Shown here piece by piece: positions 1 to 64,000 of a stretch of 64,000 nucleotides of DNA. The notes under the pieces were generated by a model that had not been told where the DNA came from, searched no databases, and saw only the letters and a program-made list of their open reading frames with translations. Position numbers and translations under genes: made by a program. Within the stretch, counting starts at the first letter, position 1; the number at the start of each line of letters is the position of its first letter. Origin of the DNA: Parvularcula dongshanensis (GTDB lineage Bacteria; Pseudomonadota; Alphaproteobacteria; Caulobacterales; Parvularculaceae); the NCBI RefSeq assembly GCF_014199615.1, contig NZ_JACHOB010000001.1:248001-312000 (forward strand), in the 5' to 3' direction.

Positions 1-133
1 GAACGCCAAGTACGCCGAGGAATGGCCCAACATCACGCGCGCCAAGCCCGCCCTGCCCGACGCCGACAAGATGGCGGAAGTCGAAAACAAGCTGGAGACC
101 CACTTCAGCACCAAGCCCGGAACCGGGGATTGA
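1..133 (+). CDS. fdxA: Ferredoxin FdxA, C-terminal end (partial)
   Basis: The frame starting at base 2 reads NAKYAEEWPNIT and ends KPGTGD before a TGA at 131-133. This matches the C-terminal extension of the bacterial 7-Fe ferredoxins (FdxA family), a cytoplasmic electron carrier whose cluster-binding cysteines lie in the N-terminal part, outside the window. The carD gene that follows supports the call, since fdxA-carD is a recurrent alphaproteobacterial pair. Only 43 residues are visible, so cluster content cannot be checked. Confidence 0.8.
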   Translation, partial: NAKYAEEWPNITRAKPALPDADKMAEVENKLETHFSTKPGTGD

Positions 134-267
134 ATCGCCTTCGGGCGCGACGTCCTGCCGCGGGGCAGAGCCCGCTCTTTGCCGTTTTTCAATAGGCGGA
201 CCCGCGTGCGCACTGGAACTTTGTGCAGTTTTGTGCTACGTATTCGTGACGAAGAGCGTGGCTGGGG

Positions 268-293
268 AGACCGCCTGACGGGCGGTCTTTTTC
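268..293 (+). terminator. Hairpin with T-run between fdxA and carD
   Basis: An 8-bp stem (AGACCGCC at 268-275, GGCGGTCT at 281-288) with a 5-base loop is followed by TTTTTC. It has the form of a rho-independent terminator. It lies 135 bp after the fdxA stop and about 100 bp before the carD start, so it could end fdxA mRNA or act as an attenuator in a carD leader. No recognised RNA family was seen in 134-389. Confidence 0.6.
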
Positions 294-389
294 TTGAGCG
301 GCTTCCGTGCAGGAAGACCGCAGGCCCGCACTCGTACCGCTGACACCGTGCCCCCGCACGGGCGGCGGGTCAGAGAAAGGACCGGTCCC

Positions 390-1265
390 GTGACCAAGAC
401 GACTCCGACTGAAAAGCCGTCCGAGGCGGCGGCCAAGCCCGCTGCCGCGAAGCAGGCCGCCAAGCCCGCCGCGAAGTCTTCCCGCGCGACGAGCAAAGCC
501 CGCACGTCAGCGAAGAAGACCACCGCGACGCGCACCGCCACGAAGAAGGCTGCGAGTACGAAGGCCGCGACCGCGCCGAAGAAGGCTTCCCCCAAACCGA
601 AGAACGAGAAGAGCGTGACAAGCAAAGCCGTCGCCAAAGCTACCAAGACCAAGGTCGAGACGTCTGCCGAAGACGACAAGCCGAAGATCGCCCCCGCGCC
701 CCTGCGCCCCGCCCTGCGGGTTCAGCGCCGCGCCGAGGCGAACCGGGACAAGAATCAGACCTTCAAGGTGAAGACCAAGATCGTCTACCCGGCCCATGGC
801 GTCGGTTACATCACCGAGATCGAGAAGCAGGAGATCGCGGGTCATGCGATCGAGCTCTTCGTCATCGACTTCGAGCACGAGAAGATGAAGCTTCGCGTGC
901 CCGTCGCGAAGGCCGCCGCCTCCGGCATGCGCAACCTCGCCAGCGCCGAGCAGATCGACGAGATGATGAAGCTGATCGAGGGCAAGGCCCGCGTGAAGCG
1001 CACCATGTGGTCGCGCCGCGCGCAGGAGTACGAGGCCAAGATCAACTCCGGCGACCTGACCGCGGTCTCCGAGGTCGTGCGCGACCTCTTCCGCGCCGAC
1101 GACCAGCCCGAGCAGTCCTACTCCGAACGCCAGCTCTTCGAGCAGGCGCGCGAACGACTCGGCCGGGAAGTCGCCGCGGTGCGCCGCAAGTCGCTCGAGA
1201 GCGCGATCAAGGAGATCCACACTCACCTCGACAAGAAGGAAAAGGCCGCCGCAGCCGCGAGCTGA
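390..1265 (+). CDS. carD: CarD/CdnL-family transcription regulator with H1-like N-terminal tail
   Basis: The last 170 residues form a CarD/CdnL protein. An RNA-polymerase-interacting domain starts near residue 123 (FKVKTKIVYPAHGVGYI) and a helical DNA-binding part follows. Family members bind the RNAP beta subunit and stabilise open complexes, notably at rRNA promoters. I chose the GTG at 390 because GAGAAAGGA stands 8 bases upstream; the in-frame ATG at 294 would add residues encoded across the upstream hairpin. Residues 1-120 are unusual: almost only Ala, Lys, Thr, Pro and Ser with AAKPAAK-type repeats, like a histone H1 C-terminal tail, ending in a short acidic stretch. Ordinary CdnL proteins are about 160-170 residues and lack this. 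Confidence 0.9.
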   Translation: MTKTTPTEKPSEAAAKPAAAKQAAKPAAKSSRATSKARTSAKKTTATRTATKKAASTKAATAPKKASPKPKNEKSVTSKAVAKATKTKVETSAEDDKPKIAPAPLRPALRVQRRAEANRDKNQTFKVKTKIVYPAHGVGYITEIEKQEIAGHAIELFVIDFEHEKMKLRVPVAKAAASGMRNLASAEQIDEMMKLIEGKARVKRTMWSRRAQEYEAKINSGDLTAVSEVVRDLFRADDQPEQSYSERQLFEQARERLGREVAAVRRKSLESAIKEIHTHLDKKEKAAAAAS

Positions 1266-1289
1266 GCCAGGCTTTCCTTCGAAGGTTCG

Positions 1290-1317
1290 GGGGGCGCCTC
1301 GGCGCCCCCTTTTCTTT
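1290..1317 (+). terminator. Rho-independent terminator after carD
   Basis: GGGGGCGCC (1290-1298) pairs with GGCGCCCCC (1301-1309) across a 2-base loop, followed by TTTTCTTT. It lies 25 bp after the carD stop and separates carD from the convergent VPLPA-CTERM gene. Confidence 0.85.
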
Positions 1318-1353
1318 GTCCCGAACCGAGCGACGGTTCGCGGGAGGTGCGGC

Positions 1354-2043
1354 TTAGCGCCGCTTGCGGCGGGCGGCGGCGAGGCCGCCAAGGCCGATCG
1401 GGAAGAGCAGCGCCGCCGCCGGCAGCGGGACCGGGGCGGCCGAACCGAAGCCGTCCAGTTCGATCACGCGCGGCCCGTTATACGGGTTCCAGCTGCCATT
1501 GGCCGTGAAGACCGCCCTGAACGTCTGCGCGACGACCGGCGTGAACGCCGCGCTGACCGCGAGGACGTTCTGGTCCGACGCGCTCACCGCGACCGTGCCC
1601 CCGACCATCTCGCCCGTCACGTCGTTGTAGTTCTGGACGCCGTCGTCGAACGAGAACGAGTAAACGCTGTCGAACTCGCCGAAGGCGTTCATGGCCTGCA
1701 GGTCGAAGGCGACGATGCCGCGGCGCAGGTCACCGACCGTGTCCTGGCCGACGATGAGGTTGATGCCTTCGAGGCTCACGGCGTTTGCCGTGGTGAACTC
1801 GAAGAACGACGTGTCGCCCGGCGCCCCGTTGCCGAAGAAGCCGACCGTCGGTTCGAAACCGCGATCCAGCGTCGCGCCGAGGATCGCCCGGGCATCGTCG
1901 AGCGTGCCCGCATCGCCGACATTGGTGATTACGGCACCGTCGAACAGGTCGGTGGCGGAAGCCGTCAGGCTGGCTGCGCTAGCGGATGCGCTCGCGAAGC
2001 CGATGGCAGCGACCAGCGCCGCTGCGATCTTGGTTGTGGTCAT
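1354..2043 (-). CDS. VPLPA-CTERM (PEP-CTERM type) surface protein
   Basis: A 229-residue exported protein. MTTTKIAAALVAAIGFASAS is a signal peptide, giving a start at 2043 rather than the ATG at 2082, which would put hydrophilic residues in front of it. The C terminus is a sorting signal: PVPLPAAA, a hydrophobic segment (LLFPIGLGGLAA), then RRKRR. This is the VPLPA-CTERM variant recognised by exosortase/EpsH systems, which cut at the motif during export. The middle is a Ser/Ala/Gly-rich beta-type sequence I cannot assign to a family. No exosortase or exopolysaccharide gene lies in the window, so it must be served in trans. Confidence 0.75.
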   Translation of the reverse strand: MTTTKIAAALVAAIGFASASASAASLTASATDLFDGAVITNVGDAGTLDDARAILGATLDRGFEPTVGFFGNGAPGDTSFFEFTTANAVSLEGINLIVGQDTVGDLRRGIVAFDLQAMNAFGEFDSVYSFSFDDGVQNYNDVTGEMVGGTVAVSASDQNVLAVSAAFTPVVAQTFRAVFTANGSWNPYNGPRVIELDGFGSAAPVPLPAAALLFPIGLGGLAAARRKRR

Positions 2044-2187
2044 GTCTCTCGTCTCGCCCATACCCGTTCGCCCCAACGGCACGGGTTCACGAACCGTTGA
2101 GCAAGAGACGTTCCAAACTTAGGGCTTCGTTAAGGCTCGACGCCCTGGCGAGGGCGCGAAGCGCCGCCGTGACGCTTCGCTGCTTCC

Positions 2188-4011
2188 TCAGGCGTCCTTC
2201 ACGTCGATCGGTGCCGCCGCCATCTCCTTGATGCCCTTCGCCACGCGGATGTGGACGTCCTTGAGCTGCTGCGGGCTCACCTCCGCCGGCGCGCCCAAGA
2301 GCAGATCCTCCGCGCCTTGGGTCAGCGGGAACATGGTGACCTCGCGGATGTTCTCCTGCTCGGCGAGCAGCATGACGATCCGGTCCACACCGTAGGCGAT
2401 GCCGCCATGGGGCGGCGCGCCGTAGCGGAAGGCGTTCAAGAGGCCGCCGAACTTCTCCTCCACGACCTCGCGGCCGTAGCCCGCCACCGCGAAGGCCTCG
2501 TACATGAGGTCCGGCATGTGGTTCCGGATCGCGCCCGACGCGAACTCGTAGCCATTGCAGACGAGGTCGTACTGGTTCGCCTTGAGCGCCAGCTTCTCTT
2601 CTTCTGTGCTCGCCGCCTTCAAGGCCTCGATCCCGCCTTGCGGCATGGAGAAGGGGTTGTGGCCGAACTCGACCTTCTTGTTGTCCTCGTCCCACTCGTA
2701 CATCGGGAAGTCGACGATCCAGCAGAAGGCGAAGCGGTCCCGCTCGATCAGGTCCAGCTCCTCGCCGACGACGACGCGGGCTCTCCCCGCCACCGCTTCG
2801 AACTCGGCCGGTTTGCCTGCGACGAAGAAGGCCGCGTCGCCCGCCTTCAGGCCCAGCTGCTCGCGGATGGCGTGGGTGCGCTCGGGCCCGATGTTCTTGG
2901 CGAGCGGGCCCTTCCCGTCGCCCTCGTCGAACATGATGTAGCCCATGCCGGGCAGGCCCTGGCGCTGCGCCCACGAGTTCATGCGGTCGCAGAAGGCGCG
3001 GGAGCCGCCGCCGGGCGCCGGGATCGCGCGGATCTGCTTGGCCTCGTCCTCGGCGATCTGCGCGAAGATCTTGAAGCCCGAACCGCGGAAGTGCTCGGTG
3101 ACGACCTGCATCTCGAGCGGCACGCGGAGGTCGGGCTTGTCGGTGCCGTACTTCAGCATCGACTCCGCGTATGGAATGCGCGGCCAGCTGTCGTAGGCGT
3201 CGACCTTCCGCTCGCCCGCGAAGGCGTCGAAGACGTCCGCCACGACCGGGCCGGTCGTGTCCCAGACTTCCTCCTGCGTAACGAAGCTCATCTCGACGTC
3301 GAGCTGGTAGAACTCGCCCGCCGAGCGGTCAGCGCGCGCGTCCTCGTCGCGGAAGCAGGGCGCGATCTGGAAGTAGCGGTCGAAGCCCGACACCATGATC
3401 AGCTGCTTGAAGATCTGCGGCGCCTGGGGCAGCGCGAAGAAGCGGCCGGGGTGAAGCCGCGAGGGGACGAGGAAGTCCCGCGCGCCTTCCGGGCTCGACG
3501 CCGTCAGGATCGGCGTCTGGAACTCGGTGAAGCCGCGCTTCTCCATGCCCTGGCGCAGCGCCGAGATCACCCGGCTGCGCAGCATGATGTTCGAATGCAT
3601 CGTCTCGCGCCGCAGGTCGAGGTAGCGGTGCTTCATGCGGATGTCTTCGGGGTAGTCCGGCTCGCCGAAGACCGGCAGCGGCAGGTCGCCGGCCGCCGAC
3701 AGGACCTCGAACTTGGTGATCCGCACCTCGATCGCGCCCGTCGGCAGGTTCGCGTTCGCCTGCGCCTCGTCGCGCGCGACGACCCGGCCATGGACGCGGA
3801 TGACGCTCTCGGCCCGCACGGCCTCGACCTCGGCGAAGAACGGCTCCTCCGGCTCGCACAGGATCTGCGTCAGGCCGTAATGGTCGCGCAGGTCGATGAA
3901 GAGCAGGCCGCCATGGTCCCGCTTGCGGTGGACCCAGCCCGACAGGACCACGTCCTCACCGACGTTCTCCGCGCGAAGCGCGCCGCAGGTGTGAGTGCGA
4001 TAGACGGACAT
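2188..4011 (-). CDS. aspS: Aspartyl-tRNA synthetase
   Basis: 607 residues, the normal length of the bacterial-type enzyme. It charges tRNA-Asp (or tRNA-Asp and tRNA-Asn if non-discriminating) in the cytoplasm. An OB-fold anticodon-binding domain opens the protein ([28 protein letters not shown]). The class II catalytic core follows with motif 2 around [11 protein letters not shown], the bacterial GAD insert domain in the middle, and motif 3 near [20 protein letters not shown] precedes the ATG at 4011. It is transcribed divergently from sciP. Confidence 0.97.
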
Positions 4012-4300
4012 CGGGTCTCCTGATGAAGCGTTCTCGGGCGTTCACGCCTCGGACGAAAGAAAGGCGACCGCATGGCTTCCTGCCCGACTCCCGTCAAGGG
4101 AGTGGCACGGCGCGGCCGCGAAGAGCGGGTTTTCCGTGCCGGAACGGTCTGTTTGTTCCAGTTCTGAACAGAATAGATCGTTTGTATCCGATTTTCTTCG
4201 TTTACGGTAATGGCCTGTTCACCTTTGCACTTAGGCGTTTCTTCAGACCGACATACTACTGTTCCCGGCAACAAGAGCAGTCTTGGGAGTGGTTGGGTTG

Positions 4301-4591
4301 ATGTCTGGAATTCAAAGAAGCAGCACGAATGCGGCGGCGAAGGCGCCCTACGTGATTGGTCCGGACGGTACGCCGCTGACCATCGCCGATCTGCCCCCGC
4401 GCACGACGAAGCGCTGGGTAATCCGCCGCAAGGCCGAGGTGGTCGCCGCCGTACGCGGCGGTCTCCTCAGCCTTGAGAGCGCCTGCGATCGATACACGCT
4501 GACCGAGGAGGAGTACCTTTCCTGGGAGAAGGCGATCGACCGGCACGGGATGCAAGGCCTCCGGGCGACCCGGGTTCAGCAGTACCGTTAA
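4301..4591 (+). CDS. sciP: SciP-type CtrA inhibitory protein (DUF1153)
   Basis: A 96-residue helical protein. The core YVIGPDGTPLTIADLPP, then TKRWVIRRKAEVVAAVRGGL and a C-terminal RATRVQQYR, is the DUF1153/SciP signature. In Caulobacter, SciP binds CtrA and blocks its activation of target promoters, shaping the cell cycle after division. I took the ATG at 4301 with GGGAG 11 bases upstream; an in-frame ATG at 4283 would add six residues. Its presence argues for a CtrA circuit, consistent with the CtrA-type boxes found at 45400 and 62225. Confidence 0.9.
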   Translation: MSGIQRSSTNAAAKAPYVIGPDGTPLTIADLPPRTTKRWVIRRKAEVVAAVRGGLLSLESACDRYTLTEEEYLSWEKAIDRHGMQGLRATRVQQYR

Positions 4592-4600
4592 CGAAGCGAG

Positions 4601-5329
4601 TCAGAGGAGGCTGTGCGCGGCCTCCGCGATCGCTCCGCAAGGGCCTGGGGACAGCACGCTGGCGTGTCCCCAGGCCCTTAGTTCTTGCAGCGACGCCTCC
4701 GTACGGCGCGCGAGCCGGGACGTGCCTGCCGAGATGATCGTCGCCGGCATCAAGACCGTCGGCAGGCGCGGCACCGGTGGGGCCTTCGCCCGGGCGGCTT
4801 CGCGCACCTCCCGCCGGGCGGCCCGCCAATGGGCCTGCGAGGTGATCGAGGCGAGCTTGTCCGCCCGTTCCCTGCCCGAAAGCGCCATCGCGTTCGGATA
4901 GTACTTCGCCCACCGCGCCATGCTCGGCAGCACGGGGGTAATAGGCGCGCAAGCGGCAGAGAAGGCCGTGAGCGCGGGGCCGACCGGCCCGCCATCCGGC
5001 ACCACGCCGTCCACCAGGACGAGGCCTCGCACGCGCTGCGGATGGCGCCCCGCGAATTCGAAGAGCCTGAGGCTCGCCATGGAGTGGCCGACCAGCACGA
5101 CCGGCCCTGCCGCCCCGACCGCGCCCAGCAGCCGCGCCATGTCGCCGGCATGGAAGGCGGGGCTCGGCACCCCGCCTTCCGGCAGGGGGTCGCTGCCGTA
5201 GAGGCCTGCCCTCGTGAAGCTCGCCGCCGCGACGCCGCGCGCCGCGAGTGCCCGGACCAGGTTCGCGCCGTCGACGTAGAGGCCGAAGGCACCGGCATCG
5301 AACAACACGCGCGGCGCTGCGGCGCCCAT
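4601..5329 (-). CDS. Alpha/beta hydrolase
   Basis: Alpha/beta-hydrolase fold with the nucleophile elbow GHSMAS (Ser about residue 83), preceded by VVLV and followed by a helix. DAGAFG near residue 11 is the oxyanion-hole strand, and a GH near the C terminus is a candidate catalytic His. The substrate cannot be told. The recognisable fold appears to begin upstream of the annotated ATG: the same frame reads FRQVALPGGRRLAF through 5330-5371, with no ATG, GTG or TTG, only a CTG at 5378-5380 that overlaps the stop of the upstream sensor kinase. The true start may be that CTG, translationally coupled, or the ATG at 5329 may define a shortened protein. Confidence 0.7.
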   Translation of the reverse strand: MGAAAPRVLFDAGAFGLYVDGANLVRALAARGVAAASFTRAGLYGSDPLPEGGVPSPAFHAGDMARLLGAVGAAGPVVLVGHSMASLRLFEFAGRHPQRVRGLVLVDGVVPDGGPVGPALTAFSAACAPITPVLPSMARWAKYYPNAMALSGRERADKLASITSQAHWRAARREVREAARAKAPPVPRLPTVLMPATIISAGTSRLARRTEASLQELRAWGHASVLSPGPCGAIAEAAHSLL

Positions 5330-5376
5330 GAAGGCAAGCCTGCGGCCGCCCGGTAGCGCGACTTGACGGAACTCGG

Positions 5377-6480
5377 TCAGCGCAGGGTGATCGAGAAGCG
5401 GGCGCCGCCCTGGTTGCTTGCCTCCAAGTGCCAGTCGTTGCGGGCCGCGTAGCTCGCGACGACCCGCATGCCGAGCCCGTGCGCCGCGGCGGGATCGAAC
5501 CCATCGGGCAGGCCGCAGCCATCGTCGGCGACGGTCAGACGGTATCCGACCGCGGCTTTCTGCAGGACGACGCGGATGGTTCCGCCGTCCGGGCCGAAGG
5601 CGTGGCGGACGGCGTTCGTCACGAACTCCGATACGATGAGTCCCAGGACGGTCGCTCTGTCGGCACGCATCGTCACCGGGTCGCAGGTGACCTCGATGCG
5701 TACGTCGGCGCCGGCGACGGAGGCGGCGAGGTCGGCGCAGAGACCATTCAAATAGCTCGCGAAGTCGAGCTCGCCCGACGCCTCGGAGCGGTAGAGCCGA
5801 TCATGGATGGCGGCGATGGTCCCGACGCGCTGCGACGCGCGGGACAGCGCGCCGCGCACCTTCGTGTCTTCCTCGGTCCGGCCTTGCATGCCGAGCAGGC
5901 TGCCGACGAGGCCGAGTGAGTTCTTCACGCGATGATCGACCTCGCGCATCAGAAGGTCCTTCTCGCGCAGGAGCTGTTCCTTCTCCTGCAGAGTGGTCGC
6001 CTGGGCGAGCGCCAGTCGCTCCAACCCGGCCTCGTGCGCCGCGACCGCCCGCTCGCGTTCGACGCGGTTCGTCACGTCGCGGCTGATCGAGACGATGCGT
6101 TCCGGCGTGCCGTCCTTGCCGAAGACCGGCGCGACCGAGACGTCCCACCAGCGCGGCGCTCCTTTGGCGGTCGGACAGAAAGCTTCGAAACGGCGCGCTT
6201 CTCCCCGCCGGGCCGCGCTGATCGCGCTCTCGACGAGGGGCTGCTGATCGTCGGGCCAAAGCGACGGCCACTCCGCCCCGTCAACGGCGCAGAAGTCGTC
6301 GATCTCCATGGCGCAACGGCCGTTCTCGTTCATGAAGGACAAGGTGCCGTCGAGCTCGACGATCTTGATGCAATCGGGGCTCGCATCGAGCACGCCTTTT
6401 AGGAAGGAAGTCGAGTTCGCGCCGAGCAGCGCGAGCGCTGCCTCGTTCGCATCGTCGGGTTTTCGATTCTGAACGGGCAT
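5377..6480 (-). CDS. PAS sensor histidine kinase, HisKA_2 type
   Basis: A soluble 367-residue kinase without membrane segments. A PAS domain covers about residues 25-130 (LDASPDCIKIVELDGTLSFMNENG). A short helix precedes the HisKA_2 phospho-acceptor region MREVDHRVKNSL (His about 183), followed by a HATPase_c domain with DDGCGLP and GLGMRVV. HisKA_2 kinases often feed general-stress or light responses through PhyR-like receivers, but no receiver gene lies nearby. The ATG at 6480 has GGGAGAGG upstream and is preferred over one at 6513. The stop overlaps a possible CTG start of the hydrolase gene. Confidence 0.88.
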   Translation of the reverse strand: MPVQNRKPDDANEAALALLGANSTSFLKGVLDASPDCIKIVELDGTLSFMNENGRCAMEIDDFCAVDGAEWPSLWPDDQQPLVESAISAARRGEARRFEAFCPTAKGAPRWWDVSVAPVFGKDGTPERIVSISRDVTNRVERERAVAAHEAGLERLALAQATTLQEKEQLLREKDLLMREVDHRVKNSLGLVGSLLGMQGRTEEDTKVRGALSRASQRVGTIAAIHDRLYRSEASGELDFASYLNGLCADLAASVAGADVRIEVTCDPVTMRADRATVLGLIVSEFVTNAVRHAFGPDGGTIRVVLQKAAVGYRLTVADDGCGLPDGFDPAAAHGLGMRVVASYAARNDWHLEASNQGGARFSITLR

Positions 6481-6639
6481 GCCCCTCTCCCAAGGTCGCG
6501 CAGGCGCGAACATAACACAAACAACACCTTCCGCCTAGCGGCATGCGCGAGGGACGCGTCGTGCCGCAGCTTCCGCGCGAGCCGATGGCATGGTGGTGGC
6601 AAGACGGCAGCGAAGACGCTACTTACGAACGGCCTGCCC

Positions 6640-9684
<3,045 letters not shown>

Positions 9685-9685
9685 G

Positions 9686-10486
9686 ATGCACGCTCTGGAA
9701 ACGGTCTTCGCGGCGCTTTGGGATCAGTACGCGACGCTGACGCCGCAGGCGCACGAGATCCGCACCCTTCTCGTCGATCGCGGCGAGATGGTCGTCAACG
9801 ACCACGTCGCCTTCCGTACCTTCGACGACCCGCGTCTCGGCATCGATCGCATCGCCAAGCCGTTCCTGCATCTGGGCTACGAAGCCAAAGACACCTACCG
9901 CTTCGAGCAGAAGAAGCTCTTCGCCCGGTACTATCAGCATCCGGACCCGAGCCTGCCCAAGGTCTTCGTCTCCGAGCTGCTCCTGTCGGAGTTCTCGCAA
10001 GAGCTGCAGGACACCGTCCGGGGCCTGATCGATCAGATGCCGGACGGGGTGATGGGCAAGGAAGAAGGCCTCACCATGGGCCGCCCCTGGTCCGTGGACA
10101 GCGAGACCTACGAACGCCTCGCGGCGGAGTCCGAGTATGCGGGCTGGATGGCCGCCTTCGGCTTCTGCGCCAACCACTTCACGGTCTTCGTCAACGCGCT
10201 GAAGGGCTTCGACAAGATCGAGGATCTGGCTGCCTTCATCGAGGAGAACGGCTACCCGATGAACCGCTCGGGCGGCCTCATCAAGGGTTCCGAAGAGGTC
10301 GCGTTGGCCCAGTGCTCGACCCTGGCAAGCCAAGTCCCTGTCGCCTTCTCGGACGGCGAGAAGACGGTGCCGTCCTGCTACTACGAGTTCGCGCAGCGCT
10401 TCGAGCGCGAAGACGGCACGCTCTACCAGGGCTTCGTCGCCGCCTCGGCGGACAAGATCTTCGAGTCGACCGACCGGCAGCGGTAA
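9686..10486 (+). CDS. DUF1338 protein (2-oxoadipate dioxygenase/decarboxylase-like)
   Basis: 266 residues of the DUF1338 family. Characterised members (bacterial HglS/YdcJ, plant FLO7) are Fe(II) enzymes converting 2-oxoadipate to 2-hydroxyglutarate in lysine breakdown. The N-terminal histidine in VVNDHVAFRTFD and the central CANHFTVFVN are in the right place to bind metal with a late Glu (YYEFAQRF). This is the short, single-unit form, whereas HglS is near 460 residues. The ATG lies one base after the helicase stop, so the two are probably co-translated, although no functional link is obvious. Substrate is inferred from family only. Confidence 0.75.
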   Translation: MHALETVFAALWDQYATLTPQAHEIRTLLVDRGEMVVNDHVAFRTFDDPRLGIDRIAKPFLHLGYEAKDTYRFEQKKLFARYYQHPDPSLPKVFVSELLLSEFSQELQDTVRGLIDQMPDGVMGKEEGLTMGRPWSVDSETYERLAAESEYAGWMAAFGFCANHFTVFVNALKGFDKIEDLAAFIEENGYPMNRSGGLIKGSEEVALAQCSTLASQVPVAFSDGEKTVPSCYYEFAQRFEREDGTLYQGFVAASADKIFESTDRQR

Positions 10487-10489
10487 GCG

Positions 10490-10945
10490 TCAGGTCGCCG
10501 GCGCCACCGGCGTGCCGGCCCGCGCCCCGCTTCGGAGTACGCCCCGGCGACGCTGCCGGTCGGCGTACCAGACGAAGAAGATCGCGATCGCCAGGATGAC
10601 GATCGACATCACGACGCCGGACGCGCCGTAGACGGCAAAACCGCCCGTCACCGCGTCGTGCAGCAGGCCGATCACCATCGCGACGGGCGCGACCATGAAG
10701 AGCGGCACCGCAGCCGACCGGCGCAGCAGCAGCAGGATCGAGGCGAGGAGCGCCGTGCAGACCCCGACGACCCACAGCGTCAGGCGCCACCAGGGGAGCG
10801 CGTCCCAATAGGCAATCTGCTCAGGCGTATAGCTCGACAGGTAGGCCTCGTCGTCCGATACAGTCATGACCAGATCGAACAAGCCGAAGCCGTTCCAAAA
10901 CAACGCAAAGGCGCCGACGATCCAGAACCAAACACCAGGCCGCAT
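10490..10945 (-). CDS. Four-helix inner membrane protein, unknown function
   Basis: 151 residues with four predicted membrane helices (about 5-25, 53-75, 78-98, 107-130) and a positively charged C-terminal tail (ADRQRRRGV). I do not recognise the family. It is convergent with the DUF1338 gene, with 3 bp between the stops. Confidence 0.6.
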   Translation of the reverse strand: MRPGVWFWIVGAFALFWNGFGLFDLVMTVSDDEAYLSSYTPEQIAYWDALPWWRLTLWVVGVCTALLASILLLLRRSAAVPLFMVAPVAMVIGLLHDAVTGGFAVYGASGVVMSIVILAIAIFFVWYADRQRRRGVLRSGARAGTPVAPAT

Positions 10946-11316
10946 GCTCTCCTCCCCTTCTATAGGGAAAGGATGACTCTGTCCTGCGGACGAGTCGAAT
11001 CGGCAACGCAGCGGGTCTCACCCATCACTCTCTTCGCGGACGCCCAAGGGTCGCGGCGCGGCCGCCGACTGTTCTTCGCTTCGGGCGGCAAGCCGACGAC
11101 GAGCCGGTGAAGGACTCGCACGGTAGTGGCGGCGGCGAGCAGCATGCCGGCGATCGCGCCTTCTCCGTCCGTCGCGAGCCCGGCGGCAGGCGGGCCGAAG
11201 CTCGAAGAGGCGAGGTCGGGGTTGTGGACGTGCCTTCCGACTGCCCGGTCATGACCGCGTCCGGCAGCCGCCGCGCCATCGCCTTGCTTCCGGGCAGGAG
11301 GCGCCGCGCAGCCCGG
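10946..11316. other. 371-bp stretch with no supported gene
   Basis: Between the four-helix protein and the DivL-like kinase. Several open frames cross it, but none has a family signature, clear ribosome site or convincing composition. In some relatives tsaE follows divL on the same strand; I do not see a TsaE sequence here. A frame reading GMLLAAATTVRVLHRLV at 11145-11095 (minus) is the least poor candidate. Confidence 0.4.
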
Positions 11317-13956
11317 CTAGCCTGCCGCCCGGGCCGCCTCTTCGATCACGTCGAGCGAGACCGCATCGTCCTCGTCCTCGTCCGGCAGGACGAGGCCGGC
11401 GTCCTGGCCGGGGCCTGCGACGGGGAGGTAGCACGATACGGTCGTGCCCGACCCTTCGGCCGAGGAGAGGCGGACGAGGCCGCCATGGAGCTTGACGAAG
11501 GAGTTGACGAGGGTGAGCCCGAGCCCGGCGCCCGCGTTCCGGCCCGCGACCTCGAACCGGTCGAAGATCTTGCCCTGGTCCTCGAGGCTGACGCCCCGGC
11601 CCGTGTCCCGCACGGAGATCGAGACCGTGTCGTTCTCGCGCAGCGCCTCGAGCACGACCTCGCCGCCGGGCTCGGTGAAGGAGAAGGCGTTGTTGAGGAG
11701 GTTGAAGACCACCTGACGCAGACGCTTCTCGTCGGCCATGATCGAGCCGACGTCGGGCGCGCACTCGACCCTGAGGCGGACATCGGCGTCCTCGGCCTTC
11801 AACGTGGCGAAGGTCGCCGCCTTCTCCAAGAGGCCGCGCACGCCGACCTCGCGCATGTCGAGATGCATCTGCCCCGCATCGATCGCGGCGAGGTCCAGGA
11901 GCTCGTTGATGCGGTCGAGCAGGCGGTGAGACGCCATCAGGATCGAAGCGGCGTAGTCCTTCTGCTGGTCGGAGAGGTCGCCCGCCATGCCCATCTCGAG
12001 GACTTCCGAGAAGCCGATGATGGTGTTGAGCGGGTCGCGAAGCTGACGCGAGACGTTGTCGACGAACTTCGTCTTGATGCGGTCCGTGTCCTCGAGGAGG
12101 CGGTTCCGGACCTCGAGTTCCTTCTGACGTTCGCGGCTGTCGGTGACGTTGAGGAAGGTGAGGAGCGTCGCGCCGTCCGGCAGCGGCGTGGTCGCGTAGA
12201 GGTAGGTCTTGCCGTCTTTGAGCGGGATCTCCTGGCCGACCATCAGGACCCGGTCCTCGGGCGCGAAGGAGACGATGCGGGTCTTGATCTTCGAGAACGT
12301 CCCCTCGGCCCCCGGGGCGTGCTGGAGGAGGTGCTCGGTGATCTCGTCGAAGTGGCGGTTCGCCATCTGCGCGTTCTCGAACGACCACATCGCCCGGAAC
12401 GACTTGTTGTAGAGCGCGAGGCGGCCGTCCGCACCGAAGACGGCGACGCCCTCGGCGAGGTTGTTCAGGGTCGCGCGGTAGACGTCGATCTGCGCCTGAA
12501 GCGAAGAGCGCAAGGTCAGCTTCTCGGTCACGTCCTCGAAGACGACCGTGACGCCGCCGAGGCCGTGCCGCTGCGCCTTGACGTTGAGGGTGACGCCGCC
12601 CGGCAGGTTCCAGATCTCGTCGGGCAGCGCGCCTTCGGCGGCGGAGGAGGTGTCGGAGGCCTCTTCTGTGTAAAGACGAAGCTGGCTCTTCTTCCAGGCA
12701 CCGAAGTCCGCCTGCGCGGGCAGGAGCCCCTTGTGGCGCAGCCGGTCGAGGACCTCGCCATGGCTCGGCCGCGCGCGAAGCTCGGCGTCGTCGAAACGCC
12801 AGAGGTCGAGGAAGGCCTGGTTGTAGTACTCGAGCTGCTGCTGGCCGCCGAAGACCGCGACGGCGGAGGGGATCTGGTCGAGCGTCTTGCGGTGGGCGTC
12901 CTGGTGGCGCCGCAGGTCCTCCTGCGCGCGGTCCTGACGGGTCACGTCGATGGCGACGCCGCCCAAAGCCGCGTCGCCTGCCCCGTGCATCGCCGTCTCG
13001 ATGATGCGCAGCACGCGGCGCTGGCCGCGCACGATCACGGTGGCGACGTCGTCGACGGCCCTGCGGCCCGAGCGGCTCATCTCCTTCTCGGCGCGCTCGG
13101 CGAGGGCGCGGAAGGCGGGATCGATCTCGATCTGCTCGTCGATGACCTGATCCATGTTCACGGCCTCGACCATCTCGACATAGGCCCTGTTGACCCATTC
13201 GAGCTTGAGGTCGGAGCCGCGGCGCCAGGCGGCGAGCGGGGCGCGGTCGAGCTGGTTGAGGGCGCCGTGAAGGTCGGCGGCCCTGTCGCGGGCGTGGCCG
13301 ACGACGCCCGCCTCCTCCGCGAGGCGCACGGCGGGGTCGGTCAGCCACAGCGTGACCTGGTCGCCTGCGACGCGGCCGTCGCAGTCGATCGAGCGGCCCT
13401 CGTCCGTGACGACCGAGCCCGAGAAGCTCACGCCGTGGCTGCGAAGCGCGAGGACCTTCTCGCGCAGCGGCTTCATCGAGTCCGCGTCCTCGTCGACGGG
13501 CAGGTCGCCGAAGGCGTCGAGAAGCGCGTCGGCGGGACGGAAGAAGGCTTCGGGGTCGTCGCGCGCGAAGGTCAGAAGGCTCGCGAGCGCCGCAGGCCCG
13601 CCGAGGACGCGCGGGTTGCCCCAGCCCTCCTTGATGTCTTCGAAGGCGTCGTCCCAGACGAGGACGAGGCCGGGGTGGCTGGCGAGCACGCTTTCCGAGC
13701 GCTCCAGCCGCGCCTCCATGGTGGCGAGGCGGCGGGACCAGTCGACGGTCGCGGTGCGGGAGGCCGCCGACATGCGCACGCCCCAAAGGCCGGTGGCGAG
13801 CGCGAAGAGCACCGCGCCGCCCGTCACCGCGATCGTCGGGTCGAGCACCGGCAGTCCCGGCAGCGCGAAGCCTGCCTCCTGGGCACATGCCTGCGCGGCG
13901 AGGCCCGCGATCGCCGACGCGCCGCAGCCCAACGCCCATCTCAACCCGCGCCGCAT
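11317..13956 (-). CDS. divL: DivL-like PAS sensor kinase with Arg at the phospho-acceptor site
   Basis: 879 residues. An N-terminal membrane segment or signal lies at residues 6-60, followed by several PAS-like units (about 250-340, 360-470, 490-600) and a HisKA-like helix pair. A HATPase domain carries NLLNNAFSFT, DTGRG and GAGLGLTLV, and the tail is acidic. In DivL the canonical His is replaced by Tyr, and the protein acts as an allosteric regulator of CckA that senses DivK. Here the motif reads NVSRQLRDPL, so position 637 is Arg and autophosphorylation on that site is impossible. The ATP-binding boxes look intact. GGAG stands upstream of the ATG at 13956; an ATG at 14049 gives an implausible extension. 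DivL identity is inferred from architecture and lineage. Confidence 0.75.
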   Translation of the reverse strand: MRRGLRWALGCGASAIAGLAAQACAQEAGFALPGLPVLDPTIAVTGGAVLFALATGLWGVRMSAASRTATVDWSRRLATMEARLERSESVLASHPGLVLVWDDAFEDIKEGWGNPRVLGGPAALASLLTFARDDPEAFFRPADALLDAFGDLPVDEDADSMKPLREKVLALRSHGVSFSGSVVTDEGRSIDCDGRVAGDQVTLWLTDPAVRLAEEAGVVGHARDRAADLHGALNQLDRAPLAAWRRGSDLKLEWVNRAYVEMVEAVNMDQVIDEQIEIDPAFRALAERAEKEMSRSGRRAVDDVATVIVRGQRRVLRIIETAMHGAGDAALGGVAIDVTRQDRAQEDLRRHQDAHRKTLDQIPSAVAVFGGQQQLEYYNQAFLDLWRFDDAELRARPSHGEVLDRLRHKGLLPAQADFGAWKKSQLRLYTEEASDTSSAAEGALPDEIWNLPGGVTLNVKAQRHGLGGVTVVFEDVTEKLTLRSSLQAQIDVYRATLNNLAEGVAVFGADGRLALYNKSFRAMWSFENAQMANRHFDEITEHLLQHAPGAEGTFSKIKTRIVSFAPEDRVLMVGQEIPLKDGKTYLYATTPLPDGATLLTFLNVTDSRERQKELEVRNRLLEDTDRIKTKFVDNVSRQLRDPLNTIIGFSEVLEMGMAGDLSDQQKDYAASILMASHRLLDRINELLDLAAIDAGQMHLDMREVGVRGLLEKAATFATLKAEDADVRLRVECAPDVGSIMADEKRLRQVVFNLLNNAFSFTEPGGEVVLEALRENDTVSISVRDTGRGVSLEDQGKIFDRFEVAGRNAGAGLGLTLVNSFVKLHGGLVRLSSAEGSGTTVSCYLPVAGPGQDAGLVLPDEDEDDAVSLDVIEEAARAAG

Positions 13957-14133
13957 AGAAGCTCCGCCCCGCTCAAGGTCGATGCCTCGGCGGTCCGGAC
14001 GCCGCCGATGGCAAGAGGTCATTAACCAATGGGGCACCCTCGGATCCATCGGTCAATGAAAGGTTAACGGTAAACGGTCTAACTCTAAAGAACGCTTCAC
14101 GGAAGCCAGTCCGGGTTGTGCCGCCGGCGCGCC

Positions 14134-15456
14134 TCAACCCGCCGCCAGCACGCCGAAGACGGCGCGCATCCCCATCGCCTCGCCGCCCAGGGGCCGTCCC
14201 GGCCGGGCCGAGGGGGTCCAGGCGTAGATGTCGAGGTGGGCGTAGGGCACGGTGCCCACGAAGCGGCGCAGGAACAAAGCCGCGGTGATCGAACCGGCGA
14301 ACGGCGTGTCGGCGGCGTGGTTCACGTCGGCGATCGGACTCTTCAGGTAGTCCTGATAGCGGGACCAGAAGGGCATCGGCCAGACGGGGTCGGCCACCTC
14401 GTCCCCTGCCCGCCTCACGGCGTGGGCGAAGTCTTCGTCCGTCGCGTAGATCGGCGGCAGGTCCGGACCGAGCGCGACCCGAGCGGCGCCCGTCAAGGTC
14501 GCGAAGCTGACGATGCGGTCCGGCGCTTCCTCCGCCGCGTAGGCGAGCGCGTCGGCGAGGATGAGACGTCCCTCCGCGTCGGTGTTCGAGATCTCGACGG
14601 TCTGGCCGTCCCGGGCGCAGAAGACGTCGCCCGGCCGGAAGGCGTTTCCGGCGACCGCGTTCTCGACCGCCGGGACGAGGACGCGCAGCCGGACCTCGAG
14701 GCCCGCCGCCATGACGAGCGTGGCGAGGCCGAGGACGTTGGCGGCGCCGCCCATGTCCTTCTTCATCAGCCCCATGCCCTTGCCCGTCTTGATGTTGAGG
14801 CCGCCCGTGTCGAAGCAGACGCCCTTGCCGACGAGGGTGACCGAGGGACCGCTCTCGCCCCAGCGCAGGTCGAGGAGCCGCGGCGGCGTCGCGGCCGCGC
14901 GGCCGACCGCGTGGACGAGAGGGAAGCCCTCCTCGAGCGCCGCGCCTTCCGTCACCTCGATGTCGGCACCGTACGTCTTTGCCAGGCGGCGGGCGGCCGC
15001 CTCGAGGTCGGCGGGGCCCATGTCCTCGGTCGGCGTGTTGACGAGGTCGCGGACGAGGTAGGAGGCTTCGACCTCGCGGGCGAGGCGGTCCGTGTCCGCG
15101 CCCGCCGGCAGGATCAGGGTCGGGACGGGGGCGCCCTTCTTGTAGCGCTCGTAGCGGTAGGCGCCGAGCGCCCAGGCGAGCAGATCGAGGTGGCCGGTCT
15201 CGCCCTCGACGCGGTAGTCGCCCTCTCCGAGCGCTGCCGCGGCCGCCCCGAGGGCCAAAGGCTCGCTGCCGTCGCCCGTGCCGACCAGGACCTCGTCCTG
15301 AAGCGCGAGGACCTGACCGAGCCCGCCCTCGAAGCGCGCGCGCGCCGCGACGGCACCGAGGTCCGAGCCCTGCGCAGCGGGCACGAGGCGAAGCGGCACG
15401 GCCGCCTCGTAGCGGTCGTGATCGTGGGCGACGAGGCAGTCAGGCAGGCGGGGCAT
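14134..15456 (-). CDS. M17 leucyl aminopeptidase family protein
   Basis: 440 residues. The C-terminal catalytic domain has the M17 metal and active-site motifs in order: GKGVCFDTGGLNIK, MKKDMGGAA and the diagnostic NTDAEGRL. The family removes N-terminal residues from peptides using two metal ions, in the cytoplasm. The N-terminal domain is short and divergent, as in the PepB-like alphaproteobacterial group. The ATG at 15456 is preceded by AAGGAG and preferred to one at 15477. It is divergent from tadD. Confidence 0.9.
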   Translation of the reverse strand: MPRLPDCLVAHDHDRYEAAVPLRLVPAAQGSDLGAVAARARFEGGLGQVLALQDEVLVGTGDGSEPLALGAAAAALGEGDYRVEGETGHLDLLAWALGAYRYERYKKGAPVPTLILPAGADTDRLAREVEASYLVRDLVNTPTEDMGPADLEAAARRLAKTYGADIEVTEGAALEEGFPLVHAVGRAAATPPRLLDLRWGESGPSVTLVGKGVCFDTGGLNIKTGKGMGLMKKDMGGAANVLGLATLVMAAGLEVRLRVLVPAVENAVAGNAFRPGDVFCARDGQTVEISNTDAEGRLILADALAYAAEEAPDRIVSFATLTGAARVALGPDLPPIYATDEDFAHAVRRAGDEVADPVWPMPFWSRYQDYLKSPIADVNHAADTPFAGSITAALFLRRFVGTVPYAHLDIYAWTPSARPGRPLGGEAMGMRAVFGVLAAG

Positions 15457-15546
15457 GGGCGCTCCTTGGGAATGCATGTCTCCCTTTAAGACTTCCTTCG
15501 GCCCTCTTGGCGATAGTGCGCAGCGAAGACCGTCCGAGGGACAGCC

Positions 15547-16560
15547 ATGATTCCGCGCCTTCTCGCCGCAGCCTCACTCGCCGCGCTCTGCGCCTGCGCC
15601 AGCGTGTCGGGCAGCGGCCTGTCGCCCGACGAGCTGACCGTGATCGGCCAGGAAAGCGGTCCCGACGGCCTGGACCCCATCGCCGAAGCCGCCTTCTGGG
15701 GCACGCGCTACGACCGGAACCCGTCCGACGCAACGATCGCGACCTCGTTCTCGCGCGCGCTCCGCTCCATCGAGAACAACGAGGAATCCCTGCGCGTCAT
15801 GGGCCAGATGGCGCAGCGCGCCCCCGAGGACGCGCGCGTCCAGCTCGAATACGGCAAGTCGCTGATCGCGAACGAACGCCCCTACGAAGCGGTGCGCCCC
15901 ATCGAACGCTCGATCGAGCTCGGCCTCTACGAGGACTGGTCGGCCTACTCCGCCTACGGCGTGGCGCTGGACAAGACCGGGCGGCACCGCGACGCGCGCG
16001 AGCAGTACGACCGCGCCCTCGCCCTGTCGCCGGGCAATGCGCAGGTCCTGAACAATAAGGGCCTCTCCTACGCGCTGCAGGGCGACGGCGGGATGGCCGA
16101 GCGCACGCTGCGCGCGGCCACGGGCGGCCCGGGCGGCACGGCGCGCATGCGCCAGAACCTCGCCCTGGTCCTCGGCCTCAACGGCAAGACGGGCGAGGCC
16201 GAGATGCTGGCGCGCTCCGACCTGCCGCCGCGCGTCGCCGACGGCAACGTCGCCTACTTCCGCAGCCTCGTCGCGCAGCCCTCCTATTGGGGGGGGCTGA
16301 CGCACCAGAACGCGGACCTGCCGAACTTCGACGAGCTCGGCCCGGAGACGCCGACCTACGAACCGGCCGCGGCCGCCAACACGGCACCGAAGCCCGCCGG
16401 CAAGCCCAAGCCCGCAGACGCGCCGAACGAGGTCGAACCCTTCGAACCCGCCGAAGGCAAGCCCGCCGCCGGCGTCAGCGCGAGCGCCGACGCGAAGGCC
16501 GACACGCAGGTCGCCGCGACCGAAGCGCCGATGGCGCTGTCGTCCGAAGACGGGGTCTGA
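15547..16560 (+). CDS. tadD: TadD-type TPR lipoprotein of the Flp pilus
   Basis: 337 residues. The signal peptide ends in a lipobox-like ALCACAS, so the mature protein is probably an outer-membrane-directed lipoprotein. Tetratricopeptide repeats cover about residues 50-220 (FWGTRYDRNPSDATIATSFSRAL, YGVALDKTGRHRDAREQYDRAL). In Tad systems TadD acts like a pilotin for secretin assembly. Residues 260-337 are Ala/Pro/Lys-rich and disordered. It is on the opposite strand from the rest of the tad locus and converges on tadC. Confidence 0.85.
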   Translation: MIPRLLAAASLAALCACASVSGSGLSPDELTVIGQESGPDGLDPIAEAAFWGTRYDRNPSDATIATSFSRALRSIENNEESLRVMGQMAQRAPEDARVQLEYGKSLIANERPYEAVRPIERSIELGLYEDWSAYSAYGVALDKTGRHRDAREQYDRALALSPGNAQVLNNKGLSYALQGDGGMAERTLRAATGGPGGTARMRQNLALVLGLNGKTGEAEMLARSDLPPRVADGNVAYFRSLVAQPSYWGGLTHQNADLPNFDELGPETPTYEPAAAANTAPKPAGKPKPADAPNEVEPFEPAEGKPAAGVSASADAKADTQVAATEAPMALSSEDGV

Positions 16561-16914
16561 CCCTCCGTCCCGCGCGCCGTTCCCGCCGAGATCGGGCAGA
16601 GCTAAACACAAAGGCCGGATCGCTCCTGAGGGCGGTTCGGCCTTTGTGTTTAGCTCTGCGATCGACGAGGACATCCGGTGTCCCTGCTCTTCCCGGCCGG
16701 TGACGTCTCACGGGCCCGGAGGCGAGCGCCGCCGTGCGAAGGGCCCCTCTGCGGTGCCTTGGCGAACCGTAGTTCGGCTGAGGCACCGCTCACGGCCAAC
16801 GCCGCGAAGGCCGGAGGAAGAGCGGAGGACGCGGCCCCCCGGCCTTAGCCGAGACGATGTACCAGGACGCATGCGGGGACTAAGCGGACGCGCCCCGAGA
16901 GGCCGGGCTTCGGC
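16561..16914. other. 354-bp tadD-tadC intergenic region
   Basis: Holds the large 21-bp inverted repeat at 16597-16658 and a smaller hairpin (AAGGCCGG at 16807-16814 with CCGGCCTT at 16839-16846). No gene is supported between them. Confidence 0.5.
16597..16658. terminator. Large perfect inverted repeat, likely bidirectional terminator
   Basis: Two perfect 21-base arms (16597-16617 and 16638-16658) flank a 20-base loop. The arms include AAACACAAAGGCCG and its complement CGGCCTTTGTGTTT. It sits 37 bp after the tadD stop and would serve convergent transcripts from tadD and tadC. The absence of a pure T-run and the unusual arm length leave room for another role. Confidence 0.65.
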
Positions 16915-17919
16915 CTATCGATCCATCGGCGCGGTCTCTTCGCTCTCCATCCCCTTGCCGGTCGCGGTCATGACCGCGGGGCCGAGGATGACGACGAAGA
17001 GGACGGGCAGGAAGAACAAGATCATCGGCACGGTGAGCTTCGGCGGCAGCGCGGCGGCCTTCTTCTCGGCCTCCTGCATGCGCATCTCGCGGTTCTCCGC
17101 CGCCATGACCCGCAAGGACGAGCCGAGCGGCGTGCCGTAGGTCTCGCACTGGATGAGCGCGGTGGTGACGGCCTTGATGCCTTCCAGGCCGGTCCGTTTG
17201 CCAAGGTTCTCGTAGGCGATCCGGCGGTCGGACAGGTAGCTGAGCTCCGCGGTCGTCAAACCGTACTCCTCGGCGAGTTCCGGGCTGCTCGCGGCGACCT
17301 CCTGCGTCACCTTCTGCAGCGCGGCCTCGATCGACATGCCGCTCTCGACGCAGATCAGGAGGAGGTCGAGGCTGTCAGGGAAGGCGAGCTGGACCTTCTG
17401 CTGACGCTTCTGGACCGCGTTGGTGACGTAGATGTTCGGCAGGTAGAAGCCGAGCACGGGACTTCCCCCGGTGATCAGCAGGCGCATGAAGTTGCTGAGC
17501 TCGCCCACGTTCAACACGTACATGTAGAAGGCCGACGCGATCAGCATGATGACCGGCATGACCACGCGCGCGGCCATGTAGGTGACGACCGGGCGCTCGC
17601 CGCGGAAGCCCGCCATGGTCAAGCGCGCACGGGCGGCGTTCGCGTCGAAGACCTCGAGCAGCTTGAACTGCTGCACGAGGCTCTTCGCGGCGCCGCCCGC
17701 CGCCGCGTTGCGCAGCGTGGGGCTCTTCTTGCCTGCGATCTCGGCGCGGGACTGCTGGCGGAGGTTCTCCTTGTAGTCCGCGACGCGCTTCGCGCGCTCC
17801 CTCATCGGATCGGTCTGAAGGAGCGGCGCCAGCAGCGTGAACGCGGTCGCGGCGGTCGCGAGGGCCGCGAGCACCGCGATCTGGTTCTGCCGGTCCGTGA
17901 CGGTGTCGACGAAGCTCAT
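16915..17919 (-). CDS. tadC: TadC/CpaH pilus platform protein
   Basis: 334 residues of the T2SSF/GspF-like inner-membrane platform family. Membrane helices occur near 15-32, 110-135, 140-160 and 290-315. The cytoplasmic domain carries FPDSLDLLLICVESGMSIEAALQKV, the family signature. It works with TadB and the TadA ATPase to extrude the Flp pilin. It is the last gene of the minus-strand tad run, 46 bp after tadB. Confidence 0.93.
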   Translation of the reverse strand: MSFVDTVTDRQNQIAVLAALATAATAFTLLAPLLQTDPMRERAKRVADYKENLRQQSRAEIAGKKSPTLRNAAAGGAAKSLVQQFKLLEVFDANAARARLTMAGFRGERPVVTYMAARVVMPVIMLIASAFYMYVLNVGELSNFMRLLITGGSPVLGFYLPNIYVTNAVQKRQQKVQLAFPDSLDLLLICVESGMSIEAALQKVTQEVAASSPELAEEYGLTTAELSYLSDRRIAYENLGKRTGLEGIKAVTTALIQCETYGTPLGSSLRVMAAENREMRMQEAEKKAAALPPKLTVPMILFFLPVLFVVILGPAVMTATGKGMESEETAPMDR

Positions 17920-17965
17920 CTTTGTTCCGCTCAGACTGAAGACCGCGGCGCGGCGCCGCAGCCGA

Positions 17966-18952
17966 TTACACTTTGATGTTGATCATGTTCTTCATGACGA
18001 GGACGCCGCAGCTCATCCACAGGCCCGCCCCGAGCAGCAGCATGTTGCCGAACTTGGTCGTGAACAGCGGCTCGAGATATTCCGGGCTCGACAGGTGGAC
18101 GAGCGTCGAGACGATGAACGGCATGGCGCCTAGGATCGCGGCCGAGGCCTTCGCCTCCATCGAGAGCGCGGCGATCTTGCCGAGCATCGACTTGCGGCTC
18201 CGCAGCACGTTGGAGAGGTTGCTGAGCGCCTCGGCGAGGTTACCGCCGGTCTGCTGCTGGATCAGGAGGACGATCGAGAAGAAGTTCACCTCGCCCACCG
18301 GCATGCGCTTGTACATCCGGTCGAGCGACTGTTCGAGGCTGAGGCCGAGACGCAGGCCTTCGGTCAGGAGATGGAACTCGGTCCGGACTGGTTCCTGCGC
18401 GTCGCGGGCGATGATCTTGAGGCACTCGTTGACCGGCAGGCCCGACTTGATGCCCCGCGTGATGACGTCCATCGCGTTCGAGAACTCTTCGACGAACTTC
18501 TTCTGGCGGGTCTTGCGCTTCTTCGCGATGAACCAGCGCGGGAAGCCGAGGCCGCCGACGATCAGCATGGCGCCGATGACCCAGGGCTTCTGACCCGTGA
18601 TGATGCCGATCGCGGCGAAGACGAGCCCCACCACGGCCGAGATCATGTAGAAGTTCCGTACGGTGAGATCGAGGCCCGCCTGCGCGATCATCGCTTCGAG
18701 GCCGACCCGCTTCTTCTTCTCGGCGGCGGCCGCCTCTTCGATCTTCCTGAGGCTGTCGGCGACGTGCTTGCGCCGCTCCTTACTCGCGTCCTGACCGCCC
18801 TGCGCGGACTTCTTGGTTTGCCGGCCGGTGCCGGTCACCATGTTCGCGCGCTTCTTCGCCTTGTCGTTCTCGGAAGGCGCGAGGAGGACGAAGGCCAGGA
18901 TGCCGAAGGCGACGAGCAGCCCCGCGCCGATGATCAGGGTCTGCTGATCCAT
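17966..18952 (-). CDS. tadB: TadB/CpaG pilus platform protein
   Basis: 328 residues. An N-terminal helix is followed by a basic linker (SAQGGQDASKERRKH). Two central helices precede a T2SSF domain (FSNAMDVITRGIKSGLPVNECLKII) and a C-terminal pair of helices. It pairs with TadC as the membrane platform for the Flp pilus. The start codon is three bases after the tadA stop, indicating coupling. Confidence 0.93.
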   Translation of the reverse strand: MDQQTLIIGAGLLVAFGILAFVLLAPSENDKAKKRANMVTGTGRQTKKSAQGGQDASKERRKHVADSLRKIEEAAAAEKKKRVGLEAMIAQAGLDLTVRNFYMISAVVGLVFAAIGIITGQKPWVIGAMLIVGGLGFPRWFIAKKRKTRQKKFVEEFSNAMDVITRGIKSGLPVNECLKIIARDAQEPVRTEFHLLTEGLRLGLSLEQSLDRMYKRMPVGEVNFFSIVLLIQQQTGGNLAEALSNLSNVLRSRKSMLGKIAALSMEAKASAAILGAMPFIVSTLVHLSSPEYLEPLFTTKFGNMLLLGAGLWMSCGVLVMKNMINIKV

Positions 18953-18955
18953 CGG

Positions 18956-20455
18956 TCAGCCCGCCCCGGCGGCGTCTAGCGCCTCCGCCAGCTCGCCGTG
19001 GCGCCCGTAGTAGCGGGCGCGGTCCCAGAAGCCGGGACGCGCAATGCCGGTCGACTTGTGCCGGCCGAGGATCTTTCCGTTCTCGTCCTCGCCGCCGTCC
19101 ATGTCGTAGACGAAGAGGTCCTGGGTGATGATCGTGTCGCCTTCCGTACCCAGCACTTCCGTGATGTGGGTGATCCGGCGCGAGCCGTCCCGCAGGCGCG
19201 AGGCCTGGATGATGACCTCGACGGAGCCGACGATCATCTCCTTGATGGTCTTCGACGGCAAGCCGAGCCCGCCCATGGTGATCATGGATTCAAGACGCGA
19301 AAGCGCCTCGCGCGGGGAGTTGGCGTGGAGCGTTCCCATGGAGCCGTCATGGCCGGTGTTCATCGCCTGCAGGAGGTCGAAGGCCTCGGGACCACGAACC
19401 TCGCCGACGATGATGCGTTCGGGACGCATACGGAGACAGTTCTTGACGAGGTCGCGCATGGTGATCTCGCCCTGCCCTTCCAAGTTCGGCGGGCGCGTCT
19501 CGAGCCGGACCACGTGCGGCTGCTGCAGCTGAAGTTCGGCTGCGTCCTCGCAGGTGATGACGCGCTCGTCCTCCTCGATGAAGGAGGTCATACAGTTCAG
19601 GAGCGTCGTTTTCCCCGAGCCCGTACCGCCGGAGATCAGCGTGTTGATCCGGCAGGCGCCGATGATGCCGAGGACCTGCGCGCCTTCCGGGCTGATCGAG
19701 CCGAACTCGACCAGGTTGTTGATCGTCAGCTTGTCCTTCTTGAACTTCCGGATGGTGAGGGCGGCCCCGTCGATCGACAGCGGCGGCGCGATCACGTTCA
19801 CACGGGAGCCGTCGGGCAGGCGCGCGTCGCAGATCGGCGAACTCTCGTCGACGCGGCGGCCGACCTGAGAGACGATCCGCTGGCAGATGTTCATCAGCTG
19901 CGCGTTGTCGCGGAAGCGGACGTTGGTGAGCTGGATCTTGCCGTTGACTTCGATGAAGGTCCGGCTCGCGCCGTTGACCATGATGTCGGCGATGTCGTCC
20001 CGGGCGAGCAGGGGCTCGAGCGGGCCGTAGCCGAGGACGTCGTTGCAGATGTCCTGGAGCAGGGCTTCCTGCTCCGAGATCGACATCTGGAGGCCCTTGA
20101 TCGAGATGATCTCGTTGACGATGTCGCGGATCTCTTCGGCCGCCGACTCCATGTCGAGTTGGGCGAGCTGGCTGAGGTCGATCGTGTCGATCAGCGCGTT
20201 GAAGATCGTCGTCTTCGTCTTGAAGTAGGTCTCGGATTGGCCGTTGTCGATCTGGACCTCGACCTTGGGCGGCGGCGCCTTGGGCGCGCTCTTGGGCGGA
20301 CCGTCGCCCCTGCCCGCGCCCGGCTTCGCCGAAGGCTTGGTCGCCGGCACCTTGGCGGCGGGCTTCGCGGCGGCAGGCTTCGGCGCTGCGGGCTTGGGAG
20401 CCGCGGGCTTCGCTGCCGTCTGTTGCGCGGGGGAGTCGCTACGCTTTCCGAACAT
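18956..20455 (-). CDS. tadA: TadA/CpaF secretion ATPase
   Basis: 499 residues. Walker A is GGTGSGKT (275-282). The Asp-box and His-box regions of type II/IV secretion ATPases follow ([29 protein letters not shown]). It hydrolyses ATP at the membrane to drive Flp pilus assembly and probably retraction. Residues 10-65 form an Ala/Lys/Pro repeat ([18 protein letters not shown]), a flexible tail not needed for the fold. Confidence 0.96.
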
Positions 20456-20464
20456 GGATCGATC

Positions 20465-21949
20465 TTACCCGAGCATGCCGAAGAGGGACTTAACGCTACC
20501 GGACTTACCCTTGCCCCTGCCCTTGGCCGGCGCCTGGCCGGTCAGCTTCTGCGCGAGGTCGGAGAGGACGCCCGTCGTCTTCGATTTGGGCGCGGACTCG
20601 AACAGGGTCTGCGCGTTGGTCGCGGCGGTCCCGAACACCTGCGGCTCGAAGGGCAGCACGGCGAAGGGCTCGACCTCGAGCGCGTCGGCGAACTGGTCGG
20701 CGCTGACCTCCGGGCGCCCCTTCACGCCGGTCTGGTTCAAGACCAGGATGGGCTTGGAGTCGTTGCTGCGGGCGGGCCCCACCGTCTCGAAGATGTTCTT
20801 CGCGTTGCGGAACGCCGCGAGGTCGGGCGTGGCCGTCACCACGATCTCGTCCGCGGACAGAAGCTGCTGCCGGGTCCAGCCGCTCCAGACGTGCGGCAGG
20901 TCGATCGCCACGGACGGCGCGGCGCTGCGGACGATGTCGACGACCCGGTCGAAGCTCTCGATCGGAAGGTCGTAGTCGCTCTCGAGCAGGTTCGGCGCGC
21001 CGAACAGCGATAGGCGGTCCGTACACTTCTGCAGCAGCCGGTCCAGGAGGACGTCGTCGAGACGGTCGGGGGCGCTCAGCGCTTCGGCCAAACCTTGGCT
21101 CGGGTCCTGCTCGAAGTCGAGCGAGCCCGTGCCGAAGGCGAGGTCCATGTCCATCAGGATGGTGTCGGACAGGCATTGCTCCGCGATCGCCCAGGCCACG
21201 TTGTGGCAGACCGTCGAGGAACCGACCCCGCCCCGCGCGCCGACGAAGGCGTAGGTCCGGCCGACCGGCGCCGCCGACGGATCGGCGTAGAGGCCGCTGA
21301 TCATCGAGATGATCTGAAGCGGCGAGCGCGGCGCGACCAGATAGTCGCTCACGCCCCGCTCGATCAGCGTGCGGTAGAGCTTGATGTCGTTGACGGCGCC
21401 GACGACGACGACTTGGGTCGTCGGATCACAAACCTCGGCGAGCGCCGTGAGGCCCTCGAGGAGGTCTTGGGCCGACCTGTCGGCTTCGAGCACGATCAGG
21501 TTCGGCGTCGGTTGCGAGGCGAAGATCTGCGCCGCGGTGAACGCGTCGCCGCTCTGGATCGTCACATGCGCCTTGGCGAGCCTGCGATCCGCCGCCGCCT
21601 GTCCCACCAGCGTGGTCAGGCCTTCGGTGTTGCAGAAGGCATGAATGTTGATCCGCGGGACGGGCGACAGGTTGAGATCGCCGAGGTCTTCGGCGACGGG
21701 CGCGGCAGCGTCGGGGAGCTCGATCGCCTCGAGCGCCGGCGGAACCGGCACGTCGAAGGCGGGTTCCGGCTTCGCCTCTTCGGCAACGTCGGCGGTGAGC
21801 GGCGGCAGGAAGGCGTCGAGGCCGTCCTCCTCCTCCAGCAGCTTCTGAAGCTCCGCCTCGTCGAGGTCGTCGAGCGCCGAAAGGTCGAGGTCGTCGAATT
21901 CGTCGAGCTCGTCCACCGGGGGAAGAGCCTTTGCAACGTTGGCTGTCAT
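20465..21949 (-). CDS. cpaE: CpaE/TadZ pilus-localising ATPase
   Basis: 494 residues. An acidic N-terminal segment precedes a receiver-like domain and then a MinD/ParA-type ATPase domain with the deviant Walker region GARGGVGSSTVCHNVAW and Asp motifs (ILMDMDLAFG). In Caulobacter, CpaE places the pilus machine at the pole. The ATG at 21949 has AGGAGAAG upstream; the frame stays open to 22051, inside cpaD, but that extension is Arg-rich shadow sequence. It ends 10 bp before tadA. Confidence 0.92.
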   Translation of the reverse strand: MTANVAKALPPVDELDEFDDLDLSALDDLDEAELQKLLEEEDGLDAFLPPLTADVAEEAKPEPAFDVPVPPALEAIELPDAAAPVAEDLGDLNLSPVPRINIHAFCNTEGLTTLVGQAAADRRLAKAHVTIQSGDAFTAAQIFASQPTPNLIVLEADRSAQDLLEGLTALAEVCDPTTQVVVVGAVNDIKLYRTLIERGVSDYLVAPRSPLQIISMISGLYADPSAAPVGRTYAFVGARGGVGSSTVCHNVAWAIAEQCLSDTILMDMDLAFGTGSLDFEQDPSQGLAEALSAPDRLDDVLLDRLLQKCTDRLSLFGAPNLLESDYDLPIESFDRVVDIVRSAAPSVAIDLPHVWSGWTRQQLLSADEIVVTATPDLAAFRNAKNIFETVGPARSNDSKPILVLNQTGVKGRPEVSADQFADALEVEPFAVLPFEPQVFGTAATNAQTLFESAPKSKTTGVLSDLAQKLTGQAPAKGRGKGKSGSVKSLFGMLG

Positions 21950-22007
21950 CTCGTCTTCTCCTGATGGTTCGGAACGGGGAAAGGCTCTCCTCACCCCGTC
22001 TCTCCTG

Positions 22008-22619
22008 TTAGTCCTCTGAGGTGTCCGCGACCGCCGAGACGAGGCCCGCATCGCCCGATCCGTCCGGCGCGGCCGGCCGTTGCAGGTCTCGCGGGTCCGC
22101 GATCATCGCCGCGAGGTTGCTCTGCGCCGCGCAGCCGAAATTGTTCGAAACGCCATTGCTGAGCCGCCGGCCGACCTCGCCGCCGAAGCGCCCGCATGCC
22201 GGTCCGCTCGCAACGTAGCTGGTGAAGGAAAGAACGACCTCGCGGCCGTTGCCGCCGCGCATGGTGGCGCCGCGCATTTCCTCATACGGGATGCCGGACG
22301 CGAAGAGCGCCGTGCGAACGTCGGCGGCCGTCTGCGCGCCGAGGCGGTCATTGCCGCCCGAAGGCGCCGTGACCGTGATCGGGCCGTGTCCCCGCGTCCG
22401 GTAGGCATTCACGAAGGCGTCGATGTCGGCGAGCGCCGCACGGCTCAACCCGCTCGCCTCCGGATCGAGAGGCACACGGAGCGCCATGGTCTGCTGATCG
22501 ACGGTCACCGGGTGACGCTCCTCGACCGGCAGGCGGGCTTCCGGGCTGGCGACGAGCGTGCCGCAGGCAGGCAGTCCGAGAAGGAGCGCCGCGGCGGCGA
22601 GGCGGGATGCGTGTCTCAC
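22008..22619 (-). CDS. cpaD: CpaD pilus lipoprotein
   Basis: 203 residues starting at a GTG with AGGAGA upstream. The signal peptide ends GLPACG, a lipobox. The rest matches the CpaD family: LSRAALADIDAFVNAYRTRGHGPITV, an OmpA-like peptidoglycan-binding half, and a Cys-containing C-terminal part (SNNFGCAAQSNLAAMIADP). It probably anchors the secretin in the outer membrane. Confidence 0.9.
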   Translation of the reverse strand: MRHASRLAAAALLLGLPACGTLVASPEARLPVEERHPVTVDQQTMALRVPLDPEASGLSRAALADIDAFVNAYRTRGHGPITVTAPSGGNDRLGAQTAADVRTALFASGIPYEEMRGATMRGGNGREVVLSFTSYVASGPACGRFGGEVGRRLSNGVSNNFGCAAQSNLAAMIADPRDLQRPAAPDGSGDAGLVSAVADTSED

Positions 22620-22633
22620 GAGCGGTCTCCTGA

Positions 22634-24106
22634 TCAGTCGAGAATGAAGCCCAGCGGGCCTTGCAGGCCGGCTTCGTCCACGCCGCGCGACCTGACGCCG
22701 AAGACGGATTCGAGGCGGCCGAGCAGCACCTGCTCCAGCGCGGCGGGCGGCGCGAAGCCGTCGGCGGGGTCGGTCAGCTGCGCCAGCGTCGTCGGCTCGA
22801 CGAGGTAGGGGGTCGCGATGATGACCAGCTCCGTCTCGTTGTTGACGAACTCCTGGCTGCGGAAGAGCTGTCCGAGCACCGGCGCCTCTTTCAGGGCCGG
22901 CACGCCGTCGATCGTCTCCTGGATGTTCTCCTGCAGGAGGCCTGCGATGGCGAAGCTCGAGCCCGAGGACAGCTCGATCGTCGTCTTGGCCTCACGCGTG
23001 TTGAAGCCGGGGATCTGCGTCGTCGCGGCCCGGACGAACTCGCCTGTGACCGGATCCTCGATCATGCCGCCGCCGATCGTGGCGCCGAGGGCGTAGTTCA
23101 CCTCCGAGACCGAAGTCTCGATGTCGAGGGAGATCGAACCTTTGGAGCGGACGACCGGCTGAAACCTCAGCTCGACGCCGAAGGTCTCCTCGCTGACGGT
23201 GATCACACCGTCCTGGGAGGCCACCGGAAAGAGGATCCGTCCACCCGCCAGGAACTCGGCCTCCTCGCCGGACATCGCGATCAGGCTCGGCTCGGCCAGC
23301 GTCTTGATCAGGCCGTTCCGCTCGAAGGCGTCGAAGGCGTAGTTGAGGTCGGTGATCTTACCGAAGCCGGGCGTCCCGACATCCGTCGAAAGGCCGTTGC
23401 CCGCGGGGCCCGCCGTTTGGACCGCGAAGCCGATATCCGTGTCCTTGATGCGCGCGATCCCGTCGAGGTCGACGCCGAGCTGACGCGTCAGCGAGCGCTG
23501 CATCTCGACGATGCGGACCTTCAGCATGACCTGGCCGGGCTCTCGCACGCTGATCATGTTCATGACCGTTTCGCCGTCGGCGCTGCCCGAGGTGAACCGG
23601 CTCGCGATCTCGACGGCGCGCTGCGCGTCGGCGGGCGTGTCGGCGGAGCCGTGCAGCACGATGTTCTCGCCGAGCGTCTCGACGGTGACGCGGCTCGAGG
23701 GAAGAAGCTTGGCGATCAGGTCTTCGATCACGTCCGCATCCTGCTCGACCCGGATCTCGAGGTTCAGGATCTGCTCGTCCTGCGCGTCGAAGAAGAAGGC
23801 GTTGGCCTGACCGGCGGTCCGGCCCATGACGTAGACGCGGCGGGGTGTGCGGATCACCGTCTCGACGACGGCAGGGTCGGACACGAGCACGTCCGACGCG
23901 GAGCGCGGCAGCTCGACGATCGCGGCCTTGCCGAGCGGCAGGACCAGGCTGCGCGAGGTCATGCTGTCGCCGCCGGTCGTCACTTCTGGGTCCTGGGCCG
24001 CATGCGCCATGTTCATCGCGCCCATGAGCGCGGTCGTGGCGACGGTCAGGGCGCTGGCCCAGCCGAGGAGGAGGCGGGCCGTCCGCTTCGCGATGATCTT
24101 GCTCAT
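22634..24106 (-). CDS. cpaC: CpaC/RcpA outer-membrane secretin
   Basis: 490 residues with a signal peptide to AHA (about 36). A pilus-secretin N-domain follows (LVLPLGKAAIVELPRSASDVLVSDPAVVE), then a BON-like domain near 120-190 and the secretin C-terminal domain (VELRFQPVV, GSSFAIAGLLQ, EFVNNETELVIIATPYLVEP). It forms the channel through which the Flp pilus leaves the cell. Confidence 0.94.
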   Translation of the reverse strand: MSKIIAKRTARLLLGWASALTVATTALMGAMNMAHAAQDPEVTTGGDSMTSRSLVLPLGKAAIVELPRSASDVLVSDPAVVETVIRTPRRVYVMGRTAGQANAFFFDAQDEQILNLEIRVEQDADVIEDLIAKLLPSSRVTVETLGENIVLHGSADTPADAQRAVEIASRFTSGSADGETVMNMISVREPGQVMLKVRIVEMQRSLTRQLGVDLDGIARIKDTDIGFAVQTAGPAGNGLSTDVGTPGFGKITDLNYAFDAFERNGLIKTLAEPSLIAMSGEEAEFLAGGRILFPVASQDGVITVSEETFGVELRFQPVVRSKGSISLDIETSVSEVNYALGATIGGGMIEDPVTGEFVRAATTQIPGFNTREAKTTIELSSGSSFAIAGLLQENIQETIDGVPALKEAPVLGQLFRSQEFVNNETELVIIATPYLVEPTTLAQLTDPADGFAPPAALEQVLLGRLESVFGVRSRGVDEAGLQGPLGFILD

Positions 24107-24156
24107 TCCGTTCCCCTAGGCTCGACTGCCCGGCGCGCCTTCGTTCCGTTCACTTC

Positions 24157-24906
24157 TCAGCCCTGGCCGTAACGCAGGACGATGACTTCGCTGCTCGATT
24201 CGTTCTTTCGTTCCTGCACTTCGCCATCGAACATCGATCGCAGGACGAGGGTCAGCGCCTTGCCCTCCCGCGCGACGAGGAAGGGACGGACCTCGGAGGG
24301 GCTGAGCTCGAAGGTGACGCTCGATCCCTTGATCGAGTTGGGGCCGCCCTCTTCGCGCAGCGTCTGATCGATCGCGATGACGCGGACGTTGGACAGGATG
24401 GTCTGCGTGACCGTCTCCGCGCCCTCGCGGCCGGTGGCGATGATGTCCACACGGTCGCCCGGCAGCACGAAGCCGGACGTCGTCGAGTCGCCCGAGAGGT
24501 TCGCGCTGATCGCGCGCATGCCGGGCGTGAGGAGCGCGGCCATCAGGCCGCTATCGCCTTGCTGTACGGTCTTCGCTTCGATGATCGGCTCGCCCTCGTG
24601 AATGGTCGTCCGGGCTCGGCGCGAAGACAGACTCTCGTAGAACTCTTCGTCGTCTTCGGTGATGAGATGGGGCGGCACACTGTCGGCCGGCCATTTGAGC
24701 CAGGTCGTCAAGGCGGGGTCGATCGCCGTGCCCCGTTCGAAGGTCTGGTCCGCGACGAGCACGCGGACGGTCTCCATCTGCTTGGCTTGCGGTATGGCGG
24801 CTTGGACGGACCCGGCCTTGTCCTTGCCGCCGGTTGCGACCATGAAGAACGCACCACCACCGGTGATGACGGCGACACCCAACAGTAACAAACGACTCTT
24901 GTTCAC
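24157..24906 (-). CDS. cpaB: CpaB/RcpC pilus assembly protein
   Basis: 249 residues with one N-terminal membrane helix and an SAF domain (VLVADQTFERGTAIDPALTTWLKWP) followed by the RcpC-type DRVDIIATGREG region. It links the platform to the secretin in the periplasm. I chose the GTG at 24906, six bases after GGAGGAG. A TTG at 24912 touches the same ribosome site and is less likely. Confidence 0.9.
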   Translation of the reverse strand: MNKSRLLLLGVAVITGGGAFFMVATGGKDKAGSVQAAIPQAKQMETVRVLVADQTFERGTAIDPALTTWLKWPADSVPPHLITEDDEEFYESLSSRRARTTIHEGEPIIEAKTVQQGDSGLMAALLTPGMRAISANLSGDSTTSGFVLPGDRVDIIATGREGAETVTQTILSNVRVIAIDQTLREEGGPNSIKGSSVTFELSPSEVRPFLVAREGKALTLVLRSMFDGEVQERKNESSSEVIVLRYGQG

Positions 24907-25005
24907 CGTCAACTCCTCCGGCCACCAGCACGGCTCTCTGCTCGAACCCTAGGCCGGAACAATCAAAACAGTGTTAAGCGCGTCGCCCTCTGTCAGGGCC
25001 GCTGT

Positions 25006-25491
25006 TTACGAAAACAGCGGGCTCTTGGACAAGCTGGCGATGCCGCCAATAGCGATCGCGACGCCGTAAGGCATGACCTTGGTGCGGTCGTGCATCTGCA
25101 CTAGCCAAGCATGGGTGTATGCAAAGACCGGCATCGGCCTGCTCCTGAACTTCACGAGCAGGAAGGCCAGCACCGCGCCCGATAGCGTCGTATAAAGAAC
25201 GAATGGCATGACGGCCTGCACGCCGAGCCAGGGCCCGAGCGCAGCCATCAGCTTCGCGTCGCCCGCACCGAGGAGCCGGAAGGAGAACAGCGCGAAGCCG
25301 ACGACGAGAAAGATGCCGCCCACGCCGGCCGCGCTGATCGCCTCGCCGGCGCTGAGGCCGCACAACAAGGCCGCGATGGGCCAAGCGGCGAGAAGTCCCG
25401 CCACGTAGACGTTGGGAATCTTGAAGCGCTGAACGTCGTGCAGCGCACAGATGACGAGCACTGCGATTGGAACGGCCGCGACGATAAGCAT
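25006..25491 (-). CDS. cpaA: CpaA prepilin peptidase
   Basis: 161 residues, almost all membrane, lacking the N-methyltransferase domain, as expected of Tad-type peptidases. The two catalytic aspartates of the A24 family are visible: D19 in ALHDVQRFKIPN and D78 in the GAGD motif. It cleaves the Flp leader after the Gly of the G-ATAIEY site. Confidence 0.92.
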   Translation of the reverse strand: MLIVAAVPIAVLVICALHDVQRFKIPNVYVAGLLAAWPIAALLCGLSAGEAISAAGVGGIFLVVGFALFSFRLLGAGDAKLMAALGPWLGVQAVMPFVLYTTLSGAVLAFLLVKFRSRPMPVFAYTHAWLVQMHDRTKVMPYGVAIAIGGIASLSKSPLFS

Positions 25492-25567
25492 TGAGCAGGA
25501 CCCGGGATACGTACGCCCAGACTATGCGCTCAGCATTGCCCGAGCGTTAACCGCGTCTTCGGGACGA

Positions 25568-25768
25568 TCAACGGCACTCGGCGCGGGTCGGATCGTTCAA
25601 GCACAGGTCGACTTCGTTGTACTGCTTGTTCATCGTCGTCGCGAGCGCGCTCAGCGACCCGATGATGGCGACGGCGATCAACGCCGCGATCAGCCCGTAC
25701 TCGATGGCCGTCGCACCGTCCTCGTCTTGCGAGAACCACCCAGCGATGGCTTTCAAACGGTTGACCAT
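25568..25768 (-). CDS. flp: Flp-type pilin, second copy
   Basis: 66 residues starting at 25768 (GGAGGATCAA upstream). Leader plus DEDGATAIEYGLIAALIAVAI, with cleavage expected after the Gly and Glu at +5, then one hydrophobic helix. The C-terminal part is DLCLNDPTRAECR, with two Cys that may form a disulfide loop. It is paralogous to the upstream pilin and separated from it by a strong hairpin, so it is probably expressed at a lower level or through readthrough. Confidence 0.92.
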   Translation of the reverse strand: MVNRLKAIAGWFSQDEDGATAIEYGLIAALIAVAIIGSLSALATTMNKQYNEVDLCLNDPTRAECR

Positions 25769-25810
25769 TTGATCCTCCAAACCCTCTGCGACCCCCCGAT
25801 GGGTCGAGGA

Positions 25811-25847
25811 AGAAAAACGGGGAGAAGAGCAAGAACTCTTCTCCCCG
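25811..25847 (-). terminator. Terminator/attenuator between the two pilin genes
   Basis: A perfect 12-bp stem (25818-25829 with 25836-25847, 6-base loop) is followed on the minus strand by TTTTTCTT at 25817-25810. It lies 40 bp after the first pilin stop. Partial readthrough would give abundant major pilin and less of the downstream machinery. Confidence 0.9.
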
Positions 25848-25886
25848 CAGAACAAGCCTATCAGGCCCGTTCCGGACTAATCAGAG

Positions 25887-26078
25887 TTAGTCTTTGCAAG
25901 TCGCATCGTCAGGGTTGTTGATGCAGAAATCAACTTCGTTGAACTTGGCGTTCAGCGTGTCGCCCAGCGCGGTGACCGCGCCGATGATCGCGACGGCGAT
26001 CAGGGCCGCGATGAGGCCGTATTCGATGGCGGTCGCGCCGTCTTCGTCTTTGATGAAACGTTGGAAGAGGTTCGTCAT
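25887..26078 (-). CDS. flp: Flp-type major pilin
   Basis: 63 residues with short leader MTNLFQRFIKDEDG, then ATAIEYGLIAALIAVAIIG and a C-terminal two-Cys end (DFCINNPDDATCKD). It is first in the minus-strand tad run and directly followed by a strong terminator, as expected of the major subunit. GCAGGAGAACC gives a good ribosome site. The 136 bp upstream carry three GANTC sites. Confidence 0.94.
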   Translation of the reverse strand: MTNLFQRFIKDEDGATAIEYGLIAALIAVAIIGAVTALGDTLNAKFNEVDFCINNPDDATCKD

Positions 26079-26159
26079 GTCGGTTCTCCTGCTAGCCTTC
26101 CCACAATCTGGTCTTGCACTCTCCAGATACAGTCACTCTAAGCTCGCTCCGTAAACAAA

Positions 26160-26206
26160 GAGTCTTCGGATTCCGATTTATACAGTAAACGCACGTTAGT
26201 AGACTC
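26160..26206. promoter_or_regulatory. Three GANTC (CcrM-type) sites upstream of the pilin genes
   Basis: GANTC occurs at 26160-26164, 26169-26173 and 26202-26206, in the only upstream region of the major pilin gene. A minus-strand promoter such as GTATAAAT near 26180 is possible but unproven. In Caulobacter relatives, GANTC methylation times promoter activity. Confidence 0.45.
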
Positions 26207-26214
26207 GGCCTGCA

Positions 26215-26892
26215 TCAACGATACGCCGCGCGGTGCAGCGCATCGCCGTCCAGCACGGTGAGGCCAGGATAGGCGCGGCGCGCGATGCCCTCGCCGATCA
26301 GGGTCGCCACTGCCCCTGCCGCCTCGACATCCGTGACGCCCGCCGCCTCCGCGAGCGCCGCGTGCCGCGGCATCTCCGGGATGCTCAGTCCGGCCGCATC
26401 GCGCCGTACCAGGGTCAGGAGGTGCCGGTAGACGCGCGCTTCGGGGCGCGAAGTCGCCTGAAGCGTTCCGTTGGTTCGCATAGCGAGCTGGAAGAAGGCC
26501 CAGGCCAGGCTCGCCTCTTCACGGCACAAGGCGCGCAGATCGGCCGTCTCTATGGCCAGGACGTGCACTTCGGTGACCGCGTGCAGCGCCTTCGTCGCCA
26601 TGCTGTCGTCGTTGAACGCCAGCGCGCCGAGGCCGAGAAGCGCGCCCGCGGAGACCTCTTCGACGCTGACGTCCCCCCGCTCGCCGTTCGCGGAAGTCAG
26701 GCGGCCCTTGCCGTCATGGACGGCGTAGACGACCGAGCCGTCGTTCTGTCCCATCGTGAAGATCGTCTCGCCCGCCGCGAAGACCAGCGGCTCGCAGAGA
26801 CCGGCGAGCGCCTGACGGCTTCCTTCGTCGAGCTCGCCGAAGGCGTCCCAGTGGGACAGAGCGGCGATCACGGACAACGCGTCCTGCATCAT
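26215..26892 (-). CDS. Crp/Fnr-like regulator with cyclic-nucleotide-binding fold
   Basis: 225 residues. The N-terminal cNMP-binding beta-roll covers 15-130 (FAAGETIFTMGQNDGSVVYAVHDGKGRL, then SAGALLGLGALAF). The C-terminal winged helix covers about 155-215 (PEMPRHAALAEAAGVTDVEAAGAVATL). The phosphate-binding cassette is not canonical, so the ligand is uncertain. It lies directly upstream of the pilin genes on the same strand and is a plausible regulator of the tad locus. Confidence 0.8.
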   Translation of the reverse strand: MMQDALSVIAALSHWDAFGELDEGSRQALAGLCEPLVFAAGETIFTMGQNDGSVVYAVHDGKGRLTSANGERGDVSVEEVSAGALLGLGALAFNDDSMATKALHAVTEVHVLAIETADLRALCREEASLAWAFFQLAMRTNGTLQATSRPEARVYRHLLTLVRRDAAGLSIPEMPRHAALAEAAGVTDVEAAGAVATLIGEGIARRAYPGLTVLDGDALHRAAYR

Positions 26893-27063
26893 CGGTTCCT
26901 ACCCTGAATGTCCATGCCGGTGCCCTTCCGGCGAGACGCGAAGGTAGGAGCTGAAACCTTGCATCACCGTAAAGGCGAGGCGCCTTCACGGCTTGGCAAC
27001 GAAAAGCTGCTTGTCTTCGGGCAACGAGCCTGCCTTCCGGCGGGCGCAAGACGCGGTGACGAG

Positions 27064-27615
27064 ATGAACCGACACGCTCTTATTAGCTGCCTCGGCGCGG
27101 CGGTCCTGGCATCGGCGCCCAGCGTCGCGGACGCCGGCGAGGTCTGGCTCTCCCTCGATACCAACCGGACGTTCACCCTGCCCGTGCCGGTCGGTAAGAT
27201 CGTGATCGCGAACCCCGCCGTGGCCGACGTTCAGGTGCTTTCGTCGACCGAGCTTCTGATGTTCGGGAAGATGCCCGGCGACACGGCCATCTCCTTCTAC
27301 GATCGGGCGGGCAAGCGCCTCGACGACGTGACCGTCCGTGTCGGGAACAGCCGTAAGGGCCGTCTCACGCTGCAGAACGGGCCGCAACGCTACACCTTCT
27401 CCTGCACCGACCGCTGCGAGCAGACGCCCGTCTATGGCGATGGCGCCCTCCTGCCGGCGCAGGCTCTGATGGGGATGGCGCAAGCGCGCGCGGCTGCCGC
27501 TTCGCAACCCTCTCAGTTCGGCGCTCAGGCCGTCGCCGTGGCCGAACCCGAAGAGACCCCGCCGGCGGAAGCCGCCGACGCCGGCTCGGCGCCCGCTTCC
27601 TCGACGAAGGTGTAG
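27064..27615 (+). CDS. Secretin-N-domain-like pilus protein
   Basis: 183 residues. A signal peptide runs to ADA, followed by a domain resembling the N-terminal region of CpaC-type secretins (TFTLPVPVGKIVIANPAVADVQVLSSTELLMFGKMPGDTAISF). There is no secretin barrel. Proteins of this type are often near tad genes and may assist the secretin. Two Cys (FSCTDRCEQ) suggest a disulfide. The Ala/Glu-rich C terminus overlaps the end of the convergent AMP-ligase gene by 91 bp. The start at 27064 puts the signal peptide first; an ATG at 26908 would not. Confidence 0.75.
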   Translation: MNRHALISCLGAAVLASAPSVADAGEVWLSLDTNRTFTLPVPVGKIVIANPAVADVQVLSSTELLMFGKMPGDTAISFYDRAGKRLDDVTVRVGNSRKGRLTLQNGPQRYTFSCTDRCEQTPVYGDGALLPAQALMGMAQARAAAASQPSQFGAQAVAVAEPEETPPAEAADAGSAPASSTKV

Positions 27616-28745
27616 ATGCGCGGCCGCTCGGGCGGCTGCAGGCGGGCTCTGCACCACTCGTCGATCGTCCAGGCGAGGTCCTGGTTCGCTTCGAACCCGG
27701 GGCGCAGCTTGATCGAGGCGATGAGGCGGTCGAGCGCGCCGGCCCGCTGGGACAGGCGCACCGTGCAGCTCTCGACCGCGTCGTGCTCCGCGATCATCTC
27801 GCCGATCTTGACGGGGAAGACGTTGATGCCGGCGATCTGCACGGCCCCGTCCCGCCGCTTGCCCAGGCGGAACGACCGGTCCGTCTGCCAGGTGAGGTCG
27901 TCCATCGGGAGGGCGGGAAGCGTAGCGCCGTTCGGCCTGTGCCGGATCAGGCCCTGCCCCGACCGGCTCCAATGATCGAAGAGCAAGAAGGGATCGGACG
28001 GCGAGTCGCGCCAGCCCACGACGCCGGTCTCGGTCGAGCCGTAAAGCTCGCGCATGGCGCCGAGCCCTCGGCCCCGAAGCCGCTCGGCGAGGTCGGGCGT
28101 CAGCGCCTCGCCGAAGGAGAGCCCGACCACGTTGGACGGGATCGAGGGCAGCGTGTCGGCGAGGTAGCGCCACAGGGTCGGCGTCGCGATGACGACGTCG
28201 CCGAAGCGTAAGGACTCCGCCATCTCGTCCGGCGTCAGCCTTCGCGCGTCGACCACCTCGAGCCGCTGAAGGTTCGGGGCCAGAACCGCGCTGACGAGGC
28301 CCATCAGGCTCCCGCGGGAGACGAGCGTGGCGGCCCGGCGCCGACCTTGGAGGAGGCCCGCCACCCCGCGCGCGTCTTGCCAGATGTCGTCTGCGGCGTG
28401 CCGGGTATCCGCCGCGCCGCCATGGGTTGCGGGGTGGAAGCGGAAGGCGGTCATCTCCGCTCGGATCATCGCGGAGACCTGCCCCGCCCAGTCGCCGAAC
28501 CGGTCGTTCGGCCCCACCCGCACCGCGTCCTCCGGCATGCCGAAGAAGATCGCAGCGCGCCGCGCGCAGGCTCTCGCCTGTTCCGCCGTGACGTCGGCGC
28601 CTTCGACGCCGAGCCGCGTGTCGGCGGTCCAGCTCGCCTGGGTCAGCCCCTCGACGTAGCGGCCGAAGCTGCGCGCGAGCTCGTCCGCGGTCAGCGCGGT
28701 CAAGATCGAGACGATCTGCTCCGGCGTCAGGGTGAAGCTTCTCAA
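27525..28745 (-). CDS. AMP-binding (ANL) ligase-like protein in the pab cluster
   Basis: 406 residues, shorter than most acyl-CoA ligases (about 500-550). ANL features are present: ELYGSTETGV near residue 240 and DRSFRLGKRRDGAVQIAGINVFPVKI toward the C terminus. The P-loop that normally reads like TSGSTG..K is HPATHGGAADTRH (104-116), so ATP contact there is altered. The sequence style resembles the AMP-ligases of aryl-polyene/xanthomonadin clusters, which activate hydroxybenzoate-type acids. Its position after pabC, with a 4-bp overlap (pabC stop 28742, this start 28745), suggests activation of a chorismate-derived aromatic acid. That is inference. Confidence 0.6.
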   Translation of the reverse strand: MRSFTLTPEQIVSILTALTADELARSFGRYVEGLTQASWTADTRLGVEGADVTAEQARACARRAAIFFGMPEDAVRVGPNDRFGDWAGQVSAMIRAEMTAFRFHPATHGGAADTRHAADDIWQDARGVAGLLQGRRRAATLVSRGSLMGLVSAVLAPNLQRLEVVDARRLTPDEMAESLRFGDVVIATPTLWRYLADTLPSIPSNVVGLSFGEALTPDLAERLRGRGLGAMRELYGSTETGVVGWRDSPSDPFLLFDHWSRSGQGLIRHRPNGATLPALPMDDLTWQTDRSFRLGKRRDGAVQIAGINVFPVKIGEMIAEHDAVESCTVRLSQRAGALDRLIASIKLRPGFEANQDLAWTIDEWCRARLQPPERPRIYTFVEEAGAEPASAASAGGVSSGSATATA

Positions 28746-29554
28746 GACAGGGCCTCCCGTTCGAGGACGTCGTAGAGCCTCCCGAGCGGGTTGTCAGAGG
28801 ATGGCGGCAGCGAAAGGCCGGCGGGCTGCACCCCGGTCAGGCTGTTCGTACGGAAGAGCGTGCCGCTCTCCACCTCCTCCATAAGGAGCGGCCGCACTTC
28901 GACTTCGATCCCTGCGGACGGCGCGGCGGCGAGGAGGCGGCTTCGCACGATGCCGGGCAGCACGCCCTCGCCGACCGGCGGCGTAGCGAAGCCTTCGCGG
29001 GTGCGGAGCCACAGGTTGCCGATCGTGGTGCAGACCGGCCGCCCGGCCGTATTCAGGACCAGCGCATCGTCGGCCCCTGCCCGCGCGGCCTCGGCGCGGG
29101 CGAGGATCATGTCCTGATAGCTCAGAGTCTTCATCCGGCTCGCGAGACTCCATTCGTTTCGCCGCGTGGCGGCAAGGGCGAGGCGGATGGGGCCGCCGGG
29201 CGACGCTGCCATCGGCGCCGAGGCGACCACCAGGACGGGGCGCTGCTCGGCACGCGGGATCGGCGCCGTGCCGCGGGGGCCTGGCCCCCGGCTCAGGGTG
29301 ATGCGGACCGAGGCGAGCCCCGCCCTCCCTTCGAGCACGGCGGCCACGCCCGCCCTCGCGGCCGCCTCGTCGAAGGGCAGGTCGAGGAGCGCAGAGGAGG
29401 CGGCCATCCGCTCGAGGTGGTCGGAGAGGAATACCGGGCGACCCTCCACGGCCTTCAGCGTCTCGAAGAGGCCGTCGCCGAGCGTGGCGCCCCGGTCGTT
29501 CGCCGCGAAGACGAGCGCGTCCTCCGCGACGACGGCGCCGTCCGCCCAGATCAC
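28742..29554 (-). CDS. pabC: Class IV aminotransferase, aminodeoxychorismate lyase-like
   Basis: 270 residues of the PLP fold type IV family. It opens with [35 protein letters not shown] and carries the catalytic Lys within SRMKTLSYQDMILARAEA. PabC makes 4-aminobenzoate and pyruvate from aminodeoxychorismate. The GTG start overlaps the pabA stop (GTGA), and the order pabB-pabA-pabC supports this over a branched-chain or D-amino acid aminotransferase. Confidence 0.85.
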   Translation of the reverse strand: MIWADGAVVAEDALVFAANDRGATLGDGLFETLKAVEGRPVFLSDHLERMAASSALLDLPFDEAAARAGVAAVLEGRAGLASVRITLSRGPGPRGTAPIPRAEQRPVLVVASAPMAASPGGPIRLALAATRRNEWSLASRMKTLSYQDMILARAEAARAGADDALVLNTAGRPVCTTIGNLWLRTREGFATPPVGEGVLPGIVRSRLLAAAPSAGIEVEVRPLLMEEVESGTLFRTNSLTGVQPAGLSLPPSSDNPLGRLYDVLEREALS

Positions 29555-30117
29555 GCCGGTCCCCGGGTCGTCGCGACGAAGTTCTCGATCATGCAGTGAC
29601 CTCCCTCGGTCAGCAGGCTCTCGGGGTGGAACTGTACCCCGACATGCGGGCGCGATTCATGGCGGAAGGCCATGGGCAGGCCGTCTTGCGTCCAGGCGAC
29701 CTCGCGCAGCGCCGGGCCGGCAACGCCGATCAGGCTGTGATAGCGGGCCGCAGCGAAGGGGCTCGGCACGCCCGCGAAGAGCGGGTCACCCTCATGGCGG
29801 ACGAGGCTCGCCCGGCCGTGCACCGGTTCGGAGGAAACGACGGTCCGCCCCCCATAGGCCTCGGCGATCGCTTGGTGGCCGAGGCAGACGCCGAGGATGG
29901 GCGTGTCCGGCAAGGCGGCGATGAGCGGCAGAGCGATGCCCGCATCCGCGGGCCGCTTCGGCCCCGGCGAGAGGATGACGCCTTCCGGTCGCAGCGCGCG
30001 GGCCTCGTCCAGAGTGATCGCGTCCGCCCGAACGACCCGCGTCTCGGCCCCCGCCTCGCGGGCGTAGCGGGCGAGCGTCTCGACGAAGCTGTCGCGGCAG
30101 TCGAGGAGGAGGATCAT
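29551..30117 (-). CDS. pabA: Aminodeoxychorismate synthase glutaminase subunit
   Basis: 188 residues, class I glutamine amidotransferase. Nucleophile region GVCLGHQAIAEAYGG (Cys about 79) and the His-Glu pair in GVQFHPESLLTEGG are intact. It supplies ammonia to PabB. TrpG is the alternative, but the pabB and pabC neighbours decide. The start ATG at 30117 overlaps the pabB stop (ATGA). Confidence 0.9.
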   Translation of the reverse strand: MILLLDCRDSFVETLARYAREAGAETRVVRADAITLDEARALRPEGVILSPGPKRPADAGIALPLIAALPDTPILGVCLGHQAIAEAYGGRTVVSSEPVHGRASLVRHEGDPLFAGVPSPFAAARYHSLIGVAGPALREVAWTQDGLPMAFRHESRPHVGVQFHPESLLTEGGHCMIENFVATTRGPA

Positions 30118-31268
30118 CCCGGCCCCGCCATCGCGCGGAACGGGTAGGCTTTGGCCTCGGTCTCCGCCCACTCGGCCGCAGGGTCCGAGAGCACCGTCAC
30201 CCCGCCGCCCGCGCGCACGTCGAGCCGGGCCATCCGCGCGCCATAGGTCAGAACGCCGGTGCGGATCGGCACGGAGAAGACGGCGCGGTCTTTGCTGATC
30301 GCGAAGACCGTCCCGCAGTAAGGTCCCCGCCCCTCGCCTTCGAGCGCGGCGATGACGCTCAGCGCCTCGGGCTTCGGCGCCCCCGTGACCGAGCCGCAGG
30401 GGAAGGCGGCTTCGAGCGCGTCTACGGGGCCCAGTCCCGGGCGAAGCTCCGCCGTGATACGGCTGTAGAGGTGATGGACGTGCGGCAGCGTCCGCAGGGC
30501 GCAAACCGGCCCCGCCTCGACGCTCCGGTCTCGCGCGACCTTCGAGAGGTCGTTGCGCAGAAGGTCGGCGATCATGACGTTCTCGGCCCGGTCCTTGGGG
30601 TCCGAGGCGAGCGCTGCTGCGAGCGCCCGGTCCTCGTCGTCGGTGCCGCCGCGCGGCCGCGTGCCCTTGATCGGCTCGGCCGTCACGCGAGAACCCTCGA
30701 CCCTCAAGAAGAGCTCGGGCGAGTTGGACAGGACCGCCCCCTCCTCGGTCTGCAGGAGGGCGGCGTAGTCGGCGGCGCGTGCGTCGCAGAGGCGCGCGAA
30801 GAGCGCGTCGGCGAGGCGCTCTTCCTTCGCGAACGAGGCGCTGAGGCGTCGGGACAGGTTCGCCTGGAAGAGGTCGCCCGCCCGGATGCGCCGGATCACC
30901 TCGGCGACCTTGCGCTCATACCCGTCGCGCGCGTCCGTTCCGCTCTTTCCGAGCGGGACGGGCGCGGCCGCCGTCTTCGGCGGCTCGGCGGGCGTCACCC
31001 TTTCGAAGGTGCCGATCCAGGCGCGCGGCAGGGACCGGCCCTCATGGAGCGGCGGGGGCGGCAGCGTCAGGGACGGCTCCGTTTCTGCCGCCGCTTCGTA
31101 GCCGATATAGCCCGCGACGAGCCCGTCATCGGGACAGGCGCGGACCGCCTCGCGCAGCGGGGCGAACACGCCGCCCTCGCCGCGGCTGACCGCCAGAAGT
31201 CCTTCGCCTCGCCGCCACGCCCCCAGGAAGCCTGGCCCCAGAAGAACGCTCGAGAAAGAATCGTTCAC
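30114..31268 (-). CDS. pabB: Aminodeoxychorismate synthase component I
   Basis: 384 residues of the chorismate-binding family, with the hallmark ELFLRVEGSRVTAEPIKGTRPRG split over the active site and the C-terminal SVTGAPKPEAL and YCGTVFAI motifs. The PIKGT lysine is characteristic of PabB. It converts chorismate plus ammonia to 4-amino-4-deoxychorismate for folate synthesis. Start is GTG with GAGGGGAAAAC upstream. Confidence 0.92.
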   Translation of the reverse strand: MNDSFSSVLLGPGFLGAWRRGEGLLAVSRGEGGVFAPLREAVRACPDDGLVAGYIGYEAAAETEPSLTLPPPPLHEGRSLPRAWIGTFERVTPAEPPKTAAAPVPLGKSGTDARDGYERKVAEVIRRIRAGDLFQANLSRRLSASFAKEERLADALFARLCDARAADYAALLQTEEGAVLSNSPELFLRVEGSRVTAEPIKGTRPRGGTDDEDRALAAALASDPKDRAENVMIADLLRNDLSKVARDRSVEAGPVCALRTLPHVHHLYSRITAELRPGLGPVDALEAAFPCGSVTGAPKPEALSVIAALEGEGRGPYCGTVFAISKDRAVFSVPIRTGVLTYGARMARLDVRAGGGVTVLSDPAAEWAETEAKAYPFRAMAGPG

Positions 31269-31383
31269 GTTTTCCCCTCAGCTTTCGCGGTCTGAGGCGA
31301 TTGAATGGCGGCAAGTCATCGCTACATTCGTCGCGGAACCGTTCGGCGTCTCCAGGTAAACCGCCGAACCAAGGGAGTTTGAG

Positions 31384-32106
31384 ATGTCAGAGACGGATCG
31401 TCTTTACAAGAAGAACGCCGGCACCGCGGGCGTCGTCGCCTTCGACGAGGGCCTCCGCCGCTACATGATCGGCGTCTACAACTACATGGCGCTCGGCGTC
31501 GCCGCGACCGCGCTGATCGCCTTCGGCTTCCTGATGAGCCCGGCGGCCATGCAGACCGTCGCGGGCCTGTCGTTCATTCCCTTCATCGCGCTGATCGCGC
31601 TTGGCTGGTTCGCCCCGCGTCTGATCATGAACGGCTCGAAGGCGACCGCGCACGGCGCCTACTGGGCCTACGTCGCGCTCTGGGGCGTTCTGATCGGACC
31701 CTTCGTCGCCGGGTACATCGGCATGGGCATGGCCGGCCTCGTGGCGCAGGCCTTCTTCATCTCGGCCTCGATCTTCGCGGCGATGAGCCTCTACGGCTAC
31801 ACGACCAAGAAGGACCTGTCGGGCTGGGGCCGGTTCTTGTTCATGGCGTCGATCGGCTTCCTGGTCGCGATCGTGGTGAACTTCTTCCTCGCCTCGACCA
31901 TGTTCAGCCTGCTCATCTCGTTCGGCGTCGTCCTCCTGATGTCGGCGATCACCGCCTTCGAGACGCAGATGATCCGCAACCTCTACGTCGAGGGCGCGGG
32001 CGAGATGAACGAGCGCTCCTCGATCTTCGGCGCCTTCGCGCTCTACGGCTCCTTCATCAGCCTCTTCGTGCACGTGCTGAACATCCTCGGCATCATGCGC
32101 GACTAA
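31384..32106 (+). CDS. Bax inhibitor-1/YccA family membrane protein
   Basis: 240 residues with seven hydrophobic helices from about residue 30. The N-terminal cytoplasmic stretch FDEGLRRYMIGVYNYMALGVAATALIAFG is typical of the family, as is the charged segment ENQMIR-like FETQMIRNLY. Family members are calcium-leak or stress-protection proteins of the inner membrane; the role here is not known. AAGGGAG precedes the ATG. Confidence 0.92.
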   Translation: MSETDRLYKKNAGTAGVVAFDEGLRRYMIGVYNYMALGVAATALIAFGFLMSPAAMQTVAGLSFIPFIALIALGWFAPRLIMNGSKATAHGAYWAYVALWGVLIGPFVAGYIGMGMAGLVAQAFFISASIFAAMSLYGYTTKKDLSGWGRFLFMASIGFLVAIVVNFFLASTMFSLLISFGVVLLMSAITAFETQMIRNLYVEGAGEMNERSSIFGAFALYGSFISLFVHVLNILGIMRD

Positions 32107-32128
32107 GCGTCGGCCCTCTACTGCGATC

Positions 32129-32154
32129 GAAGCCCCCGCCCCGGCGGGGGCTTC
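32129..32154. terminator. Bidirectional terminator
   Basis: GAAGCCCCCGCC (32129-32140) pairs with GGCGGGGGCTTC (32143-32154) over a 2-base loop. It lies between the Bax inhibitor-1 stop and the convergent aldolase stop, 6 bp from the latter. Confidence 0.85.
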
Positions 32155-32160
32155 TTCGTT

Positions 32161-32994
32161 TCAGCGGTCCCAGCCTGGGTTCTGCCGCGAGAGCTTCCGC
32201 ATCAGGGCGGGCCAGGTGAGGTTGTCGCCGAGGCCCTTCGTGAAGCCCGGCGCGCCCTGCCGCCCGACGAGGTCCGCCATCTCCTCCGTATCCTCGAGGA
32301 GCGCGTCGTCCCCCGCCGCTTGCGCCAGGATCTGCGTCCGGCAGGCCTGCTCGAGGATGTACATGCGCAAGAAGGCGAGCGCGCAGTTCTCGCCCAGCGT
32401 CAGCGTGCCGTGGTTGCGCAGCATCATCATGTGCCGCTGCCCGAGGTCCCGGACGAGCCGCTCGCGCTCCTCACTCTCCAGGGCGATGCCTTCGTAGTCG
32501 TGATAAGCAAGGTCCCCGATCACGATCATCGCGAACTGCGTGTAGCGGTGAAGCCCGCCCTTCTGCGCCGACACCGCGACGCCGTAGGGACTGTGGAGGT
32601 GGAGGACGCAGCCCGCATCGTGCCGGTGCAGGTGAACGGCGGAGTGAACCACGAAGCCCGCCGGGTTCGTGAAGTACGGGCTGTCCACGACCTTCCGGCC
32701 TTCCATGTCGATCTTGACGAGCGACGAGGCCGTCATCTCCTCGAACAGGGCGCCGTAGGGGTTGATCAGGAACCGCGCTTCCCCGTCCTCGTCCGGCAGG
32801 CGGGCCGAGATGTGCGTGAAGACGAGGTCGTCCCAACCATAGAGCGCGGCGAGGCGGTAGGTCGCGGCGAGCTCGCACCGGATCTGCCACTCATGGTCCG
32901 AGACCTTCCCATTCAGGCTCGGCAGGCTCGCAGGGTCCGGCAGGTCGAAGCCGGCCCCGACCCCGGCGAGCACGTTGGCGGCGTGGTGTTCCAT
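32161..32994 (-). CDS. Class II aldolase/adducin family protein
   Basis: 277 residues. Metal-binding His residues are visible in [13 protein letters not shown] and RNHGTLTLG, with a Glu candidate after [19 protein letters not shown] (about 58-66) is the usual phosphate or substrate loop. The group includes sugar-phosphate aldolases and related lyases; the alphaproteobacterial versions of this length mostly have no assigned substrate. AAAGGAGGA precedes the ATG. Confidence 0.85.
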
Positions 32995-33117
32995 GATCGC
33001 GTCCTCCTTTTTCGAGAAACGCTACGCCTGCCGTCGGGCCTCGCCAAACGCCTCTCGCTGCGGACGGAACCGGCCCGGCGATGGGGCCGTTCGCGAGCTT
33101 CTGACGCAAGGGACGCC

Positions 33118-33864
33118 ATGCTCGACCTTCTCACCAACCCGGCCGCCTGGGCGGCGCTTGCCACGCTGATCGTGATGGAGGTCGTGCTCGGCATCGACAA
33201 CCTCGTCTTCATCTCGGTCCTCACCAACAAACTGCCGGAGGAGAAGCGGCGCCCCGCGCGCAGGATCGGCATCGGTGCCGCGCTGATCCTGCGCCTCGCC
33301 CTTCTCTCCCTCATCACCGTCATCATTGCGCTCGAAGAGGACCTGTTCGAGGCGTTCGGCCACGGCTTCTCGGTGCGGGACCTTATCTTGATCGCGGGCG
33401 GCCTGTTCCTCGTCTGGAAGGCCACGCGCGAGATTCATGAATCGATGGAGCCTGAGACCGAGCACACGGCGGGCGTCGCGAAGACCACGGCCACGATGAG
33501 CGTCAGCGCGGCGGTGGTTCAGATCCTGCTGCTCGACATGGTATTCTCGATCGACTCCATCCTGACCGCGATCGGCATGACAGACTTCGTCCCCGTCATG
33601 TTCATCGCCGTGATCGTCGCCGTGGGCGTCATGTTCTTCGCGGCCGACCCGCTCGGAAACTTCATCGCCCGCAACCCGACTGTCGTCATGCTGGCGCTCG
33701 GCTTCCTCCTGATGATCGGCATGACGCTGATCGCGGACGGCTTCGGCTTCCACGTGCCCAAGGGCTACATCTACGCCGCCATGGCCTTCTCGGCCTTCGT
33801 CGAGGCCCTCAACGTCTTCGCGCGGCGGCGGAAGGGTGCAGCGGTCACTGAGCCCGCCGCTTGA
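33118..33864 (+). CDS. TerC family integral membrane protein
   Basis: 248 residues with seven to eight helices and the two acidic membrane motifs of TerC proteins: [15 protein letters not shown] (10-25) and [17 protein letters not shown] (about 137-155). Members are linked to metal (often manganese) export and tellurite resistance. AAGGGA precedes the ATG at 33118; the frame is open far upstream but that part is the antisense of the aldolase gene. Confidence 0.9.
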
Positions 33865-33915
33865 CCCGCGGCGGTGCCGGTCCTTCCCTTCGGTCGCCGA
33901 GAAGGAGAAAGCATC

Positions 33916-34122
33916 ATGGCCATCGCCCGCGTCACCGACATCATCGCCGCTTCGAAGGACAGCTTCGACGACGCCGTGAAGAAGGGCGTCAAGCGCGCCA
34001 ACAAGACTCTCAAGAACGTGCAGGGCGCCTGGGTTCAGGACATGAAGGTCGAGTGCGACGGTGACGGCAACATCCAGGAGTATCGGGTCGCGATGAAGGT
34101 GACCTTCATCCTCGAAGACTGA
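33916..34122 (+). CDS. Dodecin
   Basis: 68 residues matching the flavin-storage protein dodecin: SKDSFDDAVKKGVKRANKTLKNVQGAWVQDMK, with the flavin-stacking Trp and neighbouring Gln at WVQ. Twelve copies assemble into a hollow sphere binding FMN or riboflavin. GAAGGAG lies 8 bases upstream of the ATG at 33916. It follows terC by 51 bp on the same strand. Confidence 0.93.
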   Translation: MAIARVTDIIAASKDSFDDAVKKGVKRANKTLKNVQGAWVQDMKVECDGDGNIQEYRVAMKVTFILED

Positions 34123-34229
34123 GCGGGCAGCGCGGTGCGGGCGGAGCGTACCGTGCCCGACCTAGCGCCCCGCTCGCGTCGGCAGCTTACCCTACCTAGT
34201 ACCCGACCTCGCCGGTACCCGAGCCCGCG

Positions 34230-34610
34230 TCAGTAGCCTGCCAGCACGTCCACGGCGCGCTGCTGCTCGAGCACCTGCTCGGGCGTGCCGCCTTCGCTCA
34301 ACGCCTTCTGCGCGGCCTGCTTCTGCCGGCCGAGCACGTCGCCCTTCAGCTCGTCCTCGGGGATCGCCACCTCGGCGAGAACCGTGAGGCCCTCGGGGTT
34401 CACGTCGGCGAAGCCGCCGCGGACGAAGAGACGACGCTCCGTGCCGGCGTTGCGGATGACGAGGATGCCCGGGCTGAGCGTCGACATCAGCGGCGCGTGG
34501 TTCGCCTGGACCTCGAACAGGCCTTCGGTGCCGGGCACGAGCACGCTGTCAGCCTCGCCCGAGGCGTACTCGCGCTCCGGCGTGACGAGGGAGAAGGGAA
34601 GCTTGGCCAT
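34230..34610 (-). CDS. atpC: ATP synthase F1 epsilon subunit
   Basis: 126 residues. It opens MAKLPFSLVTPEREYASGEADSV and carries the beta-sandwich signature GFADVNPEGLTVLAE, then a helical C terminus that can inhibit the enzyme. It is the last gene of the F1 operon, 49 bp after atpD. Confidence 0.96.
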   Translation of the reverse strand: MAKLPFSLVTPEREYASGEADSVLVPGTEGLFEVQANHAPLMSTLSPGILVIRNAGTERRLFVRGGFADVNPEGLTVLAEVAIPEDELKGDVLGRQKQAAQKALSEGGTPEQVLEQQRAVDVLAGY

Positions 34611-34659
34611 CAGGCGTCTCCAGTGTCAGGGCGCGGCCGGGCCGCGCCCTAGAAGATCG

Positions 34660-36117
<1,458 letters not shown>

Positions 36118-36149
36118 CTAGCGCCTTCCTCGTTCTTCCGCCAACTGCC

Positions 36150-37028
36150 CTAGACGCTTTCCGCACCGGCGATGATCTCGACGAGTTCCGTCGTGATCTG
36201 TGCCTGGCGGGCGCGGTTGTACTGCAGGTTCAGCGTATCGATCATCTCGCCGGCGTTGCGGGTCGCGTTGTCCATGGCGGACATGCGCGCCCCCTGCTCG
36301 GACGCCGCGTTCTCGAGCAGCGCGCGGAACACTTGCACGGCGACGTAGCGCGGCAGGAGCGTCGTCAGGATCGCCTCCTCGTCCGGCTCGTACTCGTAAG
36401 GCGCGACGGGCGCTGCGTCCTGCGGCCTTGCGGGCGGCTTCGCCGGGATCACCTGGCTCGCGGTCGGAACCTGCGCGATCACGGACTGGAAGCGGCCGTA
36501 GAAGATGGTCGCGACGTCGAACGCCCCCTCTTCGTAGAGCGCGAGCAGCCGGTCGGCGACGTCCTTCGCCTGTTCGAAGCCGACCGTCTTCGTGCCCTCG
36601 GTGTCGTAGTGCTCCAGGATTAGGTCGCCGTAGAGGCGCTTCAACTGATCCCGGCCCTTCTTGCCGATGGTGAACAGGCGGACCGTCTTGCCCTGCCCCT
36701 GCAGCGAGACAATGCGCTCGCGCGCGAGGCGGACGATCGAGCTGTTGAAGCCGCCGCAGAGCCCACGGTCGGCGGTCGCGACGACCAGGAGGTGCACCTG
36801 ATCCTTGCCCGTCCCGGTCAGAAGCTTCGGCCCCGGCGCGCCGGGCGTGAGGCCCGCAGCGAGGTTGCCAAGCACGGTCTCGATCCGCTGCGCGTAGGGC
36901 CGCGCGGCGGTCGCCGCCTCCTCGGCTCGGCGCAGCTTCGCGGCCGCGACCATCTGCATGGCCTTGGTGATCTTCTGCGTCGAGCGGACCGAGGTGATGC
37001 GGTCCTTGAGGTCTTTGAGGCTGGGCAT
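36150..37028 (-). CDS. atpG: ATP synthase F1 gamma subunit
   Basis: 292 residues with the conserved N-terminal rotor helix [38 protein letters not shown] and C-terminal helix [34 protein letters not shown]. It is the central rotating shaft. Its ATG lies two bases after the stop of the unexpected lipoprotein gene, so its ribosome site is inside that gene. Confidence 0.97.
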
Positions 37029-37030
37029 GT

Positions 37031-37411
37031 TTAGTCCGCCACTTCTGTTTCTTCTTCGGTCACCCCGCAGAGCTCTTCTGCCCGGGTGACCAGCATCGTT
37101 CCGACCATCATCGCGAAGGCTGCACGGCTAGCGCCTGTCCGACCATCACCAAGACCTGCCACTCTTACGAACTTCTCCGCTTCGATGAGTGATTGATCAT
37201 CAGGATTTGCGACCAGTTGACCGAACGCCTCCGCTACGCACTGGCAGTCTTCCGGCGACTGCCCCTCGCAATCCGTATCAACCCCTACGCGAACGCCGGA
37301 GCTCAGATAGTTCTCGCGTAAACGGTCCGCTTTCGACGTACTCGCACAACCTTCGAGCACGAAGATCGAAGAGGCGAGAAGCACGATCAATCCGAACTTG
37401 TATCGAGCCAT
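37031..37411 (-). CDS. Predicted lipoprotein inserted in the atp operon
   Basis: 126 residues from the ATG at 37411 (GAGG about nine bases upstream; a TTG at 37426 is possible). The signal peptide [17 protein letters not shown] ends in a clear lipobox, LEGC. The mature protein is small and helical, with four further Cys-type residues ([19 protein letters not shown] and EELCGV) and a charged end, EETEVAD. I recognise no family. It lies between atpA (39 bp upstream) and atpG (2 bp downstream) on the same strand, so it is transcribed with F1. By my count its G+C is about 57%, clearly lower than its neighbours, and it uses codons such as AAT, GAT, TCA and CAA that they avoid. This suggests acquisition or relaxed selection. 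Confidence 0.75.
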
Positions 37412-37450
37412 CGTACGTCGCCTCAAACCAATCCTACGGAGCTACCGTCT

Positions 37451-38989
37451 CTACGCGAAGCTCTTCACGAACTCGTCGAGGATGCCCGTCAACTTCGTGT
37501 CGGTCTCGTCCGAGAGCTTCTTCTCGGTCCGGATCGTCGTCAGCAGGTCGGCGTGCCTCGCGTGCATGTGGCGCAGAAACTCGGCCTCGAACTCGCGCAC
37601 CTTGGCGGTCTCGATCTTGTCGAGGTAGCCGCGCGTGCCCGCGAAGAGGACGACGACCTGCTCTTCGACCTGAAGCGGCGAGAACTGGGGCTGCTTCAGC
37701 AGCTCCGTCATCCGCGCGCCGCGGTTGAGCGTCGATTGCGTCGCCGCGTCGAGGTCCGAGCCGAACTGCGCGAAGGCCGCGAGCTCGCGGTACTGGGCGA
37801 GGTCGCCTTTGATCTTGCCCGCGACCTGCTTCATCGCCTTGATCTGCGCGGCCGAGCCGACCCGGCTGACCGACAGGCCGACGTTCACGGCCGGGCGGAT
37901 GCCCTGGTTGAAGAGGTCGGTCTCGAGGAAGATCTGGCCGTCCGTGATCGAGATGACGTTCGTCGGGATGTAGGCCGACACGTCGTTCGCCTGCGTCTCG
38001 ATGATCGGCAGCGCCGTCAAGGAGCCCGAGCCGTGACCCTCGTTCAGCTTCGCCGCGCGCTCGAGGAGCCTCGAGTGCAGGTAGAAGACGTCGCCCGGAT
38101 AGGCTTCGCGCCCCGGCGGACGGCGAAGGAGCAGCGACATCTGACGGTACGCCACGGCCTGCTTGGACAGGTCGTCGTAGACGATCGTGCAGTGCATGCC
38201 GTTGTCGCGGAAGAACTCGCCCATGGCGCAGCCCGCGAAGGGCGCGAGGAACTGGAGCGGCGCGGGCTCGGACGCGGTCGCGGCGACGACGATGGTGTAG
38301 TCGAGCGCGCCGTTGTCCTGCAGCGTCTTGACGATCTGCGCGACGGTCGAGCGCTTCTGCCCGATCGCGACGTAGATGCAGAACATCTTGCCCGAATCGT
38401 CCGTCGCGGCCTCGTTCGGCTCGCGCTGGTTCAGCATGGCGTCGACGCAGATCGCGGACTTGCCGGTCTGACGGTCGCCGATGACCAGCTCACGCTGGCC
38501 GCGCCCGATCGGGATCATCGCGTCGATCGACTTGATGCCGGTCTGGACGGGCTCGTGCACCGACTTGCGCGGCAGGATGCCTGGCGCCTTCACGTCGACG
38601 AGGCGGCGCTCGGCGCTTTCGATCGGGCCCTTGCCGTCGATCGGGTTGCCGAGCGGGTCGACGACGCGGCCGAGGAGGCCCTTGCCGACGGGGACGTCCA
38701 CGATCGCGCCCGTGCGGCGGACCGTCTGACCTTCCTTGATGGTGCGGTCGTCGCCGAAGATGACGACGCCGACATTGTCGCTCTCGAGGTTCAGGGCCAT
38801 CCCCCGAATCCCTTCCGCGCCTTCGAACTCGACCATCTCGCCCGCCTGGACGTTGTCGAGGCCGTAGACGCGGGCGATGCCGTCACCGACGGAAAGGACG
38901 GAGCCGATCTCGGAGACCTCGGCCTCCTGGCCGAAGTTCGCGATCTGCTGCTTCAGGATCGAGCTGATCTCAGCGGCGTTGAGTTCCAT
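37451..38989 (-). CDS. atpA: ATP synthase F1 alpha subunit
   Basis: 512 residues, usual length. The P-loop GDRQTGKS (171-178) is intact, and [20 protein letters not shown] is the family signature near residue 375. It holds the non-catalytic nucleotide sites. It begins four bases after the atpH stop. Confidence 0.98.
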
Positions 38990-38993
38990 GGTC

Positions 38994-39542
38994 TTAGGCC
39001 TCTTTGAGACGCGCGTGCAGTCTGTTGAGCTTGGTCTTGAGCGAGTTATCCATCATCCGGCTGCCGACCTTCACGATCAGGCCGCCGAGGAGCGAGGGAT
39101 CAACTTGGGTAGTGAGGTTCACGTCCTTGCCGACGGCGCGGCCGATCTCGGCGCGCAAGGCGGCTTCTTGTTCTTCCGAAAGCGGATGCGCGCTGACGGC
39201 CTCGGCCGCGACCTCGCCGCGCGCCGCGGCGGCGCGTTCCAGGAACGCCCTCGCCACGCCGTCCATCGCGAAGAGACGCCCGTTCCGGATCAGCAGAAGG
39301 ACGAGGTTCCGCGTGAGCGCATGCGCGCCCATGCGGTCGAGCACGGCCGTCATGCCGCGCGTCTTGTCCTCGGACTCGAAGACGGGCGACAGGGCGAGGC
39401 GGCGCAGATCCTCCGAGGAGGACATCGCGGCGCGCAAACCCTTCATGTCCTCTTCGAGCGGCGCGATCGCGTCCTGCTCGCGAGCGAGGTCGAAGAAGGC
39501 GCCCGCATATCGCTCGGCGACGGCGGCGCGGTCGTCTTGCAT
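38994..39542 (-). CDS. atpH: ATP synthase F1 delta subunit
   Basis: 182 residues from the ATG at 39542 with GGGAGCC upstream (the open frame to 39689 is intergenic). [17 protein letters not shown] opens the OSCP/delta fold and [29 protein letters not shown] is its C-terminal signature. It joins F1 to the stator. It is the first gene of the operon; F0 genes are elsewhere, as is usual in this class. Confidence 0.95.
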
Positions 39543-39780
39543 GCAAGGCTCCCGGAGACGGGCGGAAGGGCGGCGCCGGCGGCGCGCCCTCTCGGCGGTG
39601 AGTGATGACGGGACGACGGGGCCGCCCCAGAAGTTCCGCGGGCGGGTAGCACACGGGACCAGGGGGCGCAACGCGTTCGGACGGCGCAACTTCCCTCATT
39701 CGTGAGAGGCCGACGCCGCCTCGACGGTGACGGATGCCGGCTACCCTTGCTCGCAGGAGCGCATCCTATAAAGCCGCCCC

Positions 39781-40557
39781 ATGTCCCGTCCCGCCCCGCA
39801 GCGCATCGCCTTCTTCGCGAACGACCGACCCGCCGCGCAGGAGGCCCAGAAGGCGCTGATCGCGCGCTACGGCGACTGCGATCCCCACGACGCGGACGTC
39901 GTGGTGGCCTTGGGCGGCGACGGCACCATGCTAGAGGTGCTGCGCGAGACGATGGCGGCCAACGTGCCGGTCTACGGCATGAACTGCGGCACGGTCGGCT
40001 TCCTGATGAACGAGCTTCAGACCGACGACCTGCCCAAGCGCCTCGCCGAGGCGGACGCGGCCCGGATCAACCCGCTCGTCATGACCGCGACGAACCGGAA
40101 CGGGGAGACGCAAAGGGCGACCGCGATCAACGAGGTCAGCCTTCTGCGACAGACCCGGAACACGGCGCGGATCACGATCAAGGTCGGCGGAAAGGTCAGG
40201 CTCCACCAGTTGATCTGCGACGGCGTGCTCGTCTCGACGCCCGCCGGCTCGACCGCCTACAACCTCTCGGCGCACGGGCCGATCCTGCCGATCATGTCGA
40301 ACCTCCTGGCGCTGACGCCGATCAGCCCGTTCCGCCCCCGCCGCTGGCGGGGCGCGCTTCTGCCCTACGACGCCGAGGTGAGCTTCGAGGTCCAGGACCC
40401 TGAGTTCCGGTCGGTCTCGGCGACGGCGGACAACGTCGAGGTGCGCGACGTGGTCTCCGTCGCGGCCAAGATCGACACCGATCGGACGATGACCCTCCTC
40501 TTCGATGCGGGGGCGAGCCTCGAAGAGCGCATCGTTCAGGAACAGTTCTCGCATTAA
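39781..40557 (+). CDS. nadK: NAD kinase
   Basis: 258 residues. GGDGTML (45-51) is the catalytic diacylglycerol-kinase-like motif. Then NCGTVGFL, the NE-containing AINEVSLLR and the substrate loop DGVLVSTPAGSTAYNLSAHGPIL are all present. It phosphorylates NAD to NADP. It is divergent from the atp operon across 238 bp in which I see no other gene. Confidence 0.96.
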   Translation: MSRPAPQRIAFFANDRPAAQEAQKALIARYGDCDPHDADVVVALGGDGTMLEVLRETMAANVPVYGMNCGTVGFLMNELQTDDLPKRLAEADAARINPLVMTATNRNGETQRATAINEVSLLRQTRNTARITIKVGGKVRLHQLICDGVLVSTPAGSTAYNLSAHGPILPIMSNLLALTPISPFRPRRWRGALLPYDAEVSFEVQDPEFRSVSATADNVEVRDVVSVAAKIDTDRTMTLLFDAGASLEERIVQEQFSH

Positions 40558-40668
40558 CGCTTTCGCAGTGAACGGCTCCTTGGCAAGGACGCGTTAACGA
40601 TTGAGCGGTTAATCCTGGCCGCAAAGCCTTGCCGGTTCATGTCCGGCGTCGGCAGCGAGGGTTAACCC

Positions 40669-42522
40669 ATGAGCGCACAGGCCGTTCGTCTCACCGAAGT
40701 CGACATCGACAACGCGCTCGCGAACGACCATCTGAGCCTCGTCTTCCAGCCGCTCTTCGCCTTCGAGGACGGAGACCTGCTGCGGATGGAGGTCTTCATC
40801 CGCTGGGACCACCCCGGCCTCGGCAGCCTGCCGCCCGGCGCCTTCATCTCCTTCTTCGAGGCGCAGGGACGCATGGGCGACCTGACGCGCTACATCGTCC
40901 GGCAGGCCGCGCGGCAGTACAAAGCCTGGCGCGGCACGTCGGGCCCCGGCTGCTCGATCAACCTCGCGCAGTCCGACCTCACCGACCAAGCCTTCCCCGA
41001 CGACCTCGCGGACATCCTTCGCGAAGAGGGGCTTCCGGCCGAACTCCTGACGCTCGAATGCCCGCCCCTCCCCGGCGGGCCGCGCCTGAAGGAAGTGCAG
41101 ACCGGCCTCGCCCGCCTCGCCGAGACGGGCTGCCCCCTCGCGATCGAGGTGCGCGGCGCACCGCCCGCCGACCTGGCCGCGCTGTCCCCCTTCCCCTTCG
41201 CCGAGATCAAGACCGGCGGCGCCGCGATCCTCCGCTTCGCCCGTACGGCGAAGGGTGGCGCCAGCCTCGAAGCGGTCGAGCAGGTCATCGCGCTCGCCAA
41301 GACCCACGACGCACGCGCGGTGGCGGTCGGCGTCGAAGATGCCGAGAGCGCCCTGGCGCTGAAGGGAGCGGGCTTCGACGGCGGTCAGGGCAAGCACCTC
41401 GCCGCGGCAGGATCGCTCGAAGGGTTCAGCGCCAAGGCGATCAACGAGGCGCGGCTGACGCTCGGCCTCGAGCCTCTGAGCCAGGAGGCGCTGGGCACCC
41501 TGCTCGAGCGCGTCCCGGCCGAGCCCTTGCTGCTCGAAGAGACCGCCGAGGAGACGGCCGACGCAAGCGAACCCGCCGCGATGGCGGACGACGGCCTCTC
41601 GACCGCGGAACCGGACGCAGGCGAGCCCGCTGCCGAGGCAGAGGCCGCCCCGGCCGCGGACGCGACGGCGCTCGCCATCGCGCGTCTGAAGGCGCGGAAG
41701 ATCGCTGCGAAGAAGCTCGCCATGCGGCAAGCGGAGTCCGCGCGGAAGGCCGCCGAGGCGGAGCGTTCCGCCGCGCGGGTCGCGAGCGAGACTGCGCGCC
41801 GCCTTCAAGAACGCCTCGCCAAGCAGGTCGCGGCGGAGGACGACGACGACGCGGAGACCGACGCGCCCCACCCCATGGCTCTCGCGCTCGCCGCGCCGGC
41901 GGGACGCCCTGACGAGCCTGAAGACGAGCATGCCGGCGTCTTGATGACGGAAAGCCTCGCGCAAGCGGCGCTGGGCCTCGCCAAGACGACGTCCTTCGCG
42001 GACGGGATCCGTATCGACGGCTATGGCGGCGGCACAACCTCGGGCGCGCTGGCGCCGATGGCCGAGCCGGCCGTCCGAGAGGGCGGCGCCGCGCCGGCTT
42101 CGTTCTCTTCCATGGCCTCGGCCATCCACAAGATCCTCGACGAGCTGCCCGTCCCGAAGGACCAGAAGAGCCGCCTGCGCCAGTCGGCGGAGATGACGCT
42201 CGAAGCGCCCGCTCTGCCTTCTCAACCCGCGCCTGCGGAAGCGCTCGCCGAGTTCGACACGCCCGAAGACCGCCTCGACGCCGTCGTCGCGGAGATGCCG
42301 GTCCTCGGCGCCGATACGATCACCGGGACCGAAGGCGCAGAGCCCCTCGATACCGAAGCCGCTGGCCTCGCCGCCCGGCTCGGCGCGCCGCGGCGCAAGA
42401 AGAAGAACTTCCTCACCCGCAAGTACAAGATCACCCACTTCTGGCCGCGGGGCTGGGTCCGCGCGCATAGGCGCCGCCAAGCCGTACGAGCGACCAAGCT
42501 CGCGGCGATCACGGCCGCCTAG
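40669..42522 (+). CDS. Degenerate EAL-domain protein with long basic-ended tail
   Basis: 617 residues. Residues 15-260 align with an EAL (c-di-GMP phosphodiesterase) domain. The EAL motif reads EVF (41-43); the metal ligands Asn98 and Glu130 are kept. The DDFG motif is missing (the place reads AIEVRGAPP), and the KID Asp is replaced (IKTGG). Activity is therefore unlikely, and a c-di-GMP- or protein-binding role is more probable. Residues 290-560 are Ala/Glu-rich, including a coiled-coil-like stretch (LKARKIAAKKLAMRQAESARKAAEAE). The last 60 are strongly basic. Three TTAA elements lie in the 111 bp upstream, but with spacing unlike a CtrA box. Confidence 0.8.
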   Translation: MSAQAVRLTEVDIDNALANDHLSLVFQPLFAFEDGDLLRMEVFIRWDHPGLGSLPPGAFISFFEAQGRMGDLTRYIVRQAARQYKAWRGTSGPGCSINLAQSDLTDQAFPDDLADILREEGLPAELLTLECPPLPGGPRLKEVQTGLARLAETGCPLAIEVRGAPPADLAALSPFPFAEIKTGGAAILRFARTAKGGASLEAVEQVIALAKTHDARAVAVGVEDAESALALKGAGFDGGQGKHLAAAGSLEGFSAKAINEARLTLGLEPLSQEALGTLLERVPAEPLLLEETAEETADASEPAAMADDGLSTAEPDAGEPAAEAEAAPAADATALAIARLKARKIAAKKLAMRQAESARKAAEAERSAARVASETARRLQERLAKQVAAEDDDDAETDAPHPMALALAAPAGRPDEPEDEHAGVLMTESLAQAALGLAKTTSFADGIRIDGYGGGTTSGALAPMAEPAVREGGAAPASFSSMASAIHKILDELPVPKDQKSRLRQSAEMTLEAPALPSQPAPAEALAEFDTPEDRLDAVVAEMPVLGADTITGTEGAEPLDTEAAGLAARLGAPRRKKKNFLTRKYKITHFWPRGWVRAHRRRQAVRATKLAAITAA

Positions 42523-43475
42523 AAACCGGCCAGATCCGCGACCCGCTTCGCCGTCAGCGGCGCCAGGAGCACGCCGTTGCGGTGGTGGCCGAGCGCCAGG
42601 ATCAGCGCCTTCTTCCGTGAAGACCGCCTGACGATGGGCAGACCGTCGCGCGTGCCCGGCCTCACCCCGTCGAAGCGGCGGACGATCCGCCCCTTCGTCA
42701 GGCTCGGCATCAACCAGCTCGCCTCGTGCCAGACGCCATCGAGCGCTGCGGGCATGTCGCGCTCCTCCTCCGTAGCGCCGACGTAGAGCGTGCCGTCCGC
42801 CTTCGGGCAGAGGTAGACCCCGGGGGAGCGCAAGGTCCGTTCGGGCATTACGGGCAGACCGGCCACTGCGAGGGCGCGTCCGCGCAGTGGCACCATCTCG
42901 GCCTCCTCGCGCGGCGCGGCGCCGGTCGCGAGGACCACGGTCGCGGCGCGAAGGGACTCGCCGCCTTCCAAAACGACGCCTTGCGCCTGCTCCGCGTCCC
43001 CGACGAGGCCGGAAACCCGGCCGGCGCGGCGCTCCATCCCCGCGGCCTCGCAAGCGCGTTCGAGGGCGGGCAGCAGGCGGCGCGGATCGACTTGGCCCTC
43101 GCCGGGCACGAGGAGCGCCCGGCTCGCCTCGACGCCGTCGGGCACGGTGCAGGGCTCGCCAGGCAGCGCGCGCGGCGGAAAGCCGAGGGCGATCACGCCG
43201 TCCCGGCGATAGTCGAGGTCACGGGCGGGATCCTCCGCGAGCGACGCCGCGAAGCCGTCCCAAAGCGCCAGGCTGTCCGTACCGAGCTTCAGGAGCGCCC
43301 TGCCGCCGAAGTGCAGCGCCTCGAAGCTCGGGCAGAGCATGCCCGCCGCCGCGGCGCTCGCCCGGGGCCCGTCATCGGAAACGAGGACGACCCGCGCGCC
43401 CCGCCGCGCCGCCTCGAGCGCGACGCCGAGGCCGATCACCCCGCCGCCTGCCACCGCCATGTCGAAGCTCGTCAT
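42519..43475 (-). CDS. thiO: FAD-dependent oxidase, glycine oxidase ThiO-like
   Basis: 318 residues of the DAO family. The N-terminal Rossmann motif is VAGGGVIGLGVALEAARRGARVVLV. LRGRALAV and YVGATEEE lie mid-way, and a C-terminal FAD-binding end reads GHHRNGVLLAP. ThiO oxidises glycine to the imine used for the thiazole of thiamine; no other thi gene is nearby, so another amine could be the substrate. Its stop overlaps the end of the EAL gene by 4 bp, convergently. Confidence 0.75.
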   Translation of the reverse strand: MTSFDMAVAGGGVIGLGVALEAARRGARVVLVSDDGPRASAAAAGMLCPSFEALHFGGRALLKLGTDSLALWDGFAASLAEDPARDLDYRRDGVIALGFPPRALPGEPCTVPDGVEASRALLVPGEGQVDPRRLLPALERACEAAGMERRAGRVSGLVGDAEQAQGVVLEGGESLRAATVVLATGAAPREEAEMVPLRGRALAVAGLPVMPERTLRSPGVYLCPKADGTLYVGATEEERDMPAALDGVWHEASWLMPSLTKGRIVRRFDGVRPGTRDGLPIVRRSSRKKALILALGHHRNGVLLAPLTAKRVADLAGF

Positions 43476-43512
43476 CGCCTCCTCGTCGCGGCGAATACGT
43501 CCCCGCGCAAGC

Positions 43513-44040
43513 TCAGGGGAGCCTACGCAGAAGATCCGTCTTCGCCTTCGAACCGGCAGACGAGCCGAAGTAGTAGTTCACCACCGCCGCTGTCATGGTC
43601 GCGAGCGCGCCGAGCATGATCGAGAAGGCCGGCTCGGCCTGTTCGGGCAGCACGCGGAAGAGCATGACGGCGAGCACGCCGAAGAAGCCGGCGATCACGC
43701 AGGCGGCGAGGATGGCGGGCGTCCTGTCCCGCACCGCGACCTCGCGGGCGCGGGCGTCGGCGCGATCGCTCGCCGCGATCCTCTCGGCTTCGTTCTCCGC
43801 CTCGGCCATCGCCGAGCGGAAGTCGTGCTCGGCGCGGCGAAGCGCGAGGAGCGTCGCAGGCGCGCCCGCGAGGATCACCTCGTCGAGCGGCCGGTCGTCG
43901 TCTTCGTTCGACAAGGCCCGGCGCAGCGCCTCGGCCGCCGCCCCGGCGAGCGGTCCGCCGAGGGCTGCGGCGAGCGCCGGTGCGCTCTGGGCGACGACCC
44001 CCCTGACCCGGGCGAGCGCGCCCTCTTCATTCCTTGGCAT
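43513..44040 (-). CDS. GTA-type three-TM holin family protein
   Basis: 175 residues. The C-terminal half has two or three helices (TPAILAACVIAGFFGVLAVMLF, SIMLGALATMTAAVVNYYFG) ending GSSAGSKAKTDLL, which strongly resembles the 3TM holins of gene transfer agents. The N-terminal half is charged and helical, with RADARAREVAVRDRTP before the first helix. It stands alone: no endolysin, capsid or tail gene is near it. Confidence 0.7.
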   Translation of the reverse strand: MPRNEEGALARVRGVVAQSAPALAAALGGPLAGAAAEALRRALSNEDDDRPLDEVILAGAPATLLALRRAEHDFRSAMAEAENEAERIAASDRADARAREVAVRDRTPAILAACVIAGFFGVLAVMLFRVLPEQAEPAFSIMLGALATMTAAVVNYYFGSSAGSKAKTDLLRRLP

Positions 44041-44166
44041 GGCTGCCTCCTTGCCGGTGGACGGCGAGGCTAAGGCCGCCGCGGCGGGCTGGGGATAAGT
44101 CGTCGGTTGTGCATCCGCCCCGCCATGCCTGTATCCCGGGCGCGAAGCCGGTTAGGGAGGCCTTCG

Positions 44167-45366
44167 ATGATCTGGGCCGTCCTGCTCTTCCCCCTCTCCT
44201 GCATCTTGCTGGTCGCAGCGCTCGCTCACTTCGGCGCGCTCGCCTGGTTCGGGGCGCGGCCGCTGCTCACGGCGGGGATCGGCATGGCCGTGGGCATGGC
44301 CTTCCGCCGCTTCGGCTTGCCGGGGGCCGACCCCGAGGGCCTGGCCGAGGCGGCCAGGCTCGGCCTCGCCGTCCTCGTCTTCCTCACGATTCAGCAGTGC
44401 CGCCCCTCGCGGCTGGCCCGGCTCTCACCCGCCGCGGCACGCCTCGGCCTGCTCGGCGCGCCGCTCCTGATCCTGGCCTCCGGCGCGGCCGTCTTCGCCA
44501 TCCTGCCCGGCCTCGGGCTTTGGTCGGCGCTTCTGGTCGGCAGCCTCGTGCCGCTCGGTCTCGGCGCGGTCGAGGAGGCTCGCGCCCTGACGGCGCCTAT
44601 TCCCGACGACACCAAGCGGGCTCTGCGGCTCGAGGCGGCCTACGCCCTCCTGATCGCCCTGCCGATCGGCCTCCTCGTCGCCGCTGCGGGGGTGCCGCCG
44701 GAGCCGGGCGACACCTTCGTCGACAACACCTTGTTCGAGGCCTTCGCGGGCGCTGCGGTCGGCGGTGCGATCGGCCTTCTGGGCGGAAGGTTCCTGCCGA
44801 TCCGCGATGCGGCGATCCCAGCCGCCCCGCTCGTCGTGCTCGTCGTCGCCTATCTCGGTACGCGCGCCGTAGGCTACGACGCGCTGCTCGGCGCGGTGGC
44901 GGCCGGCCTCCTCTACGCCGAGGAGGCGCCGCTGCTCGGTCCGGTGCGAAGCCGACTCTACTCGGCCGGTGTCCGCTGGTGCGCGCCGCCGGCCTTCTTC
45001 GCGCTCGGCGCCGCGCTCGGCCCCGTACTCTTCCAGTCGGACCCGTTGATCTGGCTCGCCGCCCTCGTGCCACCCCTCGTCCTGCGGCCGGTCGTCCGCT
45101 CGGCCGTGCTCGGCGGCACCAGCCTGCCCGTGGCGGACAAGGGCTTCTTGTCCTGGTTCGGGGGGGCGCCCGCCGCGGCTGCGGCCCTCTTCACCGTCAG
45201 CCTTCTCGGCAGCGCCTCGAGCGCGGCGCAGGAAGGCGTGGTGGCGGTTGCGACCGTGCTCGTGCTGGCGAGCCTGGCGGTCACGCGCCTCACCTCGACA
45301 GCCCTCATCCGACGCCTCGTTCACGCGTCGGCAAGGGCACGAAAGCGCCGCTATGGCACCGCGTGA
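44167..45366 (+). CDS. Cation/proton antiporter, NhaP-like
   Basis: 399 residues with about twelve hydrophobic helices. The overall pattern and the mid-membrane VDNTLFEAFAGAAVGGAIG and VAAGLLYAEE regions resemble the CPA1 group. The usual paired acidic residues are not obvious (no clear ND or DD in the sixth helix), so I hold the family call loosely. The ATG at 44167 has GGGAGG upstream. Confidence 0.6.
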   Translation: MIWAVLLFPLSCILLVAALAHFGALAWFGARPLLTAGIGMAVGMAFRRFGLPGADPEGLAEAARLGLAVLVFLTIQQCRPSRLARLSPAAARLGLLGAPLLILASGAAVFAILPGLGLWSALLVGSLVPLGLGAVEEARALTAPIPDDTKRALRLEAAYALLIALPIGLLVAAAGVPPEPGDTFVDNTLFEAFAGAAVGGAIGLLGGRFLPIRDAAIPAAPLVVLVVAYLGTRAVGYDALLGAVAAGLLYAEEAPLLGPVRSRLYSAGVRWCAPPAFFALGAALGPVLFQSDPLIWLAALVPPLVLRPVVRSAVLGGTSLPVADKGFLSWFGGAPAAAAALFTVSLLGSASSAAQEGVVAVATVLVLASLAVTRLTSTALIRRLVHASARARKRRYGTA

Positions 45367-45399
45367 GCCGAATATTTCTTACCAAGTTCGAAACGACCG

Positions 45400-45415
45400 T
45401 TAATGCACCGTTAAC
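45400..45415 (+). promoter_or_regulatory. Perfect CtrA-type box (TTAA-N7-TTAAC)
   Basis: TTAA at 45400-45403, seven bases, then TTAAC at 45411-45415. This is the full consensus for the cell-cycle regulator CtrA. It lies 85 bp upstream of the coiled-coil membrane protein gene, in a suitable promoter position, and 34 bp after the stop of the antiporter gene. Confidence 0.7.
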
Positions 45416-45499
45416 CTAGAACCAAGACAAGGGCGCTGGGGTGAACCGGGGCCGTTGGTGCTCGCGGTCTAAGGGGGCCGCCGAGGGAGGCAGCGCACC

Positions 45500-46966
45500 A
45501 TGGGTCACAACAGCGTCGTGCCGTTGACGGCGAGGAAGCACGAAGAGGGAGCGTTCGCCGTGCCGCTCGAGGGGGCCTTGGAGAACGATGAAGCGGCCCA
45601 CGACGAGGCTTGGCCCCGCAATGCGGCGAACAGCTGGCGTGCGGCGAAGTGGCTCGCCGGCGGCATCCTCGCCGCTTGGCTCGTCGGGTGGCCGATCGGC
45701 AGCACGATGGGAGCGACCGCGGCGCTCGGGCGCTTCGCCTTCCGCCTCGGCTACACGATCGAAGTCCTGCTCTTCGCACTGACCACCGCCGCGCTCGTGC
45801 TGGCGGGGGGACGCGCCCTCGCGGCCGGGTTCCGGCTCGAGGACAGCGCCGAGCGCCTGAGGCGGGCGGCGAACAGCTTCGCGGGCACGCTCGGGCCGAA
45901 CGGGACGGCGGCGCGCGCGGAGATCGGCGCCCTCAACGCGGAGATCGACCGCGCGCTCGAACGCCTCGCTTCGGCCGAGAGCATGATCCGTCAGCAGGTC
46001 CGGGCGCTCGACAGCGCGGGCGCCGCGATCGAGAGCGGCACCGCGAAGAGCGCGGAGCGGCTGGAAGCGGAGCGCAGCGCGCTGATGAACCTGACCGAAG
46101 AGATGAACAAGGAAGCCGAGGCCTTCGCCGAGAAGATCGCCGAACGCAGCCGGACGGCCAGCGAGGCGGGCAGCGCGACCGAAGCGCGGCTTCGCGAGAC
46201 GAATGAGACCCTCGACGGACAGATCGAGCGGCTCGAAGAGATCTCGCGCCGCTCGCTCGAACGGTTCGAGACGCTCGCCGACAGCATGGCCGGGCGGAGC
46301 GAGGCGCTGGCCGCGCAGGCCGAGCAGCAGTCGGAGGCCACCGCGAAGCTCGGCGAGAACCAAAGCGCCCTTCTGCAGGCGCAGAGCGACCTCGCCGACC
46401 ACGCCAAGCGCATTGAGACCCTGATGAAGGATCAGCGCCAGCGGGCCGAGAAGCTCGCCAAGGCGGTCGCGGACCAGACCGCACGCCTGACGCGCCTCGG
46501 CGAGACCGCGCCCAAGCCGAAGCGCCGCGGCGCCTGGCGGGACATCCTGTCCGCCGTCGAGCGCGGCCTGCCCGCCCGGTCGGAGAGCCCCGCCCCCGCC
46601 GACGTCAAGGCGGCGATGGACCGCCTCGTCGAACGGATGCACCGCTTCTCGCTGACGATGCGGACGAGCCTTTACGGCGGCCCGGCCCGCGACGACCTCG
46701 CCCGGTTCGAAGGGGGCGAACGCCTGATCTTCGTGCGGGAGCTGCTCGAAGAGGATTCGAGCGAGCTTCGTCGCCGGATCGCGACGGAAGCGGGCCGCAA
46801 CGCGGTCTTCGATTCCGCCGTGCGGGAGTTCCTGGGCGACTTCGACGCCCTCCTCCAGCCGCTCGGCGCGGAGGGCGAAGGCGACGAAGCGATCGCCGAG
46901 ACGCTCAAGTCGCCGCTCGGCCGGCTTTACGTCCTGGTCGGCACGGCCCTCGGCCGCTTCGACTGA
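45500..46966 (+). CDS. Two-TM coiled-coil protein, possibly TipN-like
   Basis: 488 residues. A short N-terminal stretch is followed by two membrane helices (about 51-70 and 83-110), then a long alpha-helical coiled coil from 120 to 335 (repeated EKIAERSRTASEAGSATEARL-like heptads). A compact C-terminal domain ends FDALLQPLG..SPLGRLYVLVGTALGRFD. Two helices plus coiled coil plus this ending recalls the polarity factor TipN of Caulobacter, though shorter. The identity is inference. GGGAGG stands before the ATG, and a perfect CtrA box lies 85 bp upstream. Confidence 0.65.
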   Translation: MGHNSVVPLTARKHEEGAFAVPLEGALENDEAAHDEAWPRNAANSWRAAKWLAGGILAAWLVGWPIGSTMGATAALGRFAFRLGYTIEVLLFALTTAALVLAGGRALAAGFRLEDSAERLRRAANSFAGTLGPNGTAARAEIGALNAEIDRALERLASAESMIRQQVRALDSAGAAIESGTAKSAERLEAERSALMNLTEEMNKEAEAFAEKIAERSRTASEAGSATEARLRETNETLDGQIERLEEISRRSLERFETLADSMAGRSEALAAQAEQQSEATAKLGENQSALLQAQSDLADHAKRIETLMKDQRQRAEKLAKAVADQTARLTRLGETAPKPKRRGAWRDILSAVERGLPARSESPAPADVKAAMDRLVERMHRFSLTMRTSLYGGPARDDLARFEGGERLIFVRELLEEDSSELRRRIATEAGRNAVFDSAVREFLGDFDALLQPLGAEGEGDEAIAETLKSPLGRLYVLVGTALGRFD

Positions 46967-46972
46967 CGAGGT

Positions 46973-47650
46973 TCAGCTGCGCGTCGCGCGGCGCTGCGCC
47001 CTTTCTTCCCGGGCTCGTTCGTAAGCCGCGTTGTCTTCGCCGATCAGCGGCAGCATCCAGTCCAAGGTCCGGTCCGCGATGCGCTGGGCCGCCGCGTTGA
47101 GCGCCGTCACCGCCGCATCGTTGCCGGTGCCGACGACGGGGACTTCTTCCCGGAAGATCTCAGAGCCGATCGTCGCGCCCCGGCGCGACTGAAGCCGCGC
47201 CCCGTAGGCGATCACCGCCCGGCTCTCTCCGCCTGTCCGGTCGAGATGCATGGCGCGGATGTCGGTCAGCAGCGCGTAGTCCGAGACCGGAAGCGAGACC
47301 TGGTCGCCGACGGCGGCGAACAGCCCCGTGTTCTCGAAGCTCCGCTCGAGGAACAGGCCGAGCATGAGGGGCGCACGGTCAGTCCACTCCGCCCCGCTGA
47401 GGTAGCCGTACTGCAGCGGCGAGGTCTGCACCGCGACGCTGCTCGTGTTGAAGACGGCCTCGCTGCGCGGGTCCGCGACCGAGAGCGTTACCGGCAGGGT
47501 TTCCCCTCGAGGGGCGCGGGCCGAGCCGGCGTCGAGGGACAGGCGCGGCGCCAGGTCGTCGCTGCTCGGCAGGAACGACGCGCAGCCGCAAAGAAGGCCG
47601 ACGGTCAGCACGGCGAGGCCGAGCCTCGGAAGATCGAAAGGTCTCGTCAT
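46973..47650 (-). CDS. ABC-type transport auxiliary lipoprotein
   Basis: 225 residues with lipobox LLCGCAS. The mature part matches the ABC_trans_aux family (VFNTSSVAVQTSPLQYGYLSGAEWTDRAPLMLGLFLERSFEN), related to PqiC. It is the fourth gene of an Mla-like lipid transport operon and probably completes the periplasmic bridge at the outer membrane. Confidence 0.85.
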   Translation of the reverse strand: MTRPFDLPRLGLAVLTVGLLCGCASFLPSSDDLAPRLSLDAGSARAPRGETLPVTLSVADPRSEAVFNTSSVAVQTSPLQYGYLSGAEWTDRAPLMLGLFLERSFENTGLFAAVGDQVSLPVSDYALLTDIRAMHLDRTGGESRAVIAYGARLQSRRGATIGSEIFREEVPVVGTGNDAAVTALNAAAQRIADRTLDWMLPLIGEDNAAYERAREERAQRRATRS

Positions 47651-47662
47651 GGTGCCCAGTCC

Positions 47663-48598
47663 TCAGTCGGCGGTGGTCGGGCGGCCTTCGCCCAGCAAGA
47701 AGCGCGTCGGGTCGCGGTCGATCTCGAGCAGGATGCCCTCGGCGGTGTCGACCAGGCGCGAGGTCCGCGCGATGACCCCGACGGCGGAACCGAGGCCCTG
47801 TTGCGCGAAGGCGTCGATGGCCGGCCGGTTGTCGTCGACCATCTCCTGAAGGTCGCCCACCAGCAGGTTCACGCTGTTGGCCGTTCCGCGGATCTCCGAG
47901 ATCGCCTGGCGCGTCTCGCCGTTGAGAAGGTCGCGCGTGTCGGAGAGCAGAAGGCTGACGTCTTCGCCTGCCCCGTCGAGCGCCTCGGCGTTGCGCCGGA
48001 CGATCGCGACGGTGATCGAGAGGTCCTGGACCATCTGCTGGATCTGGCTTTCATTGTCGGCGAGCACGTCGGTCACCGCCTCGACGTCGTCGAGAATGCG
48101 GGTGAGCGTCGCCGCGTTGTCCTCGGACAGGACGCGGCCAACATTGGCGAAGATGTCGCCGGCGGAGTTGATCGCCGCGGCGACGCCGCCGGGCTCGCCC
48201 TTGATCTCCGGCACGCGGCGGCGCGTCACGTCCTTGACGAGCGGCGCCTCGGCCGTGCCGCCGACGAGCTGGATGATGGCGAGGCCTGTGACGCCCGCCA
48301 GCTCGAGTTCGCCGACCGTGTTGGTCTTGATGGGCGTTCCCTCCTCCACCCTGATGCGCGCGATCACGCGGGAGGGGTCGTTGGGGGCGAGGCGCAGGTC
48401 GCTGACCGCCCCCACGGGGATGCCGTTGATCTGCACGGCGGCGCCGACCTGAAGGCCGGAGATGCGCTCGTTGTAGATGACGTCGTACTCGTCGAACTCG
48501 CGCTCCACCGAGCCGAGCCACAGCGTGAACAGCACCGCGAGGATGATGCTGCCCAGCATGAAGCTGCCGATGAGCACGTAGTGGGCTTTGGTCTCCAT
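47663..48598 (-). CDS. mlaD: MlaD-like MCE-domain protein
   Basis: 311 residues: one N-terminal membrane helix, then an MCE domain (ERISGLQVGAAVQINGIPVGAVSDLRL) and a long helical region with many Asn/Asp/Glu. MCE proteins form hexameric lipid tunnels spanning the periplasm. It lies eight bases after mlaF, with GGAGGAG before the ATG. Confidence 0.92.
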   Translation of the reverse strand: METKAHYVLIGSFMLGSIILAVLFTLWLGSVEREFDEYDVIYNERISGLQVGAAVQINGIPVGAVSDLRLAPNDPSRVIARIRVEEGTPIKTNTVGELELAGVTGLAIIQLVGGTAEAPLVKDVTRRRVPEIKGEPGGVAAAINSAGDIFANVGRVLSEDNAATLTRILDDVEAVTDVLADNESQIQQMVQDLSITVAIVRRNAEALDGAGEDVSLLLSDTRDLLNGETRQAISEIRGTANSVNLLVGDLQEMVDDNRPAIDAFAQQGLGSAVGVIARTSRLVDTAEGILLEIDRDPTRFLLGEGRPTTAD

Positions 48599-48606
48599 AA
48601 CTCCTC

Positions 48607-49422
48607 CTAGGCGCGCCGCGAGGCGGGCGCGCCCGTCTGAGAGGCGAGCGCGGCGCGTCCGCGCGGCCCGCCGAAATACTCTTCGATCCAGGGGTGGTCC
48701 GACCGGCGGACCTCGTCGATGGAGCCGATCGCGATGACGCGCTTCTCGGCGAGGACCGCGACGCGGTCGCAGTCGTGATAGAGGCTGTCGAGGTCGTGGG
48801 TCACCATGAAGACGGTGAGCCCGAGGCTCTCGCGCAGAGACACGATCAGCTCGTCGAAGCGCTCGGCGCCGACGGGGTCGAGGCCCGCCGTCGGCTCGTC
48901 GAGGAAGAGGACCTGCGGGTCGAGGGCGAGGGCGCGGGCGAGCGCCGCGCGCTTTCGCATGCCGCCCGACAGCTCCGCGGGGTACTTGTCGCCCGCGTCG
49001 TCCGGCAGCCCCGCGAGGCTGATCTTCATCGCCGCGACCTCGCGCGCGAGGCTCTGGGGTACGTCGAGGTGCTCCTTGATCGGTGCCATGACGTTCTGAC
49101 GGACGGTGAGAGACGAGAAGAGCGCGCCGTCCTGGAAGAGAAGCCCGATCTCCTGATTGAGCGTCGCGCGCTCGGCCTCGGACAGGTTGACCATGTCGTG
49201 GCCGAGAAGCTCGATCGTTCCCGCCTGAGGCCTTCGGAGGCCGACGATGGCGCGCAGGAGGACCGACTTGCCCGTGCCGGATCCGCCGACGACGCCGAGG
49301 ACCTCGCCGCGCCGGACGTCGAGGTCGAGGTCGTCATGGACGGTGTAGTCGCCGAAGCGGTTGACGAGGCCGCGAACCTTGATGACCGGCTCGTCGTCCG
49401 GGGCGGAGCTGTTCGCGCTCAT
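48607..49422 (-). CDS. mlaF: MlaF-like ABC transporter ATPase
   Basis: 271 residues. Walker A GGSGTGKS, signature ELSGGMRKRAALARALALDP and Walker B VLFLDEPTAGLDPVG are intact. It drives phospholipid transport. The ATG at 49422 overlaps the mlaE stop (ATGA). The open frame extends upstream to 50610, but that is the shadow of mlaE. Confidence 0.94.
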   Translation of the reverse strand: MSANSSAPDDEPVIKVRGLVNRFGDYTVHDDLDLDVRRGEVLGVVGGSGTGKSVLLRAIVGLRRPQAGTIELLGHDMVNLSEAERATLNQEIGLLFQDGALFSSLTVRQNVMAPIKEHLDVPQSLAREVAAMKISLAGLPDDAGDKYPAELSGGMRKRAALARALALDPQVLFLDEPTAGLDPVGAERFDELIVSLRESLGLTVFMVTHDLDSLYHDCDRVAVLAEKRVIAIGSIDEVRRSDHPWIEEYFGGPRGRAALASQTGAPASRRA

Positions 49423-50564
49423 ACGTCGATCTCCATGAAGAACATGGCGAAGAGCGCGTCGATCAGGATGACGAGGAAGAGCGACTGCACGACCGCCATG
49501 GTCGTGCGGCGGCCGAGTTCTTCGGCCGAGCTCTCGACGTTCATGCCGTGATAGCAGCCGACGACCGCGATGACGAAGGCGAAGAACGGCGCCTTCACGA
49601 GCCCGACGACGAGGTTCGACACCGTGACGATCTCCTGCGTCCGGTTGACGAACAGCGCCGGCGGGATGTCGAGGGCGAGCCAGCCCGCGAGCCCGCCGCC
49701 GAGCATGCCGAGGAAGGCCGCGAGGAAGGCGAGGACCGGCAGAGTCAGGACGAGGGCCAGGACGCGCGGAATGACGAGCGCGTCGAGCGGGTTGATGCCC
49801 ATCACCCGCATCGCGTCGATCTCCTCGCGCAGCTTCATCGAGCCGATGGCAGCGGTGAAGGCGCTGCCCGACCGGCCAGCGACGAGGATCGCGGTCAGAA
49901 GCACGCCGAACTCGCGAAGGACCGAGATGCCGACGAGTTCGACGGCGAAGACCTCGGCGCCGAAGGCCGCGAGCACGGTGGCGCCCATGAAGGCGACGAC
50001 CGCGCCGATCAGGAAGGACATGAGCCCGACGATCAGCGTCGCGTCGAGCCCGGCCGATTCCATGTGGGAGACCATGGAGACCGGCCGGAAGCGGTGGGGA
50101 TGCACGAAGGTCGCGCCGATCCGCGCGGTGACCGCGCCGACGAAGCTGATGATGTTGAGCGCGTCCGACAGGACGTTCTCGGTCCCCTGGCCGATGCGCT
50201 CGAGGAGGAGAAGGACCGAGACGGGCCGCTTGCGCGGCGGGCGGCAGGTGACGGGATGACGGCTCGCCTGCTCGAGAAGCGCGGCCTGAGCGTCGCTCGC
50301 GCCGATGAAACCGTAAAGCGCATCCTTCTGCGCCTCGCCGAGCGCTTGGCGCATGGTCCGTTGCATGACCATGGCGCCCGAGGTGTCGAGGCCTTCCAGT
50401 TCGCTCAGATCGATCGAAAGCCCCTGCCCGGCCTGGCGAGAGGCGAACCGGCGGAGCTTGGCGTCGATGTCGGCGAGGCCGCATTCGAGCGTCCAGGTGC
50501 CCCGCGCGACGATGCGCGCAGCTGCCCCTTCCCCCGTCGCTTCGAAGCTCGCCATAGCCACCAT
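49419..50564 (-). CDS. mlaE: MlaE-like permease with N-terminal STAS domain
   Basis: About 381 residues. A STAS domain (about 1-115; GLSIDLSELEGLDTSGAMVMQRTM) precedes the MlaE permease (AVVAFMGATVLAAFGAEVFAVELVG, SAFTAAIGSMKLREEIDAMRVMGINPLDALVIPR). The fused STAS form is usual in alphaproteobacteria, where it replaces separate MlaB. I took the ATG at 50564; a GTG at 50582 and an ATG at 50555 are alternatives, none with a strong ribosome site. Confidence 0.92.
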   Translation of the reverse strand: MVAMASFEATGEGAAARIVARGTWTLECGLADIDAKLRRFASRQAGQGLSIDLSELEGLDTSGAMVMQRTMRQALGEAQKDALYGFIGASDAQAALLEQASRHPVTCRPPRKRPVSVLLLLERIGQGTENVLSDALNIISFVGAVTARIGATFVHPHRFRPVSMVSHMESAGLDATLIVGLMSFLIGAVVAFMGATVLAAFGAEVFAVELVGISVLREFGVLLTAILVAGRSGSAFTAAIGSMKLREEIDAMRVMGINPLDALVIPRVLALVLTLPVLAFLAAFLGMLGGGLAGWLALDIPPALFVNRTQEIVTVSNLVVGLVKAPFFAFVIAVVGCYHGMNVESSAEELGRRTTMAVVQSLFLVILIDALFAMFFMEIDV

Positions 50565-50772
50565 TGAACGCTGCGTCTCCACTCCGTGCCGTCAACTCCG
50601 CGTTCATCATGACATAGGAAGCTGAACGCCCCCTGAACGGTGCCCGCGCCGTGTGTAAGGTGTCCGAGAAACCACACCCGTAGGGCGGGAAGACCGCCGG
50701 TCCCGTTCGCCGCTAGGCATGACGAGGCCGGTCCGTCACACCGCCAGTCGCTGCCTCATCTAGGAACGCGTC

Positions 50773-53025
50773 GTGATCGAACAAAGGCTTCAGCAAAAGC
50801 TGCGTCTCCTTCTGGTCCTGCCGGCGGTGGTGGTCTTCGCGATCGCCGCCCTCGCGGTGACGACCGCCCGGCTTCCGGGCGTGCAACCGCGCGAGGGCAT
50901 CTTCGACGTCTTCGCCCGGCTCGCGCCGCGCCCGGCGAGCGACACGTCGAGCGTTGCCCTGATCGACATCGACGGGGAGAGCACGTCCCGCCTCGGCCCC
51001 TGGCCCTGGCCGCGCAGCGCGCTCGCCCGCCTCGTCACCGCCGCCGAGGAGGCCGAAGCCGCCGCCGTGGTCGTGACGGTTCCGACCGAGGGCCCCGATC
51101 CCCTCTCGCCTGAAGTCTTGGGTCGCTACTGGCTGACCGACGCGCGCGCCGGGGGCGAGGCTGCGCGTCTGATCGGCCGGCTGCCGAGCACGGACACGGC
51201 GCTCGCCGCCTCCGCGAGCGGCGTACCCACCGCGCTCGGCGTCGCGGCCGAGGCGCGGCCGACGCGCCAAGCGCCCTCCTGGCAACGCAGCGACGTCGCG
51301 GCCGCGGACTGGCTGCGCCTCGCGGGCGACCCGGCCGAGACGGTCGTCGCGCTGCCCGCCGTTCAGGCCCGGGGCGAAGTCGCACCGGCGCTCCGCAACG
51401 CGGCGACGCCCGCCGTGATCGGCCTGCCCGAAGATCGCGACGGGCGCATCCGACGCACGCCGCTGGTTTGGTCCTTGGCGGGCGCGCCCGTCCCAAGCGC
51501 AGGCTTCGCTCCCCTCGTCCTGATCGACCCCGTCGACGCCGCCGCGGCGCGGGGACGGTTCCGGGTCGGCGGCCCGCCCCTTCGGGCGCTGTCGACCGAG
51601 GGGGGCGTCGTGCCCCTCGACGGGCGGGGCGAGTTCCGGATCTGGCTGCCTGCCGACCTCGACCTGCCGAGCGTGCCCGCCTGGCGGGTGCTCGAAGGCG
51701 GCGCGCAGTGGCGTCAGTCCCTGCGCGGCCGGGCGGTCTTCATCGGCCAGTCCGTTACGCCGGACGCCCTGGTCTCGACGCCGCGCGGCCCGCTGACCGC
51801 CGCCGCCCTCCACGCCCAGCTCGCAGAGCAGCTACGCACGGGCGCCGTCCTGCGGCGGCCGGCTTGGAGCGGCGCGGCCGAAGGGTTCCTCGCGCTTCTC
51901 CTCGGCGCGCTGGCCGTCGGCGCGGCGATCTTTCTGAGCCCCTTCGTCGCCGGCACGCTGACCTTCGTCCTGTCGGCCGCGGTCGCGGCGGGCGCCTTCT
52001 TCGTCTTCCAGGGGTCCGGACTCCTCCTCGATCCCCTTCCCCCGATCTTCGCCATGGCGGGCGGTCAGCTCGCCGTCTTCGCCATGGTCGTCGGCAACAT
52101 GCTCGTCCGCGACGACGCGGTACGGGGCGCCTTCCACGGCGCGCTGCCGCCCGCGACCATGGAACGGCTCCAGGCGCGTGGCGGCGCGGGCCTCCTTCGC
52201 GGCACCCGCCGAGAGGTGACGGTGCTCGCCTGCGCGCTGCGCCTGCCCGACGCCGTCGTGCGCCGCTTCGAGGGGCGCCCGGACGACTTCGTCGGCTTCA
52301 TGGCCTCGGCGAACGACGCGCTGCGCCGGACGATCCTGTCCCATCAGGGCACGGTGGACCACGCGGAGAACGGCCAACTCCTCGCCTATTGGAACGTGCC
52401 CGAGACCTCCGCCCAGCACGTCGAGCAGGCCTGCGCCTGCGCCCTCAAGATGATCGACGACGTCAGCACGCTGTCCGAGAACGTGACCACCGCCGCCCTG
52501 GCGGGAGAGGCGTCGGTCGATCCGGGCTTCGCCGAGCTCGCGATCGAGGTCGGCATCGCCTCGGGTCCGTGCTTCGCGGGCCCCGTCGGGATCGGCGCGC
52601 GCAACCGCTACGCCGTGCTCGGCGAGGCGGTGACGCTGGCGACGAGGCTGCGGTCGCGTTCGGGCCTCTACGGCCCGGCGATCATCACGGATGACGTCGT
52701 CTTCGACACGCTTCGGCACCACTACGCCTTCTTGGACCTCGACGTCGTCAAGCTGTCCGAGAAGTCCGGCGCGCGCAGCGTGCACGGCCTCGTCGGCAAT
52801 CCCTTCCTCAAGGCGTCGAAGTCCTTCCGGCAGCTGGCCGACGCGCAGCGGGAGCTCCTCCTGTCGTGGAAAGCCGGCGACCTCTCGGGTTCTCTTCTCC
52901 AGCTGCAGCGCCTGCGCGCCCTGCCGGGCGTGCCGGAAGCCTACGTGGCGCTGTTCGAGGAGCGCATCGCCATCGCCCGCGCGGCCGGCGACGCTTGGGA
53001 GCCTGCCGACATCCTGCTCGTCTAG
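50773..53025 (+). CDS. CHASE2 sensor with degenerate class III cyclase domain
   Basis: 750 residues. An N-terminal helix precedes an extracytoplasmic CHASE2 domain (about 35-360), three helices (about 370-445), and a class III nucleotide cyclase fold (480-640). The cyclase active site is lost. The first metal Asp is Ala488 (VTVLACALR), and the GDA motif after the beta-hairpin is NGQ (533-535), losing the second metal Asp. The usual substrate Lys position reads His530. The C-terminal GIASGPCFAGPVGIGARNRYAVLGEAV is recognisable. It is probably a non-catalytic sensor. Its stop shares CTAG with the convergent MFS gene. Confidence 0.85.
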   Translation: MIEQRLQQKLRLLLVLPAVVVFAIAALAVTTARLPGVQPREGIFDVFARLAPRPASDTSSVALIDIDGESTSRLGPWPWPRSALARLVTAAEEAEAAAVVVTVPTEGPDPLSPEVLGRYWLTDARAGGEAARLIGRLPSTDTALAASASGVPTALGVAAEARPTRQAPSWQRSDVAAADWLRLAGDPAETVVALPAVQARGEVAPALRNAATPAVIGLPEDRDGRIRRTPLVWSLAGAPVPSAGFAPLVLIDPVDAAAARGRFRVGGPPLRALSTEGGVVPLDGRGEFRIWLPADLDLPSVPAWRVLEGGAQWRQSLRGRAVFIGQSVTPDALVSTPRGPLTAAALHAQLAEQLRTGAVLRRPAWSGAAEGFLALLLGALAVGAAIFLSPFVAGTLTFVLSAAVAAGAFFVFQGSGLLLDPLPPIFAMAGGQLAVFAMVVGNMLVRDDAVRGAFHGALPPATMERLQARGGAGLLRGTRREVTVLACALRLPDAVVRRFEGRPDDFVGFMASANDALRRTILSHQGTVDHAENGQLLAYWNVPETSAQHVEQACACALKMIDDVSTLSENVTTAALAGEASVDPGFAELAIEVGIASGPCFAGPVGIGARNRYAVLGEAVTLATRLRSRSGLYGPAIITDDVVFDTLRHHYAFLDLDVVKLSEKSGARSVHGLVGNPFLKASKSFRQLADAQRELLLSWKAGDLSGSLLQLQRLRALPGVPEAYVALFEERIAIARAAGDAWEPADILLV

Positions 53026-54197
53026 ACGGCCAGCGCGCCGAGCGTGCCGCCGTCCCAGCGGGACCGAAGCTTGAGCGCCAGGAGGAGGCCCCCGGCGCCC
53101 ATGCCGCCCATGAGAAGGTAGGCGGGCAGCGGCGCCTGCGCGTCGAAGAGGAGACCGGCGACCGAGGTCGCGATCCCCGTCACCGCGCCGATCCCGAAGG
53201 TCGAGATCAGCGTCATCGCCGTGGCGCGGTAGCCGTCCGGCACCGCCCGCCCGACGAACTCGATCGTGCCCAAGAAGGCGGCGGTGAAGGTGCCCGCATG
53301 AAGCACCTGAAGGACGAAGAGGACGGGAAGCGGCGGCGACAGCCCCGTCAGCGGCCAGCGGACGAGGGCGCTGAGCGCGCCGAGCGCGATGAGGAGCGCG
53401 GGGTCGATCCGCCGGAGCACGGCCTTGCCGAAGACGAGGACGCCGATCTCGAAGACGACGCCCACCGTCCAGAGCACGCCGATCAACGTCGGCGAGTAGC
53501 CGAGCGCCGACCAGTGAAGCTCCGAGAAGGCGTAGTAGACGGCGTGGCTGCCCTGGCAGAGCCCGGCCGCGGCGAGCATCAGGAGGAAGCTGCGCGAGCG
53601 GAAGAGCTGGCCCGCCTCGGCGAGGCTCGGCTTCGGCAGGGCGCCCCTTCCCGGGCGGGGCAGGACGAGCGCGACGCCGACCATGCAAAGCGCCATCGCC
53701 GCCATCCAGACGACGGTCGCGCCGTCCCCGTAAGCAGCGATGACGGCGCCGCCTCCTAGGTTCGCGAGGATGAAGGCGAAGGAGCCGATCCCGCGCGTGC
53801 GGCCGTAGTCGAGCTCCCCCGCCCTATCCGCGCGCAGCACGCTGGCGTCGGCGAGCGGGACACCGAGCCCGAAGGAGAACAAGGTCAGGACGATGCAGAC
53901 GCTCAGCGCCGTCTTCGGCAGCGGAAGGAGCAGGAAGATCGCCCCGACAGCCAGGGCCGCCGAGACGAGGCGCAGCGGCGAGCGGGGATCGCGCACGCCC
54001 TCCGCGCGGTAGGCGAGGACCGGAGCGAAGAGGAGCCGACAGGCGAGCGCGCCGCCGATCAGGAAGCCGATCTCGGACGCTTGGTAGCCGCGCGCGTCGA
54101 GCCACCCCGGAAAGAAGGGCAGCTGCACGCCGAGAAAGGCGAACTGCGCCGCGTAGTAGGCGCCGAACGCCAGCATCGGACGGGTCGAAGCGGTCAT
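53022..54197 (-). CDS. MFS transporter, HcaT/phenylpropionate-permease-like
   Basis: 391 residues with twelve predicted helices. The opening YYAAQFAFLGVQLPFFPGWLDARGYQASEIGFLIGG and the mid segment GRTRGIGSFAFILANLGGG fit the MFS_1-like (HcaT/LacY-like) subgroup. The substrate is unknown. It is divergent from cfa. Confidence 0.8.
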   Translation of the reverse strand: MTASTRPMLAFGAYYAAQFAFLGVQLPFFPGWLDARGYQASEIGFLIGGALACRLLFAPVLAYRAEGVRDPRSPLRLVSAALAVGAIFLLLPLPKTALSVCIVLTLFSFGLGVPLADASVLRADRAGELDYGRTRGIGSFAFILANLGGGAVIAAYGDGATVVWMAAMALCMVGVALVLPRPGRGALPKPSLAEAGQLFRSRSFLLMLAAAGLCQGSHAVYYAFSELHWSALGYSPTLIGVLWTVGVVFEIGVLVFGKAVLRRIDPALLIALGALSALVRWPLTGLSPPLPVLFVLQVLHAGTFTAAFLGTIEFVGRAVPDGYRATAMTLISTFGIGAVTGIATSVAGLLFDAQAPLPAYLLMGGMGAGGLLLALKLRSRWDGGTLGALAV

Positions 54198-54356
54198 GAA
54201 GGCCGAAGGGCTCGCGGAAGGTCTCGGCGCGCGCCTATAGCGCGTCGCCCGCCGGGAAAAGACGGCGCGCTGCCGACTGAATGAAGCGCTCGGCTTGGCG
54301 GCCCGGGGAGGCGCGGTTTAGGACCGCTCATCGAGGGTGAACTGAAGGCAAGTAGA

Positions 54357-55577
54357 ATGGCGTTGGATCTTCTGAACCCGCTGCTCGCGCGGTCGATCAA
54401 GCGCGGGCGGCTGACGATCGTCACGCCCGACGGCCGCGCGCGCGCGCATGGAAGCGGCGAGGGCGGCCCCCTCGTGACGGTGAAGCTGCACGACCCCCGC
54501 CTCCTCGCCGCCATCCCCCTCGCGCCGGAGCTGCGGGCGGGCGAGGCCTACATGGACGGAACGCTCACGGTCGAGGAAGGCACGCTCAGAGACTTCCTCG
54601 CCGTCTTCGGGATGAACCGGCAGAGCTTCCGCGCCGATTCGACCCAGCGCTACTTCCGCACGCTCTACAAGAAGGCGCGGCGGTTCCAGCAGGCGAACTC
54701 GCCGCTCAGGTCGCGCACCAACGTCGCGCACCACTACGACCTGTCGAACGATCTCTATCGCCTCTTCCTCGATCGGGGCCTCAACTACTCCTGCGGCTAC
54801 TGGCCGTCCGAGGACATGTCGCTCGAAGACGCGCAGACCGCGAAGCTGCGCCACATCGCCGCGAAGCTGCGTCTCTTCGACGGCGCGCGTGTCCTCGACA
54901 TCGGCTGCGGCTGGGGCTCGATGGCGATGCTGCTCGGCGAGGCCGGCTGCAACGTCGTCGGTGTGACCCTCTCCAAGGAACAGAAGGCGCTGGCGGACGA
55001 GCGGATCGCGAAGCGCGGGCTGCAGGACCGCGTCGAGATCCGCATCCAGGACTACCGGGAGGTCGAAGGCCCCTTCGACAGGATCGTCTCGGTCGGCATG
55101 TTCGAGCATGTCGGCGTGCCCCAATACGACGCCTTCTTCGGCAAGATCCGCGGCCTCCTCACCGATGACGGCGTGGCGCTGGTCCACTCGATCGGCCGCA
55201 AGGGCGGCCCGTCCGCGACGGATGCCTGGACACGCAAGTACATCTTCCCCGGAGGCTACTCGCCAGCGCTGTCCGAGACCCTGGCGGCCGTCGAGCGGTC
55301 CGGCCTGTGGGTCACCGACGTCGAGGTCTGGCGCATGCACTACGCCCATACGCTCAAGCGCTGGGGCGAGCGGTTCGAGGCCAACCGCGACAAGGCGCAG
55401 GCCATGTTCGACGAGCGCTTCTGCCGGATGTGGGAGTTCTACCTCGCTGCCTCCGAGATGGCGTTCCGGCACGGCAGCCACATGAACTTCCAGCTCCAGC
55501 TGACGCGGGAGGTGGACGCCCTCCCGCTCAGCCGGGACTACATGGGCGAGGCGGAGGCGGCCCTCGCGACGCTGTAG
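54357..55577 (+). CDS. cfa: Cyclopropane-fatty-acyl-phospholipid synthase
   Basis: 406 residues. The SAM-binding site is VLDIGCGWGSMAM, and the lipid-modifying domain carries HYDLSNDLYRLFLD, YSCGYWPS and FEHVGVPQYDAFF. It methylenates unsaturated acyl chains in membrane phospholipids, usually in stationary phase or acid stress. A non-canonical substrate or methyl product is possible, as several paralogues exist in this class. Confidence 0.9.
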   Translation: MALDLLNPLLARSIKRGRLTIVTPDGRARAHGSGEGGPLVTVKLHDPRLLAAIPLAPELRAGEAYMDGTLTVEEGTLRDFLAVFGMNRQSFRADSTQRYFRTLYKKARRFQQANSPLRSRTNVAHHYDLSNDLYRLFLDRGLNYSCGYWPSEDMSLEDAQTAKLRHIAAKLRLFDGARVLDIGCGWGSMAMLLGEAGCNVVGVTLSKEQKALADERIAKRGLQDRVEIRIQDYREVEGPFDRIVSVGMFEHVGVPQYDAFFGKIRGLLTDDGVALVHSIGRKGGPSATDAWTRKYIFPGGYSPALSETLAAVERSGLWVTDVEVWRMHYAHTLKRWGERFEANRDKAQAMFDERFCRMWEFYLAASEMAFRHGSHMNFQLQLTREVDALPLSRDYMGEAEAALATL

Positions 55578-55634
55578 GAGCGAGGGCCGCGCCTGCTAGG
55601 TGTTGGCCACGAAAGCACGGGACGGCTTCTTCTC

Positions 55635-56600
55635 ATGACCCTTCGCATCTTCATTCAGATGGACCCGATGGAGGGCGTCCAGGTCCGTGGCGACACGACC
55701 TTCGCCCTCGCGCGCGAAGCGCTGTCGCGCGGACACGAGGTCTGGACCTACGGCGCGGAGCGCCTGCGGCTCGAGGGCGGGCGGGTGACCGCCCTCGCCC
55801 ACCGGATCGAGCGGCTGACCGAGACCCAAGGCAGCCACGTCGTCTTCGACACCACCGAGGTCCGCGACCTGGGCGAAGCGGACGTGGTGCTGGTCCGCCA
55901 GGATCCGCCCTTCGACATGACCTACATCACGACGTGCCACATCCTGGAGATGCTGCCGCCCGAGGTGCTGGTCCTGAACGACCCCGCCGAGATCAGGAAC
56001 GCGCCGGAGAAGATCTTCGTGATGGCGTTCCCCGACCTCATGCCGCCAACGCTCATCACGTCGGACGAAAGCGCGATCCGCGAGTTCCGCGACCGGCACG
56101 GCGAGATCGTCGTGAAGCCGCTCTACGGCAATGGCGGGGCGGGCGTGTTCCGGCTGCGCCGCGAGGACGAGAACCTCGCGAGCCTGCTCGAGATGTTCCT
56201 CGGCGCCCCCGGCCCCTGCCGGCGGCCGGTGCCGGTGATCGCGCAGGGCTACCTTCCCGCCGTGCGGCAAGGCGACAAGCGCGTCCTCCTCGTCGACGGC
56301 GAGCCGATCGGCGCCATCAACCGCGTCCCCGCCGAGGGCGAGGCACGGTCTAACATGCATGTCGGCGGTCGCGCCGAGGCGGCGGAACTGACCGAGCGGG
56401 ACCGCGAGATCTGCACGCGGCTCGCGCCCGAGTTGAAGCGGCGGCGCCTGGTCCTGACCGGCATCGACGTGATCGGCGGCCTCATCACGGAGATCAACGT
56501 GACGAGCCCGACGGGGGTTCAGGAGCTCAAGCGCTTCGGGGGGCCTGACGTCTCCGCAGCCTTCTGGGACTGGACCGAAACCGCGGCTGCGCGCCGTTAG
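55635..56600 (+). CDS. gshB: Glutathione synthase
   Basis: 321 residues with the prokaryotic GshB N-domain (IFIQMDPMEGVQVRGDTTFALAREALSRGHEVW) and ATP-grasp motifs (EIVVKPLYGNGGAGVFRL, GGLITEINVTSPTGVQEL). It joins gamma-glutamylcysteine to glycine. It follows cfa by 57 bp on the same strand. Confidence 0.95.
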   Translation: MTLRIFIQMDPMEGVQVRGDTTFALAREALSRGHEVWTYGAERLRLEGGRVTALAHRIERLTETQGSHVVFDTTEVRDLGEADVVLVRQDPPFDMTYITTCHILEMLPPEVLVLNDPAEIRNAPEKIFVMAFPDLMPPTLITSDESAIREFRDRHGEIVVKPLYGNGGAGVFRLRREDENLASLLEMFLGAPGPCRRPVPVIAQGYLPAVRQGDKRVLLVDGEPIGAINRVPAEGEARSNMHVGGRAEAAELTERDREICTRLAPELKRRRLVLTGIDVIGGLITEINVTSPTGVQELKRFGGPDVSAAFWDWTETAAARR

Positions 56601-58213
56601 AGCCTGACCGCGGCGGCGCAGGCGGCGGGGTCGCGGAGGATGCGGACCTCGCCGAGCGGCGCGAGGGCCGGCTCATCCTCGATCATCCGGATGGTCACGC
56701 CGTTGGTCCAGCCGAAGCCGTCCTGGGTCGGGTACTCCCCGCCCCCGCCGTCCCGCGCCGTCTCGAGGTCGTACTTCTCGACCAAACGGCCGCTCTCGCA
56801 GAAACCGCGCGCGACCGTTCGGGCCCACCCCGCCTCGATCTCTTCGGCGAGCGTGTCATGGCCATAGGCCGACAGTCCCGCCGCCGCGATCCACTGATGC
56901 GGGGCCCAGCCATTGGGCGCGTCCCACTGCTCGCCCGTCTCGACCGGCGTCGGCAGCACGCCGCCCGGCGCGAGGAGGTGGCGGCGGACGGACCGCGCCG
57001 TGCGGTCGGCTTCCGCCTGTGTCGCGAGGCCGGTGAAGAGCGGATAGAGCATGGCCGCCGTCGGGCGATCCCTGACCGCGCCGGTCCGAAGGTCGTAATC
57101 GGCGAAGTAGCCGCCGTCCGAGGACCAGAGGTGCCGCCGCATCGCCGCCGAGCGCGCTTCGGCCGCGCTGGCGTAGGCGCTCGCGCAGCCCGCCTCCCCC
57201 GCGCGCGCGCAGCCCGCCGCGATCGCCTGCTCGAGGCCGTAGAGGAGCGCGTTGAGGTCGGCCGGCACGATGTTGGTGGTCTGGATCGTCGAGAGGTCGG
57301 CGGGCTCGTCCAGCCATCGTGAGGAGAAGTCCCATCCGCTCTCGGCCCCCGCCCGCAGGTCGCGATAGACCGCCTCGGGCGCGCGGCCCGACCGGGACGC
57401 GGTCTCGACGTCGTAGAGGTAGGACTCGTCGCGCGGGGCGGCGCGGTCGTCCCAGTAGCGGCTCAGCAGGCTTCCGTCGCCGAGCCGGACGGCGCGCGCC
57501 CGCGCTTCGCCTTCGTCCAGATCGTCCGCGCCCGCCATCCAGAAGGCGTGCTCCGCGCGAAGCGCCTCCAGATGCGCCGCCCATGCGGCTGCGGGATCGG
57601 CTTCGTTCAGAAGCGCGACCATGAGGTAGAGGACGGGCGGCTGGGACCGTCCGAGGTAGTAGGTCCGGTTGCCGTTCGGGATGCGGCCGTACTGCGCGAG
57701 TTCGGCCTCGAAGTTCGCGACCATGCCCTCGCGAAGCGCCCGGTCGTCGAGCCCGAGCAGCGTGAAGTAGGCGTCCCAGTAGTACGCCTCGCGGAAGCGC
57801 CCGCCCGGCACGAGGTAGGGGTTCGGCAGCGGCAGGAGCGAGCCTTGCGTTCCCCCCGTCCCCGGCCGGGTGAGGATCGGCCAAAGGAGGTCCACGTGCT
57901 GCGCCAGCGTCCTGTCCGGGGGCAAGGTCGGCGGCGCGGCGACGGCGGCGGGGGGCGCGAAGTTCGCGGCGACGAAGACGCGAAGGGTCGCTGTATCCGT
58001 CGGCGCGCCCTCGTCCTCCCAATCTTCTACGATCGCGTCCGGATCCCGCAGCGGCGTCGCGTCCGCCCAGTCCTTGGGCTCCATGACGCCGGATAGCGCC
58101 ACGGCCGCGAAGAGGTCGTCATAGACCTGCGAGGGCGCGGGGTGGTCCGCAGCGGGACCGCCCGCCGTCGCGCACGCCGCGAGGAGAAGGAGCGGAAGGA
58201 AGGGTATTCTCAT
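56597..58213 (-). CDS. treA: Trehalase (GH37) lipoprotein
   Basis: 538 residues. LLLAACATAG is a lipobox, so this is probably a periplasmic lipoprotein. Both GH37 signatures are present: PGGRFREAYYWDAYF (about 136-150) and QWDAPNGWAPHQW (about 427-439). It hydrolyses trehalose to two glucose. The ATG overlaps the stop of the upstream DUF2237 gene (ATGA), and its stop overlaps gshB by 4 bp, convergently. Confidence 0.93.
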   Translation of the reverse strand: MRIPFLPLLLLAACATAGGPAADHPAPSQVYDDLFAAVALSGVMEPKDWADATPLRDPDAIVEDWEDEGAPTDTATLRVFVAANFAPPAAVAAPPTLPPDRTLAQHVDLLWPILTRPGTGGTQGSLLPLPNPYLVPGGRFREAYYWDAYFTLLGLDDRALREGMVANFEAELAQYGRIPNGNRTYYLGRSQPPVLYLMVALLNEADPAAAWAAHLEALRAEHAFWMAGADDLDEGEARARAVRLGDGSLLSRYWDDRAAPRDESYLYDVETASRSGRAPEAVYRDLRAGAESGWDFSSRWLDEPADLSTIQTTNIVPADLNALLYGLEQAIAAGCARAGEAGCASAYASAAEARSAAMRRHLWSSDGGYFADYDLRTGAVRDRPTAAMLYPLFTGLATQAEADRTARSVRRHLLAPGGVLPTPVETGEQWDAPNGWAPHQWIAAAGLSAYGHDTLAEEIEAGWARTVARGFCESGRLVEKYDLETARDGGGGEYPTQDGFGWTNGVTIRMIEDEPALAPLGEVRILRDPAACAAAVRL

Positions 58214-58575
58214 TGCCGCCCCGACGCATGAGCCTTCAGGTCCTCGAGCCTGACCGCGTCCAGCGAGCGCTCATGGCAGGCGTCGAGCACCACCGGCGGG
58301 GCGAGCCCCGCCGCACGCGCCTCTTCCCAACGGCCCGCACACAGGCACCAACGGTCGCCCTCCTTGAGCCCGGGAAAGCCGAACTCGGGCCTCGGCGTCA
58401 TCAGGTCGTTTCCCTTCTCCGCCGAGAAGCGCAGGAACTCGTCCGTCACCACCGCGCAGACCGTATGGCTGCCCGCGTCCCGCGGTCCCGTCTCGCACGA
58501 TCCGGTCCGGGTGAACCCCGTCATCGGATCGCACCCGCAGACCGCCAGGGTTTCGCCCAGAACGTTCCTCGCCAT
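58210..58575 (-). CDS. DUF2237 family protein
   Basis: 121 residues from the ATG at 58575. It carries the family features NVLGETLAVCGCDPMTGFTRTGSC, HTVCAVVTDEFLRFS and GDRWCLCAGRWEEA, with paired cysteines that may bind metal. The function is unknown. It is translationally coupled to trehalase. The longer open frame to 59439 is antisense of the hemolysin III gene. Confidence 0.85.
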   Translation of the reverse strand: MARNVLGETLAVCGCDPMTGFTRTGSCETGPRDAGSHTVCAVVTDEFLRFSAEKGNDLMTPRPEFGFPGLKEGDRWCLCAGRWEEARAAGLAPPVVLDACHERSLDAVRLEDLKAHASGRQ

Positions 58576-58650
58576 ATCAGTTCCCCTTATAGTCAGGGTG
58601 AACCTATGTCGTCTCGCATCGATGGCACGCCCCGTGCTACCTAACGGAGC

Positions 58651-59406
58651 GTGAACGCGACCCGACCCCTTTCCGGTCCGGGCTCCCGCGTAGAGTTGGA
58701 GCGCCAGGACAGCCGACGCGCCGCGCGAACGCGCTTCGCCAACACGTCGCAGCGGGCGCATACCGGCGCGGAGGAAGCCTGGCACGCGGCGACCCACGGC
58801 ATCGGCGTTCCGTTGGGCGTCGTCGCCCTCGTCTTCCTGGTGTTGAAGGCCGTTCAGAACGGGAGCGCCGCGGAGGTCACGGCCGTCTCCATCTATGGCG
58901 GCTCGGTCGTGCTCCTCTACCTCGCCTCGACCGTCTATCACGCGGCCTTCGGATCGGCCTTCCAACCCTTCCTGGGGGCGCTCGACCACGCAGCGATCTA
59001 CCTGAAGATCGCGGGCTCCTACACGCCCTTCGCCGTCATCACGCTGCCCACCGGGCCGGGCGTCGCGATCCTGATCGCCGTTTGGACCGTCGCGATCGTG
59101 GGCGTCACCCTCAAGATCGTCTGCCACTTCGCCTCGAGGCTCGACAATTGGGACTGGCTGTCCCTCGCCGCCTATGTCGGGATGGGCTGGATCGGCATCT
59201 TCGTGATGGGATGGCTCTACGAGAACCTGCCGCTCGCGGGCTTCCTCTGGCTGATCGCGGGAGGCCTGTGCTTCTCGGTCGGTGCGGTCTTCTACGCCTG
59301 GAAGGCCCCGCGCTACACGCACGCGATCTGGCACGTCTTCGTGCTCGCGGGCAGCGCCTGCCACTTCGTCAGCATCTACGGCTTCGTCCTCTCGGGCGAG
59401 GCGTAA
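58651..59406 (+). CDS. Hemolysin III / PAQR family membrane protein
   Basis: 251 residues from a GTG with AACGGAG upstream. Seven helices. The three metal-site motifs of the family are visible: EEAWHAATHGIG, STVYHAAFG with LDHAAIYLKIAGSYTP, and HAIWHVFVLAGSACHF near the end. The family is named for a cytolysin in Bacillus but is widespread as an inner-membrane hydrolase-like protein. Confidence 0.9.
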   Translation: MNATRPLSGPGSRVELERQDSRRAARTRFANTSQRAHTGAEEAWHAATHGIGVPLGVVALVFLVLKAVQNGSAAEVTAVSIYGGSVVLLYLASTVYHAAFGSAFQPFLGALDHAAIYLKIAGSYTPFAVITLPTGPGVAILIAVWTVAIVGVTLKIVCHFASRLDNWDWLSLAAYVGMGWIGIFVMGWLYENLPLAGFLWLIAGGLCFSVGAVFYAWKAPRYTHAIWHVFVLAGSACHFVSIYGFVLSGEA

Positions 59407-59416
59407 GCGGGCGCCG

Positions 59417-59539
59417 TCAGCCGCCGAAGACGCCCGCACTCACGAGCGCGGAGACGATGGCGGCGAGAGCGGCGAGGACCGCGACCAGCGCGCTGAGCAT
59501 GGCGACCCGGTTGCGTTTCGTCTCTTCCGGATCGGGCAC
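59417..59539 (-). CDS. 40-residue single-helix membrane peptide
   Basis: GTG start at 59539, with GAGG about seven bases upstream, gives a charged N-terminal part (PDPEETKRNRV), one hydrophobic helix (about 14-36) and a Gly end, before TGA at 59417. Composition is unlike random antisense. It is too small to assign and could be missed by gene callers. Confidence 0.5.
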   Translation of the reverse strand: MPDPEETKRNRVAMLSALVAVLAALAAIVSALVSAGVFGG

Positions 59540-59603
59540 TGGCAGACCTCGTTGCGGCTTGTTCCCGCCCTAGCCAGGTCGGATCACCAAGACCAGCGTG
59601 CCT

Positions 59604-60236
59604 TCAATACCGTTCGGCGTAGCGGCCGGCCTCGTCCTGCCGCGCGCGGTAGTCGGCGAGGTCGCTTTCGGCAATGCGCAGCGCGGCCGTGGCCTCCGGG
59701 ATCTCGCTGTCGACCATGGCGCGTTCGGTCTGGATCGCCATCGCCGCGCGCTCGGCCGTGCGTTCCGGCGAGTCGCCTTCGAAACCGCCTGCGGCGAGCG
59801 CGACGAGGATCCGCCGCGCCTCGTCCCGGCGGCCCTCGGCGACGGCGAGGCGATAGCGAGCCGCGTCGACCGCGCTCGCATAGGTCCAAAGCTCGTAGCC
59901 TTCGTCGTAAGCGGCGAGGAAGTCCGCCTCGCCGTGAGAAGCGCACTGGCCGAGGTAAGGCTCGCCGGATTCGCCCATGCGATAGCCTCGGGACGGCGCG
60001 CAGAAGGAAGACAGGCCCCGCTCGCGCCCTGCCCAGTAGGCGGCGTGATCGAAACCGTAGCCGTGACGCTGGCAGGCGGCGGCGCGGTCGTTGGCGAGCC
60101 CAGGGGGCGCGCCCGCGACCCCGTCCTCATAGCCGTAGGACGCCCAGTCGGCAGAGGCGCACTCATGCACGTTCATGCCGGTCGCGCAGGCGCTCAGCGC
60201 GAGGAACGCGCCGGCGGAGAGGATGAATCTGAGCAT
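59604..60236 (-). CDS. DUF2799 lipoprotein
   Basis: 210 residues with lipobox ALSACAT. The mature protein has the DUF2799 pattern: CASADWASYGYEDGVAG, then FDHAAYWAGRERGLSSFC and YRMGESGEPYLGQC, with conserved Cys pairs, followed by a helical C terminus. The function is unknown. Confidence 0.82.
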   Translation of the reverse strand: MLRFILSAGAFLALSACATGMNVHECASADWASYGYEDGVAGAPPGLANDRAAACQRHGYGFDHAAYWAGRERGLSSFCAPSRGYRMGESGEPYLGQCASHGEADFLAAYDEGYELWTYASAVDAARYRLAVAEGRRDEARRILVALAAGGFEGDSPERTAERAAMAIQTERAMVDSEIPEATAALRIAESDLADYRARQDEAGRYAERY

Positions 60237-60327
60237 GCTGTTCCCCCTGATCGCGGCGGAACCTTAGCGCGGGGAGATAAACGGCGGGTTGCTTGGGCTG
60301 CAGGGCCCAGGCTGAGCGCCGAGCGGT

Positions 60328-61821
60328 TCAACCGCGCTCGAACTCGTCGAAGATCGCGGTGATCCGGTCGCCGAAGACCGCGTCGGTCTCGGCCAGGATC
60401 TCGGCCGCCTTGACCGAGTGCATCACCGTGGTGTGGTCGCGGTTGATCATCGCGCCGATCGCGGTGAGCGGCGTGTCGGTCAGCTTGCGCGCGGCGAGGC
60501 AGAAGGCGTGCCGCGCACGGACGATGGGCTGCTTGCGCGCGCGCCCCGCGACCTCTTCCTTGGTCAGGCCGAAGGTGCGCACGGTGAAATCGAAGACGTC
60601 TTCGACCGTGACCGCCTGGCGACGGTGCGAGAGGTGCTCGGCCAGAAGCTTGCGCACGCGCTCGTCGGAGAGGGCGGCGGGGCCTTCACGCCCGCCTTCG
60701 GCTTCGATCGCGACCTGGAGGAGGGAAAGCATCCCCTCGAGTTCGCGCACCGAGTCCTCGCAGCGACGCGCGATGAGGTCGATGTGGCGCTGGGGCACGG
60801 GCAGCCCCGTCTGCATCTCGAAGAGGGCCGCGGCCTGGCGCGCGACGCGCAGTCGCAGGTCGTAGTCGGGCTTGTCGATCGAGACGCAGAGGCCGCCTGC
60901 GAGACGGTCGGCGAGGCGTTGGGAGATGCCGGTCTCGGACAGGCGCGCTGGCGGGAGGGCGCCCGCGACGAGCACGCGCTTGCCGGCGCCGCGCAGGCGG
61001 TCGATCAGGCAGTCGAGCTCTTCCTGGGTGCGCTTGCGGCCACGCAGGAGCTGGATGTCGTCGACGAGAAGGACGTCGGTCGACTGCAGGAAGCTGCGAA
61101 GCTCCTTGACCGACTTCGAGATGAAGGCCTCCGACACGTCGGTCATCAGGCTGTCATAGGTGAGGTAGAGGACGTTGTCCGTCGGACGGCGGCGCAGCCA
61201 CTCCTGCGCGGCGGCGTTCAGGAGGTGCGTCTTGCCGCGCCCCGAGGCGCCGTGAAGGTAGGTGAGCGCGGCGCCCGTGCCGTCGAGCATCTTGGTGACG
61301 GCGTGCCGGGCAAGGCGGTTGGTGTCGTTGACGCAGAAGCGCTCCAGCGTCATCGCGCTGTGGAACTGGCTCGGCAGCTCGCTGTCGAAGGGCAGGCCCT
61401 CGGCGCGGTCTCTTTCTGGTCTTCCGGCGCTCGTGCTCATCTCGGCGCTTTCCTCGGCGCGCAGCCCCTTACGGAAGGGCGATGCCTTGAGTCTAGACGC
61501 GGCGCGGGCCGGGGCCAGCGCGGCGGGCCGTTCGGCCTCGACCTCGATCCTGCGGACCTGTGCCAGGTCCTGAACGCCCTTGACCGACAAGCGATTGACG
61601 GGGCCGCAGGCCTCCGACCAGACCTCGCGCAGGCCCGGCGCGAAGCGCTGCGAGATCAGGCTCGCGGAGAAGCGCGTCGGCGCGTGCAGCACGACGTTCG
61701 AAGACGACGCCTCCGCAAGGCCTAGCGTCTCGAAGTAGCTCGAGTAGACGGCGGCACCGAAGCGGTCGCGCAGCTCTGACTTGAAGGTGTCGAAGCGTTC
61801 GAGGTCGGAAGGCGTTGGCAT
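60328..61821 (-). CDS. dnaA: Chromosomal replication initiator DnaA
   Basis: 497 residues. Domain I covers about 1-80 and a low-complexity linker 90-140. The AAA+ domain has Walker A GASGRGKT (191-198) and Walker B VLLVDDIQLL (Asp254-255). Domain IV ends AMINRDHTTVMHSVK, the DnaA-box-binding signature. It is noticeably divergent: the usual GGVGLGKTH and sensor II/arginine-finger regions differ (GISQRLADRLAGG). The position beside rpsT and mutM fits dnaA. The 658 bp upstream carry dense regulatory motifs. Confidence 0.92.
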   Translation of the reverse strand: MPTPSDLERFDTFKSELRDRFGAAVYSSYFETLGLAEASSSNVVLHAPTRFSASLISQRFAPGLREVWSEACGPVNRLSVKGVQDLAQVRRIEVEAERPAALAPARAASRLKASPFRKGLRAEESAEMSTSAGRPERDRAEGLPFDSELPSQFHSAMTLERFCVNDTNRLARHAVTKMLDGTGAALTYLHGASGRGKTHLLNAAAQEWLRRRPTDNVLYLTYDSLMTDVSEAFISKSVKELRSFLQSTDVLLVDDIQLLRGRKRTQEELDCLIDRLRGAGKRVLVAGALPPARLSETGISQRLADRLAGGLCVSIDKPDYDLRLRVARQAAALFEMQTGLPVPQRHIDLIARRCEDSVRELEGMLSLLQVAIEAEGGREGPAALSDERVRKLLAEHLSHRRQAVTVEDVFDFTVRTFGLTKEEVAGRARKQPIVRARHAFCLAARKLTDTPLTAIGAMINRDHTTVMHSVKAAEILAETDAVFGDRITAIFDEFERG

Positions 61822-62160
61822 CGGCGTTCACTCGGGCATGGGCTCGCCATTCCCCCGCAGCGCGTTTCGCGCGGGAGCCGGACGGCGTGTCTTACGGATG
61901 AAGCGCCGGTGACGGCGCGTTAACGACGGTGGCAGGGTCGCCGTAAATAGCGGGTTAAGCGGCCCCGAAACTCGAGGGGGGCGCCGCGCCGTTCACCGGC
62001 TCGTGTCTCCGAACTTCTGCCCAAAGAGACGCCATTGCCGTTCCCCTTCCCTCTCGCGTTTCGATGACCGCGCCTTGCCCGGCGGTGTCTTCGTACCGTC
62101 TGAACCTGACCTGAAAGAGAGTATTCCTCAGGCCCCAGCATGACAAGGTGACGACAGGTT

Positions 62161-62393
62161 GAGTCTCAGGAATCATTCGCGCCTCGATCACCCGTTCTGC
62201 GCGAAGAGGCCATGAATCAAGAGCTTAATGAGGCGTTAACTGGACTGCCGAACTGCGGAAGGGTTTTCAACAGGGGTTGGAATCATTCACCCGCACGAAG
62301 AGTCTGATTTTGTTCTATAATAGGGATTTCGGCGCGCTGGATGCGCCACGCCGCAACATGTAGCGGGGACTCGTCTGGACTCACACAAGACTC
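62161..62393. promoter_or_regulatory. Cluster of eight GANTC methylation sites
   Basis: GANTC begins at 62161, 62170, 62214, 62280, 62300, 62368, 62378 and 62389. At about 67% G+C one is expected per roughly 330 bp, so less than one would be expected here. CcrM methylates this site in alphaproteobacteria, and in Caulobacter methylation state affects dnaA transcription. Confidence 0.6.
62225..62240 (+). promoter_or_regulatory. Perfect CtrA-type box upstream of dnaA
   Basis: TTAA at 62225-62228, seven bases (TGAGGCG), TTAAC at 62236-62240. In Caulobacter, such boxes lie in the replication origin, where CtrA blocks initiation. Confidence 0.65.
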
Positions 62394-62423
62394 GCCAGAA
62401 ACGCGCATACTCCCTGTAATGAC

Positions 62424-62456
62424 GAAGGCCCGCCCCGGGGTCCGGGACGGGCCTTC
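62424..62456 (-). terminator. rpsT terminator
   Basis: A 15-base arm (62424-62438) pairs with 62442-62456 with a single wobble across a 3-base loop. It lies 24 bp after the rpsT stop on the minus strand; no clear T-run follows. Confidence 0.7.
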
Positions 62457-62479
62457 TTCAAGGGGATGGACCGGTCGGC

Positions 62480-62746
62480 TTAGGCGCCGAGCGCCTTCAC
62501 CCGGCTCGACAGGCGCGAGACCTTGCGGGCGGCGGTGTTCTTGGAGACGACGCCGTTGGAGACGGCGCGGAACATCTCGGACTCTGCGGTGCGGAGCGCG
62601 GTACGGGCGGCGTCGTGATCGCCGGCGGCGATCGCCTCTTCGACGTAGCGCAGGTAAGTGCGGACGCGGCTGCGACGGGCCTTGTTGACCGCCGTGCGCC
62701 GCTCGATCTTGCGGACCATCTTCTGGGCCGAAGTCGTGTTGGCCAT
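62480..62746 (-). CDS. rpsT: 30S ribosomal protein S20
   Basis: 88 residues, the normal size: [33 protein letters not shown] and a C-terminal [21 protein letters not shown]. Very basic and helical, it binds 16S rRNA. It is upstream of dnaA on the same strand, as is usual in this class. Confidence 0.97.
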
Positions 62747-62810
62747 GCGGAAGCTCTTAAGTTGGGTGTGAAAGCGTAGCGGCGGCCCATAGCGAAGGCC
62801 CGCCGCCCCG

Positions 62811-63464
62811 TCAACGCTGCGTCTCGGCGCGCCACACAGCGTAGGAGCGATAGGTGCCGAGCGCCGTGCTGGCTAGGCTTCCCGCCAGAAGGAGGCCGAG
62901 GCCCAAGGGGGCCCCGCCGGCCAGGAGGCCGACCAGGCCTAGGCCGCCGGAGGCGACGAAGCCCCAGCCGAGCGCACGGTTTCCCGCGATCCAAGCGTCC
63001 CGGCTCGACAGGCTCCAGGGCGTCCTGAGCCCCGCGAACCAGTTGGGCTGCGACTTGGCGACAAAGTTGCCCATCACGAGGAAGAGGAGGGCGACGGCGG
63101 CCAGGGCGACCGTACCGACGGGCGCCTCGCGTCCGAGCGCATGCCAGAGGATGACGAGGTGCAACAGAAGAAGGACGACGCTGCAGCCGATCCAGCCCGT
63201 CAGGTACAGACCGGCGCTGCGCTCGAGCCCCGCTCGCTTGGGGTCGAGTCGCGGCAGGACGGCGAAGAAGGGAATGAGCCCGGCCATCAGAGCCGGCATC
63301 GCGAAGAGCGCGACGACGCGCGACGCGAAGCCGTCGGCCTGCCCTTCGAGGTTCCAATGGATCGGCACCGCCGCGCCCTCGGGCACGCGGGGCCAGACGA
63401 GGACGCTGGCGAGGAGGGAGAGAAGTAGGAGCGGCACGCTCCACCGAAGGCCGGTTCTGATCAC
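62811..63464 (-). CDS. sdpI: SdpI family membrane protein
   Basis: 217 residues, six to seven helices. [22 protein letters not shown] is the DUF1648-like opening (the IHWN box) and [26 protein letters not shown] is the SdpI signature. In Bacillus, SdpI gives immunity to the SdpC toxin and also sequesters the SdpR repressor. Its start is a GTG overlapping the sdpR stop (GTGA), so the two are co-translated. No SdpC-like toxin gene is seen here. Confidence 0.88.
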
Positions 63465-63754
63465 GTCGCCTCTCCTTCCTTCCGTCCCGCCGCCTCGCCG
63501 AGCCGGAGCGTGTCCATCAGCCCCGCCATCGCTTCCTCCAGCACCGAGAGGCGCAAGGCGTAGAGGATGCGGGTGCCGTCGCGGTCGGCCTCGATCAGCC
63601 CCGCCTCCTTCAAGATGGCGAAGTGGGTGGACATGGTGGCGCGGGAGACGCCGAACGCCGCCGACAGCTCGCCCGCGCTCTTCGAGCCGTCCTTGAGAAG
63701 GGTCAGGACCTCACGCCGGATCGGCGAGGAGAGGGCTGCGAAGACGTCACGCAT
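63461..63754 (-). CDS. sdpR: ArsR-family autorepressor, SdpR-like
   Basis: 97 residues, a winged helix: DVFAALSSPIRREVLTLLKDGSKSAGELSAAFGVSRATMSTHFAILKEAGLIEADRDG. There are no metal-binding cysteines, which sets it apart from metal-sensing ArsR proteins and fits SdpR. A perfect palindrome lies 6 bp upstream of its ATG. Confidence 0.9.
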   Translation of the reverse strand: MRDVFAALSSPIRREVLTLLKDGSKSAGELSAAFGVSRATMSTHFAILKEAGLIEADRDGTRILYALRLSVLEEAMAGLMDTLRLGEAAGRKEGEAT

Positions 63755-63759
63755 GGCGC

Positions 63760-63783
63760 CTATTTAGATATTCGTCTAAATAG
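63760..63783 (-). promoter_or_regulatory. Palindromic operator upstream of sdpR
   Basis: CTATTTAGA (63760-63768) and TCTAAATAG (63775-63783) form a perfect 9-bp inverted repeat around a 6-base centre. It stands 6-29 bp before the sdpR ATG and is AT-rich in a GC-rich region, as expected of an ArsR-type operator over the core promoter. Confidence 0.8.
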
Positions 63784-63798
63784 AGTCCAGGTCCGTCC

Positions 63799-64000
63799 TC
63801 AGCGTTGGCAGCCGCCGCAGTAGAAGGTCGAGCGGCCGGACTGCACGATGCGGGCGATGACGCCGCCGCATCGCGTGCAAGGCTCGCCCTCCCGGCCGTA
63901 AGCCGAGAAGCGGTGCTGGAAGTAGCCGGTGCCGCCCTCGGCGCTTCTGTAGTCCCTCAGCGTGCTGCCGCCCGCCTCGATGGCCTCTTGGAGGACGGCC
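63799..64000 (-). CDS. mutM: Formamidopyrimidine-DNA glycosylase, C-terminal end (partial)
   Basis: On the minus strand the frame ends at TGA (63801-63799) and reads back [13 protein letters not shown], then the zinc finger [19 protein letters not shown]. This is the C-terminal zinc finger of Fpg/MutM, which removes 8-oxoguanine. The N-terminal catalytic proline lies beyond the window. The gene precedes the rpsT-dnaA region, as is common in this class. Confidence 0.92.

Follow-up and report, generated by a model that had tools for sequence, protein, structure and literature searches.

A dense array of GANTC sites between rpsT and dnaA of Parvularcula dongshanensis, a candidate CcrM-responsive control region

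Eight GANTC sites of the CcrM type were found within 233 bp upstream of dnaA in Parvularcula dongshanensis (62161..62393, no strand assigned). With a probability of about two in three, this array is a CcrM-responsive upstream regulatory region of dnaA and a dense target of the methylase. This reading, which is drawn from sequence comparisons, is supported by the density and place of the sites, their conservation in a sister species, a probably older site shared by most of the genus, and the presence of ccrM, gcrA and ctrA in the genome. The window, which is the whole 64-kb stretch of DNA that was analysed, corresponds to positions 248001-312000 of contig C1 (genome 3.13 Mb, 16 contigs), and the array lies at C1:310.2-310.4 kb. 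The GANTC sites start at 62161, 62170, 62214, 62280, 62300, 62368, 62378 and 62389, so that the number given in the earlier note on this DNA was confirmed by count. All eight are inside a 658-bp gap between two genes, namely rpsT, the upstream neighbour of dnaA, which encodes ribosomal protein S20 (62480..62746, reverse strand), and dnaA itself, which encodes a protein of 497 aa (60328..61821, reverse strand). The array was assessed by count, by rank in the sampled genome, by simulation and by conservation in Parvularcula oceani.

The density of GANTC was determined in the window and in 33 stretches of 20 kb, together 724 kb or 23% of the genome. This sample contained 799 GANTC (1.10 per kb), which corresponds to 0.25 expected per 233 bp. 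The expected number was 0.66 from the base composition of the window and 0.88 from the composition of the array stretch itself. The previous estimate of more than ten times the expected density was therefore about right by base composition (9-12x), and the excess was approximately 30x by sampled genome density. In 5,000 Markov simulations trained on the stretch itself, the mean was 1.54 GANTC and the maximum was 7. A GANTC count along the lines suggested in the earlier note was run on the 724 kb, and the array ranked first as the densest GANTC cluster per 233 bp in this 23% of the genome. The runner-up within the window had four sites per 233 bp. The second rank in the 724 kb was taken by the hemE intergenic region with five, in a stretch that had been chosen deliberately and not at random, and four per 233 bp were reached twice in the remainder of the sample. 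GANTC was also the commonest of 24 pentanucleotides of the same form in the array stretch, with eight occurrences against four for the next. No helical phasing of the GANTC sites was detected in three species (p 0.48, 0.13 and 0.23).

These numbers bear on the possibility that the array has no function specific to dnaA and is the tail of a general intergenic enrichment of GANTC in CcrM bacteria. In CcrM orders, intergenic GANTC are on average more than 1.5-fold enriched (PMC3973325; this and the other papers are cited from excerpts), and most congeners of P. dongshanensis have no array, as would be expected under this explanation. The density of the array is far above 1.5-fold, however, its rank is the highest in the sample, and its sites were selectively conserved in P. 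oceani, as described below. At the average sampled density, a Poisson model predicts approximately 4e-5 such clusters genome-wide, a figure that ignores the known intergenic excess. We consider a mere intergenic tail to be improbable.

P. oceani was the nearest named relative found, with a DnaA that is 84% identical. The earlier note had proposed an alignment of the rpsT-dnaA region across relatives, and this showed that P. oceani has 10 GANTC in 233 bp at the same place, six of which are common to both species and four of which are its own. Six of the eight sites of P. dongshanensis were kept, with agreement among three alignment settings, in aligned sequence that is 57% identical; this count comes from a single pair of species, and the GANTC sites may themselves have guided the alignment. 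As a background, 19 of the 165 five-base frames not overlapping GANTC were kept (Fisher p ~1e-4; the frames overlap one another). The kept share was 16.7% when all non-GANTC frames were taken, and for control motifs it was 4 of 22 occurrences. One of the kept sites was altered only at the free middle base, from GATTC here to GAATC in P. oceani.

Some of the conserved blocks exceed GANTC, for example GAGTCttgtg-GAGTCcag and GATTCcaac, and GGAATCATTC is repeated, both copies being exact at 62169-62178 and 62279-62288 as previously described. This might indicate that a DNA-binding regulator, which could be GcrA, uses the GANTC sites as operator cores, and that methylation of the array as such is irrelevant. 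However, the flanks of the eight sites differ, with no longer motif common to them by eye, and the sites added in P. oceani carry other flanks. In addition, the GcrA-type extended motif YGAKTCG is absent from the rpsT-dnaA gap of this species and occurs once in that of P. oceani. An operator array of this type is possible but unlikely.

One of the eight sites is probably older than the others. In seven of ten genus members, TGATTC was present 66-74 bp upstream of a TTGTCA-like element (exact TTGTCA in six of the seven and TTGCCA in the seventh). The corresponding site in P. dongshanensis is at 62214..62218 (no strand assigned; TTGATTC in dnaA orientation), and its near-fixed distance to the TTGTCA-like element suggests that it is probably the ancestral GANTC. 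As one site is retained at a near-fixed distance in seven of the ten genus members, the array may have grown around this older single site.

The distribution of the array was examined in 33 complete rpsT-dnaA gaps (23 + 10). The highest numbers of GANTC per 233 bp were those of P. oceani (10), P. dongshanensis (8) and the genomes G003 and G028 (5 each), and the rest had 0-4. In seven additional rows, where rpsT was out of view, the number was 0-5. Four loci were left out of this count, as L001 repeats the window, L006 repeats the P. oceani locus L002, L004 is the hemE region and L003 is a distant Phycisphaerales locus. No DnaA match was obtained for G024, and no CtrA match for G012 at the E-value set. 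Seven of the ten genus members had no array (0-3 GANTC per 233 bp). In a DnaA tree of 12 rows, P. dongshanensis and P. oceani were sisters (support 88/94) and G003, with five sites in 233 bp, was nested with G009 (two) and G005 (one), which suggests two gains of the array, or losses, within the genus. After a correction for composition, which covered the 23 complete gaps of the first survey, GANTC was not in excess upstream of dnaA: 10 were seen against 14.9 expected in the seven genus members that have no array, and 23 against 29.1 in 13 other relatives. The array thus appears to be a feature of a few species. For all ten genus members together, 36 GANTC were seen and 25.0 expected, and two of 23 control motifs were as much or more enriched. 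A family-wide enrichment of GANTC upstream of dnaA was apparent relative to the density in neighbouring sequence, but it was gone after the composition correction and was rejected.

The earlier note had also considered that the array region could be, or belong to, the origin of chromosome replication. The dense GANTC sites, a single CtrA box, a degenerate DnaA-like element, a content of 62.5% AT over 40 bp and the intergenic position adjoining dnaA are all concordant with an origin. The replication origin is, however, probably situated about 260 kb from the array, at hemE, where it was assigned by synteny, parS and relatives. The hemE gene is at C1:572.8-573.9 kb, approximately 263 kb from the array; hemE and COG1806 together span C1:572.8-575.1 kb. 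The neighbours of hemE are mnmE, mnmG, rsmG and rho, and a PpsR/COG1806 homologue is divergent from it. Of three parS-like sites located at C1:565,904-567,393, within about 8 kb of hemE/COG1806, two were exact and the third had a single mismatch; a control pattern had 0 matches. The hemE/COG1806 region and the parS-like sites are thus some 256-264 kb from the array on the same contig. A COG1806 homologue adjoined hemE in 25 of the 25 genomes searched, one of which has hemE split over two contigs. The located Caulobacter origin is the hemE-COG1806 gap (PMC1914354), in agreement with the previous remark that an origin at dnaA is not usually described for this lineage.

GC skew had been put forward as a check on an origin at dnaA. 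Along the largest contig of P. dongshanensis (18 stretches) the skew was too weak for origin placement. A two-arm GC-skew model was fitted to the closed congener genomes G004 and G006, with 20 stretches each and one stretch per 145-154 kb; in both genomes some 600-660 kb separate dnaA from hemE. The best score was obtained with the origin at hemE in both G004 (0.41, against 0.25 at dnaA) and G006 (0.76, against 0.43 at dnaA), and at this sampling step of about 150 kb the values for dnaA were below the permutation 95% levels of 0.29 and 0.58, respectively. The rpsT-dnaA gap contained no consensus DnaA box, neither TTATNCACA nor [TC][TCG][AG]TCCACA, and one TTTTCAACA. An origin of the Cori type lies between hemE and COG1806 and has several DnaA boxes and several CtrA sites, whereas the array lies between rpsT and dnaA, in a gap with one full CtrA box. 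An origin at dnaA was rejected on the hemE/parS location, the skew of the congeners and the missing DnaA boxes, and it is very improbable that the array is any part of one. The hemE gap of this genome is also without consensus DnaA boxes and full CtrA boxes. In the hemE-COG1806 gaps of 25 genomes, which are their presumed origins, GANTC was found at approximately 2x the composition expectation (80 against 41.1). Nine GANTC in about 346 bp of this gap were present in two genomes that belong to the same other genus and for this reason are not independent.

In dnaA orientation, the order of the elements in the rpsT-dnaA gap is the array, the CtrA box, TTGTCA-17-TACTCT and a leader ORF. A perfect CtrA box had been reported, and TTAATGAGGCGTTAAC (62225..62240, forward strand) is an exact match to TTAA-N7-TTAAC. 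Across the genome this pattern was found at 12 places, which gave 16 strand matches, compared with 1 for the reversed pattern. A degenerate TTAA-N7-TAAA is present near the corresponding place in P. oceani (alignment read by eye), and the rpsT-dnaA gaps of the remaining nine genus members yielded no full CtrA box. At 45400-45415 of the window there is another exact CtrA box, TTAATGCACCGTTAAC, where both strands match, one base apart. The degenerate DnaA-box-like element GTTTTCAACAGG (62263..62274, forward strand) was exact at the place assigned to it before; in dnaA orientation the element inside the array is TGTTGAAAA. Five congeners have TGTGGAAAA or TGTGGATAA 413-462 bp upstream of dnaA, at a distance similar to that of GTTTTCAACAGG.

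The putative dnaA promoter is TTGTCA-17-TACTCT (62118..62146, reverse strand), proposed from its recurrence in the genus, where exact TTGTCA is present in six of ten members. It starts 14 nt downstream of the last GANTC in dnaA orientation, with all eight sites upstream and none between its hexamers. A strict scan of 61700-62550 for sigma-70 promoters and terminators made no call and returned no promoter-like pair, TTGTCA-17-TACTCT included. An AT-rich TATAAT stretch had been described previously; the TATAAT is present in the raw sequence, but the strict scan gave no promoter-like pair that would include it, and the aligned stretch of P. oceani is AT-rich without TATAAT.

A short leader ORF of 26 aa with a Shine-Dalgarno-like sequence (61955..62035, reverse strand) is present in the presumed dnaA mRNA leader. 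ORFs of this leader type, with a Shine-Dalgarno-like sequence and a start 200-300 nt upstream of dnaA, occurred in nine of ten genus members and in eight of 13 other relatives, and simulation predicted about 10-13% in each group. The leader peptides were dissimilar among relatives by eye, and therefore the translation of the leader as such, and not the peptide, may be what counts. In Caulobacter, dnaA carries a regulatory leader of 155 nt (PMC4489657). Four congeners (G003, G005, G009 and G001) share a GGCACGGGCAGGTGCC element located between their putative promoter and the leader ORF, and folds of this region were computed without a control. A search of Rfam produced one match only, far below the gathering score.

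The genome encodes GcrA, CtrA and a CcrM-like protein of 357 aa with a RAMA domain, the gene for which is beside mutY. This protein matched the CcrM model with an E-value of 3.5e-183 and 608 bits, which is lower than the curated cut-off of 830. Two properties of a CcrM-regulated promoter, GANTC in the promoter region and ccrM in the genome, are present. The 500 bp upstream of gcrA and of ccrM contain one GANTC each. The 500 bp upstream of ctrA have zero GANTC in this genome, whereas one to seven are present there in 22 of a set of 24 genomes that includes it. A trade-off in GANTC number between the ctrA and dnaA upstream regions was considered for the ten genus members but not shown (rank correlation -0.40, p 0.26).

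If the array is a CcrM-responsive region of dnaA, CcrM would methylate the eight GANTC, and a replication fork from the origin at hemE would leave all eight hemimethylated together as it passes dnaA. The hemimethylated state would persist until the synthesis of CcrM late in the cycle, and the methylation state would alter dnaA transcription. CtrA bound at 62225-62240 might act as a second input to dnaA, and many sites instead of one could strengthen or prolong the response or reduce its noise. The alternative offered by the earlier note, a dnaA promoter timed by CcrM and CtrA, is in keeping with this scheme as far as the conservation in P. oceani, the recurrent promoter-like element and the presence of ccrM, gcrA and ctrA suggest; the CtrA box has been kept only in part in P. 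oceani.

For Caulobacter, transcription of dnaA is reported to change with the methylation state of GANTC, to a small but significant extent (PMC3973325; also PMC4287350), and hemimethylation has been modelled to halve this transcription (PMC8865702). According to PMC3885167, which cites Cheng and Keiler 2009, the activity of the Caulobacter dnaA promoter was not significantly changed when its putative site was mutated. Counts of GANTC upstream of cell-cycle genes are given in PMC2877005, which, in the excerpt cited, drew no conclusion about control. A far-reaching and doubtful extension would be that the lineage evolved, independently of Dam and SeqA, a dnaA control region packed with GANTC, besides an origin rich in them, and that this control region is read by a putative protein recognising clustered hemimethylated GANTC. 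In this case, dnaA would be silent from the passage of the fork until CcrM appears, as an alphaproteobacterial counterpart of sequestration, and the array would have been gained at least twice in the genus.

The literature searched, which included few subscription papers, contained no report of a chromosomal dnaA promoter with a GANTC array, and this is no proof of novelty. The control of dnaA by GANTC in alphaproteobacteria is unsettled in the excerpts cited, as one promoter site in Caulobacter has a small effect or none. Species with 8-10 sites beside congeners with 0-3 constitute a natural experiment, which could help to settle whether methylation controls dnaA. It would also show whether different methylases converge on dense marks at the origin and the initiator gene.

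Several known systems can be compared with the array. The dnaA gene of Caulobacter crescentus likewise has a GANTC-bearing promoter region, as known from the literature rather than from its sequence, but with one putative site (PMC3885167) compared to the eight found here; dnaA of P. dongshanensis is about 263 kb from hemE. In Caulobacterales the promoter of ctrA, likewise a master cell-cycle gene, can hold as many as six GANTC within 300 bp (PMC8116508), but this is another gene, and the ctrA of P. dongshanensis has none in the upstream region analysed. The repABC origins are described as GANTC-rich (PMC6090056). One of them, ori2 of Agrobacterium tumefaciens, has several GANTC at both the initiator promoter and the origin, and effects of some of these sites have been tested (PMC11514494). 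This system differs in having a plasmid-type RepC initiator and three sites per region, and not dnaA. In E. coli, the dnaA promoter region is kept hemimethylated with the help of SeqA (PMC5835720). The enzyme, site and binding protein are Dam, GATC and SeqA there, whereas here they would be CcrM and GANTC, with 0 matches to PF03925 (SeqA) in the genome; among 14 control genomes E. coli alone matched. Dam is also described as active throughout the cycle, and CcrM only in predivisional cells (PMC6090056). Of the features of a sequestered promoter of the E. coli type, the dense adenine-methylase sites are nevertheless present, as GANTC and not GATC. The origin is another dense place in E. coli, and five GANTC were found in the hemE gap here. 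By analogy, the array would act as the E. coli dnaA promoter does, which it closely resembles in site number and place, with nine GATC in 225 bp there (PMC5835720) and eight GANTC in 233 bp here.
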